A DNA stretch of 44,143 bases. Source: an uncultured Pirellula sp. (GTDB taxonomy: Bacteria > Planctomycetota > Planctomycetia > Pirellulales > Pirellulaceae). The position numbers and the translations under genes were made by a program. Shown here one piece after another: positions 1 through 44,143 of this stretch; the first letter of the stretch is position 1, and every line of letters starts with the position of its first letter. The DNA lies in assembly GCA_903892355.1 (NCBI GenBank), contig CAITIE010000100.1:1-44143 (forward strand). The letters are read 5' to 3'. The notes below the pieces were generated by a model that made no database searches, had not been told where the DNA came from, and saw only the letters and a program-made list of their open reading frames with translations.

Positions 1-52
<52 letters not shown>

Positions 53-296
53 CGCGGATACTCCTTCGAATCGGGCCGACGGATGATTGGGCCACGCTTT
101 AGAGATGAGATGTTTATCGCTGAGGCTTTTGCAACGATCGAGATCACAACGCGCGGGTTGCTAATTTTTTCGATTCAAGAGCGCATCCCGACGAACCTGG
201 AAACCAAATACAATTCAGGCGGAATGCGTTGCGAGAGAAATGAACGGGGAATACTCAAAAAATGTTTTGTTTGGCGATGAAGTAGTCGCGTAACTA
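53..296. other. Non-coding gap between repeat tract and first gene
   Basis: I see no convincing gene here. A 65-codon open frame (83-280, +) has no recognisable motif and no good ribosome binding site, and I treat it as chance. The stretch lies downstream of the minus-strand gene that ends at 297 and would hold its terminator, but I see no strong hairpin with a T-run. Confidence 0.5.
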
Positions 297-2690
297 TCAA
301 TTTCCAGGACGATCAGCCCCTAACGCTCGCGCCAATTCGGGATCGCGCATCAAGGAGACCGTGGGCGGACAGATTCGTATCACGACAATTTTGTCGTCGC
401 CCGGCATTAGGACCATTCGGAACCTGGACTTTTGGTCGAGCCCACGCGGAACCAGCGGGCGGATTGCCATCTTGATTTCATCGATACTCATCCCTTGATC
501 GGTCCGAATCGCGATAACCCGCAGAATCGATCGTCTTTCTTTATCTGTCGTCAACATCGCTGTCTGGCTATCGAGCGGTAGCAATTCGAGCGAATAGTCG
601 TCGAAATACCGATTACCTATCTCCTCGAGCGTTCGGCCGCGTAGGACCGAAACCGCCAAACGATTTGGATGAAGTCCGTGCGACCACGCGGCAGGCCAAT
701 CGATGAGCAACCTATTCTCGGACAGCTTGGCAGCTCGCGTCAAAATTTCCGCAATCGGCCGATCCTCATAGATAACCGCGTCAGAAGGAAGCGTCTTCTG
801 CAACCGCTTGTGCAGTTCCACCCAAGCCGCAGGACGGCAGAAATCGTAGGGGTCCTGCCCCGGCGTGAACTTGTCTCGGGGGATGGTTCGAGCTTCCCGG
901 ACTGAGTTCAAGCTCGCGAGTAGTTGCATCTGGGCGTAAGGATTGGATGAATCATTCCACTGAAGCTTGCCAGCCGCAAACGAGCATCCTTCGATCTCGA
1001 GCAACTGGATCAAAAGCTCGACGATTTCCTTCTGAGATGCAGGAGGAAGCGATTGCTCTATCCCTTTCTCCGTTTCGCTATTCCAACGTTTGAGCTGTTC
1101 ATTGACGAGAAGATCTTTGGGACGGAGGTAGGGGAACCCCTCATCGTCAAAGATCAACTCTAATCCTTTGGCTTGGCATAATGTCTCCAGCAATCCGCCC
1201 ACGGTTTGGTCTTCCCCAGAAAACACGATCGATTCTTCGGCCAAATCGATCCGAGCAACGTTGAGCAAAAACCAATCGAGCGAGACTCCAGCGCCTGTCA
1301 TCTGATTGATCCAGTCGACCGCGCGAGGCAACGACATCGGCTTTGTCTGGACCTTGGCCAATTTACGCTTTGCGCGTTCTGTCCAAACAGGGATATCGAT
1401 CGCCGCCGGGTAGTATTCGTCCTTCAACAGCACATCTGCGTTTTCGATCGCAAGTTCCTGATCGAGTGTCCGTTCCCCTTTGCCGACGTCGTCCCATTGG
1501 CCTTGGCTCGAACGGTCGAACATTTTTTGGAAGTCTTTAAAAATATCAGGAAGGTTCTCCTCGATGGGCCCGGTGGCAGACTCCGCGGCGGGCACGTCGG
1601 TATTCCCGGCCACGAGCGTTCCCTTACCATCGTCGCCGACCTTGATATCGTTCGTTGGACCAGCAACGCTAGGATTGTTATCCCCTACCAAAGGTTCTGG
1701 CTCCTTGTTTTGGCCCATCCCCGGATCTGCTGAATCCGACGCCTCGGACTTTTTAGTGGGTACCTCGCCATGAGCGCCTTCGGTTTCCGTGTCCTGCTCC
1801 TTTTCTTTACCCGGCTCTTGGTCGCGGGAAGGCACCCCGTCAGCACCGGAGTTTGGCGTTTTGTTACCGGTGGCAGGATTAGTTGCGGGATCAGGATTTG
1901 GAACAGCGATCCCACCCGGTTTCACCGCCGCGATAGGTGCCTCGGTCGATTTACCGAAGAACTTGATGAATGCCAGGAAGCCGAGAACGGCGAGCAAGCA
2001 GCCAGTGATACCGATCGCGGATAGCAGAAGAAGTTGCCGTCGTGCTTGCGAGGTTTGACTCTCCCATGTCGCGGGAGAAAGCCCGGCAGGCTTGTTCGAA
2101 TCGGAAAGTAGCTCATCAGTCCGAACCGTATCCTGGCCTTCGTTGAAGGCAGGGACAAACGGTAGATCCCCTGTTTGCTCGGCAGCGGTGAAATCGGGAA
2201 GTTCTCCACCCAATCCCACGCCGAGTGGCCCCGATGGATTGGCGGGCCCGGCCGGTAGGTTACTTTGCGCGAGTTGGTTCTGAAGATCCCCTAAATCCCA
2301 ATCCGCGGCATCGACCTTGGTGATCGCGTCGGAGTTGATAATCGGCCCGCGATGCGACAGTGCAGGCTTGGCAGCGGGTGTAGGCTTGGCAGCAGGTGAG
2401 GGCTTGGCTGAGGGTGCAGGCTTGGATGCTGGTGACTGGGATGCTGGTGACTGGGATGCTGGTGACTGGGATGCCGGTGACTGGGATGCCGGTGACTGGG
2501 ATGCCGGTGACTGGGGGTTACTCGCTAACGGCGGGATTGGTGGGTTCGCTGCACCTTCACCGGGTGGCGGTGCAACGACCAGGATCTTGTTTTGGCAACG
2601 AGGGCATGGAAGCGTTTGACCGACCAATTGCGGATGGCGCACAACAATTTTGCTGGTGCAATTCGGGCAAACGAGTCGAAAAGGTTCCAA
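297..2690 (-). CDS. Zinc-ribbon, single-pass membrane protein with possible secretin-N-like (STN) C-terminal domains
   Basis: Not a gene I can name. The chain begins with a Cys4 zinc-ribbon-like motif (CPNC then CPRC about 20 residues later). A Pro/Ala/Ser linker follows, containing six SPASQ repeats encoded by a 15-bp tandem repeat. One transmembrane segment lies around nt 1945-2035, then a Gly/Glu/Asp-rich spacer and a C-terminal half with two regions resembling the short N-terminal (STN) domain of secretins and TonB receptors (around nt 1150-1330 and 570-760). This suggests a cytoplasmic N-terminus and a periplasmic C-terminus. The start is uncertain: TTG at 2690 has AAAGGA ten bases upstream and places the zinc ribbon right at the N-terminus; GTG at 2750 and a far-upstream ATG at 2882 are also open, but the latter would overlap the divergent oxidoreductase gene. 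The STN assignment is by eye. Confidence 0.75.
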   Translation of the reverse strand: MEPFRLVCPNCTSKIVVRHPQLVGQTLPCPRCQNKILVVAPPPGEGAANPPIPPLASNPQSPASQSPASQSPASQSPASQSPASQSPASKPAPSAKPSPAAKPTPAAKPALSHRGPIINSDAITKVDAADWDLGDLQNQLAQSNLPAGPANPSGPLGVGLGGELPDFTAAEQTGDLPFVPAFNEGQDTVRTDELLSDSNKPAGLSPATWESQTSQARRQLLLLSAIGITGCLLAVLGFLAFIKFFGKSTEAPIAAVKPGGIAVPNPDPATNPATGNKTPNSGADGVPSRDQEPGKEKEQDTETEGAHGEVPTKKSEASDSADPGMGQNKEPEPLVGDNNPSVAGPTNDIKVGDDGKGTLVAGNTDVPAAESATGPIEENLPDIFKDFQKMFDRSSQGQWDDVGKGERTLDQELAIENADVLLKDEYYPAAIDIPVWTERAKRKLAKVQTKPMSLPRAVDWINQMTGAGVSLDWFLLNVARIDLAEESIVFSGEDQTVGGLLETLCQAKGLELIFDDEGFPYLRPKDLLVNEQLKRWNSETEKGIEQSLPPASQKEIVELLIQLLEIEGCSFAAGKLQWNDSSNPYAQMQLLASLNSVREARTIPRDKFTPGQDPYDFCRPAAWVELHKRLQKTLPSDAVIYEDRPIAEILTRAAKLSENRLLIDWPAAWSHGLHPNRLAVSVLRGRTLEEIGNRYFDDYSLELLPLDSQTAMLTTDKERRSILRVIAIRTDQGMSIDEIKMAIRPLVPRGLDQKSRFRMVLMPGDDKIVVIRICPPTVSLMRDPELARALGADRPGN
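2425..2514. repeat. 15-bp tandem repeat, six units, coding SPASQ on the minus strand
   Basis: Six head-to-tail copies of GATGCTGGTGACTGG, the first three with GATGCT and the last three with GATGCC. Each unit keeps the reading frame, so copy-number change would lengthen or shorten the linker without breaking the gene. The synonymous T/C split into two blocks of three suggests block duplication. Confidence 0.95.
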
Positions 2691-2850
2691 TTGCCTGTCG
2701 TCCTTTGAAGAGAATGTGTTCTGCTCTATAGACGATTGGGCCGAACACACGTTCCATTGTATTCCGACATTGTATTGCGAAGATCCCTCTGGGGGCAAAC
2801 CGGAGCAAACTTTACCGAAAGGATAGCTACAATGGGCAACATGTGCGGGG

Positions 2851-4113
2851 GTGGCTTCAGCGAGGGTTTCGACGATTAGCATTCAAGTGGACTTGATCGT
2901 AGTTGGGGGTGGGATCGCGGGCTGTGCGATGGCCTGGCAAGCAACCCAACGGGGCTTGGAGGTGGCGGTCATCGACGATCCGACCCCCAGCAGTTCCTCC
3001 CGTGTGGCAGCTGGGTTGGTGACACCCATCACCGGAGACAGATTGGCCTTATCATGGCGATGGAGCGAGTTCTACCCGGTTTGCAACGCTCTTTACGAAC
3101 ACGCTCAGCGTAGCACCGCCACCGATTTTTGGCATGTTGCTGCCGCTTGGCGAGTCTTTCAAAGCGACCCTGAACGGGAACGTTTTTTTCATCGTTGGTG
3201 GAGTGAAGAAGGCAAACGAGAAATGGCCGCATGCGGCATCACTCTCGAGCCGATGCATGAGGACCAGCTACTCCCCTTTCGTGCCCCACGGGGAGGTTTT
3301 TCCATGTGTCCAGCCGGCCGCCTGGACACGCGAGCGTATCTCGATGCGACCGCAAAGCATTTTCGATCCAAAGACCGCTGGTACTCAATGCGATTGGACT
3401 GCAACGAGGATTTGAAAGTTGCCCCCGATCGCGTGCTCGTCCCGCGGCTGGGATTGCAAGGACGCATAATGGTACTCTGCCAAGGGATCGCAGCCCGAAC
3501 CAACCATTGGTTCGCTGGGTTGCCGTTGCATCCCGCTCGAGGCGACATTCTCGAGTTATCAACCGATGCTTCGATCCCCGCAGTCGTGCATCACGAAGCA
3601 TGGGTGGTGCCGGTGCAATCCGCCAGCGAGCCCAACGATCATTCGCGCTGTCGCCGCATCCTCGTCGGCGCGACCTACGATCGACAATGCTTGGACACCA
3701 GCGTCGACCACTCCACCGCCCGAGGTTTTCGAAGTGAGTTGCTACAGCGATGGAACAACATGCTCGCTGCGTCAACGCCGAGCGCCGGGGTCCATGATCC
3801 AGGCTATTGCGAAGCTTCAATTGGCGGCGACGGATACGAAGTCAGCGTCCTGAGACATCTTGCGGCTGTCCGCCCGGCATCGTACGACCGCCATCCCTTG
3901 ATCGGTCCTCATCCAACAGAGCCTAATTTGTATTGCTTGAATGGACTCGGGTCCAAAGGGAGCTTGATGGCCCCTCAACTGGCCAATTTGCTGCTCGATT
4001 GCATGCTGGAAAACAAAGCCATTGAACCGTCCCTCCAATGGCGTCGGCGCGAGGACAAGACGCGCGGCGACGATGATTTGCGAAGCGATTTGAGTCGGCC
4101 CCCTAAGCGTTAG
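2851..4113 (+). CDS. FAD-dependent oxidoreductase, D-amino-acid oxidase (DAO) superfamily, possibly MnmC2-like
   Basis: The N-terminus has the Rossmann dinucleotide-binding motif VVGGGIAGCAMAWQ, followed by an acidic residue at the end of the second strand (VIDDP) and SSSRVAAGLVTP. This layout is that of the glycine/D-amino-acid oxidase family (glycine oxidase, sarcosine oxidase, MnmC C-terminal half). The C-terminal NGLGSKGSLMAPQLA resembles the FAD-contacting GxGSRG segment of MnmC-type oxidases. Members oxidise the C-N bond of amino acids or of a tRNA-bound aminomethyl group; the substrate here cannot be told. The GTG at 2851 gives 420 residues; a GTG at 2887 would start just before the FAD motif and is equally plausible. 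The gene is divergent from the zinc-ribbon membrane protein. The C-terminal 25 residues are charged and probably disordered. Confidence 0.8.
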   Translation: MASARVSTISIQVDLIVVGGGIAGCAMAWQATQRGLEVAVIDDPTPSSSSRVAAGLVTPITGDRLALSWRWSEFYPVCNALYEHAQRSTATDFWHVAAAWRVFQSDPERERFFHRWWSEEGKREMAACGITLEPMHEDQLLPFRAPRGGFSMCPAGRLDTRAYLDATAKHFRSKDRWYSMRLDCNEDLKVAPDRVLVPRLGLQGRIMVLCQGIAARTNHWFAGLPLHPARGDILELSTDASIPAVVHHEAWVVPVQSASEPNDHSRCRRILVGATYDRQCLDTSVDHSTARGFRSELLQRWNNMLAASTPSAGVHDPGYCEASIGGDGYEVSVLRHLAAVRPASYDRHPLIGPHPTEPNLYCLNGLGSKGSLMAPQLANLLLDCMLENKAIEPSLQWRRREDKTRGDDDLRSDLSRPPKR

Positions 4114-4211
4114 CGACAGCATCGGGAGCATCTGCGTTAGGGAACCGAATCCGAGCCACGCGGACTGAGTGCGAAGCAGCAAAAAGTAGAACGGCTTCGC
4201 GAGCTCTTTGC

Positions 4212-4838
4212 TTACGCTAAAACCGTTCGGGGTTGTTCGGCGGTGGATTCACGCAAAACGTGTAGCATGAGATCGATGCTTCGGGCCAACTCCGATTTTG
4301 GTAACCCCGGCATGTCGCGCCCTGCTTCGACGATTTGATCCAGCGTCAACGGGAAATGGGCGAACCCAATCGGGCAGGACTTGCCACGCATCGCGTGCCA
4401 GTGATGCGACAAGTACAGAATCGCGTTGCACAAATAGGTCCCAGCATGGTACGAAATACTGGCCGGGATTCCGCCCGCGTTCAACTCGGAACTCATCTTT
4501 TCATACGGACACTCCGAGCGATATCCAATCGGGGCACCGTCGATGATCGGACCGAACATCCCACCCGGTCGATGGGTTAATCCGGCAACGTTGATTGCAA
4601 TCGTCTCCAAGCGGATCGCGCAACTTCCGGGTGCTTGACCCATGTGAAGAATCGCGTCAAATCCCATCTCCAGGTCCTTGTCCATGCGTTCCGAAAGCTT
4701 GTCCAAATTCACCGGATAACGCCGTGTGACAACGCCACTGGGCACGCCGCGCGAACGGAGTAGTTCCGTGAGCGCTTCCCAGCTCGAATTGCTGCTCCAA
4801 TGGTCATACGGTTCGAAAGCGGTCAGCAGAATCTTCAA
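4212..4838 (-). CDS. pcp: Pyroglutamyl-peptidase I family protein (peptidase C15)
   Basis: Cytosolic cysteine peptidase family that removes N-terminal pyroglutamate from peptides. The N-terminus MKILLTAFEPYDHW matches the family start. The expected catalytic triad is visible: Glu in RLETIAINVAG, Cys in SYHAGTYLCN and His in IGFAHFP. The length of 208 residues is normal for C15 enzymes. The start is a TTG, chosen because translation from it gives exactly the family N-terminus and because a purine-rich GGGGGA lies upstream. It is convergent with the FAD oxidoreductase; the 98-bp gap between them shows no clear terminator. Substrate specificity has not been shown for planctomycete members. Confidence 0.88.
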   Translation of the reverse strand: MKILLTAFEPYDHWSSNSSWEALTELLRSRGVPSGVVTRRYPVNLDKLSERMDKDLEMGFDAILHMGQAPGSCAIRLETIAINVAGLTHRPGGMFGPIIDGAPIGYRSECPYEKMSSELNAGGIPASISYHAGTYLCNAILYLSHHWHAMRGKSCPIGFAHFPLTLDQIVEAGRDMPGLPKSELARSIDLMLHVLRESTAEQPRTVLA

Positions 4839-5167
4839 GGGCTATCCCCCGGGGCTTGAATAGAGAATAGAGTTGAGCACCCGTGATCGACGGGCCTCCA
4901 AATGGAATCGGTTGCAACCTCCCTGCCGCAAGGAACGTGGGCCGCCGACAATTCAGCGAACCAGACTCGACTATAGTACTTAATTTCTCGAGGGCGAATC
5001 GTCGCCAATCGTAGGTTTTCTACGTCATGGAACGCCCACGGCTCAGGCATACACTCGCGAATACGCTAGAATTCCGGCATTCGATGGGATAAAGTGGGGT
5101 TTGAAGGGATCCCCGCTGGCGGAGTTCCCAACTCGATCTACCCGCCTTGACCATAGGATTGCTCTGG
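4839..5167. other. Divergent intergenic region upstream of pcp and the LRR gene
   Basis: About 330 bp between two divergently read genes, so it should hold promoters for both. I see no gene: the short open frames have no recognisable motif. I cannot pick out a convincing -35/-10 pair or operator by eye. AGGA at 5155-5158 is the likely ribosome binding site for the ATG at 5168. Confidence 0.5.
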
Positions 5168-6061
5168 ATGGACCATCTTTCTTCCTCCCCGCTGACTCAC
5201 TGGATAACCTACCGTTTCCTGGGCACTCTCGCAGCATCCCTCACCCTGTTCGTCACCCTCGAACCTGCCCTTATTAGCAATGCTTCTGGCCAGGACCTTT
5301 TTCCGGACAAAGCGTTGGAAGCCGCAGTACGCCGCGAAGTCTTCGAAAAGCGTTACAACGCGGAGCCAATCACCGTAGACGATGTTAAAAATATTTCGCA
5401 GGTAGTCGGCAAAGGAAAGGGGATCAAAAGCCTCGAAGGATTGCAACACTGCAAAGCGCTGATGAAGCTCGACCTCGAGAACAATGAGATCGCGGACCTC
5501 AACCCCATCCGCGAGCTGAAATTGCTCCAGTCGATCGATCTGGCAAATAACAAAATCCAAACCTTGGAGCCCCTCACCGGACTGGTTGCTGTCCAGTACT
5601 TGCACATCGCTAACAACGGGATCGAGGACATCGCGCCGCTGACCGGAATGGTCAAACTGCAATCCCTGTATGCGTCCGGCAACAAATTCAAAAAACTCGA
5701 ACCGATCTTGCCTCTCAAGAAACTATGGACTCTCGATGTCGCCGGCAGCCCGATCGAAGACTTGAATACGATCGCTGAGTTGAAAGGCTTGCAAACCGTA
5801 AACCTGAAGGGGTGCAATGCCAAGTCCTTAGACTTCACAAAATCGCTACGGGAACTGCGACTGCTCATCCTCAATGAAAACCCGAACGTTGATTTGACAG
5901 CACTCGCCGAAGTCTGCGAAGCAGACGCTCAGTCAGAACGTCGATTCGCCCCGTTCTTGAGACTGTACCTGGATGATGCCATCCTCAAGGATGAGAGCAA
6001 GAGCGCTGTCGTCGGACGATTGCGCACCGTTGGCGTTCGACTCAACCCACCGGTTCGATAG
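5168..6061 (+). CDS. Exported leucine-rich-repeat protein (internalin-type LRR)
   Basis: Predicted secreted or periplasmic binding protein. The first 45 residues contain a hydrophobic stretch (TLAASLTLFVTLEPALISNA) consistent with a signal peptide. Then comes LFPDKALEAAVR, like the cap that precedes internalin-type LRRs, and about seven 22-residue repeats of the form LxxLxxLxLxxNxIxxLxPL from roughly residue 90 to 260. Such repeats form a curved protein-binding solenoid; there is no catalytic domain. I chose ATG 5168 because AGGA lies nine bases upstream; an in-frame TTG at 5147 would add seven residues. It is followed by two small hairpins. The ligand is unknown. Confidence 0.82.
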   Translation: MDHLSSSPLTHWITYRFLGTLAASLTLFVTLEPALISNASGQDLFPDKALEAAVRREVFEKRYNAEPITVDDVKNISQVVGKGKGIKSLEGLQHCKALMKLDLENNEIADLNPIRELKLLQSIDLANNKIQTLEPLTGLVAVQYLHIANNGIEDIAPLTGMVKLQSLYASGNKFKKLEPILPLKKLWTLDVAGSPIEDLNTIAELKGLQTVNLKGCNAKSLDFTKSLRELRLLILNENPNVDLTALAEVCEADAQSERRFAPFLRLYLDDAILKDESKSAVVGRLRTVGVRLNPPVR

Positions 6062-6062
6062 A

Positions 6063-6111
6063 CGCCTGGGATAGGCGATGGCGGGGCCAGTGCCACTTGA
6101 CTATCCCCGCC
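6063..6111 (+). terminator. Two tandem hairpins after the LRR gene, possible terminator
   Basis: Directly after the stop codon is CGCCT/AGGCG (6063-6067 with 6073-6077, 5-base loop), then GGCGGGG/CCCCGCC (6080-6086 with 6105-6111, 18-base loop). There is no T-run after the second stem, so classical intrinsic termination is doubtful. Confidence 0.35.
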
Positions 6112-6125
6112 CTTCTCTCGAAGAA

Positions 6126-6234
6126 TAAGACCACTGAAAATGAAAATGCTCTGGAGTTGCCCTGATAGGAGGCCTGAACTCAGGCCCGTAATGAGGAGAA
6201 CATTGGCATTTTCTCGATCTCAAGGAAGGTCTTA
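6126..6234 (+). promoter_or_regulatory. Three-tier nested inverted repeat forming the leader of the gene at 6235
   Basis: Three pairs of complementary blocks are nested: TAAGACC (6126-6132) with GGTCTTA (6228-6234); GAAAATGC (6142-6149) with GCATTTTC (6206-6213); GGCCTGA (6171-6177) with TCAGGCC (6180-6186). In RNA these could fold into one long rod capped by a tight loop. The outer 3' arm ends on the base before the ATG at 6235 and covers the last GG of the AAGGAAGG ribosome binding site (6222-6229), so folding could reduce translation. The regulatory role is inferred; the pairing is read directly. Confidence 0.5.
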
Positions 6235-7923
6235 ATGAACGTGGTACCAATAGATACCCGATTGCCTCACACGCCAGCGTTGGCCCGCAGGGTTTCCATA
6301 GGCTCCATGGCTTCTATATGCCGTCGGGCTTCTATTATATGCCGTCGGGAGTCTATATGCTTTGCTGCCATTGCGATCAGCATTTGTTGGCATCAGGCGG
6401 GGATTGCACAAACCAGCAGCAACCTCGCCCCGGCATTTCGACCTCGTACCGATGGGATGGCCGTGCAAGATGCGGACAAGCTGCGCGAAGAATTGAAGCG
6501 AACTCGCGATTCTCGCGGACCCATCAATCCGCTGGGGGATTACGTCAAGCCACGTTCGGGCCGTACCTCAACGAACGCGGGTTTGTTAAAGAGTACGAGT
6601 GCGTCCAAAGAAGCATCCAAAGCGCTCAGCGATGATGATGAAGCGAGCCAAGTGCCATCGCTGGGAGCTGAAGCGCAATCCAGGCTCAAAGCAAACCCGC
6701 CGCAGGTTAGCTCGACGGATCTGTCGGTCGTTCAATTGCTGCCTCCATCCAAGATTCGGGATGCCGACGGCAACCCCATGTCGATGGCGATGGTCGATGA
6801 CGGGTTTCGACCTGTGAACGGCCCCCGCGCGACGAGTGGCTCACTCACGACCTCACCTAGCGTGAGAACCATCATTTCGGGGCCCGTTGTACCCGCAACG
6901 TGGGAGACGCCAGTCAATGCGTACTCAATCCCTTCCTCGATGGTCCCGAACGAAATTCGGGCGTACCAAATCGACTCGGAAGCGATGACGCAACCGACGC
7001 TTGGCGGACTCCCGTCCCTACCTGCATCACCGACTTACAATCCTGCCCCCACTTACTCAGCGCCGACGTATGCGCCAGCTCCAACCACCGGCACGCTCAA
7101 CAGTGGCATTACCAATCCGGTGCTTCCCCCATCGGCGAGCATCCCCTCAGCTCCGTCCACGATCTATGGTGGTGTACCTACCGTCCCGATGGGTACCGTG
7201 CCGTACGCAGGAGCTCCAACGCCTTCGGTCGTACCAGGCGCGATGCTCCCTTCCGCTCCATTGGGATCGATCCCTGCACCGACGATGCCGAGTACTGCCG
7301 CGCCGGTCACCGTGATGCCAGCTCCCCCAACCTATTTCGTACCCGGACCGCAAGGTCTCGTTCCAGGCGCGATGCCTTCGATGAACCCTGGTGCAACCTA
7401 CGCACCGAACACCATGCCTTCCTATTCGAAATCGGGAACCTTCGTCAACAGCGCCCCATTCGTCAGTAAAGCGCCCGAAGCAATCGATGCCCGTTGGATG
7501 GTGTCTCCTGCGGTTTACAGCCAAGCCTACGGAGCCAATTCAAATTGTGCACCTGCTAGTGCAACCGCGATGCCGGGTTCAACAGTACCAGGCATGGGAA
7601 CTGGGGCCGTGGGATCGGGCGTCTATGGAGCACCTGCAGGAATGGTACCCAACACCGCGATGCCTACCGGTGTCTTTCCCGGTTCCGCAGTCGCGCCGAC
7701 GATGAGTCCCACTCCCATTGCAACCGCCTCACCGTTTACCTATACGCCTCCCGCCGCCATGCCCCCTCAAACCGTGTACGCCGCTTCGAACGGAGGTTAC
7801 ACACCTGTTGTCGGATTTGGTCAGGGAACCAACGCACAACTTGGCCGAGGCTTGTACGGCCAACCGACAGCGTACGTCGATGGCCAGCCGGTTCGCAATT
7901 TTCTACGGTATGTCTTCCCATAG
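6235..7923 (+). CDS. Exported Pro/Ala/Thr/Ser-rich low-complexity protein
   Basis: No recognised domain. The N-terminus has arginines followed by a hydrophobic stretch (CFAAIAISICWHQAGIAQT) that could be a signal peptide with cleavage after AQ. The next 170 residues are polar. From about residue 250 to the end the chain is dominated by Pro, Ala, Thr, Ser, Gly and Met with loose P-rich repeats, as in extended cell-surface or wall-associated proteins. It ends with a conserved-looking GRGLYGQPTAYVDGQPVRNFLRYVFP-type tail, read here only as its parts GRGLYG and FLRYVFP. ATG 6235 follows AAGGAAGG by five bases. Its stop overlaps the GTG of the next gene by one base, so the two are probably translationally coupled. 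The codons around nt 6307-6358 include a repeated CTATATGCCGTCGGG. Confidence 0.72.
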   Translation: MNVVPIDTRLPHTPALARRVSIGSMASICRRASIICRRESICFAAIAISICWHQAGIAQTSSNLAPAFRPRTDGMAVQDADKLREELKRTRDSRGPINPLGDYVKPRSGRTSTNAGLLKSTSASKEASKALSDDDEASQVPSLGAEAQSRLKANPPQVSSTDLSVVQLLPPSKIRDADGNPMSMAMVDDGFRPVNGPRATSGSLTTSPSVRTIISGPVVPATWETPVNAYSIPSSMVPNEIRAYQIDSEAMTQPTLGGLPSLPASPTYNPAPTYSAPTYAPAPTTGTLNSGITNPVLPPSASIPSAPSTIYGGVPTVPMGTVPYAGAPTPSVVPGAMLPSAPLGSIPAPTMPSTAAPVTVMPAPPTYFVPGPQGLVPGAMPSMNPGATYAPNTMPSYSKSGTFVNSAPFVSKAPEAIDARWMVSPAVYSQAYGANSNCAPASATAMPGSTVPGMGTGAVGSGVYGAPAGMVPNTAMPTGVFPGSAVAPTMSPTPIATASPFTYTPPAAMPPQTVYAASNGGYTPVVGFGQGTNAQLGRGLYGQPTAYVDGQPVRNFLRYVFP

Positions 7924-9104
7924 TGAGCACTCGCCGCACGTATCTGGATCACGCTGCCACGTCGTGGCCCAAACCCGAACAAGTGGTACAGGCTTGTGTC
8001 GATTATCAAACGCAGTTAGGTGTGGCGGCTGGCCGTGGTGCTTATCGAAGCAGCGAACGAGCCGACCAAATCGTCGGAGATGCTCGCTCAGCAATCGCAG
8101 CATTGCTCGGTGAAAAGAATCCGACAACGATCTCGTTTACATCCAATGGTACGATGGCGCTGCACCTGGCCATTCATGGGTTCCTCCATGAGCTCGATCT
8201 TCGCAACACCCATGTCGTAACCACCTCGACGGAACACAACAGCGTGTTGCGACCTCTCGTATCGTTGGAGAAACAACGAGGATTGCGCTGGACCGCGGTT
8301 CCCTGCGACAGCGGGGGCAACGTCGACATCCATACGCTTCGCGATGCGGTCGAACCCTCCACGCGACTCATCATCGTCAATCATGCATCGAACGTAACGG
8401 GTGCCGTCCAAGACCTCGTCGCTATTTCGGAAATCTCTCGCCAGGCCTGTGCGAGCCTGCTGGTCGACGCGGCTCAAAGCCTCGGATTGATCGACATCGA
8501 CGTCCACAATCCTCACATCGATATGCTCGCTGCTCCCGGCCACAAAGGACTTGGGGGAATGCTCGGAACCGGTATCCTCTACGTCCGTTCGGAACTCAGC
8601 CCAAAACTCCATTCACCGTGGATCGGAGGAACGGGGCATCACAGCGATCGCCTTGTCGATGATTTTCCGTGGTCGGAATCCGCAGAGTCCGGAAACCTTA
8701 ACATCCCGGCAATTGCATCTCTCGGTGAAGGCGTGCGATGGCTGAGAGGAAATCATGACGCAGAAAAGCTGCGACTCTGGACAGACCGTTTGATCGACGC
8801 TGTCGAGCGTGAGAAACGGCTTCGATGGATTGGAAGCAAAGAGTCGCGAGGAGCACGGCAACCCTTGCAACGGGTGCCCGTGGTGAGTTGCACGCACGCC
8901 GATTTGAGTTGCCACGAAATGGCGATGTTGCTCGACACCACCCTCGGCATCGAAGCCCGCTCGGGGTTTCACTGTGCAGCGATGATCCATCGATACCTCG
9001 GTACCGAACACGGCGGAACGCTGCGAATAAGTCTAGGTCACACGTCCACCGACGCGGATGTCGACGCCGCGATCGAAGGGATCAAACTCCTAGGGAGTTG
9101 TTAA
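7923..9104 (+). CDS. NifS/SufS-like cysteine desulfurase (class V aminotransferase fold, PLP)
   Basis: PLP enzyme of the family that takes sulfur from L-cysteine as an enzyme persulfide, giving alanine, for iron-sulfur clusters or thio-modifications. Seen: YLDHAATSWPKP at the N-terminus, the EHNS motif of the substrate site, LVDAAQS with the PLP-contacting Asp, GHKGLGG with the Schiff-base Lys near residue 206, and GFHCA with the putative persulfide Cys near residue 350. The length of 393 residues is normal. It most resembles the cysteine desulfurase-like subgroup found outside isc/suf operons. No scaffold gene (IscU, SufU, SufBCD) is nearby. The GTG start overlaps the upstream stop as TAGTG. 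Confidence 0.88.
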   Translation: MSTRRTYLDHAATSWPKPEQVVQACVDYQTQLGVAAGRGAYRSSERADQIVGDARSAIAALLGEKNPTTISFTSNGTMALHLAIHGFLHELDLRNTHVVTTSTEHNSVLRPLVSLEKQRGLRWTAVPCDSGGNVDIHTLRDAVEPSTRLIIVNHASNVTGAVQDLVAISEISRQACASLLVDAAQSLGLIDIDVHNPHIDMLAAPGHKGLGGMLGTGILYVRSELSPKLHSPWIGGTGHHSDRLVDDFPWSESAESGNLNIPAIASLGEGVRWLRGNHDAEKLRLWTDRLIDAVEREKRLRWIGSKESRGARQPLQRVPVVSCTHADLSCHEMAMLLDTTLGIEARSGFHCAAMIHRYLGTEHGGTLRISLGHTSTDADVDAAIEGIKLLGSC

Positions 9105-9120
9105 GCTCGGAGAACCGCGA

Positions 9121-9729
9121 CTACCAAAGTTTTATTGATTGGATCAGGAAAAAGAAAACCACCAAGGCAGCAGCAACCATGACCGATGCCAACACCATCC
9201 ACACAAGAACGGATCGATAAATCGTATGCGGTGTCGCAGCGATGATCCCTTTGTAGTGACGAGAGTAGATAAACTTCCCTTTCGCTGATAGCAACAAGTA
9301 CAACATGTACGCTGAGATCAAAGTTCCGATTGGAATGCAGATCAGTCCAATCGTTGAAAAAAGGATCGCGAAGATCTTTCCCATTGGATCGAGTCGCGTC
9401 ATGGTCCAGCCGGTATAATCCAGCGGTATCGCGACAGCCAATACAAACTTACCTAGGTAGACGAGTTCTCGACCTAGGACAGCCAGGTCAGGCCCATTGT
9501 TTGGAGGATACTTGTTCTTTGCATATTCAGCTCCTATCACGATACCTGACAATCCTGCCAACACTCCCAACGCTCCTCCCAAGAGATACAGCCACCCTAC
9601 ACCACGGATCAAAGCCTCGTCGCTCAGGTGCATTCTTCGGACGGATTCTACGTCCGAAATATCAAACTCCTGTCCCTTATTAAAACCGCCAATAGGATTT
9701 GTTGTTGGTGAATAAGGATTGTCGGACAT
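9121..9729 (-). CDS. Polytopic membrane protein, MSDNPYxP family, paralogue A
   Basis: Function unknown. It starts MSDNPYSPTT, a short N-terminal motif shared by many planctomycete membrane proteins. A polar segment of about 45 residues ends in a conserved RRMHLSDEA, then come four to five hydrophobic segments (around residues 47-68, 85-105, 110-150, 175-198) with a conserved TGWTMTRLDPMGK loop. It aligns along its whole length with the next upstream gene, so the two are a tandem duplication. It lies 16 bp from the end of the convergent cysteine desulfurase gene. The ATG is well defined because the N-terminus is shared by both copies. Confidence 0.72.
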   Translation of the reverse strand: MSDNPYSPTTNPIGGFNKGQEFDISDVESVRRMHLSDEALIRGVGWLYLLGGALGVLAGLSGIVIGAEYAKNKYPPNNGPDLAVLGRELVYLGKFVLAVAIPLDYTGWTMTRLDPMGKIFAILFSTIGLICIPIGTLISAYMLYLLLSAKGKFIYSRHYKGIIAATPHTIYRSVLVWMVLASVMVAAALVVFFFLIQSIKLW

Positions 9730-9768
9730 GCATGCGTTCTCAAGGATTGCCTTCCAGATGATCGATGG

Positions 9769-10383
9769 CTATCTGCTCGACCCTAAAAATGCAGCAACGA
9801 CTAGCAAGACAACGATAAGCAGGATAACTGCCAAAAGCACCCATGCGACAATCGATCGGTACTTGATGTGCGGTGTCGCAGCGAGGATCTCTTTGTACCG
9901 AGGGGAATAGATAAACTCCCCTTTGGCGGACAGCAACAAGTACAACGTGTATGCGGATAGAAGTGTTCCGCATGGAAAGCCCAGGAGTCCTATCGCCGTG
10001 ACGATGATCGCGAGGATCTTCCCCTTGGGATCGAGTTTCCTCATGGTCCAACCGGCATAAAACTGGGCGATTGCGACAGCCAACACAAACACTCCCAGGC
10101 CGACAAACAAGCCACCTGCGATAGCGGGGGTAGGACCAGGCCCATTATTAGGAATGGCTCCCTGAAGTCCTGAGATTGCGGCAATCCCCATCGCACCGTA
10201 GGACAATCCCAACAACGAACCGAAGAACCCTCCCAGGATATACAGCGACCCCATGCCTTGGATCGAAGCTTCGTGGTTCAGATGCTGCTTTCGAATCGCT
10301 TCAGCGTCCGCGATATCGAACATCTGTCCCTGCACATAACCGCCGGGAGTTCCTGGGGTTGGAGCGTAAGGATTATCGGACAT
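9769..10383 (-). CDS. Polytopic membrane protein, MSDNPYxP family, paralogue B
   Basis: Paralogue of the neighbouring downstream gene: MSDNPYAPTPGTPGGY, then FDIADAEAIRKQHLNHEASI, hydrophobic segments with an AGWTMRKLDPKGK loop, a YLLLSAKGEFIYSPRYK segment and a final membrane segment. The two copies share the segment order, the position of the loop and near-identical stretches around the RYK/HYK motif. The 39-bp spacing and same strand suggest co-transcription from a promoter in the gap before 10620. No catalytic residues are apparent; a sensor, channel or scaffold role would be guesswork. Confidence 0.72.
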   Translation of the reverse strand: MSDNPYAPTPGTPGGYVQGQMFDIADAEAIRKQHLNHEASIQGMGSLYILGGFFGSLLGLSYGAMGIAAISGLQGAIPNNGPGPTPAIAGGLFVGLGVFVLAVAIAQFYAGWTMRKLDPKGKILAIIVTAIGLLGFPCGTLLSAYTLYLLLSAKGEFIYSPRYKEILAATPHIKYRSIVAWVLLAVILLIVVLLVVAAFLGSSR

Positions 10384-10619
10384 GAATCAGTTCCTAAGCT
10401 ATGGGATAGAGAAGCGAGAGTATGAAAAATATCAGATCATAGAATCGTTGGCATGATCGCAGGCGAGGGGGCACTTGCCTTTATCGCGAAAAGAGTATAT
10501 CGAATTGCAAGTCGACTTTGGGGCGCTCTCGCAAATTCGTAAATCCGTCCGTTTTTCATGAATGGTTCCGTGTTTCAGTAATGGTATAGTATGGCGAGTC
10601 TGGTAGCAGCTATAATTGG

Positions 10620-12221
10620 ATGCTCCCCGATTCCTCCGCCTTGTTGATTTCGCACCCGAAATCGGAAGGATCCTTCCCGACCATGCCATTCGTCCCCCGC
10701 CCTGCGTTCGGCGCTGTTCCGTCCTCGGACGATTTTTCATCTGCTGGGGCATCCCTTCACGGGGGCGCTGGGGCATCCCTTCACGGGGGCGGTGGGGTAT
10801 CGCTTCACGGGGGGGGATCCATGCTGTGCGATGGCATCTCCCGGCGTGAATGGTTGAGAGTCGGTGCGTTGGGCGCGTTTGGTCTGTCCCTTCCACAGCT
10901 TCTCAACCAGCGAGCCCTTGCAGCATCACCTCCGCAAGCGGATAAGCTCGGCGCGAATTTGCAGAGTTCGTTCGGCAAGGCAAAGAACTGCATCGTCCTT
11001 TTCTTGCTGGGCGGTCCACCACAGCATGAGACGTGGGATCCCAAGCCGGATGCACCCGCCGAAATCCGCGGAGAGTTCAAACCCATACCAACCGCGACGC
11101 CAGGCCTGCATGTCGGCGAACTGATGCCGCTGACCGCGAAATTGACCGACAAGATCGCGGTGCTTCGCGCCATGGCCACCGATGACAACGCGCACTCCTC
11201 GAGTGGCTACTGGATGCTGACCGGCTACCCTCACTCACCCAAGAATCAAGAAAACGCATTACCCGGTGCACCCAACGATTGGCCGAGCATGGCTGCCGTC
11301 GTGAGGCATCTTCGCGGCGACCAAGGCCCACTCCCTGGATCCATTCGATTGCCCGAAGAGATTTGGAATACAGGACGACTCGTTTGGCCAGGCCAAGACG
11401 CCGGTTGGCTCGGCAGCCACGATGACCCGTGGTTGGTCAACTGCGATCCCAGCCTGGCCGACTTCAAAGTGCCCGACATCGCCCTCCCCGCAGACTTGAC
11501 CCCCGAACGGTTCGCTGAACGCCGCACCTTTCTGTCGCAACTCAACCGACGCCTCGATCAACTCCAAGCCCATCCGAACCTCGAGCGTTGGGGGACATGG
11601 CAATCCAAAGCGATCGATTTGATCCGTACCCACGACGCCCAACGCGCGTTCGCGATCGAGCAGGAAACCGATCAAGTCCGCGATCGTTATGGCCGCAATC
11701 GATTCGGTCAGAGTGTGCTATTGGCTCGGAGGCTGGTCGAATCGGGTGTATCTCTGGTCCAAGTCAATTGGACGCGATGGAAGAGCGATGAGGATGTTGC
11801 TCCGGCATGGGATACGCACGCAAAAAACGCGGAGCGACTCAAGACCTCGCTCATGCCGCCGATGGACCAAGCGTACTCGGCGCTACTGGAAGATTTGGAA
11901 CAGCGCGGGATGCTCGACGAAACCCTCGTGGTCTGGATCGGTGAGTTCGGGCGTTCTCCGAAAATCAACGCGAGCGGTGGTCGAGATCATTGGGGGCACG
12001 TGTTCAGCGGTGCCCTTGCAGGTGGTGGCGTTCGCGGCGGTACCGTGTACGGTGCCTCGGATCGACAAGGGGCATATCCACTCGACGGCCGCGTCGAACC
12101 ACAAGACCTAACCGCGACGATTTATCATTGCTTGGGTTACGCCCCATCAACAGAGATTCGCGATCGTCTAGGTCGCCCATTAGCGATCAGCAAGGGATCG
12201 CCGATAGAAGCTGTTTTGTAG
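10620..12221 (+). CDS. Tat-exported DUF1501 protein, copy 1
   Basis: DUF1501 proteins are abundant in planctomycetes, have an alkaline-phosphatase/sulfatase-like fold and are exported folded by Tat. Seen: SRREWLRVGALGAFGLSLP as the twin-arginine signal, then LFLLGGPPQHETWDPKPDAP, HSSSGYWMLTGYPH, VWIGEFGRSPKINASGGRDHWG near the C-terminus and a final GRPLAISKGSPIEAVL, all characteristic of the family. The role is not established. The start is uncertain: 10620 gives an unusual 67-residue Gly/Ser/His-rich extension containing three 8-residue repeats before MLCDGISRREW; the ATG at 10821 would give a more family-like N-terminus. The next gene is a second DUF1501; no DUF1549/DUF1553 partner is in the window. 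Confidence 0.85.
   Translation: MLPDSSALLISHPKSEGSFPTMPFVPRPAFGAVPSSDDFSSAGASLHGGAGASLHGGGGVSLHGGGSMLCDGISRREWLRVGALGAFGLSLPQLLNQRALAASPPQADKLGANLQSSFGKAKNCIVLFLLGGPPQHETWDPKPDAPAEIRGEFKPIPTATPGLHVGELMPLTAKLTDKIAVLRAMATDDNAHSSSGYWMLTGYPHSPKNQENALPGAPNDWPSMAAVVRHLRGDQGPLPGSIRLPEEIWNTGRLVWPGQDAGWLGSHDDPWLVNCDPSLADFKVPDIALPADLTPERFAERRTFLSQLNRRLDQLQAHPNLERWGTWQSKAIDLIRTHDAQRAFAIEQETDQVRDRYGRNRFGQSVLLARRLVESGVSLVQVNWTRWKSDEDVAPAWDTHAKNAERLKTSLMPPMDQAYSALLEDLEQRGMLDETLVVWIGEFGRSPKINASGGRDHWGHVFSGALAGGGVRGGTVYGASDRQGAYPLDGRVEPQDLTATIYHCLGYAPSTEIRDRLGRPLAISKGSPIEAVL
10744..10815. repeat. 24-bp tandem repeat, three units
   Basis: Units at 10744-10767, 10768-10791 (identical) and 10792-10815 (diverged). 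In frame with the DUF1501 gene it would encode an (GASLHGGA)-like repeat; it might instead lie in the 5' leader if translation starts at 10821. Confidence 0.9.
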
Positions 12222-12290
12222 TCGTACGGTTTTCAGCAACAAAGTTTTACGCTATCGCGTCCGAGTACCATCAGGAAGGCTCGTTTTCGA

Positions 12291-13739
12291 ATGCAACGAT
12301 TCGCTCGAACCCATCGCCGCGATTTCCTCGTCGCATCCTCCAGCGTACTGGCCGGATTACCCCTGGGCTTGAGCAACTTGGCTCGCGGGATTGCGATGGA
12401 TAGCACTCCCACTCAGGCCCCCCCGAACCAATCCGATTCAAAAAACCCCAAGGCGAAATCGGTCATCCTCTTTTTTCTCTGCGGAGGTGCATCGCATGTC
12501 GACACGTGGGACATGAAGCCCGACGCGCCCCTGGAATACCGAGGCCCATTCCAATCGATCGCAACAAGCGCTCCCGGTATCCGCTTGTGCGAGCATTTGC
12601 CCTTGGTAGCACAACAATCTCATCATCTTGCCATCGTTCGATCGGTCGGCGCCTCGGTCAGTACCAACGATCACCACGCTGGTTACTATTACAACTTGAC
12701 TGGACATGTTCCCGACCCGACCTTTTTATCACTAGGGAACGACCGAAGGCCCTATGCGGACGATTGGCCCTTCATGGGTTGCGTGGTCGGAGCGAAAGTT
12801 CCTCAGCATCCCGATTTGCCCAATGTGGTGACATTGCCCCACAAACCGAGCAAGGCCCCGTACACGCGTCCGGGACAATTTGCGGCAAAGCTGGGAGTGG
12901 AATACGACCCACTATATGTCGATGGATCGTTGGATAAACCGCTGCAATTCCAAGCTCCCTCGTTGGTCTTGACCGGCGACACCACCGCAGGCCAACTGCA
13001 ATCGCGAACCGAACTGCTTCAACGGATGAACCGCGCACAGCGCGATTTGGACCGAGTCGCTCGGCAATCCCATTGGACGAAGCAGCAAGAACGTTCCATG
13101 CAGTTGCTCTTATCCTCCGGCACCACCCGAGCCTTTGACCTCGAGTCCGAACCTGTTTCGGTGCGCGAGTCCTACGGCTCGACCGTCAATGCGATGAGTT
13201 TATTGCTAGCGCGTAGGATGGTCGAAGCGGGTGTGCCTTTCATCACTATCTTTTGGAAAGAGAATGAAGCCATCGCTGACGCATGCAAGAGCGAGGGGGC
13301 TTGGGACACGCACGGCAATAACTTTGAGTGCCTCAAGAAGCATTTGCTCCCCGAATTCGATCGCGGTTTTGCCGCACTGCTCGCCGATTTGCACCAGCGT
13401 GGGTTACTCGAGCAAACGTTGGTCATGGTCACCAGCGAGATGGGACGAAAACCGAAGATCGGCGATCCGCGATCGGGCGGAACCAGCGGTGCTGGGCGGG
13501 ACCATTGGACCCATTGCCAAAGCGTCCTTTTAGCCGGTGGCGGCGTCCGTGGTGGACATGCGTACGGCACCACCGATCGGTATGGAGAATACCCCGCCGA
13601 CAACCCGGTGACCCCGGCCGATATCGCCAAGAGCGTTTACCACGCCGTCGGGATCGATAACTTGCAAGCGACCGATAACCAAGGGCGTCCGTACCAATTG
13701 CTCGACGAAGGCAAACCGATCCAAGCCTTGTTTGCGTGA
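12291..13739 (+). CDS. Tat-exported DUF1501 protein, copy 2
   Basis: A second, clearly diverged member of the same family. HRRDFLVASSSVLAGLPLGL is a twin-arginine signal. Family segments follow in order: ILFFLCGGASHVDTWDMKPD, LPLVAQQSHHLAIVRSVGAS, HHAGYYYNLTGH, LLARRMVEAGVPFITIFW, WDTHGNN, VTSEMGRKPKIGD, GRDHWTHCQSVLLAGGGVRGG and a final GRPYQLLDEGKPIQALFA. The length of 482 residues is typical. ATG 12291 has AGGAAGG about 11 bases upstream. It lies 69 bp after copy 1 and is probably co-transcribed. The two copies share only family-level similarity, so this is not a recent duplication. Cell location is expected to be periplasmic. Confidence 0.88.
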   Translation: MQRFARTHRRDFLVASSSVLAGLPLGLSNLARGIAMDSTPTQAPPNQSDSKNPKAKSVILFFLCGGASHVDTWDMKPDAPLEYRGPFQSIATSAPGIRLCEHLPLVAQQSHHLAIVRSVGASVSTNDHHAGYYYNLTGHVPDPTFLSLGNDRRPYADDWPFMGCVVGAKVPQHPDLPNVVTLPHKPSKAPYTRPGQFAAKLGVEYDPLYVDGSLDKPLQFQAPSLVLTGDTTAGQLQSRTELLQRMNRAQRDLDRVARQSHWTKQQERSMQLLLSSGTTRAFDLESEPVSVRESYGSTVNAMSLLLARRMVEAGVPFITIFWKENEAIADACKSEGAWDTHGNNFECLKKHLLPEFDRGFAALLADLHQRGLLEQTLVMVTSEMGRKPKIGDPRSGGTSGAGRDHWTHCQSVLLAGGGVRGGHAYGTTDRYGEYPADNPVTPADIAKSVYHAVGIDNLQATDNQGRPYQLLDEGKPIQALFA

Positions 13740-13796
13740 CCGCATCCGTTTACTGTTGCCGTGAGAATCCAGCTACTACTGTTCTAGAAAGCTCTC

Positions 13797-14639
13797 GTGC
13801 ATGGCCCCTCGATCATGAATATCGCCCTGCTCGCCCATAACGCAGAACAAGCCCAGCAGCACCTGCGGGAATGCCATTTGTGCGAACATCATTGTGGAAA
13901 TGATCGAACGAATGGAGTTCGAGGAAAATGCCATGCCTTGGATGAAGTCCGCGTATTTCGCCATCGCGTCGAGTGGGGCGAAGAGCCGGAGTTAGTACCG
14001 TCCCATCTCTTCTACACGTCAGGTTGCGATTTGCGATGCAAGTTTTGCATCGCGGAGGAGAACGCATTTAATCCAAAACTAGGAACCCTTCTGACCCCCG
14101 AATTTTTAAAAACCTCCATCGCATGGGGCCGCACCCAAGGCGCCAAAAACCTTCAATGGGTCGGGGGAGAACCCACGATCCATTTGCCGGGAATCCTTGA
14201 GGTCATGAAGGAAATAGACGACCTCCCCGATATCGTTTGGAAGTCCGATTTCTTCTCGAGCACCGCCGCGTTGGATTTGCTCGATGGCGTCGCCAAATAC
14301 TACGTTGCCGACTTCAAATTCGGAAACAACCAGTGCGCAACATCGGTCGCGGGGGTTCCTCATTACGTCGAGACCGTTTCTCGGAATCTCAAGCATGTCC
14401 TCGAGCGTGGGATTCTCATCGTCCGGCACCTACTGCTCCCTGGCCACTTCGACTGCTGTTACCGACCTATCGTGGATTGGATTGCCAAGCAGATGCCTGA
14501 GGTTCGGTTTAGTCTTCGCGATGGCTATTTGCCCAAGTGGCAAGCGAAACATCACCCGGCGCTTCATGGGTACATTACGAAAAAAGACGCAGAGATGGCG
14601 AGAAAGCTTGCGGAGGCGAAAGGTCTGCGACTTGTTTAA
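13797..14639 (+). CDS. Radical SAM protein, PflA/PflX-like (COG1313-type)
   Basis: The radical SAM cluster motif CDLRCKFC (CxxxCxxC) lies near residue 78, preceded by a second Cys-rich segment CHLCEHHCG with a later GKC near residue 45, a layout typical of the PflX-type uncharacterised relatives of pyruvate-formate-lyase activase. GGEPTIH is the family GGEP/SAM-contact motif and IVRHLLLPGH lies near the C-terminus. The expected chemistry is reductive cleavage of S-adenosylmethionine to a 5'-deoxyadenosyl radical; the substrate is unknown and no glycyl-radical enzyme is in the window. The start is GTG 13797 (AGAAAG just upstream) or ATG 13815 six codons later. It heads a same-strand run that continues into the Ycf46/Ycf35 genes. 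Confidence 0.85.
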   Translation: MHGPSIMNIALLAHNAEQAQQHLRECHLCEHHCGNDRTNGVRGKCHALDEVRVFRHRVEWGEEPELVPSHLFYTSGCDLRCKFCIAEENAFNPKLGTLLTPEFLKTSIAWGRTQGAKNLQWVGGEPTIHLPGILEVMKEIDDLPDIVWKSDFFSSTAALDLLDGVAKYYVADFKFGNNQCATSVAGVPHYVETVSRNLKHVLERGILIVRHLLLPGHFDCCYRPIVDWIAKQMPEVRFSLRDGYLPKWQAKHHPALHGYITKKDAEMARKLAEAKGLRLV

Positions 14640-14693
14640 GGGGTCGAGCCATGCGAAACTTCATCGGAAGCTCGTTGATTAGGAGTGCGGAAG

Positions 14694-14984
14694 GTGGACG
14701 CTGAAGACGAAACATCGCTGACCGAATTGGAACTTATGCCCGACGGACGCATCTTCGTCTTCGGCGCCTCAGGTCCGATCCTTGAAATTCTCAGCCAGCT
14801 CCAAGCACCAGACGACCGGTCGGTGACATCACGTCTTCAAGGAGTCTCCCAAAACCCCTCTAGCCACGCCCCGGAAGTCGCAGTATCGCAATCAGCCCGA
14901 TCAGCCCCATCCGCTCCGCAAGCACCGGCAAAGATTCATACTGAGCAAGAGAATCGGGGTAAGGATTCTGTTATACTGGAGTGA
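14694..14984 (+). CDS. Small hypothetical protein
   Basis: A short protein of 96 residues with no recognised domain. The first 35 residues look folded (LTELELMPDGRIFVFGASGP, a beta-hairpin-like pattern); the rest is Ser/Ala/Pro/Gln-rich and probably disordered. I chose GTG 14694 because AGGAG lies eight bases upstream at 14681-14685; an in-frame GTG at 14685 overlaps that site. Its place between the radical SAM gene and the Ycf46-like gene, on the same strand with short gaps, supports it as real and possibly linked to that group. Confidence 0.55.
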   Translation: MDAEDETSLTELELMPDGRIFVFGASGPILEILSQLQAPDDRSVTSRLQGVSQNPSSHAPEVAVSQSARSAPSAPQAPAKIHTEQENRGKDSVILE

Positions 14985-15065
14985 CGTGTGGGTTCGCGAT
15001 AGCCATCATCATCATTGGCATAGGGTACCTTTCTCGCTCTTCAAGTTCGTCCAGGAATTCGTTCA

Positions 15066-16697
15066 GTGCCAGATCCATCGCCGGAACCCCATTCTGATCC
15101 AGGGGCAACTTCAAGTCCCTCGCGGAGTAAGACCAACCCGGCCACCCAGGAAATCGATGTCCTGATTCGTGCTCGTTACCCGATCATCTATGTCTCCACC
15201 TGGGAAGAAGAACGTGTCGAGCAAAGCCTTCGTCAAATCGCTAATGCACGCAAGAAACACCTTTACACCTGGACCATCACCCAGGGACTGATCAAGGTTG
15301 GCAGCGAACCGAGACCGGGCAAGAACGCATCGAATAACACCATGGACCCGTTGGTCGCGCTCGACCAAGTCATCCAGCATGTGGAGCCATCGATCTATTT
15401 GTTTAAGGACTTTCACCGATTCACCTGCGATGAACGGTGCAACCTTACGGTCATTCGAAAACTGCGCGATGTGGCGTACCAAATCCGCGACAGTTACAAA
15501 TCGATTATCATCACCTCTCCGCTCGTCAAAATCGCACCGGAACTATCGAAGGACATCACCTTGGTCGAGTTCGGGCTTCCCGATACCAGGGACTTCGGCA
15601 AACTGCTCGACCGAATCGTCGACGAGGTCAAGGACAACCCGAAGGTCAAAATCGATTTGAACCCGGTCGCACGGGAGCAATTGCTGCAAGCGGCTCGCGG
15701 ACTGACACTTAAAGAAGCGGAGAATGTCTTCGCGAAAACACTGGTCACGGACAACCAGTTAACCGCGGATGATATCGATATCGTCTTCAGCGAAAAGCGT
15801 CAGATCATCAAGAAGGACGGACTGCTCGAGTATTGCGATACCGTCGAAGATATATCGATGGTTGCGGGGCTCGATAACCTGAAGACGTGGCTCAACAAGC
15901 GAAGCGTTGCGTTCACCGACAAGGCCAAGCAATTCGGGCTGATGCCCCCGCGCGGTGTGCTCTTGCTAGGCGTTCAGGGCTGTGGAAAAAGTCTCTGCGC
16001 CAAAGCCGCAGCGAGCTTGTGGCATGTCCCTCTCCTGCGGTTTGACCTAGGACGTATGTTCAGCAGCTTAGTCGGGTCCAGCGAAGAGAATGTTCGCCGG
16101 GCTATCCAAGTCGCCGAAAGCGTCTCGCCGGCCATCCTATGGATCGATGAAATCGACAAAGCGTTTGCCGGTGCCACTTCCTCGTCCGGGAGCGACGGGG
16201 GAACGTCGTCGCGCGTCTTTGGATCCTTGTTGACGTGGCTGTCCGAAAAGAAATCCTCCGTCTTTGTGATCGCAACTGCTAACGACATCAGCCAACTCCC
16301 CCCTGAATTACTCCGTAAGGGACGGCTCGATGAAATCTTTTTCGTGGATCTGCCGGACCACTCCGAGCGGAAAGAGATCTTTGCAATCCATTTGAGAAAG
16401 CGGTCCAGGGATCCCGCCAAATTTGACCTGAGTCGTCTCAGCGATCTGACCGCTGGATTCAATGGTGCGGAAATTGAGGAAGCGATCATCTCAGCGATGT
16501 TCGACGAGTTCAGCGGAGGGATTTCCATGGATACAAAACTCCTGGAAAACAGCGTTCGCGAAACAGTCCCCCTCTCCAAAACGATGAGCGAAGAACTGTC
16601 GCGATTGAGAGAATGGTCCCAAGGCCGCGCACGACCTGCGAGCAAAACCGCGGCGATCGACGAACAGAGCCTAATGCGTCGAAAGATTGAACTGTAA
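15066..16697 (+). CDS. ycf46: Ycf46-type AAA+ ATPase
   Basis: AAA+ ATPase resembling Ycf46 of red-algal plastids and cyanobacteria. The N-terminal third carries the family signature IDVLIRARYPIIYVSTWEEE and a non-canonical first domain; the second domain is a full AAA module with Walker A GVQGCGKS near residue 300, Walker B ILWIDEID near 358, sensor-1 IATAND and the arginine-finger region LLRKGRLDE. The length of 543 residues fits the family. Ycf46 has been linked to inorganic-carbon use and photosynthesis regulation in cyanobacteria, a role that cannot apply directly to a non-photosynthetic planctomycete. GTG 15066 has AGGA nine bases upstream. Directly downstream are the Ycf35/DUF1257 and DUF2997 genes, which makes a remodelling role on or with these small proteins an attractive inference. 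Confidence 0.85.
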   Translation: MPDPSPEPHSDPGATSSPSRSKTNPATQEIDVLIRARYPIIYVSTWEEERVEQSLRQIANARKKHLYTWTITQGLIKVGSEPRPGKNASNNTMDPLVALDQVIQHVEPSIYLFKDFHRFTCDERCNLTVIRKLRDVAYQIRDSYKSIIITSPLVKIAPELSKDITLVEFGLPDTRDFGKLLDRIVDEVKDNPKVKIDLNPVAREQLLQAARGLTLKEAENVFAKTLVTDNQLTADDIDIVFSEKRQIIKKDGLLEYCDTVEDISMVAGLDNLKTWLNKRSVAFTDKAKQFGLMPPRGVLLLGVQGCGKSLCAKAAASLWHVPLLRFDLGRMFSSLVGSSEENVRRAIQVAESVSPAILWIDEIDKAFAGATSSSGSDGGTSSRVFGSLLTWLSEKKSSVFVIATANDISQLPPELLRKGRLDEIFFVDLPDHSERKEIFAIHLRKRSRDPAKFDLSRLSDLTAGFNGAEIEEAIISAMFDEFSGGISMDTKLLENSVRETVPLSKTMSEELSRLREWSQGRARPASKTAAIDEQSLMRRKIEL

Positions 16698-16770
16698 GAT
16701 GCAACGAACGTTTGGATGATCGGTCAGAACAAAAAACTATTGCTAAAGTAAATAGGAGAAGGAGCACGAG

Positions 16771-17232
16771 ATGAGTACCGTATTGGTCGTTGCCCCGATA
16801 GTTATTGCTAATTGGCCGATGATCACCGCAGCGGTGACCGCCGCCATTGCGACGAGTGGATTCACCGCTATCCAGCATGAGGCCTTGAATATCGCGTCGC
16901 AGATGAAATCGAAGACGCGGGAGACGATCGAGGTAGACGACAGCGAAGTCCTTACGGATACCTTTGGTACCGATGAGGCCATAGTAGTCGAACGCGATGG
17001 AATCACGGCAACCTTTAAACGGGACTCCAAGGGTGCGTTGCAAATATGCATGGAAGGGGACCGCGTGTCCAAAGCGCAACTGCGTGCCATCGGTGAAGAC
17101 CTCCTCGGCCGCGTAACTCAGCAGTACGCGTATCACCGCATCGTTTCCGAACTGAAAAACCGAGGCTTGACCATCGTCGACGAAGAGATGACCGAGACCG
17201 AATCGGTCAAGATCCGCGTTCGCAATTGGTAG
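16771..17232 (+). CDS. ycf35: Ycf35-family protein (DUF1257)
   Basis: Small soluble protein of 153 residues matching the DUF1257/Ycf35 family: the C-terminal GLTIVDEEMTETESVKIRVR is the family's most recognisable segment, and the middle has a beta-rich GITATFKRDSKGALQI. The family is conserved in cyanobacteria and some plastids, with no settled biochemical function. It is preceded by an unusually strong ribosome binding site, AGGAGAAGGAG at 16754-16764, suggesting high expression. It lies between the Ycf46-type ATPase and the DUF2997 gene. The first 40 residues are hydrophobic and Ala-rich (a possible membrane-associated helix), which is atypical for the plastid proteins as I know them and worth noting. 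Confidence 0.82.
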   Translation: MSTVLVVAPIVIANWPMITAAVTAAIATSGFTAIQHEALNIASQMKSKTRETIEVDDSEVLTDTFGTDEAIVVERDGITATFKRDSKGALQICMEGDRVSKAQLRAIGEDLLGRVTQQYAYHRIVSELKNRGLTIVDEEMTETESVKIRVRNW

Positions 17233-17290
17233 AATCACTCATCAAATCGATCCACCCGACTTGTCTTCGGACCGACGTAAGGAACAAAAA

Positions 17291-17497
17291 ATGGCACAGG
17301 AAGAAATCGAAATCGAAGTGGACAAGCACGGGCGGGTGACGATCAAAACGATTGGCATCAAGGGAAAACGTTGCTTGGAAGTAGCAGAAGCGTTGGCCGA
17401 GATCATCGGCAAAGAAGAGCAACGTACGATGACCTCGGAGTTTTACGAGAACGAGGTCCATGTGCAAAACCGGATCGAAATCCGCAATCAACGATAG
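17291..17497 (+). CDS. DUF2997 small protein
   Basis: A 68-residue protein with the DUF2997 pattern: EEIEIEVDKHGRVTIKTIGIKG, then CLEVAEALAEIIGK and a charged tail. DUF2997 is usually found next to DUF1257, as here, and is of unknown function. I chose ATG 17291 because AAGGAA lies a few bases upstream and the family begins close to this point; a TTG at 17261 would add ten residues. Same strand, 58 bp after the Ycf35 gene. The single Cys is near residue 30. Confidence 0.8.
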   Translation: MAQEEIEIEVDKHGRVTIKTIGIKGKRCLEVAEALAEIIGKEEQRTMTSEFYENEVHVQNRIEIRNQR

Positions 17498-17524
17498 TTA
17501 GCCAGTGATCATTAGGACTGCCGG

Positions 17525-18562
17525 ATGCAATGCCCTAGCTGTGACTTTAACAATATGCCTGGGATGAAACGGTGCGCTCGTTGCCAAGCGAGTTTGGCGT
17601 TGGATTCCGTCGACGTTATTCCTCCGCGCGCGAGCCAGCGTGAGAAAACTATCCCGAACTGGCTACGATCGACAGTGAACCGCATTCGGTATGGTGCTGC
17701 GGACGCTGCGAATGATGCATTGCGTGCGAAACGAGGAGAAGTCAATTTTCGATGGACACTCGGAGATTATCTTTGCTTGCTCGTGGGAGGACTCCAGCAA
17801 AGCGTGCGAGGCGAATTGGCGGGTTGGTTTTGGCTGGGCGGGTGGATCGTATTGTTCATTCTCTCTGTCGGCTTCGCAGGAACAGGATTCGGGAGCGTTT
17901 GCCTCGGATTGCTCTTTGCGGTGCATGCGATGTCGATCGCGGATATTTTTTTTCGGCAGCAGGAAGAATGGGGGACCCGCGTTCGGTTCATGGGAGTGGT
18001 GGCGCTCGCCCTCGGTTTGATTTACGGAGGAACCATCCGGACACTAGGGGCATTTGTAACCCCGATCCGATTCCTGTCCGAAACCACGGATCTAAGTTCT
18101 GGAGATGTAATTTGGTATGCAGACGCGAGCCCAACCAAGAATGGTCAACTGGTTGCCTACGACATAGGGCGACTTGATTTCAGTTATCGAATCAATAACG
18201 CCCCAGCCATTTTCCGTGTCGGGGGAACGCGAATCAATCGCCAAGTCGCCGAAGCAGGCCAAGTGGTGTCCTGGCGGAACAATACGTTATTCGTGGATAA
18301 CAAAGAATGCGAGTGGCAGCCCAGGAATTTCATGGAGCGTGTCGCCGATTTTGAAATTCCAGTGGATGACGGATATATCTTTGTTTCCCCAGAGGGGATC
18401 GTTCCGGAAAACGCAATCGGTATGCTCGGTGCTCCAATCTCAATGCCCACCGTCACTTCCAATAAAATCATTATGGGTAGAATTGGTCTCGTTCCGAAGC
18501 AAAGAGTCTTGGGACGCGTGTTTCTGCGGTCCTTTCCGTTGACTGCGATCCGTTGGTACTGA
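17525..18562 (+). CDS. Zinc-ribbon membrane protein with a signal-peptidase-like (S26) domain that lacks the catalytic Lys
   Basis: Domain order: a Cys4 zinc ribbon (C3, C6, C17, C20; CPSC and CARC), a linker, three hydrophobic segments (about residues 101-118, 120-137, 155-175), then a C-terminal domain of about 170 residues. The latter follows the LepB pattern: SETTDLSSGDVIW (185-197) corresponds to SMxPTLxxGDxI, TRINRQVAEAGQVV (235-248) to YIKRVIGxPGD, NNTLFVDN to the 'xxLYVNG' strand, and IGLVPKQRVLGRVFLRSFP to IGxVPxxxIxGK. Ser185 fits the nucleophile position but Asn238 sits where the general-base Lys should be, so peptidase activity is unlikely. Start ATG 17525 has AGGA seven bases upstream. 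The homology is read by eye and needs a profile search. Confidence 0.7.
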   Translation: MQCPSCDFNNMPGMKRCARCQASLALDSVDVIPPRASQREKTIPNWLRSTVNRIRYGAADAANDALRAKRGEVNFRWTLGDYLCLLVGGLQQSVRGELAGWFWLGGWIVLFILSVGFAGTGFGSVCLGLLFAVHAMSIADIFFRQQEEWGTRVRFMGVVALALGLIYGGTIRTLGAFVTPIRFLSETTDLSSGDVIWYADASPTKNGQLVAYDIGRLDFSYRINNAPAIFRVGGTRINRQVAEAGQVVSWRNNTLFVDNKECEWQPRNFMERVADFEIPVDDGYIFVSPEGIVPENAIGMLGAPISMPTVTSNKIIMGRIGLVPKQRVLGRVFLRSFPLTAIRWY

Positions 18563-18660
18563 ACAAAAATGAAGTACAATGAGGCAAATCGATCGCAGGG
18601 ATCCGAATCGTTCGCATGGATCGTTGGATTGAGTGTTTAGCGGCCTACAGGAAATAGCAC

Positions 18661-19443
18661 GTGACGAGATTTGGAAAATTGGAGTTTGACGACGGGGATT
18701 CTCTCGACCCCGAGAACCAACAGGAGATGTCCCTCAGCGCGCAGGAGACCGAGACGCATTGGCTAAAAATGGCCGATAGCAATCGTCGTGAGGGCAAGCA
18801 TGAAAACGCACTCCGATTTTACTCGCGAGCACTTGAGATCGACAAAACCATCATGTCGGCGTGGGTTGGCCAAGTCCAAATGTTGATCTTGCTCGGTGAG
18901 TATCCGCAAGCGAGCACTTGGAGCAAGAAAGCCCTTGAGCTGTTCCCAAACCATGCGGATCTGCTGGCCGCACAAGCCCAAGCCGAATGCCGCCGCGGAG
19001 ACTTAAAACAAAGTAACCATTTGATCGACGGGGCGATGAAAGTCCGTGGCGAAAGTGCGTACCAATGGCAAGTCCGCGGTGAATTGATGATCGCGCTCAA
19101 GCAACGTACGGATCGGCATTGCTTTGACAAGGCCCAAGTCACCTCGAGCGACAGTTTGGTCCCTCTGGAGTCAGCCCTTATTTATCTGCATCACCACGAG
19201 TACGCTAAGGGAGCCCAGCGCGCCTCTATGGCCGTCGAAAAATCTCCGGAGTTGTATTTTGCATGGTATGTATTGGGGCAATGCCAAGAAGGAGCCGGAT
19301 TGGACGACGCGGCGATTCGCAGCTACAAGCAATGCTGCAACTTGTGCCAAAACCACGAGCAGGCCAAACAGCGTTTGAACGTTCTCGAATCGAGAGGATG
19401 GAACCCAATTCGCTCCCTCGGCAAACTCTTCCGCAGAAGTTAG
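18661..19443 (+). CDS. Tetratricopeptide-repeat (TPR) protein
   Basis: Soluble protein of 260 residues with TPR-type helix pairs: NALRFYSRALEIDKTIMSAW and the following QASTWSKKALELFPNHADLL are clear units, with further ones near residues 110-130 and 180-235 (KGAQRASMAVEKSPELYFAW, AAIRSYKQCCNLC). TPRs are protein-protein interaction scaffolds. There is no signal peptide, so it should be cytoplasmic. The GTG start has AGGAAAT upstream. It lies 28 bp before pilT, so a role as a pilus-retraction or cluster scaffold is possible, but that is position-based inference only. Confidence 0.78.
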   Translation: MTRFGKLEFDDGDSLDPENQQEMSLSAQETETHWLKMADSNRREGKHENALRFYSRALEIDKTIMSAWVGQVQMLILLGEYPQASTWSKKALELFPNHADLLAAQAQAECRRGDLKQSNHLIDGAMKVRGESAYQWQVRGELMIALKQRTDRHCFDKAQVTSSDSLVPLESALIYLHHHEYAKGAQRASMAVEKSPELYFAWYVLGQCQEGAGLDDAAIRSYKQCCNLCQNHEQAKQRLNVLESRGWNPIRSLGKLFRRS

Positions 19444-19471
19444 CTCACACTGTCCTACTCATTGGATCTCC

Positions 19472-20539
19472 ATGGCCATCACGATTGAAAAAGTACTCTC
19501 CTCGGCCCGCAAACTCGGGGCCAGCGACGTGCACCTCGTAGGCGGGATAGCACCTGCGATGCGAGTCCATGGAGAGATCCGTGTCGTCGACGGTCCGCCA
19601 ATGCAGGAAGAGGATCTGAAACGCATCTACGACAGCTTGCTCAATGATGTGCAAAAAGCGACCTTCGAAAAAGAATGGCAAGTCTGTTTTTCGCGGCGAT
19701 TGGAAGGGATAGGTCGGTTTCGCATCAGTGTATACCTTCACGCAGGTTCCCCTGAGTTCTCGATCCGCCTTAGCGAAAATAATGTCCGATCCTCGGAAGA
19801 GCTCCAATTGCCCGAAGCCATTGATGATCTATGCCGTCTCACGGATGGACTCATCCTCATCACCGGCCCCACCGGCATGGGAAAGACCACCACGCTCAAT
19901 TATATCATCAACATGATCAATTCGACCCGTAGGACCAAGATCATCACGATCGAGGATCCCGTCGAGTTCGAGCATGTCAACAATCGCAGCATCATCATCC
20001 AGCAGGAAATGCTCGGCGATGTGAAATCGTATCAAAGCGCTTTACGGCATGTACTGAGACAGGATCCCGATGTGATCGTCGTGGGAGAAATGCGCGATCT
20101 CGAGACGATGGAAACGGCGTTGATCGCCGCCGAGACAGGGCACTTGGTTATCGCCACGCTGCACACCCCCGACTCCATCCAAACCATTCAGCGTATCTAC
20201 AGCGTATTCCCAGCCGAACAGCAAAACAGCATTACGGTTCAACTCGCAAATAGCTTGCAAGCGATCATCGCGCAGAAATTGCTTCCCAAGGCCGAAGGAA
20301 AGGGATTGATCCTCGCGACCGAGATTTGCATCGCGACCCCTGCGGTGCGAAACCAAGTCCGCGAGCGGAATGTGCACCTGCTCTATAGTGAGATGCAGAC
20401 GGGCCGAAAAAATAAGATGAACACAATGGATCAATCCCTCTTCGATTTGTACCAACGTGGCGAAATAACCTACGATGTCGCACTGTCCAACGCTCGAGAC
20501 CCAAACCACATTCGAAACCAAGTCGAAAAGAAGCGTTAA
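19472..20539 (+). CDS. pilT: PilT-family twitching-motility (pilus retraction) ATPase
   Basis: Hexameric secretion ATPase that powers type IV pilus retraction at the inner membrane. Seen: SARKLGASDVHLVGG at the N-terminus, Walker A GPTGMGKTTT near residue 131, the Asp box ITIEDPVEFEH, Walker B DVIVVGEMRD near residue 201 and the His box GHLVIATLHT near 223. The C-terminal segment AVRNQVRERNVHLLYSEMQT corresponds to the AIRNLIRE motif needed for retraction by PilT, which separates it from PilB-type assembly ATPases. The length of 355 residues is normal. Pilin, PilB, PilC and PilM-Q genes are not adjacent; a secretin is encoded 6 kb downstream. Confidence 0.93.
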   Translation: MAITIEKVLSSARKLGASDVHLVGGIAPAMRVHGEIRVVDGPPMQEEDLKRIYDSLLNDVQKATFEKEWQVCFSRRLEGIGRFRISVYLHAGSPEFSIRLSENNVRSSEELQLPEAIDDLCRLTDGLILITGPTGMGKTTTLNYIINMINSTRRTKIITIEDPVEFEHVNNRSIIIQQEMLGDVKSYQSALRHVLRQDPDVIVVGEMRDLETMETALIAAETGHLVIATLHTPDSIQTIQRIYSVFPAEQQNSITVQLANSLQAIIAQKLLPKAEGKGLILATEICIATPAVRNQVRERNVHLLYSEMQTGRKNKMNTMDQSLFDLYQRGEITYDVALSNARDPNHIRNQVEKKR

Positions 20540-20631
20540 ACGGATGCTGGCACGCACCACAGCGCTCTCAAGTTCGGATAAAATCGGCCTCCTCGTCAAC
20601 ACGCTACTATTTGTTGCTCAAGGAACACTCC

Positions 20632-21225
20632 GTGCGATTAATCCGATTTTTCTTGATGCCTGCAGTGCTAACAGGTCTGTTACTTCTCGGGTGCGCGAAC
20701 CCTCAGGTGCGTAGCGAAACAACTACCGCCGCAATTCAAGCCGATGGCCAAGAGGTCAAGTTTTCTCGGATCGGCACCGGTGATTACCAGTCTTTCGTCG
20801 GCAACTGGGATGACCAAAAAGACCCAGCGTTGTACGCCGTGCTGCAGTCGCCCGAACAGTTCGCGGAAATCTTTCACCCAGCGCCCACCAATCCACCCAG
20901 GAAGCCATTCGCACCGACCGGGGAGCTTTTTCAAAAAGAGCAAATTCTGCTTGTTTCGCGCGTGATGCCTGCCCCGGAAAATATGGACAAAGCCTTCGAA
21001 GTTCAACGGGTTACCGCCAACGGTCAGGAATTGACTCTTCACTATCAATTGCAACCACCCACCAAAGGTGCGAGCTACACGGTCAAAAATTTTCTCGCCG
21101 TTCGCGTCCCTAAGGGCAACTACACTCGGATCGCCTTTGTGGAGAACGGAAAGAAGATCGGGGAACTCAGACCAGCAGAGGGTTTTTGGAGTGTGCCCAA
21201 GTTCTCGGTGAACGGAAAACCGTAA
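20632..21225 (+). CDS. Hypothetical lipoprotein
   Basis: A 197-residue protein with a lipoprotein signal: basic start, hydrophobic core (FFLMPAVLTGLLLLGC) and lipobox LLGC with the lipidated Cys near residue 21. The mature part has no domain I recognise; FQKEQILLVSRVMPAP and a beta-rich C-terminal half (SYTVKNFLAVRVPKGNYTRI) resemble the general layout of small beta-sandwich lipoproteins. GTG 20632 is chosen because AAGGAA lies six bases upstream at 20620-20625; the open frame extends to a TTG at 20611. Only three bases separate its stop from the next gene, so it heads the following five-gene run. Confidence 0.72.
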   Translation: MRLIRFFLMPAVLTGLLLLGCANPQVRSETTTAAIQADGQEVKFSRIGTGDYQSFVGNWDDQKDPALYAVLQSPEQFAEIFHPAPTNPPRKPFAPTGELFQKEQILLVSRVMPAPENMDKAFEVQRVTANGQELTLHYQLQPPTKGASYTVKNFLAVRVPKGNYTRIAFVENGKKIGELRPAEGFWSVPKFSVNGKP

Positions 21226-21228
21226 GCC

Positions 21229-22242
21229 ATGATCATCACTAGCATCGATTATTCCAAGAATGGGAAGCAGCAAAGCTTCCTGAGAGTCCCTTACTCGCAT
21301 AATCTTGGAGGCTGGGCCAACGTGATGATCCCCATCACGGTATTGGCCCGAGGTGAAGGACCGACCGTCTTGGTGCTAGGCGGAAATCACGGGGATGAAT
21401 ACCAAGGGCAAATCGCCGCCATGCGATTGGCTCGAGAATTATCCTCCGATGCAATCCATGGCCGGTTGATCTTGATCCCATCCCTCAATTTTCCTGCGGC
21501 AAAAGCGGCGACGCGATTATCGCCACTCGATGGAATGAACATGAATCGCGCATTCCCGGGGAATGCCGAGGGAAGCGTGACCAGTCAAATCGCCCACTAC
21601 CTAACCCACACCGTTTTTCCGATGTCCGATGCGATCATCGATATCCATTCGGGTGGGCGTAGCATGGACTTTGTTCCTTGTTCCCACATGCATTTGGTTC
21701 CCGATCGAACGCAGCGTCGCAGGATGCTCGAGGCGATGCTCGCTTGGAATACCGACTTCTCCTTTCTCTACACCGACATTGCGGGATCGGGTCTACTCCC
21801 CGTGGAGGCGGAGAACCAAGGCAAAACGGTTGTGACCACGGAACTCGGTGGTGGTGAAGGCGTGCCGGCATCGGTCCATCGTATCGCACAGGGGGGCCTT
21901 CGAAACGTTTTGATGCACCTCGGCGTCCTCGAGGGCGATTTGCAAACACGGGAATCTCTTGGAAAACCACCTGCGATCCTTACCCAGGCGCTTCATGCCG
22001 ACAATTATCTGCTGGCTCCCGAATCCGGTGTCTTTGAAGTCGCAGTGGATCTCGGCGATCGGGTTTCACGCGGACAACCCGTGGGATACATCCACCATCT
22101 CGAACGCCCCGATCGAGACCCCGAAACCATCGAATCCTCGCGCAATGGATTTCTCATCACAGCCCGCGTCCCATGCTTGACCCAACAAGGGGACTGCGTC
22201 GCGGTCATCGGTGAAGAAGTCGCTGTCGAATCGTTGCTCTAA
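21229..22242 (+). CDS. Aspartoacylase/succinylglutamate-desuccinylase family zinc deacylase (DoeB-like)
   Basis: Zinc-dependent amidase of the M14-related AstE/ASPA family, which removes acyl groups from N-acyl amino acids. Zinc ligands are seen in GGNHGDEYQG (His and Glu) and DIHSGG (His), with the substrate-binding SPLDGMNMNRAFPG between. This last segment and the 337-residue length are closest to the DoeB-type N-acetyl-diaminobutyrate deacetylases of ectoine breakdown, but DoeA, DoeC and DoeD are absent, so the substrate may be another N-acylated compound. Cytosolic, without a signal peptide. It is followed 13 bp later by an MFS transporter. Confidence 0.82.
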   Translation: MIITSIDYSKNGKQQSFLRVPYSHNLGGWANVMIPITVLARGEGPTVLVLGGNHGDEYQGQIAAMRLARELSSDAIHGRLILIPSLNFPAAKAATRLSPLDGMNMNRAFPGNAEGSVTSQIAHYLTHTVFPMSDAIIDIHSGGRSMDFVPCSHMHLVPDRTQRRRMLEAMLAWNTDFSFLYTDIAGSGLLPVEAENQGKTVVTTELGGGEGVPASVHRIAQGGLRNVLMHLGVLEGDLQTRESLGKPPAILTQALHADNYLLAPESGVFEVAVDLGDRVSRGQPVGYIHHLERPDRDPETIESSRNGFLITARVPCLTQQGDCVAVIGEEVAVESLL

Positions 22243-22255
22243 AGCCGGAGCATGT

Positions 22256-23656
22256 GTGGTGGCTGAAACCAATCCAAACGAAGAACTGGCCCCCTCCTCA
22301 CGTTTCCGGGGGGCATCCACATCGATCAATCCGTACACTTCGACATCGCCTCAAAGCGATCCCTCCGTCGCAACAAATGCATCGGCTCCCTTCCCATCGG
22401 CTCACTTCCCATCGACGGCAAAGATCGTTGCACTCGTCGGCTTCATGTGGGTCGCCTACTTCTTGAACTACTGCGACCGCCAAGCGGTCTTTGCGATGTT
22501 CAAAGTCCTGAAGGTGGATCTGGCGATGACGGATACCCAGTTGGGCTGGGTGGGTGCTATCTTTTTATGGGTTTACGGCATTGGATGCCCTATCGCCGGT
22601 AAACTCGCCGATACCTTTTCCAAGCGGCATCTGGTTGTGGCTTCGTTGGTACTCTGGAGTGCGGTGACAATCCTGACAGGAATGTCGATTTCCGTTTGGA
22701 TGCTGTTGGGCTTGAGGGCCGCCATGGGGATCTCAGAAGCTTTGTACATGCCGGCGGCGATCGCGCTCACGGCGAATTCAACGCCGAGCCATCAACGGTC
22801 TCGGGCAATCGCGATTTTAACCACAGCGCAGATCGCTGGAACCGTCGCCGGTGCATGGTACGGTGGTTGGATGGCAGAGCAAGGACTATGGCGATACGCT
22901 TTCTTTGCGCTCGGGGCGGTCGGAATCCTATATGCCATTCCTTACGGATTCTTCCTTCGCCACGTTTCAGAACCTGGCGAAACCATCGACGAACCTGCGC
23001 TATCGAATCCTGAATTGAAATTCAAACAATCCATAAACTCAGTTGCACTTTATGAGATTCCGACGTTTTGGTTGCTGTGCCTTGCATTTCCAATTTTTGT
23101 TTTCGGGCTTTGGATGCTGTACTCTTGGCTGCCAAACTACCTGCAGGAAAAGTTCAACCTCGGGCTCGCCGACGCAGCCTTTGCGGCCACAGGATCGATG
23201 CAGTCATCCACGATGATCGGATTGTTTTTGGGTGGGATGCTTGCGGATAAACTCGCCAAGCATACCCGTTCCGCCCGCTATTGGTTGTTATGCCTCAGCA
23301 TGCTCGCGTGCGCTCCCTGCATGCATATGATTGGACAAAGCCAATCCCTCTCGGCAACCTACCCGTGGCTGATCGGTTTTGGCCTCTTCAGCTCGCTGAT
23401 GATCGGAAACATTTTTCCGGCCGCCTTCGAAGTGGTACCGAAAGGGTCTCGCGCGACGGCCGTCGGGATTCTCAATTTTTGCGGTGCGATGCTCTCTGGG
23501 TTTGCGCCGCTGGCGGTAGGTGCTTGGAAAAGCTCGATTGGGATTGAACGCATGCTGTCGATCGCGGGGTTGGCATATCTCGTCGGGGCGATTGTAGTTT
23601 GGTGTGCGATCCAATTTTTCCTAAATCGCGATCTGGTGGAAACGGAAGGACGGTAA
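22256..23656 (+). CDS. Major facilitator superfamily (MFS) transporter
   Basis: Twelve-helix secondary transporter. After a polar N-terminal tail of about 55 residues, TM1 carries YFLNYCDRQAVFAMF, typical of the anion:cation symporter/spinster-like branch, then LGWVGAIFLWVYGIGCPIAGKLAD with the MFS loop 2-3 motif GKLADTFSKRH. Helices continue to AGLAYLVGAIVVWCAIQFF. Such proteins bring in organic acids or amino-acid derivatives by ion symport. GTG 22256 has GGAG five bases upstream; an earlier in-frame GTG at 22211 would overlap the previous gene. Its position between a deacylase and a MlrC-like protein suggests uptake of the substrate handled by this operon. Confidence 0.86.
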   Translation: MVAETNPNEELAPSSRFRGASTSINPYTSTSPQSDPSVATNASAPFPSAHFPSTAKIVALVGFMWVAYFLNYCDRQAVFAMFKVLKVDLAMTDTQLGWVGAIFLWVYGIGCPIAGKLADTFSKRHLVVASLVLWSAVTILTGMSISVWMLLGLRAAMGISEALYMPAAIALTANSTPSHQRSRAIAILTTAQIAGTVAGAWYGGWMAEQGLWRYAFFALGAVGILYAIPYGFFLRHVSEPGETIDEPALSNPELKFKQSINSVALYEIPTFWLLCLAFPIFVFGLWMLYSWLPNYLQEKFNLGLADAAFAATGSMQSSTMIGLFLGGMLADKLAKHTRSARYWLLCLSMLACAPCMHMIGQSQSLSATYPWLIGFGLFSSLMIGNIFPAAFEVVPKGSRATAVGILNFCGAMLSGFAPLAVGAWKSSIGIERMLSIAGLAYLVGAIVVWCAIQFFLNRDLVETEGR

Positions 23657-23694
23657 CGCCGATCCTAGGGGCTCGAGAGAAAGAAAAGAATCCC

Positions 23695-25221
23695 ATGAAA
23701 CGAATACTGATTGCTGAATGCAAACAAGAAGTATCGACCTTTAATCCGAACGGGAGCGATTACGAGGACTTTGGCGTTCGTTTTGGGAACGAACTGATCG
23801 AGTACCATCGCACAGTTCGCAATGAAATCGGGGGTGCGCTCTCTGTGCTCGACAAGCGCAGCGATGTCGAACTGGTCCCAACCTATAGCGCATTTTTCAT
23901 CACATCGGGAGGTACGCTCAAGGGGAGTGCATGGGAGCGAATCGCGAGCGAGTTCTTGGAATCCATTCGAAACGCTGCATCGCAGGGCCCGCTCGATGGC
24001 GTTTACTTCTGCATGCACGGCGCGATGGCGAGCGAACTGGAGTTGGACCCCGAGGGGTACTTGTTGCAGGAAAGTCGCAAGATTCTCGGGGAACAAATCC
24101 CCATCGTGCTATCGTTGGATTTGCATGGCATTCCAACCGATCGCATGTTCGCGCACAGCGATGCCATCGTTGCGTATCACACGTACCCTCACGTCGATTT
24201 TTTCCAAACCGGTGAGCGCGCGGCAACATTGTTGCTGCGCATCCTCGACGATGGTGTGCAACCGGTCACGGCTAAAGTCTCAATCCCCGCGCTTGTTCGT
24301 GGCGACGAACTGATCACCAAGACAGGTCTTTTTGGGAAATGCATCGACCAGGCTAAACGCATCGAATGCTCGGCGAACGGACTTTCTGCGGGAATGTTCA
24401 TCGGCAATCCTTTCACCGATGTTCCCGAATTGAGAACGACCAGTTTTGTCGTGATGGATGGTGAGGAGACGCGGGCAGCCGCATCGGCGCTGGAGATCGC
24501 ACGTGAGTTTTGGGAATATCACGAGCGGATGCAGGTTCCACTGGTATCGATGGATTCGATGGCATCGAGGATGATGGAGCGCGATCGCACGAATCGTTCT
24601 GGTACGGTAGCCCTCGTCGATGCGGCCGATGCGACCAGTTCCGGCGCTTCCGGCGATAGCAACGCGATTCTTAAATCGCTCCTGCGTGTAGGCTACCGCG
24701 GCCGAACGTTGCTCGCAATCGTCGACGCACCTGCCGTGCAGGCTGCGTTTGCTGCGGGGGTTGGTGCCACGATTCGAGTTTCGCTCGGCGGAACCTTGGA
24801 TCCAATGCGATTCGAGCCGTTCGAGGTTATCGCCAAGGTTCGGATGCTCGGGGACGGAACGTTTCGAAGCGAATCGTTTGGAGAGCTTTGGAGATCCGGT
24901 TTGACGGCCGTGTTGGAATCGGGCTCCTACACGATCGTTGCCAGCAGCCGAGGGGTCAACCTCTACGATCGATCGTACTACTATGCCAATGGTCAGAATC
25001 CCAAAGCGTTCGATGCGGTGGTTGTCAAATCTCCGCATTGCCAACATCATATGTACGCTGCGTGGTGCGATGAGATGATCCTGGTGGATGCACCCGGATC
25101 CTCGAGCGCGAATTTAAAGAGCTTGGGCCATACGCGTTGCCCGAGGCCGATATTCCCGTTGGATGCGGATGTCCCATTCGAGCCAACAGTTCAAATTTTT
25201 CGAAGAGATCGAAGGACCTGA
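23695..25221 (+). CDS. M81-family (MlrC-like) metallopeptidase
   Basis: Member of the MlrC family, named for the enzyme that breaks down linearised microcystin, though most members act in other, undefined amide-cleaving steps. Seen: the N-terminus MKRILIAECKQEVSTFNP, FITSGGTLKGSAWE, the metal-site segments CMHGAM, LSLDLHG and YHTYPHVDFF, and the C-terminal VDAADATSSGASGDSNAIL and VVVKSPHCQ. The length of 508 residues is normal. ATG 23695 matches the family start; the frame stays open upstream but overlaps the MFS gene. Stop and next start overlap as TGATG, so the enolase-superfamily gene is translationally coupled. Confidence 0.87.
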   Translation: MKRILIAECKQEVSTFNPNGSDYEDFGVRFGNELIEYHRTVRNEIGGALSVLDKRSDVELVPTYSAFFITSGGTLKGSAWERIASEFLESIRNAASQGPLDGVYFCMHGAMASELELDPEGYLLQESRKILGEQIPIVLSLDLHGIPTDRMFAHSDAIVAYHTYPHVDFFQTGERAATLLLRILDDGVQPVTAKVSIPALVRGDELITKTGLFGKCIDQAKRIECSANGLSAGMFIGNPFTDVPELRTTSFVVMDGEETRAAASALEIAREFWEYHERMQVPLVSMDSMASRMMERDRTNRSGTVALVDAADATSSGASGDSNAILKSLLRVGYRGRTLLAIVDAPAVQAAFAAGVGATIRVSLGGTLDPMRFEPFEVIAKVRMLGDGTFRSESFGELWRSGLTAVLESGSYTIVASSRGVNLYDRSYYYANGQNPKAFDAVVVKSPHCQHHMYAAWCDEMILVDAPGSSSANLKSLGHTRCPRPIFPLDADVPFEPTVQIFRRDRRT

Positions 25222-26354
25222 TGAAAATCCGAGAGATCCGTTGTGCCGGGTTGCGAGGCGCGACCCCTGAAGGTGGTTGGAGCAACGAATTGCGCCCCGA
25301 GGACTGCGTGCATACGTTGCTCACCGTCCATACCGATACAGGAATGGTCGGCCTCGGAAGCGTCTTTACCAATGATGAGTTGGTACGGGCCGCGCTGCGG
25401 ATCCTCGAGCCGCTCTATCGGAATGAATGTGCGATGGAACCCGAGCGCGTGAGTGAAAAACTCCATCAACATATGTTTTGGATGGGACGCGGGGGCTCGA
25501 TCACGCATGCGATCAGCGGTATCGACATCGCCCTCTGGGATTTGCTTGGAAAAGCGACCGGACAGAGCGTTAGCCGGCTTCTCGGTGGCCGGTATGCGGA
25601 ACGCGTCCAGCCCTACGCATCGCTCTTGATGGACGAGCCTCACGCGATGCGAGAGCATTTGCTCCGAGTCAAAGAACAGGGATTTCGTGCTTTTAAGATC
25701 GGCTGGGGGCCCTTTGGTCGCAAGGATGCAGCCATGGACGAAGCGATCGTCGCCGCGGCTCGCGGTGCCATCGGTGCGGACTGCAAGCTGATGGTGGATG
25801 CAGGTGGCTCCGATGCCCATTGGCATCGCGGTTACAAGTGGGCTCTCAATACGGCGAAAATGCTTGCTAATTACGACGTGACGTGGTTTGAGGAGGCACT
25901 GTCTCCGGATGCACTGGAAGATTACGTTCTGCTTCGAGAACATTCGCCTGTTCCGATATCCGGAGGGGAGGTGCTGACGCGTCGGCAGTCTTTCCTGCCA
26001 TGGTTGTCAGCGCGAGCCTTCGATATTGTCCAGCCAGATGTCACCAAGGTGGGAGGGATCAGCGAGGAGCGGCGGATCGCTTGGATGGCTCAAGATTACG
26101 GAGTCCAGTTCGTACCCCATGGCTGGAACACGGCAGTAGGACTAGCCGCAGATCTTCATCTCGCCTCAGCAGTTCCGAACACTCAGTTCGTTGAGTATTT
26201 AACAGGTTCGCCTTTCATCGATGAGATCACCTTGGGTGGATGGAAACTCGATGCCGAGGGAATGCTCAACGTCCCAACCGGTCCAGGATTGGGGCTGGAA
26301 CTCGACCCAGACCAAGTTGAAAAGTACACCGGCGTCCGCAATTTATTGAGCTGA
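25221..26354 (+). CDS. Enolase-superfamily enzyme (mandelate racemase/muconate lactonizing group)
   Basis: TIM-barrel enzyme that takes a proton from the carbon next to a carboxylate. The N-terminal capping domain is followed by a catalytic Lys in FKIGWG (near residue 159), metal ligands Asp in MVDAGG, Glu in FEEAL and Glu in SGGEVLT, and the general acid/base His in VPHGWNT. The second Lys of the usual KxK motif is replaced by Gly (KIG). The 377-residue length is normal. These features fit an acid-sugar dehydratase or racemase; substrate cannot be read off. The start at ATG 25221 overlaps the upstream stop and has GAAGGA upstream. Last gene of the run. Confidence 0.86.
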   Translation: MKIREIRCAGLRGATPEGGWSNELRPEDCVHTLLTVHTDTGMVGLGSVFTNDELVRAALRILEPLYRNECAMEPERVSEKLHQHMFWMGRGGSITHAISGIDIALWDLLGKATGQSVSRLLGGRYAERVQPYASLLMDEPHAMREHLLRVKEQGFRAFKIGWGPFGRKDAAMDEAIVAAARGAIGADCKLMVDAGGSDAHWHRGYKWALNTAKMLANYDVTWFEEALSPDALEDYVLLREHSPVPISGGEVLTRRQSFLPWLSARAFDIVQPDVTKVGGISEERRIAWMAQDYGVQFVPHGWNTAVGLAADLHLASAVPNTQFVEYLTGSPFIDEITLGGWKLDAEGMLNVPTGPGLGLELDPDQVEKYTGVRNLLS

Positions 26355-26379
26355 TTATTGATCTGACGCGCGCTGCATT

Positions 26380-26646
26380 TTAGGATCTGCCGTCCGCCAG
26401 GTTCGTCGTGCTTGTGCTTGTGCTCGTGCTCGTGCTCGTAATCGTGCTCGTAATCGTGCTCGTAATCGTGCTCGTAATCGACTCGAGGCGGTCATGACAG
26501 AACACGTCATTGTTCGGACCGATTCGCTGAACGAGGCCCTTTTCCCGTCTTACTAATGCCTCGCCGTGCGCGGTAATTGCTAGCGTACTGGATGCTTCCG
26601 CTGCATCACCACTATTTAGGGGGGTGTTGGTCTTGACGCTTTCCAC
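26380..26646 (-). CDS. Possible small protein with a (Thr-Ser/Ile)n tail encoded by the hexanucleotide tract
   Basis: An 88-codon frame starting at GTG 26646 with GGAGG and AGGAAA just upstream. The first 57 residues have ordinary composition (LAITAHGEALVRREKGLVQR), and the rest is TSTI/TSTS repeats from the tract before NLADGRS and stop. The ribosome binding site is the main argument for it; against it, the tract is open in every frame and no domain is recognised. May be spurious. Confidence 0.3.
   Translation of the reverse strand: MESVKTNTPLNSGDAAEASSTLAITAHGEALVRREKGLVQRIGPNNDVFCHDRLESITSTITSTITSTITSTSTSTSTSTTNLADGRS
26405..26479. repeat. Hexanucleotide tract (CTCGTG)n with 12-bp higher-order units
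   Basis: CTTGTG and CTCGTG hexamers (26405-26431) followed by four exact copies of GTGCTCGTAATC (26432-26479). It is the same family as the tract at the right edge, in the same orientation, and the reverse complement of the one at the left edge. Confidence 0.92.
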
Positions 26647-26782
26647 TGCGATTTCCTAGCCTCCGGTGACATTACATCTTAGGAAGCCATCGAACGACCG
26701 GCCGAGCAGCCAATCGTCTCCAAACCAGGAGACTTGGTAGTCGTCGTCGGCGAGTACTTCCAAGCGAAAAAAGGCGGAGCGG

Positions 26783-29700
26783 ATGCGAACCTTGTACCTC
26801 CTGATCTCTAGAGCATTGCGTTGGACTCCTGCGCATATTGTTTGCCTTGCATGTTGGTTCCTTCATCTGGCATCGGCGTTTGCGTTTCAAGAGGGCGAGA
26901 TCTTGTTGCGACGCGATATTGCCGTCGATCGTTTGATGATGCCAACCGCGCAAGGTTACTTGAAGCAATTGTTCCAAGGAAGAATCTATGCGAATCCTGC
27001 GAAACAGAACTCCGTATTGATTCAGGTCGGTCAGGAGACGGTATCCGTTCAGTTCCTCGAGCCGCAGAACAGCGTTCGAATTGAGGGTCCTCGCGGGTTA
27101 GCGACGGACATCGCGATGTTGACATCTGAGATTAGTAAGTCCAACCGCGAATCTTCGGTACGTGTCGTACCGCTCAACGACAATGGCCAAGCATCTTGGG
27201 CGATATTTTCGCAGCGAGCCGAAGCAGCGCGATTGAAAAGCAGTTCCAATGGCGGAAGTATTTCCGCGGGCTCCGGCCCGAGCATCACGAACTTTCTTCA
27301 ACCGCGAGGCACACGACAAACACCATCGCGCAACGGACCCAACGAAATCGATCGCGATGGACAAATCCGATTGGCATCGGGGATGCGCACTCAAGCGGAA
27401 CTCCTCACTGGGGGCGGACCTTCTGGAGCGGCACAGCCTCCCTCTTTGCAGCCCCCTAACAACGCTGCTGCTGCGAATCCTGCTCGCGGCCAGGATGAAA
27501 ATCCTAAGAATGAACCACCTTCGATGCTGCCATTGCCCCAATTCGAAGGGGTGCAGATCGAAATGCTGCCCGAACTCGATGCGGTAATTCTGCGTGGGCG
27601 AGACCAGCAACTGACAGATCTTTCGGAGATCATCAAACGATTGGACGAGACGAGTCGACTGACCCGCCCTGAAATCGAAATCATCCCGCTCCAGTATGTG
27701 AACTCGAGCGCAATTTCCGAGTTGATCGAGACCACCCAGGAAAAGCTCGTGGGAACTCGCCAGGGGCGAATTACCGTGACACCGCTCGGCACCCCGAATG
27801 CGTTGCTCTTGATCGGTTGGGGCGAGTCGATGGTAGCCATGAAAGAGTTGATTCAGAAACTCGATCAACCCTCGAGCATCGATAGTTCGTTTGCAGTGAT
27901 CCCCTTGCAACATGCAATCGCTAGCGAGATCCAAACGCAACTACAAACGTTCTTTAAGTCAAAGGAAGGCTTGGCGCCTGTCATCAACACCGTTGCCGAT
28001 AGCCGCTCGAATGCGATCGTCGTCCAGGCATCACCTCGCGACCTCCAGGAAATACGTCGGATACTAAAAGAGATCGATGTCCCACGCGGAGGATTGATGC
28101 AGTCCGCTCGCGTCTTCCAATTGAAATACAGCTTGGCTGCGGACATTGCTGAGTCCCTCCAAGACGCATTGACCACGACGACAGCAGACCGCAACAAGAG
28201 CATGCAGCTCGTCGACGAAAATGGTCAACCCATCGTGACGAGTGGCGTTTTGGGAACTACCAAGATCTCGGTCAACGAACGGAACAACTCGATCGTTGTG
28301 TCGTGTGCTCCGGAGAACCTGGCCCTCGTAGCCCAATTCATCGAACAGCTCGATACGCCCGGCGACGTCGCCAAGATCAAGATTTTCCCGGTCAGGAATG
28401 GCGATGCAGCTTCCTTAGTTGAAACCTTACGTTCACTGATCCCATCCGCAGGGACCACAGCAACGAACAACTCGCAGCTTTCCAGCTCCCCAGATGAAAG
28501 TTCGTTACTTGCGCTTCGATTCACTGTCGATACGCGAGGCAACAACATCATTGCCATTGGCTCGGAAGGTGATCTCAGAATCGTCGAGGCCCTTGTGATG
28601 CGTCTTGACGAAGAGGACTCCGTATCGCGAAAGAGCACTGTCTACCAGTTAAAGAACTCCCCGGCCGTGGATGTCGCATTGGCCATCAACGAGTTTCTGC
28701 GAAGCAAGCGGCAAGTGGAAATCGCAGCGCCCGGTGCCGCTAACCCATTTGAGCAACTCGAGAAAGAGGTTGTCGTTGTTCCGGAGCCAGTTCAAAACAA
28801 ACTGATTATGAGCGCAACACCTCGCTACTATGACGAGATTGCGAGGCTTATTGAGGAATTAGACCAACAGCCACCCCAAGTCATGATCCAGGTCATGATC
28901 GCTGAGATTACGCTGGGGAACACCGATGAATTCGGTGTTGAAATGGGACTTCAGGACTCCGTCCTATTCGATCGAAGCTTGCTCGGCGATCTAGTAACGC
29001 GTACGACAACGACCACAACGTCTACACCTGCGGGTGTTGTCACGCAAACCGCGCAGGAGATCGTCGCCGCTTCCAATGTCCCGGGATTCAATTTCAACAA
29101 TGTCGATCCCCTTGGAAACAGCGGGTCGGCAAGAGCCTTGAACTCTGCCCCATACGTTGGTGGTCAAGGGCTCTCCAACTTTAGTGTTGGCCGAGGCAAT
29201 GAAGAGTTGGGTTTCGGTGGCTTGGTATTGTCGGCTAGCAGCGAAAACGTCAGCTTCCTTTTGCGTGCACTGCAAGATTCTCGACGGCTGGAAATTCTCA
29301 GCCGTCCCCAAGTTCTGACCCTCGATAATCAACAGGCGTTCATTCAAGTGGGTCAGCGGGTGCCTCGTATCGTTAATTCCATCATCAATCAGAACAACAC
29401 GCAAAACGTGGTTGCTCTTGAAAACGTTGGATTGATCATCGGTGTCACGCCTCGGATCAGTCCTGAAGGAAACGTCGTCATGGAGATCGACGCGGAGAAA
29501 TCGAAATTAGGTCCTGAAAACGAGGGTATTCCGATTTCGATCTCTCAAAACGGAACGGTCATTCGCTCGCCGCGCGTCGATACGATCACCGCCCAAGCGA
29601 CCGTGAGCGCTGCGGATGGGGAAACGATCATCCTCGGCGGTCTGATCTCAAAAAGCACTCGCACGTTCCACCGCCAAGTTCCTTTCCTCGGTGATATCCC

Positions 29701-30304
29701 GATCATCAAGTACTTGTTCAGCTATGATTACAACTCCAATCAGCGTACCGAGCTGCTGATCATTATGACCCCGCATGTGATCCGATCTCCAGGAGATATG
29801 GAACGGCTGAAGCAAGCGGAGTTCGCCCGGATGAGTTGGTGCGAAGCCGATGTCTTCGACCTTCACGGCGACGTCTTCCCTCAAACGGGAATGATGAGCC
29901 AGTTGGTCGATCAAGAGGACTGCAACGTCGTCTATCCGGATGCAGATCCACGAGGAAGACTCAATGAACCCCAGGAATCACCTGTGATCGTTCCCTCGTC
30001 TCGACCGACAATTTCACCGGGAGCACCAACTATTGGGGCCCCAGCGGGTGCACCGCCCACGCTTGAGGAAGAGATTCGGCAACGATCGCAACCGGACTCT
30101 CTCCCCAGACCTCGCACGAATGCCACCTCGCCGATGCAATTACCTGCCTCAGTGACCGAAGCCCCCATGAATGCTGTTGGATACATTCCAGTATCTCCAC
30201 AACCGGGAGTGCCTCCTCTTCCAACGACGTCTGAGAACGTAGTGCCCGCCCAAGCATTCGGCGCACCCCCATTGCCCCCCGTCAATGCAGGAGGTAATCG
30301 ATGA
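26783..30304 (+). CDS. gspD: Type II/IV secretion secretin (GspD/PilQ-like outer-membrane channel)
   Basis: Outer-membrane secretin. The N-terminal signal peptide (hydrophobic to about residue 35) is followed by Gly/Pro-rich linker and several N-domains (repeats such as VIPLQHAIASEIQTQLQTFF, VFQLKYSLAADIAESL, VYQLKNSPAVDVALAI), then the secretin domain from about residue 690 to 1005. Seen there: VMIQVMIAEITLG, LSRPQVLTLDNQQAFIQVG, the signature VALENVGLIIGVTPRIS, ETIILGGLI, and VPFLGDIPIIKYLF. At 1173 residues it is longer than typical GspD (about 650-750), due to extra N-domain copies and a 170-residue Pro-rich C-terminal tail. Other general secretion genes are absent here. Its stop overlaps the ATG of a lipoprotein gene. 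Confidence 0.9.
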   Translation: MRTLYLLISRALRWTPAHIVCLACWFLHLASAFAFQEGEILLRRDIAVDRLMMPTAQGYLKQLFQGRIYANPAKQNSVLIQVGQETVSVQFLEPQNSVRIEGPRGLATDIAMLTSEISKSNRESSVRVVPLNDNGQASWAIFSQRAEAARLKSSSNGGSISAGSGPSITNFLQPRGTRQTPSRNGPNEIDRDGQIRLASGMRTQAELLTGGGPSGAAQPPSLQPPNNAAAANPARGQDENPKNEPPSMLPLPQFEGVQIEMLPELDAVILRGRDQQLTDLSEIIKRLDETSRLTRPEIEIIPLQYVNSSAISELIETTQEKLVGTRQGRITVTPLGTPNALLLIGWGESMVAMKELIQKLDQPSSIDSSFAVIPLQHAIASEIQTQLQTFFKSKEGLAPVINTVADSRSNAIVVQASPRDLQEIRRILKEIDVPRGGLMQSARVFQLKYSLAADIAESLQDALTTTTADRNKSMQLVDENGQPIVTSGVLGTTKISVNERNNSIVVSCAPENLALVAQFIEQLDTPGDVAKIKIFPVRNGDAASLVETLRSLIPSAGTTATNNSQLSSSPDESSLLALRFTVDTRGNNIIAIGSEGDLRIVEALVMRLDEEDSVSRKSTVYQLKNSPAVDVALAINEFLRSKRQVEIAAPGAANPFEQLEKEVVVVPEPVQNKLIMSATPRYYDEIARLIEELDQQPPQVMIQVMIAEITLGNTDEFGVEMGLQDSVLFDRSLLGDLVTRTTTTTTSTPAGVVTQTAQEIVAASNVPGFNFNNVDPLGNSGSARALNSAPYVGGQGLSNFSVGRGNEELGFGGLVLSASSENVSFLLRALQDSRRLEILSRPQVLTLDNQQAFIQVGQRVPRIVNSIINQNNTQNVVALENVGLIIGVTPRISPEGNVVMEIDAEKSKLGPENEGIPISISQNGTVIRSPRVDTITAQATVSAADGETIILGGLISKSTRTFHRQVPFLGDIPIIKYLFSYDYNSNQRTELLIIMTPHVIRSPGDMERLKQAEFARMSWCEADVFDLHGDVFPQTGMMSQLVDQEDCNVVYPDADPRGRLNEPQESPVIVPSSRPTISPGAPTIGAPAGAPPTLEEEIRQRSQPDSLPRPRTNATSPMQLPASVTEAPMNAVGYIPVSPQPGVPPLPTTSENVVPAQAFGAPPLPPVNAGGNR

Positions 30305-31482
30305 GAAATGAAAACCGTTTTCCGATTCGCATCGCCGTGATCGTTTGTATCGCTACAGGTATCTTCAACGCGGCTGGCTGCCAATTCGCGCCAAAGAAGA
30401 TGCCCTCGGTGTGGCCATGGAAAAAAGAGAACGAGCCTAAACCACTTCCAGACCGAATCCTCGCGGTCTGGTCGGACTCCGTTTTGCATCAAAAGGGACT
30501 CCCAGGGGTCCGCGGCTTCGGCGGTAGAGTTTATTTCTATCAGAAAGACAATACAGACCCCATCGAAGTTGACGGCAGCTTGGCCGTCTATGTCTTCGAC
30601 GCGGACGACACCTCTCCGGCCACGCAACAGCCATTGCGAAAATTTGTCTTTACGCCAGATCAATTCGCTAGCCATATGAGCAAGACGTCGATCGGGCCAT
30701 CGTACAGCGTTTGGTTGCCGTGGTCCGAAGTTGGGGGACAGCAAATGCGACTCAGCTTGATCGCTCGTTTCGAAGGAAGAGATGGTGGCTCAACCGTGTC
30801 CGACCCAACGATCAAGCTTCTTCCTGGCATCTCCAAAGACGATGCCTTGGCGAAATCCAAATCAAAGAAGAGCACCAGCAAACCCGACTCCGCGGTGCAG
30901 CAAGCCTCGTACGTCGAAGGTGGTTCCACGGATGAACAGCCACCAGCTGATTCCGAAAGCTCTACCGGAGCGAAAATATTCAGTCCGACGAAACAAGCTG
31001 GGAAAGGGAAAGATGTGAAGACCATCGATCTTCCGCCATCCTTCCAGCGTCACATCCGACCAAACACGTCCAGCAATGGAGTCGGTACCGTGAAGAGCAC
31101 CGAGAGCATCAGTCCGAAGGGAATAAGGGAGTTACCTCAAGGAGTGACGGTTGGCAATACTCCGATTCCATCGGTTGGCAAGGATCCTCGAATGGCGGAC
31201 GGCAATATCGCGCAGCAAGAAACTTCGAGTGGATCGATGGTAACGACCGAAGTTATCGATTTGCGAACTCGGGACCAACGATGGAAACGTGACCCCGGGG
31301 CCTCGTCAACGGTGAGTTCCTCGCGATTCAGCCATCCCGGGATGGGCATTCCAAGTCGAGACATCCATGAAGGTCGATCGTTGCAGTCATTGAATCGCGG
31401 AGGCGAATTGCGATCCAAGAGACTGGTTCAAGGAACCGAACAGAACTCTCTATTCGACAAATCGACCGGCGATGGTCAGTGA
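30301..31482 (+). CDS. Hypothetical lipoprotein coupled to the secretin
   Basis: A 393-residue protein with lipobox FNAAGC (lipidated Cys near residue 27) after a hydrophobic signal. The folded part (residues 50-180) contains RILAVWSDSVLHQKGLPGVRGFGGRVYFYQ cut here as RILAVWSDSVLHQKG and FGGRVYFYQ, a beta-rich domain that I cannot assign. The C-terminal half is Ser/Lys/Pro-rich and probably disordered. It begins inside the secretin stop (ATGA), so its translation is coupled to the channel. An outer-membrane lipoprotein next to a secretin often acts as pilotin or secretin-associated factor; this is inference from position only. Confidence 0.75.
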   Translation: MRNENRFPIRIAVIVCIATGIFNAAGCQFAPKKMPSVWPWKKENEPKPLPDRILAVWSDSVLHQKGLPGVRGFGGRVYFYQKDNTDPIEVDGSLAVYVFDADDTSPATQQPLRKFVFTPDQFASHMSKTSIGPSYSVWLPWSEVGGQQMRLSLIARFEGRDGGSTVSDPTIKLLPGISKDDALAKSKSKKSTSKPDSAVQQASYVEGGSTDEQPPADSESSTGAKIFSPTKQAGKGKDVKTIDLPPSFQRHIRPNTSSNGVGTVKSTESISPKGIRELPQGVTVGNTPIPSVGKDPRMADGNIAQQETSSGSMVTTEVIDLRTRDQRWKRDPGASSTVSSSRFSHPGMGIPSRDIHEGRSLQSLNRGGELRSKRLVQGTEQNSLFDKSTGDGQ

Positions 31483-31496
31483 GCCATACGCGCGAT

Positions 31497-32930
31497 TTAC
31501 ATCTCGTACTGCACTTTGCCGTGTTTGCTTGCGCGGCTGATGCGGTCCATGCTGTAGAGTCCGGCGAGTACAAACTCAACGCACGAGGCTCGGATGGCAG
31601 GGTGCTCTGACGCGTTGACTTCGAAGGCGGTGTTCCATACGGGCGGAACATGCTGCAAGCGATCTGCATACGATTCACTCGGCAGCAGATCACCTACCTC
31701 GATCCGGACTCCTTTGTTGAAGATCTCCGCGATTTCACCAAGGCCGTACTCGCTAACATACTTCTCGAAAACGACCTTGATCGCAGACGCGATCAAAGCC
31801 TCAAGGACTTTTCGTTCCGACATTTGATGGCTACCCATCAGGTCGAGTTCCAGTTTTCCGAGCGATGATGCAGCGAGGTGCCCCAGGTCGCTGATCCGTG
31901 GGACCGCGAGGGGCTCACCCAAGATCACCGCACGGTGCCGAGCAGATGCCACCATGGTTCGGTAGTTTGATAGCGAGAATCGGGCCGATACCCCAGACGC
32001 TTGGTCGACATACTTACTCGTGCGTGCCTGAGCGGTGATCTCCTCAATGATCTCCATCATGAAGTAGGGTACTTGAACGGGATGTTCGCCCCCGAGATCA
32101 AACCCAGACTCCTGAAAGAGGATTTGGATTCCGATATCCCGCTCCTTCGGGTAATGGGTTTGGATGATCGAACCGATCCGGTCCTTCAACTGCGGGATTA
32201 CCTTGCCACTGCGATTATATGTTCCCGGGTTCGCAGAAAACATGATGAAGATATCCAAGTCAAACCGGATCGGATAACCACGGATCTGCACGTCTCGCTC
32301 TTCCAAGATGTTAAAGAGTCCGACTTGGACGAGCTCATCCAATTCGGGGAGTTCGTTCATCGCAAAAATCCCGCGGTGCATTCGTGGGATCAAACCGAAA
32401 TGAAGGGCTGCTTCCGACCCCATGCTGACCCCACCGGTCAACTTGGAAGGATCGATCTCGCCGATGATGTCGGCAAATTTGGTTCCCGGCGCCAGCCGTT
32501 CGACATAACGTTCATCGCGATGCCACCAACCGATAGGAACCTTTTCCGAGGGAGTCGCCGCCAGGTAGGCTTTGGCTTGCGCCGTAATCGGTTGCAGTGG
32601 ATCCTCGTGCACCGGAATATCCGGCAGATCCAAATACGGGACATACTCATCGAGAAACCGAACTAAGGTTCGCATCAATCGACTTTTCGCTTGGCCCTTT
32701 TCCCCAAGAAAAAGGAGGTCGTGGCCTGCTAGAATGGCGATGTTCAATTCGGGGATGACGGTATCTTCATACCCGATAATGCCGGGGTAGAGCGCTTCGC
32801 CCGAAGAGAGGGCCTTTAAAAAATTGCAACGCAATTCATCCTTGACCGTTTTGCTCTTCCACCCGCTTGCCACGAGCTGGTCCAAAGTCTTAGGAAGGGA
32901 TCGACCGTGGGCAGTTACTGGTTCGGACAT
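31497..32930 (-). CDS. MoxR/magnesium-chelatase-I-type AAA+ ATPase
   Basis: AAA+ ATPase of the chelatase subunit I/MoxR clade, often mislabelled as magnesium chelatase or sigma-54 interacting protein. Seen: [13 protein letters not shown] at the Walker A position (a variant with Ala before the Lys), [11 protein letters not shown] at Walker B with Asn in place of the usual Asp, [17 protein letters not shown] with the presensor region, and [21 protein letters not shown] with sensor 1. The length of 477 residues exceeds the MoxR norm because of the C-terminal helical region. Members act with a von Willebrand A partner in protein or metal-centre maturation; no such partner is adjacent. Its 3' end faces that of the secretin-linked lipoprotein gene with a 14-bp gap. 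Confidence 0.84.
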
Positions 32931-33303
32931 AGGATGAACTCGGCGGTTTCAAGTGTTACGAAGGAAATCGGTGCTGCCAGGGAAGATCGACCGCGGGCAA
33001 AAACTTTTACCGACGGTGTGCCGGGATGGAAACCTAAGGATTTCAGCAGGCAATCCCGTTCGCGTTCGATGAGCATCCTTGGGTATAGTAGCAAAACGGT
33101 CAAGGGACACGGGGTTGTCCCCACACAAGCACTTGGAAGAAACCCAAGCTTCGCGGATAATTGCGAACCGAAGCGATGCTGTTGGAATCCACAGCGTTCC
33201 AAAAACCCAGAGCCCACAACCCCGGTTCCCACAACCCCGGTTTCCACAACGCGAAAGTTCCTAACCTTATGAATTTTCGTAACACGGAGGTATTGCCGAT
33301 CCG
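32931..33303. other. Divergent intergenic region between the MoxR-type ATPase and the helicase
   Basis: About 370 bp without a convincing gene. It holds 15-bp direct repeats at 33213-33242 and should contain promoters for both flanking genes. Upstream of the helicase ATG is ACGGAGG at about 33284-33290, a fair ribosome binding site. Confidence 0.5.
33213..33253. repeat. 15-bp direct repeats in the helicase upstream region
   Basis: Two exact copies of CCCACAACCCCGGTT (33213-33227, 33228-33242) followed by a partial third, TCCACAACGCG. Located 50-90 bp before the helicase start, a place where an operator could lie; no known protein site is recognised. Confidence 0.85.
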
Positions 33304-35796
33304 ATGAACAAAATTCTCGACGGACTCAACGAATCGCAGCGAGCAGCGGTACAGCACGTAGAAGGGCCATTGCTGACCCTCGCCGGACCAGGAAGCGGAA
33401 AGACTCGCGTGGTGACTCATCGTATCGCTTATCTGATCGAGCAAGGAATCTCGCCTTATTCGATCGTCGCTTTGACATTTACGAACAAAGCGGCCCAGGA
33501 GATGAAGCATCGGGTGGGGCGATTGCTGGGCGATTCCCCGGTATGGATGGGGACGTTCCACGGCTATTGCGCCCGGTTTCTACGTTATTACGGTCGCATG
33601 ATCGGCTTGTCAGAGAATTTCTCAATCTTCGATACCGACGATTCGAAATCCGCGATCGAACAAGCGATCATGAACACGGACGTCTCGCTGACGCATCTGA
33701 AGTTGCCGGACATTATCAAGGGAATCAGCAACCTGAAAAACCGAGCCATCACTCCGGAAATGCTCGACGGACAAGCTCGCTCGGCGGTGGATCATGCGAT
33801 ACGCAAAGTCTACCCTGCCTATCAAAAGTATTTGCTTCAAAACAATGCGGTGGACTTTGACGATTTGCTCATGCATACCGCAACGATCCTGCGCACCAAC
33901 AATGAACTCCGAGCCGATCTCGACGAGAAACACCGGTACATCCTCGTCGATGAATACCAAGATACGAACTTGGCTCAATACCTGATCGTTCGAGGTTTAT
34001 CGCTCGACTACCCCAATATCAATGTCACCGGCGATCCGGATCAATCGATTTATGGGTGGCGAGGAGCCGACATCGCGAACATTTTGAACTTTGAACGAGA
34101 TTACCCCAATGTCCAAGTGGTACGGCTGGAAGAAAACTACCGCAGCACTCCAGAGATTCTGTCGGCCGCGGACGTGCTGATTTCGTCCAACACGCGTCGG
34201 AAGGAAAAAACGCTCATCCCAACGCGTGAATCGGGAGAGAAAGTTCGTATTGCAACCTATGCGTCGGCACGCGACGAAGCCGACCACATCGCCGATCAGA
34301 TCGCCGTGCACGTCCTTCAAGAAGAAGCACACCCCAAAGACTTTGCGATTTTGTATCGGACCAATGCTCAGTCACGATTGCTCGAACAAGCCCTCCTCAA
34401 ACGCAAGTTGAACTACCAATTGATCGGTGGCTTCAGGTTTTATCACCGCCAGGAAATACGAGATCTTCTTGCGTACCTGCGATTGGTCAATAACCCCACC
34501 GACGACATATCTTTCCATCGCATCGTCAATGTCCCGCCTCGTGGCTTGGGCGAGAAGTCACTCGCCCAGGTTTCAGAGCTTGCCCGGGCCAGGGAGATCC
34601 CCATGCTCGTCGCGCTGCGGGCTGCGATCGATCGAGCCATGCTCAGCAAGAAAGCATTGAGCGGTGCAAAAAAATTTCTGGAGCTCTACGATGAACTCGT
34701 GAATCGCTCAGCGATTTCGATTGTCGAGATGCTCAAGCATGTCTTGCATGCAACGGACTATATCAAATACCTCGCCTCCAAAAAATCAGAGGCCCCGGAC
34801 GAGAGTATCGAAGGCAACGTGCAGGAACTTCTTTCCGATGCATCCGAAGTCGATCAAAACAACGAAGATGGGACCGGGTTGCAGCAATTCCTCGAACAAG
34901 TCAGTTTGTCCGCCGACACCGACAATTTGACCGACGACAACCGAGTGACCTTGATGACACTGCACGCAGCAAAAGGACTTGAGTTTCCACACGTGTTTAT
35001 CATTGCCGTCGAGCAAGACATCCTGCCTCACTCCCGATCGCGCTACGACGCCAACCAAACGGAGGAAGAGAGACGTTTGCTCTTTGTAGGTATCACGCGA
35101 GCTAAGCAGACGCTCCAATTGAGCAGCGCCAGCCAACGCGGTTTCGGCAATAATCGCATGAGCAGTGCTAGTCCATTCCTCATGGAATTACCCCGTGCCG
35201 AAATGCAAATGCTCGATTACACCATGTCTAATGGACGCTTTGACACGTTCGACGACCAATGGCCCGATTCCTCATTCGGGGATTCCGAAAGCTTCCTGCA
35301 CAAGCCATCGAAAAAAGGGGCTAAATCAAGCAAGCCCAAAGAAATCAGATTCGAAGATTTCGGCTCGGAGTTTTCCGAGGAAAAAGTGGATGAACCGCTT
35401 GAGCTGTTCGATGAACCATTCAGTGACGAATTGGAAAACGCCGCCCAAAAACCCAAAAAGCAGGATAAGAAGCCAGCATCAGGGATCAAAGAGCCAGGGA
35501 TCCAAGGCATCGATGGTAATGATGAGCTCGGTGCGTTCGCAACCAAGCTTCTCGCCATCAACCATCAGCTTCCCCGGGGAATGAAGACCGCATCGGAACT
35601 AGGCAGCTCGGTTACTCTTACAGGAACCCCTGTCGATGTCTTTGAAGCGGGGATGCGGGTCTCTCATCCGCGTTATGGGCTCGGTGCCATCCTCTCGGTC
35701 GATGGATTCGGTCCGAAGAAAATGGCTCGGATTGCGTTCGATGAAGGTGACACAAAGTCATTCCAACTCAGCAAGGCCCCGCTGGAGATCGCCTAG
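33304..35796 (+). CDS. pcrA: UvrD/PcrA/Rep-type superfamily 1A DNA helicase
   Basis: 3'-5' ATP-dependent DNA helicase for repair and replication restart. All SF1A motifs are present in order: Walker A AGPGSGKTRV near residue 30, ALTFTNKAAQEM, GTFHGYCARFLR, Walker B VDEYQDTN, GDPDQSIYGWRGAD, LEENYRS, TLHAAKGLEFPHVF and RRLLFVGITRAKQ. The C-terminal region of about 190 residues has a Lys/Glu/Pro-rich linker followed by the Tudor-like end (MRVSHPRYGLGAILSVDG...) that in PcrA/UvrD contacts partners such as RNA polymerase. UvrD versus PcrA cannot be settled by eye. The last 39 bp overlap the convergent decaheme gene. Confidence 0.93.
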   Translation: MNKILDGLNESQRAAVQHVEGPLLTLAGPGSGKTRVVTHRIAYLIEQGISPYSIVALTFTNKAAQEMKHRVGRLLGDSPVWMGTFHGYCARFLRYYGRMIGLSENFSIFDTDDSKSAIEQAIMNTDVSLTHLKLPDIIKGISNLKNRAITPEMLDGQARSAVDHAIRKVYPAYQKYLLQNNAVDFDDLLMHTATILRTNNELRADLDEKHRYILVDEYQDTNLAQYLIVRGLSLDYPNINVTGDPDQSIYGWRGADIANILNFERDYPNVQVVRLEENYRSTPEILSAADVLISSNTRRKEKTLIPTRESGEKVRIATYASARDEADHIADQIAVHVLQEEAHPKDFAILYRTNAQSRLLEQALLKRKLNYQLIGGFRFYHRQEIRDLLAYLRLVNNPTDDISFHRIVNVPPRGLGEKSLAQVSELARAREIPMLVALRAAIDRAMLSKKALSGAKKFLELYDELVNRSAISIVEMLKHVLHATDYIKYLASKKSEAPDESIEGNVQELLSDASEVDQNNEDGTGLQQFLEQVSLSADTDNLTDDNRVTLMTLHAAKGLEFPHVFIIAVEQDILPHSRSRYDANQTEEERRLLFVGITRAKQTLQLSSASQRGFGNNRMSSASPFLMELPRAEMQMLDYTMSNGRFDTFDDQWPDSSFGDSESFLHKPSKKGAKSSKPKEIRFEDFGSEFSEEKVDEPLELFDEPFSDELENAAQKPKKQDKKPASGIKEPGIQGIDGNDELGAFATKLLAINHQLPRGMKTASELGSSVTLTGTPVDVFEAGMRVSHPRYGLGAILSVDGFGPKKMARIAFDEGDTKSFQLSKAPLEIA

Positions 35797-38187
35797 CAAA
35801 GCGTGATCCGAAGTTTGCACGTGATAGTTGTGGCACTTTGTACACTGATCTCCAGCCGCTTTTCGGTGATGGCAATCCGCACACGCTTCCTTTCGCATCG
35901 CTTCAAAGTGCGAATCGCTGAAACGATGCGCCACCACATCTTTCTTCTCTCCTGTCGAAACATACCGCGCAACCGCAGGTTCACGCATTGGTTGGGGCAA
36001 CATGCGATGGCAACTCTTGCAATCGCTCAAAGCGGGGATATCCAAGTGCGGGAAATGATTAAAGCGAGTGAAGGGACGATTGCCGGCTGCATGGGCCAGG
36101 GACCGCCATCCTCTATCGAGGCTTTCCTCACCTCCGGGAGTTAACGGCTCTGTCTCCAGAAACGGTTTAGGCTGGGGGTGACATTGCCGGCATTGCTGCG
36201 TCAGATCCGTGCGCCGTGATGCATGCGAGTCCTCATCCCCGGCGACAGCATCGTGAACCCCTTCCAACTCGATCCATCGTGAGATCCATGGGTCCGCATG
36301 CCCGGTAGGAACATAAACGATCGCCAATCGTTCGTTGTCGAGCATCCAACCGCCACTGGCCAGTCGATCGCGAGCCGGGAGATGTTTGGCCACTTTCTCC
36401 TTGCTGGTTTGGGGTAGAAGTTCGCCCCCTAGCCCTTTTTCCAAAAGTGAATTTCCGCCCAACAGGTCCGAGCCGGTAGGATCCTGGTCGAGCAGATCAC
36501 CTTCGTTCGACTTTGGATCGTCAACGCCACCTTTTCGGAACGTCGATTCAGGAGTGGCCAGCAGCGAGTCGCTTGAAAGCAAGTCATCTGCATCCTGATT
36601 GGCCGGAGGCTGACGAATTGGAGCGAAGGGCCTGCTAGTGGTGCTAGCAAGCTTTGCAGCGTGTGTTTTTGGAAACGCGTTTCCTAGTTTCGAATCGGAT
36701 GGTGTCTCAATTCCAAACCATTCCTGGCTGGCCAAACGGAAGAGATCCGGTGGTATCTTCGCGACCACTTGGTCGATCCACACGGCCATAGCTGCCTCGG
36801 GAAAATTGTGACTTTTTCGATACGAATCCAACCCCGATGCCATTCGTTCCGCGAGAGCTTTCTGCCCTCCCTTTGCAATGGTATCGATCAGTCGTCGGTA
36901 TGCATTCGTAATCGCGGCAACCCTGGCTCGATCCTCGGCATTGTCCACCTTGAGATCGGAGATACGAAGGGATATAGGCCAATTGCTCAGTACATCGGCG
37001 AATTCGGGATCACTCGCGAGCAGTATGCGAGTCCAAGGGTGGAGCGAGCCGTCATCGATCAAGCTTGCGGATTCAGGCCAGGCACCGATCTCAACATGCG
37101 CACCCTTCCACTTTTCAACATGGAAACTGGGGAGTTGAATCCAGGCGATACCATCTTCAAGGGCCGCGTTCAAGCTGGTCTCATGGCATTTGGAACAAGC
37201 GCGTTCAAAGGAGACGCTTCGAAAGACACTGCCTAGGGGGCCTTGCTCATCGCTCCGTAGGTGGCATTCCTTGCAGTCAAAGCTAGCCTGCTTTTTCGAA
37301 AAGTATTCCTGCTGGTGTTTGGAGTGGTCAAACGCGATCCGCGTGGTCGTTGGCGTTGGGTACGACGTGAATTCAGGATGCCCGTCACCGAAAGAATTGA
37401 ATCGCTGCACATGGCATGCTTGGCAGCGTTGAGATGTAATCGCTTCGAGCGAAGCATCAGCACCTTGATGCTCTCGATGGCATTGACTGCATTCTGTCTT
37501 CGTCAAGTGTGGGGAGCTTACCGTCCTTGGAGCGTGTGATGGTATTGGTCGCGAATCGTTTGTCGCGAGAGACGAGTGATCTGAGTCTACTCCCATGCTG
37601 GAGGGTAGCGACAGCGAGGAATCAGCGGACAACCGAAAGGAGACGAGTCGTTGCAACCCCGATGGGTTGGACGCCCCCTGCCGCACGATAGCGTCTCGGG
37701 TGAGCACGGCTAACGACTCGGTGGGAAGATCGTGAGGGCTCCCCGCTATCGCACGTGGCAATTCTCGCTGGTGGCACGATAGGCACAATTCGGACTGGGT
37801 TAACTTCAGGGACTCCTCGCCCGGCTTAGAGTTCGGGTGGCACGCTGCGCAGCGTTGCGAATCGTTAAGTCCGTGCTTGGCGAGAATCTGTGCATGGTGA
37901 CTTGAAAGCCCCCCTGGAGCGACGAGAATCGATGGTCGTGGCGAGAACAACAATATTCCGAGAATCGCGGCCGTAACCAAGCTGGCTACCATGGAAACGG
38001 TACGCTTCCACCAAACCAATGTCCGAATAGGTCGGCAGTGGTCCGAAAGATCCGTTGCGTTGTCCGAGACACCATTTTCACTCGCTGCCGCCTTCCCGCA
38101 TCGGCCATGCACCGGCCCGTGTTCGCACGGTTGTCCGATGGCTGACAACCCACATCGATAGTTTTGTTTCGGATGGCGGTACGGCAT
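35758..38187 (-). CDS. Membrane-anchored decaheme cytochrome c
   Basis: Ten CxxCH heme c motifs: CAACH (113-117), CLSCH (135-139), CSQCH, CQACH, CKECH and CSKCH in the next 230 residues, CRQCH and CKSCH later, then CADCH (769-773) and CTKCH (782-786). Spare His residues in FDHSKHQ and NHFPHLD fit distal ligands of c3-like hemes. An N-terminal helix (about 64-81) anchors it in the inner membrane with the hemes outside. The first 60 residues, on the cytoplasmic side, contain C12, C21, C30 and C51 with His residues between. A long heme-free stretch (about 350-680) may be a separate domain. It is the last gene of a three-gene redox operon, 16 bp after the cytochrome b gene. The outer electron acceptor or donor is unknown. 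Confidence 0.86.
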   Translation of the reverse strand: MPYRHPKQNYRCGLSAIGQPCEHGPVHGRCGKAAASENGVSDNATDLSDHCRPIRTLVWWKRTVSMVASLVTAAILGILLFSPRPSILVAPGGLSSHHAQILAKHGLNDSQRCAACHPNSKPGEESLKLTQSELCLSCHQRELPRAIAGSPHDLPTESLAVLTRDAIVRQGASNPSGLQRLVSFRLSADSSLSLPSSMGVDSDHSSLATNDSRPIPSHAPRTVSSPHLTKTECSQCHREHQGADASLEAITSQRCQACHVQRFNSFGDGHPEFTSYPTPTTTRIAFDHSKHQQEYFSKKQASFDCKECHLRSDEQGPLGSVFRSVSFERACSKCHETSLNAALEDGIAWIQLPSFHVEKWKGAHVEIGAWPESASLIDDGSLHPWTRILLASDPEFADVLSNWPISLRISDLKVDNAEDRARVAAITNAYRRLIDTIAKGGQKALAERMASGLDSYRKSHNFPEAAMAVWIDQVVAKIPPDLFRLASQEWFGIETPSDSKLGNAFPKTHAAKLASTTSRPFAPIRQPPANQDADDLLSSDSLLATPESTFRKGGVDDPKSNEGDLLDQDPTGSDLLGGNSLLEKGLGGELLPQTSKEKVAKHLPARDRLASGGWMLDNERLAIVYVPTGHADPWISRWIELEGVHDAVAGDEDSHASRRTDLTQQCRQCHPQPKPFLETEPLTPGGEESLDRGWRSLAHAAGNRPFTRFNHFPHLDIPALSDCKSCHRMLPQPMREPAVARYVSTGEKKDVVAHRFSDSHFEAMRKEACADCHHRKAAGDQCTKCHNYHVQTSDHALLGDLQRGLAELE

Positions 38188-38203
38188 CGTATCCTCGTAT
38201 CGA

Positions 38204-39094
38204 CTACCAATGGCTTGAGAAACGAAACGCTAGGTAGACGTGAGCAATGCACAACAGGACGAACGAGCTGAGCAAGATGGAATGAAGTGCTGCCACGACT
38301 CGGACTCGAACTTGGATCGCATGCTGAAAGTCGACGCGGTCCTTGGCATCAACGAGTTGGATTAGTTCGTCCCGCATCGCCTTCGCGTCGTGTCCGAGAT
38401 AACGATCGAGCCCCGCCAAACCAGCGGTCAATAAGCGGCATTTGGATGCTGTCGGGAACACTCGAAACCGGAGGTTCCGTGGGCGATTGAAAAAAGCGGT
38501 CAATTGGATTCGATAAAAATCCGCGAGTACCGCCGACTCGTTTCTTCCAGCCGCCGACAGAGCTATTCGGTAAGCTTTTTCCGCCAACTCGCGTTTCTTT
38601 TGAGGTAAATCCTCGCGAAGCACATGGACCCCAGCGGCCCGAATCATTTTCGGACTTGTCCGATTCACATACCAACTCAAAAACCCGGTTGCGATGATGA
38701 ACCAAAACGTGATCGCCAACCACATCTCAATCCATCCGTTCACAAGAAATCCAGCATGCATTGCATAAACCAGCAGACAAACGCAACCCAAGTACTGATG
38801 GGTGGCTTGCCACAGGGCAATTGACCCGAAATTCGACCGCACCATCTTTTTGCGAAGAGGGAGCAGGGCGAGCAATGCACATATCGTGGCGAGTGCATAT
38901 CCGGTTGCGAATCGCTCATTCCCGAGCGAGGCATCGGTGTTTCGCGATATCAAATACATTGCGGCGCCGGTGATCAGCACGAGCAGCAACGAAAGAATCC
39001 GGAGCCGTTTTGCATGGGTCGCCCGATTATTGGCGACCATAGCTGGATTCATGGAGGTGCTGTTCTCAGCGGCGATCGATACGGATGTACTCAT
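38204..39094 (-). CDS. Diheme b-type cytochrome membrane subunit
   Basis: Integral membrane protein of 296 residues with about five hydrophobic segments. Two pairs of His are spaced exactly 14 residues apart within membrane helices: H99/H113 (WQATHQYLG, YAMHAGF) and H271/H285 (ALHSILLS, IAHVY), as expected for two stacked b hemes bridging two helices. This matches the ferric-reductase/cytochrome b561-like four-helix plan, with an inserted soluble loop of about 110 residues (150-260). It lies between an iron-sulfur subunit and a decaheme, so it probably carries electrons between the cytoplasmic face or quinone pool and the outside. The direction is not determined by sequence. Ten bp separate it from the upstream gene. 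Confidence 0.8.
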   Translation of the reverse strand: MSTSVSIAAENSTSMNPAMVANNRATHAKRLRILSLLLVLITGAAMYLISRNTDASLGNERFATGYALATICALLALLPLRKKMVRSNFGSIALWQATHQYLGCVCLLVYAMHAGFLVNGWIEMWLAITFWFIIATGFLSWYVNRTSPKMIRAAGVHVLREDLPQKKRELAEKAYRIALSAAGRNESAVLADFYRIQLTAFFNRPRNLRFRVFPTASKCRLLTAGLAGLDRYLGHDAKAMRDELIQLVDAKDRVDFQHAIQVRVRVVAALHSILLSSFVLLCIAHVYLAFRFSSHW

Positions 39095-39104
39095 GACGAT
39101 ACGA

Positions 39105-40955
39105 TCACCCTTTCACGCCGAGCCAGGGTGTCAGCGAGACGACATTGGACGTATCCAAACGGACCAAGGCTGCGTGAGGGCAGGCGTTTTGGCAAGCGGG
39201 CCCCGCACCGATACCGTGGCACAAATCGCATTTGCTCGCTTGCAGGATCGGGAGTTGAGTCTGGCGATCGAATGCGAGTCGACCACGGCTATCCGTGCGT
39301 TGGATCATGACGATGTTTTCGTAGGGACAACTCTCCGAACATGTCTTGCAGCCGATGCAGGTATTCGCGTTGATGGAAACAACGCCAGACTCGGAGTCTC
39401 GGCCGATCGCACCGGTCGGACAACCGATCATGCACACCGGATCCTCGCAATGCATGCACGCGTGCGCGAACATAAGCGGTCCTATCTGCGGCCCGTTGCG
39501 AACAAACCTAGGCGTTCCCCCATGGGTTGCAGCGCAGGCTTTGACGCAATCATCGCATCCGGTGCAACGATCAAGATCGATCATCATGGTCCGCTTGCCA
39601 TTGATCAATCGCTCATCCACCAAAAACTCGACGAGCGAAACGAGTTCATGATTGTCGATCAGCGGCTTTCCGGCCTCCGAAACGACCAACCCTCCCGTGT
39701 CGTACCGAGGCGATTCAATCAATGGGGGTAGTTCACTCTTGCGTACGTTCGGGAGGACGTACTCGATAAGAACATCCTTGGGGATACGCAGGATATCCAC
39801 GTATCCCAACGCGCGAAGTGAGCTTTGGTAAGGTAGCGGCGCCTCCCATGGGCGTCGATAGTTTTGGGAAACCTCGTCCAATCCAAAGAATCGCCCACGC
39901 CCCAGATACGACATCGTTTGATGACCATTCCCAATTTCGTAACTGACACGCGCGAAACCGTTTCGAATCAAGATTAAATCGTCCGCGGAATCCCCCTCCG
40001 ATACGATCAAGGGTTCTGATTCGATCCGTTCTTGCAGATCTCGCTGCCTGTTGATTCGGTAATCCGCAAACCATTCCATCTCGCCGAAGGACTCAAGTCG
40101 GGTCACGGCTGCGATTTTGTCGAGCGATTCATCGCTGAGAAATCGAAACAATTCAATCTCGCGAAGATTTGTTTTCAAGCTGGTCTCTCGATACTGCTGA
40201 TCGAGTTGGTCACGAAACTGACGGTCGCGACGCAAGAGCCGTAAGCCTTGCCAGCGGATCTCCATCACGAGGCATTCGGAATCGGCGACAACCGTATAAC
40301 GATGAGGAGTCCGCGTGATGGCGGCCATCTCGCCAAATATTTCTCCCACACCGAGCGCATCGGATTCGTACCCATCCACTACGGCATTGATATCTTGTAG
40401 GAAGACACGATTCCCCGACGAATCGGATTTCACCATCTGAAGTGGCGCAGGTATCTGCGGATTCTTTGGGGATTGGTTGGCGGGCTCCGAGCGCCGCGAT
40501 GACCTGCGATCGTCGGCATTATCCGAGCGACGCCATCGGCTTGTTAACATCGATAGAAACGAATCGCTCCCCGTGGACCGATCGTCGTGCTTGATCCGCC
40601 ACAGTGGCTCCAAAAAAGCGCGAACAGTCCCATCGAGAATCAGGTAGGCGCTATGCCCGTATGCGCCTTCGCGAACGACGATATCGCCCGCGCGAAATTG
40701 ATGGATCTTGCAGTCGTTTCTTAAAATATCAAGCAACGAGCAATTCGACGAAAACGACTCCGGGTTCATGCTTGAAAACGGAGGTAGACGCAGCATCCAT
40801 TGCAACTCATGCGATGCCATCGCGGGATCGAGCGGATGATCCCACCGGACCGGACGGTCGACGACCACTGTTCCTGATGATGATTTCAAAGGCATCTCTT
40901 GAATTGCTGTCAAATCGCAGCGGCGTGCAGGTACTTCTCGGGCTAGGGTGATCAT
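39105..40955 (-). CDS. Cyclic-nucleotide-binding domain x2 fused to a four-cluster ferredoxin
   Basis: Fusion of 616 residues. The N-terminal half has two cNMP-binding-type domains. The first (about residues 75-265, split by a low-complexity insertion) keeps a phosphate-binding cassette-like FGEMAAITRTPHRYTVV with the Arg; the second (about 320-435) is degenerate (FFGLDEVSQNYR). The C-terminal 200 residues resemble HycB/NrfC-type electron-transfer subunits with sixteen cluster Cys in four groups: CTGCDDCVKAC, CMHCEDPVCMIGC, CIGCKTCSESC and CDLCHGIGAGPACQNAC. No signal peptide or Tat motif, so cytoplasmic. First gene of the redox operon, 10 bp before the cytochrome b. The ATG has no clear ribosome binding site; an ATG at 40895 is an alternative start. 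Confidence 0.85.
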   Translation of the reverse strand: MITLAREVPARRCDLTAIQEMPLKSSSGTVVVDRPVRWDHPLDPAMASHELQWMLRLPPFSSMNPESFSSNCSLLDILRNDCKIHQFRAGDIVVREGAYGHSAYLILDGTVRAFLEPLWRIKHDDRSTGSDSFLSMLTSRWRRSDNADDRRSSRRSEPANQSPKNPQIPAPLQMVKSDSSGNRVFLQDINAVVDGYESDALGVGEIFGEMAAITRTPHRYTVVADSECLVMEIRWQGLRLLRRDRQFRDQLDQQYRETSLKTNLREIELFRFLSDESLDKIAAVTRLESFGEMEWFADYRINRQRDLQERIESEPLIVSEGDSADDLILIRNGFARVSYEIGNGHQTMSYLGRGRFFGLDEVSQNYRRPWEAPLPYQSSLRALGYVDILRIPKDVLIEYVLPNVRKSELPPLIESPRYDTGGLVVSEAGKPLIDNHELVSLVEFLVDERLINGKRTMMIDLDRCTGCDDCVKACAATHGGTPRFVRNGPQIGPLMFAHACMHCEDPVCMIGCPTGAIGRDSESGVVSINANTCIGCKTCSESCPYENIVMIQRTDSRGRLAFDRQTQLPILQASKCDLCHGIGAGPACQNACPHAALVRLDTSNVVSLTPWLGVKG

Positions 40956-41161
40956 CGGATCGGATTCTAGGGGTATTTGATTGGAATTAAGCGAACGAAT
41001 GGAGATTCGTCCAACGAGTCTATTTGCTGGCTATGCCGCACACGGAATAATTTACCTACACCCCCTGGATTCGGGATGACGATACGATCATATCGGACTA
41101 TCGGCGCCGTTTTCAGAAGCCCGCCGTTTTCAACGGTTTATCAAAGAATGGTTCTGCATTT

Positions 41162-42592
41162 ATGTACAGCGTATTTGATCTATTCAAGATTGGCGTAGGT
41201 CCATCGAGTTCCCACACGGTTGGACCGATGATCGCAGCGTATCGATTTGCCCAGCAAGCACTCGCTTTGGAACCGCGTCAGAAGATCGATCGGGTCACGA
41301 TCAAGCTTTACGGATCGCTGGCTTTGACCGGGATGGGACACGCGACCGATATCGCGTTGCTGGCGGGTTTGAGTGGTTGCTTGCCAGACAGGACCGAACC
41401 CGAGGTGCTGCGAGGGACTGTGGAGGCATTGCGTCGCGATCACCTTCTCATGTTGGGTGGCGAACTCCGACTACCATTCGATGAAACAACGGATTTGATT
41501 TGGCTACGCAATCAATCCTTGCCACAACATCCGAACGCCATCGATTTTTCATGCGTGGATCGCGTCGGTGAGTCTCTGCTCTCGGAGCGTTATTTTTCAA
41601 CGGGTGGAGGATTCGTCTATTCGGAGCGGGAGCTCGAAGAACTTCGAGCGAGCACGCAATCCGGAACCAATGAAAACGCGGGGTTTCCGTTTCCATTCAC
41701 GACCGCGCAGCAATTGGTCGACATGGCCAAAGCAAACCAGCTTCGTATCGATGAAGTGATCCATGCCAACGAGTTGGTGGTGCGCCCTCAGCACGAAATC
41801 GATGAGCGGCTCGATCGATTGTGGGAGGTGATGAGCGGATGCATTGACCGCGGATGTGTTTCGGGAGGCTTGCTCCCTGGTCCACTGAAGATCCGCCGTC
41901 GCGCACCGTTGATTTTCTCGAAGCTTTCGAGGGACTCGAAAGAACTGCCAAGCCGATGGTTACCGAAGCACGCTGCCCAGACGACTTGCGATCCGCTGGA
42001 GCAATTGGACTGGGTTAGTTTATTCGCGCTCGCTGTCAACGAAGAAAATGCCGCAGGTGGTCGCGTCGTCACAGCGCCGACCAATGGAGCTGCAGGTATA
42101 ATTCCCGCCGTCCTCTCGTACTACGTTCACTTTGTGCCAGGGGCCGATCGGGACGGCATCCACCGATTCCTAAAAACAGCGGGAGCGATCGGGCTTCTCT
42201 ACAAGAGGAATGCGTCTTTGTCCGCGGCGGAAATGGGTTGCCAAGGCGAAGTGGGGGTTGCTTGCAGCATGGCAGCAGCTGGATTGGCAGCGTGCATGCA
42301 CGGAAGCATCGATCAGATCGAAAATGCAGCCGAAATCGGCATGGAGCACAACCTAGGACTGACATGCGACCCGATCGCAGGCCTGGTCCAAGTCCCATGC
42401 ATTGAACGAAATACTATGGGAGCCACCAAAGCGATCAACGCTGCGCGACTCGCAGTGCTCTACGGAGACGGAAGGCACTTCGTTTCACTCGATCGCGTCA
42501 TTGAGACCATGAGACAAACAGGCGTCGACATGCAAGCCAAATACAAAGAGACTTCGCTCGGAGGGTTAGCTGTTAACGTGGTGGATTGCTAA
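41162..42592 (+). CDS. sdaA: L-serine dehydratase (iron-sulfur type)
   Basis: Converts L-serine to pyruvate and ammonia using a [4Fe-4S] cluster in place of PLP. Both the beta (N-terminal) and alpha (C-terminal) domains are fused, as in single-chain SdaA/SdaB enzymes. Seen: MYSVFDLFKIGVGPSSSHTVGPM at the N-terminus (read as FDLFKIGVGPSSSHT), SLALTGMGHATDIALLAG, APTNGAAGIIPA, EMGCQGEVGVACSMAAAG and GLTCDPIAGLVQVPCIERN with cluster Cys. The 476-residue length is normal. Cytosolic. It is divergent from the redox operon, with a 206-bp gap. Confidence 0.94.
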   Translation: MYSVFDLFKIGVGPSSSHTVGPMIAAYRFAQQALALEPRQKIDRVTIKLYGSLALTGMGHATDIALLAGLSGCLPDRTEPEVLRGTVEALRRDHLLMLGGELRLPFDETTDLIWLRNQSLPQHPNAIDFSCVDRVGESLLSERYFSTGGGFVYSERELEELRASTQSGTNENAGFPFPFTTAQQLVDMAKANQLRIDEVIHANELVVRPQHEIDERLDRLWEVMSGCIDRGCVSGGLLPGPLKIRRRAPLIFSKLSRDSKELPSRWLPKHAAQTTCDPLEQLDWVSLFALAVNEENAAGGRVVTAPTNGAAGIIPAVLSYYVHFVPGADRDGIHRFLKTAGAIGLLYKRNASLSAAEMGCQGEVGVACSMAAAGLAACMHGSIDQIENAAEIGMEHNLGLTCDPIAGLVQVPCIERNTMGATKAINAARLAVLYGDGRHFVSLDRVIETMRQTGVDMQAKYKETSLGGLAVNVVDC

Positions 42593-42614
42593 TCGTCAAG
42601 CTTAACGAGAAGTA

Positions 42615-43778
42615 TCATTCAGGTCGGTAGCCTGGCTGTCCACCCTCGAGCGCGAAGAACTCGCACCATACCGGCATATGATTGCTAACCTGGGACGCTT
42701 GATCGGGCGTTAGATTGTATTGCCTGAGAAAGTCGACGGTGCCCGAACGTCCGGTGAACTCGTCGGTCGCTCGCGACGGAAAGATGATGTTATCGAGCAT
42801 CTCATCGCCTGTAATGGTCGTCGCTATACCTTCGAGCGCAAAGAGCATTCCCATGTTCCGCAAGGATGCCATCTGTGTGTCCCCGCAGCCGAAATCTCCA
42901 GCAAGAATAATGTCGTCCTCACCACGTCCATCTTGGCGGATGCTTTTGACCAAATCGGGAAGCAGTTGAACCTCTCGAGCACCGCCGGTGGGACTGACCA
43001 AGACATTCACCAACGAAAACGTGAACGCCTCGGACTCGCTGGCTTGCCGCGATCGAAACCAGCCCACCAACGGCTCGTAATCCAATCGATCCGAAGGATC
43101 ATCTACAGTGTATAGCTGATAGCGATCGGTCTCGATTCGGTCGGTATCGAAGATAAACGCAAAGTGCATCGACTGATGGGGGGGGCCCACGCGAGGCCCA
43201 ATGCAATAATCGAAGCGTCGGTCCGATTGATTGATACGATCGATCAAGCGAGGAAGTGTATCGCGCTGCCGAGCGCTGATGTCTTGAAGGGCCACAACAT
43301 CGAAGTTCCGAACCAATCTCGCGACAATCTCCATGACCGCAATTTTGTTCGCCTTGGACTCGCCAAACGATTGCAAATTGAAGGTCGCAATTCGGACCGT
43401 GGGATTGATCGATTTTGGGGGGATCGAACCATTGGAAATGACTTGGGCACTTACCCATTTGGAAGTACGACCGAGTTCCGAGGGCCCATGTGGCATCGAC
43501 GTGCTTCGCAAGCTCGAGTTTGCTGCGACCTGGTTGCTGCCGTGGGATTTCGAAGAATGATTTGCATTCGCCGAAACTGAGGTCGCGGTGCCCGATGCGA
43601 CTCCCCACGATTGTGGGTTATGGATATCGCCAAGCCCATTCGAATTGGTCTCGGCGTTGGTCGAACGCGGTTCCAGGCGCAAGTGATGCCAGCCACCAAT
43701 GGTGTAGTGTTGCGAGCCGTAACCGACGGCCGCGATGAGTGCGATGAGCAGGAGGTAGCGTTTACGAAAAACAACCAT
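42615..43778 (-). CDS. Membrane-anchored endonuclease/exonuclease/phosphatase-fold protein
   Basis: An N-terminal hydrophobic helix (LLLIALIAAVGYG) anchors the protein; about 100 polar residues follow, then an EEP (DNase I-like) domain: RIATFNLQSFGE, VVALQDISARQ, YCIGPRVG, EPLVGWFRSR, IILAGDFGCGD and SNHMPVWCEF. Three positions differ from the usual active site: Asp for Glu in LQD, Gly for Asn in GDFG and Asn for Asp in SNH, so nuclease or phosphatase activity may be weak or altered. An in-frame GTG at 43808 is an alternative start. Convergent with sdaA. The domain should lie in the periplasm. Confidence 0.75.
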   Translation of the reverse strand: MVVFRKRYLLLIALIAAVGYGSQHYTIGGWHHLRLEPRSTNAETNSNGLGDIHNPQSWGVASGTATSVSANANHSSKSHGSNQVAANSSLRSTSMPHGPSELGRTSKWVSAQVISNGSIPPKSINPTVRIATFNLQSFGESKANKIAVMEIVARLVRNFDVVALQDISARQRDTLPRLIDRINQSDRRFDYCIGPRVGPPHQSMHFAFIFDTDRIETDRYQLYTVDDPSDRLDYEPLVGWFRSRQASESEAFTFSLVNVLVSPTGGAREVQLLPDLVKSIRQDGRGEDDIILAGDFGCGDTQMASLRNMGMLFALEGIATTITGDEMLDNIIFPSRATDEFTGRSGTVDFLRQYNLTPDQASQVSNHMPVWCEFFALEGGQPGYRPE

Positions 43779-43903
43779 GGTGAGGTTGGTATCGACCGTA
43801 ACCGGCACCCACTTTTGCGCGGTTTGCCCGCCACTTCAAAATGCTCTTGTACGAGAAAGGAGTTTTACGATTATTCCGACTGCGACGGCAGGCGATCTTT
43901 CCA

Positions 43904-44042
<139 letters not shown>

Positions 44043-44066
44043 GATGAAACCGAATCGATTACGATT

Positions 44067-44115
44067 ACGAGCACCATTTCATTGAGCACGAGCACCATTT
44101 CATTGAGCACGAGCA
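44067..44115. repeat. 21-bp direct repeat following the hexanucleotide tract
   Basis: Two exact copies of ACGAGCACCATTTCATTGAGC, cut here only as the unit start ACGAGCACC (44067-44087 and 44088-44108), with a partial third (44109-44115). Each unit contains GAGCACGAGC at its junction, so it looks like a composite derived from the hexamer family with a TTTCATT insert. Confidence 0.85.
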
Positions 44116-44143
44116 GGAGAGAAAGCGCTCACGAGGGAGAGCA

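Follow-up and report, generated by a model that had tools for sequence, protein, structure and literature searches.

Three adjoining genes, here called A, B and C, encode a cNMP-domain ferredoxin, a predicted diheme membrane protein and an anchored decaheme cytochrome, and the occurrence of this architecture with exactly conserved ligand sets is far beyond chance. The genes lie in the window, the whole 44,143-nucleotide stretch that was analysed, which corresponds to contig C100 in a draft genome of 6.18 Mb (G000). The iron and heme chain of the trio probably crosses the inner membrane, and its sequence features and gene linkages are best read as those of a conduit from NAD(P)H to the periplasm, perhaps with an extracellular end. 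With somewhat better than even confidence, we regard A-B-C as the inner-membrane section of an electron-export pathway, which would run from a reductase through the trio to a tetraheme and on to a pentaheme and a barrel-like partner, and which would be set by a nucleotide in the wider family.

A three-gene locus with conserved cofactor ligands

Gene A (39105..40955, minus strand; 616 aa) combines two cNMP-type domains with four [4Fe-4S]-type cysteine sets. Pfam recognized cNMP_binding (PF00027) with an E-value of 2.6e-23 and 82.2 bits, against a cut-off of 27.5 bits, and several Fer4 models were matched as well. The HycB/HydN-like ferredoxin region, which would hold four [4Fe-4S] clusters (residues about 455–600; 39156..39593, minus strand), presents its cysteines in the order CxxCxxCxxxC, CxxCxxxxCxxxC, CxxCxxCxxxC and CxxCx8CxxxC. 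A regular expression of this order fits all 41 aligned A sequences, in which the sixteen cysteines are invariant, and all sixteen are present in 108 of 108 distinct A proteins. The protein is without a hydrophobic TM-like segment and is predicted to be soluble. Compared with the described 4x[4Fe-4S] members of NCBIfam, it reached 73.7 bits for HydN, where 260 are required, and the 25 families listed, out of 73, all remained under their own cut-offs; HmcB, DsrO, QrcC and TmcA are among these sub-threshold matches.

Gene B (38204..39094, minus strand; 296 aa) encodes a membrane protein with two invariant histidine pairs, His99/His113 and His271/His285. All four residues are found in 41/41 B sequences and form the only columns with His in at least 85% of rows, which matches the need of two b hemes. 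The layout known from ferric reductases and STEAP proteins (two pairs with a spacing of 13–14, on two TM helices) is present in all 41, and the structure model of B has helices at residues 92–114 and 235–294. An insert of about 120 aa between TM4 and TM5 is predicted to be cytoplasmic; charge distribution (positive-inside) places this insert inside and the hemes of C outside. B matched no curated Pfam family, the best being Ni_hydr_CYTB (PF01292) with 15.5 bits against a cut-off of 30.1. This model is weak across the whole B family (12 of 41 members matching, best E 0.0027), and PF01794 matched six of 41 at E-values up to 1 (best 4.5e-4), with the B protein of the window unmatched.

Gene C (35758..38187, minus strand; 809 aa) encodes a membrane-anchored decaheme c-type cytochrome with Pfam matches of cytochrome c7/c3 type. 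All its parts are on the minus strand: an N-terminal tail of 62 aa with four cysteines, predicted to be cytoplasmic (38002..38187), a TM anchor (residues 63–81; 37945..38001), hemes 1–6 (37171..37851), a linker without hemes, about 330 residues long (36193..37170), and hemes 7–10 (35818..36192). A CxxGP..C-type motif is found in the tail of 31 of 39 C proteins. The alignment, which covers 39 of 41 copies and leaves out one truncated at the edge of its contig and one that is split, contains exactly twenty columns with His in at least 85% of rows (39/39). These are the ten CxxCH histidines and ten others, which matches the need of ten bis-His c hemes. The arrangement of six and four hemes around a long gap is shared by 37 of the 37 C proteins that have ten CxxCH motifs; the other two of the 39 have eleven. 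Beyond C lies a convergent ORF (33304..35796, plus strand), named UvrD-like helicase by eye, which overlaps the end of C by 39 bp.

The make-up of the three chains had been described by an earlier, sequence-only reading of this DNA, as two cNMP-type domains with sixteen ferredoxin cysteines, two His pairs 14 apart in a membrane protein, and an anchored protein with ten CxxCH motifs, separated by gaps of 10 bp (A/B) and 16 bp (B/C). The matches and alignments above bear out each of these points, and the ORF coordinates give the same gaps. Its treatment of the three genes as one unit was upheld by a neighbourhood survey. For this, 40 loci were chosen via matches to B, which 86 of 149 family genomes matched at E 1e-3, many of them weakly, and 80 named loci were chosen via A as the best 80 of at least 524 relatives. 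Counting as distinct those loci that differ in the last 400 residues of A, we obtained 108, of which 41 are the window and loci found via B and 67 were found via A alone, so that B and C are unselected in the latter. Of the 105 distinct loci in which no contig end interrupts the pair, 104 have B next after A in the same orientation, L160 being the single exception. Where the position of C could be checked, which is in 101 distinct loci if the split C of L071 and L164 is counted, it always comes after B.

Among the 66 named rows that carry a phylum, most are from Planctomycetota (53) and Verrucomicrobiota (10), with one row each from Bdellovibrionota, Latescibacterota and Nitrospinota; these phylum names come from record titles, mostly of metagenome bins. 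Among the matches listed, the closest named record with A is the uncultured Pirellula isolate ErkenSummer_bin-4334 (96% identity), and the named carriers include Rhodopirellula baltica, Stieleria sedimenti, Roseimaritima sediminicola and Adhaeretor mobilis. At E 1e-6, the B profile found matches in 89 genomes out of a sample of 392 from the phylum; 34 of these score above 150 bits, and other diheme b families are among the weaker matches.

Partner genes of the trio

The sequence-only reading had suggested that the trio may be a self-contained wire, without a catalytic subunit. Neither point is supported: a tetraheme and a pentaheme accompany A in genus after genus, also where they are unlinked, as in the window's own genome, and part of the loci have a catalytic subunit beside the trio. 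In 29 of these loci, out of 108 distinct ones, the genes next upstream are a reductase and a c554-like tetraheme, in the order reductase, tetraheme, A, and counterparts of these components are found elsewhere in the window's genome. The reductase is a TM-anchored, FAD/NAD-binding protein of FNR type with a C-terminal [2Fe-2S] domain. The count of 29 leaves out four loci with two tetrahemes between reductase and A (L073–L076) and others with gaps. In five of the 29 (L127, L150, L166, L172 and L176), a pentaheme gene and a barrel-like gene further upstream complete a row of seven genes; the records of these five are named Latescibacterota, Nitrospinota, Halobacteriovoraceae, Pedosphaera and Planctomycetota, one each. 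The same pair lies downstream of C in L073, L144, L151, L156 and L177.

Co-occurrence was counted in 149 family genomes, with cut-offs of E 1e-80 for A, E 1e-20 for the tetraheme and more than 500 bits for the full-length pentaheme, and with a full-length criterion set by hand for the reductase. Given as both, A only, partner only and neither, the counts are 64/5/3/77 for the tetraheme, 62/7/5/75 for the pentaheme and 47/22/3/77 for the reductase. By genus (n = 68), they are 33/1/1/33 for the tetraheme and 32/2/2/32 for the pentaheme. As 22 of the 69 genomes with A are without a full-length reductase, input from this protein is not universal. Some of the genomes that have A and are without the pentaheme (seven) or the tetraheme (five) are incomplete assemblies.

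In the genome of the window, contig C4 carries the tetraheme gene, and contig C14 the pentaheme gene with the barrel-like gene directly after it. The reductase copy, which is diverged (273 bits), is encoded on C91 beside a gene that we named RNase III-like by eye. The same RNase III-like gene adjoins the reductase in G074 and the reductase-tetraheme pair in G023 and G059; in G137 and G147, there is no such adjacency. G105 and G123, which belong to the same genus as the window's genome, gave no match at these cut-offs to any of the four proteins A, tetraheme, pentaheme and reductase. Because the components are dispersed in the window's genome, their partnership there rests on co-occurrence among related genomes. 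The barrel-like gene neighbours the pentaheme in 13 of 13 pentaheme loci and in the window's genome, and all 14 of its products end in Phe. Four of these proteins matched no Pfam family and their profile gave no relevant PDB sequence match; the function and the outer-membrane location of the barrel-like protein are putative.

Cyclic-nucleotide domains and linked cyclases

The first cNMP-type domain of A, CNBD1 (about residues 76–241, with approximate boundaries; 40233..40730, minus strand), contains a long insert, and its phosphate-cassette region in the window reads FGEMAAITRTPHRYTV. The second, CNBD2 (residues 314–398; 39762..40016, minus strand), has an atypical cassette, FGLxE...SLRA, with E361 in 41 of 41 and R381 in 38 of 41 sequences. 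One explanation for such features is that both domains have become structural relics, without any ligand, whose sole role is to scaffold the ferredoxin on B. We judge this somewhat unlikely. In its favour, the cassette of CNBD2 is atypical, and CNBD1 of the window has His218, with Arg219 adjoining, at a position that is Arg in 33 of 41 A proteins, and Tyr220 where a small residue is usual. Moreover, the profile of the linked-type cyclase described below is without a match in the window's genome at E 1e-60. Against it, Glu209 of CNBD1 is kept in 41 of 41 aligned sequences and in all 107 scorable ones among the 108 distinct A proteins, and all 22 cyclase-linked loci combine Arg218 with a small residue at position 220. 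Canonical cassettes in three paralogous proteins, from loci with cyclases, likewise speak against this explanation.

The linked cyclase belongs to class III and is the divergent neighbour in 22 of the 29 loci with the order reductase, tetraheme, A. Two operon-linked cyclases that were scanned matched PF00211 with 52.6 and 65.6 bits against a cut-off of 21.9. D331 and D375, which we take to be the two metal-binding Asp residues, are present in 24 of 24 sequences. Position 371, presumably the usual purine-specifying site that is Lys in the adenylate type, is Asp in all 24, and for this reason the product of the cyclase is not predictable. On the tree of A, four changes suffice for the cyclase-linked state, so the 22 linkages are not independent events, and an independent-pairs test, which allows for relatedness, found no significant association between an intact CNBD1 cassette and operon linkage. 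The window's genome contains three other PF00211 proteins, one of which adjoins a CNBD gene on C98.

A paralogous version of the system is found in eight loci (L236–L242 and L244) and is carried by G105 and G059, among others. Its B-like proteins keep the same four His in all eight loci, a multiheme c-type protein is present, and each locus contains a match to the cyclase profile, not always adjoining. The A profile matched in six of the eight, weakly in L236. A NuoEF-type protein or its beginning is found in five (L236, L237, L238, L241 and L242); in L239 and L240, a CNBD protein is present and a NuoEF-like gene is absent from the stretch fetched. Pfam confirmed both assignments in the proteins scanned, three of NuoEF type and three with CNBDs, and the cassettes are canonical in the three paralogous proteins that were looked at, for example FGEMSCMTMSPRSAT.

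The class III cyclase linked in many relatives and the canonical CNBDs of the paralogous family lend support to a nucleotide as the controlling ligand of A, which is the part of the earlier gating proposal that gains from this analysis. Gating in the species of the window itself is doubtful, because His218 occupies the phosphate-Arg position in CNBD1 and no orthologous cyclase was found. Our best reading is that cyclic nucleotides control the conduit in some lineages, and that this control looks altered or lost in the species of the window.

Proposed electron route and relation to known systems

That the trio forms a trans-membrane electron wire, as had been proposed from the sequence, is supported by its conservation, by the invariant His and Cys sets, and by a charge distribution that would put the insert of B inside and the hemes of C outside. 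In the favoured export pathway, electrons from NAD(P)H would enter via the membrane-anchored FAD/[2Fe-2S] reductase, present in the window's genome as the diverged copy on another contig, and would then traverse the four cytoplasmic [4Fe-4S] clusters of A. Two stacked b hemes in B would carry them across the membrane to ten bis-His periplasmic c hemes in C, presumably within a complex of the three proteins. From C, they would pass to the c554-like tetraheme and then probably to the pentaheme and barrel-like pair at the outer membrane; the final acceptor might be periplasmic or lie outside the cell. In the wider family, flow would likely be set by a cyclic nucleotide that binds A and is made by the linked class III cyclase. 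Among the points against export, many carriers are aerobic heterotrophs, organisms that would not be expected to respire extracellularly, and the pentaheme seems short for a conduit across the outer membrane. We consider rather unlikely the most far-reaching version, namely a quinone-independent, cyclic-nucleotide-gated wire that would take electrons from NAD(P)H as far as the cell surface, with a dedicated linked cyclase of unusual specificity, in several phyla.

Every carrier in the chain is reversible in principle, and the ferredoxin region of A is HycB/HydN-like. The trio might work inwards, with periplasmic donors reducing C and electrons passing via B and A to cytoplasmic ferredoxin or to NAD(P)+, to be used in biosynthesis or to keep the redox poise. 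We hold this to be improbable: two unrelated NAD(P)H-dependent modules, FNR-type and NuoEF-like, are linked to the same kind of core, which argues for outward flow. Uphill transfer to NAD(P)+ would need an energy source, and no coupling subunit was recognized beside the trio among those of its neighbours that were annotated. Just as improbable is a reductive enzyme system, in which the pentaheme and tetraheme would be periplasmic reductases (of nitrite, NO, hydroxylamine or similar) and A-B-C their NAD(P)H-fed supply. The pentaheme profile does match a solved cytochrome c552 (5ze8, E 1.4e-15), which we take to be a pentaheme, and the tetraheme profile matches cytochrome c554 (1bvb, E 5.3e-14). 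However, the pentaheme has five more conserved His besides its five CxxCH His (four in 13/13 and one in 12/13 sequences), and the tetraheme has five besides its four, so no open catalytic heme is evident in either, and the barrel-like partner would be left unexplained. Least probable is a metal (Fe/Cu) reductase for uptake, as a split version of the STEAP/NOX-type ferric reductases.

Among the closest known systems are the Hmc/Tmc/Qrc/Dsr-type complexes of sulfate reducers. Like the trio, these consist of an FeS protein, a membrane subunit and a multiheme c, without a classical Mo enzyme; they differ in that they are not known to have cNMP domains and in their membrane subunits, which are of NrfD/NarI type rather than of the B family. 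The STEAP/NOX/ferric reductase superfamily, whose members carry His pairs with a spacing of about 14 on two helices, shares this layout and a flavin reductase input with the present system; B differs in having no curated Pfam match, a large predicted-cytoplasmic insert, and FeS and decaheme partners. In the CRP family and in CNBD-fused enzymes and channels, a CNBD with an FGE...R cassette controls an attached function, whereas the controlled part in A would be an electron-transfer chain. Trans-envelope electron conduits are already known, and nucleotide control would be the part that is new in principle: if true, a gated wire would be to electron transport what a cyclic-nucleotide-gated channel is to ion flow, and an electron-transfer protein controlled directly by a nucleotide would represent a new principle of regulation.

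In freshwater Verrucomicrobia, porin genes are clustered with periplasmic multiheme cytochromes and proposed to act in extracellular electron transfer (EET), with eight heme sites in the cytochromes and at least 20 TM motifs in the porins (PMC5615132). The likeness to the present pair, where the partner is a pentaheme, is one of gene arrangement, both occurring in PVC bacteria, and the term "cyclic nucleotide" is absent from the main text of that source (PMC5615132). Among the results listed by searches of the open-licence literature, there was no description of the gene arrangement reported here. A cytochrome-b561-type domain (PF01292) in the b part is a trait of CbcL; in B, the match to this model is under cut-off (15.5 against 30.1 bits). 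CymA, CbcL/MtrH/MtoC and ImcH are membrane-bound multiheme c cytochromes that link the cytoplasmic membrane to EET, and these inner-membrane cytochromes are quinone-linked, acting as quinol oxidases or quinone reductases (PMC6295460). The trio likewise has a membrane-bound multiheme c, but the input linked to it consists of a reductase of NAD(P)H type together with a CNBD protein that has 4x[4Fe-4S] sites, and its B and C are separate chains. If our reading is right, bacteria of the planctomycete-verrucomicrobia group, many members of which are grown as aerobes, carry an NAD(P)H-driven electron-export route without the parts of CymA, CbcL or ImcH, and surveys that use those markers would therefore miss it.

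N-terminal tail and gene integrity of the decaheme cytochrome

The anchored decaheme c-type cytochrome (C) carries a cysteine-rich N-terminal tail (window 38002-38187) that is predicted to be cytoplasmic, and the N-termini of its relatives were examined likewise. A motif of the CxxGPxxxGxC type occurs in this tail in 31 of the 39 C proteins and is absent from the others; some proteins (L074, L076) contain up to three copies. Pfam gave no convincing match for the tail, which may serve as a binding site for a metal or cluster that links C with the CNBD/ferredoxin protein A. At two loci of relatives, L071 and L164, the C gene seems to be broken up into two or three open reading frames, reflecting either decay or an assembly error.

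Contig ends and a cyclase locus on contig C98

Tandem repeats of the hexanucleotide TGCTCG/CGAGCA lie near both contig ends (window 43906-44018 and 1-34), perhaps where the assembly broke. Contig C98 of the same genome (G000; locus L243) encodes a PF00211 cyclase (2940-5303, plus strand). The next gene (5345-6775, plus strand), where the CNBD match on this contig falls, specifies a protein of about four transmembrane segments. The two may form a cNMP-gated channel or transporter pair.

Paralogous systems and divergent cyclases

Paralogous systems were observed in family genomes, including G105 from the same genus (loci L236-L242 and L244). These loci contain a cyclase-profile match, a diheme b protein with the same four histidines as B (His99/113 and His271/285), and a c protein with 9, 10 or 14 hemes, which is cut off in L244. 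Part of them also contain a tetraheme, a NuoEF-like NADH module and a CNBD/ferredoxin protein, whose cassettes are canonical in the three proteins examined.

Class III cyclases are divergent to the operon at L048, L051, L055, L056 and other loci. D371, at the purine-specifying position, and G445, at the second specificity position, are invariant in 24 of 24 of these cyclases.
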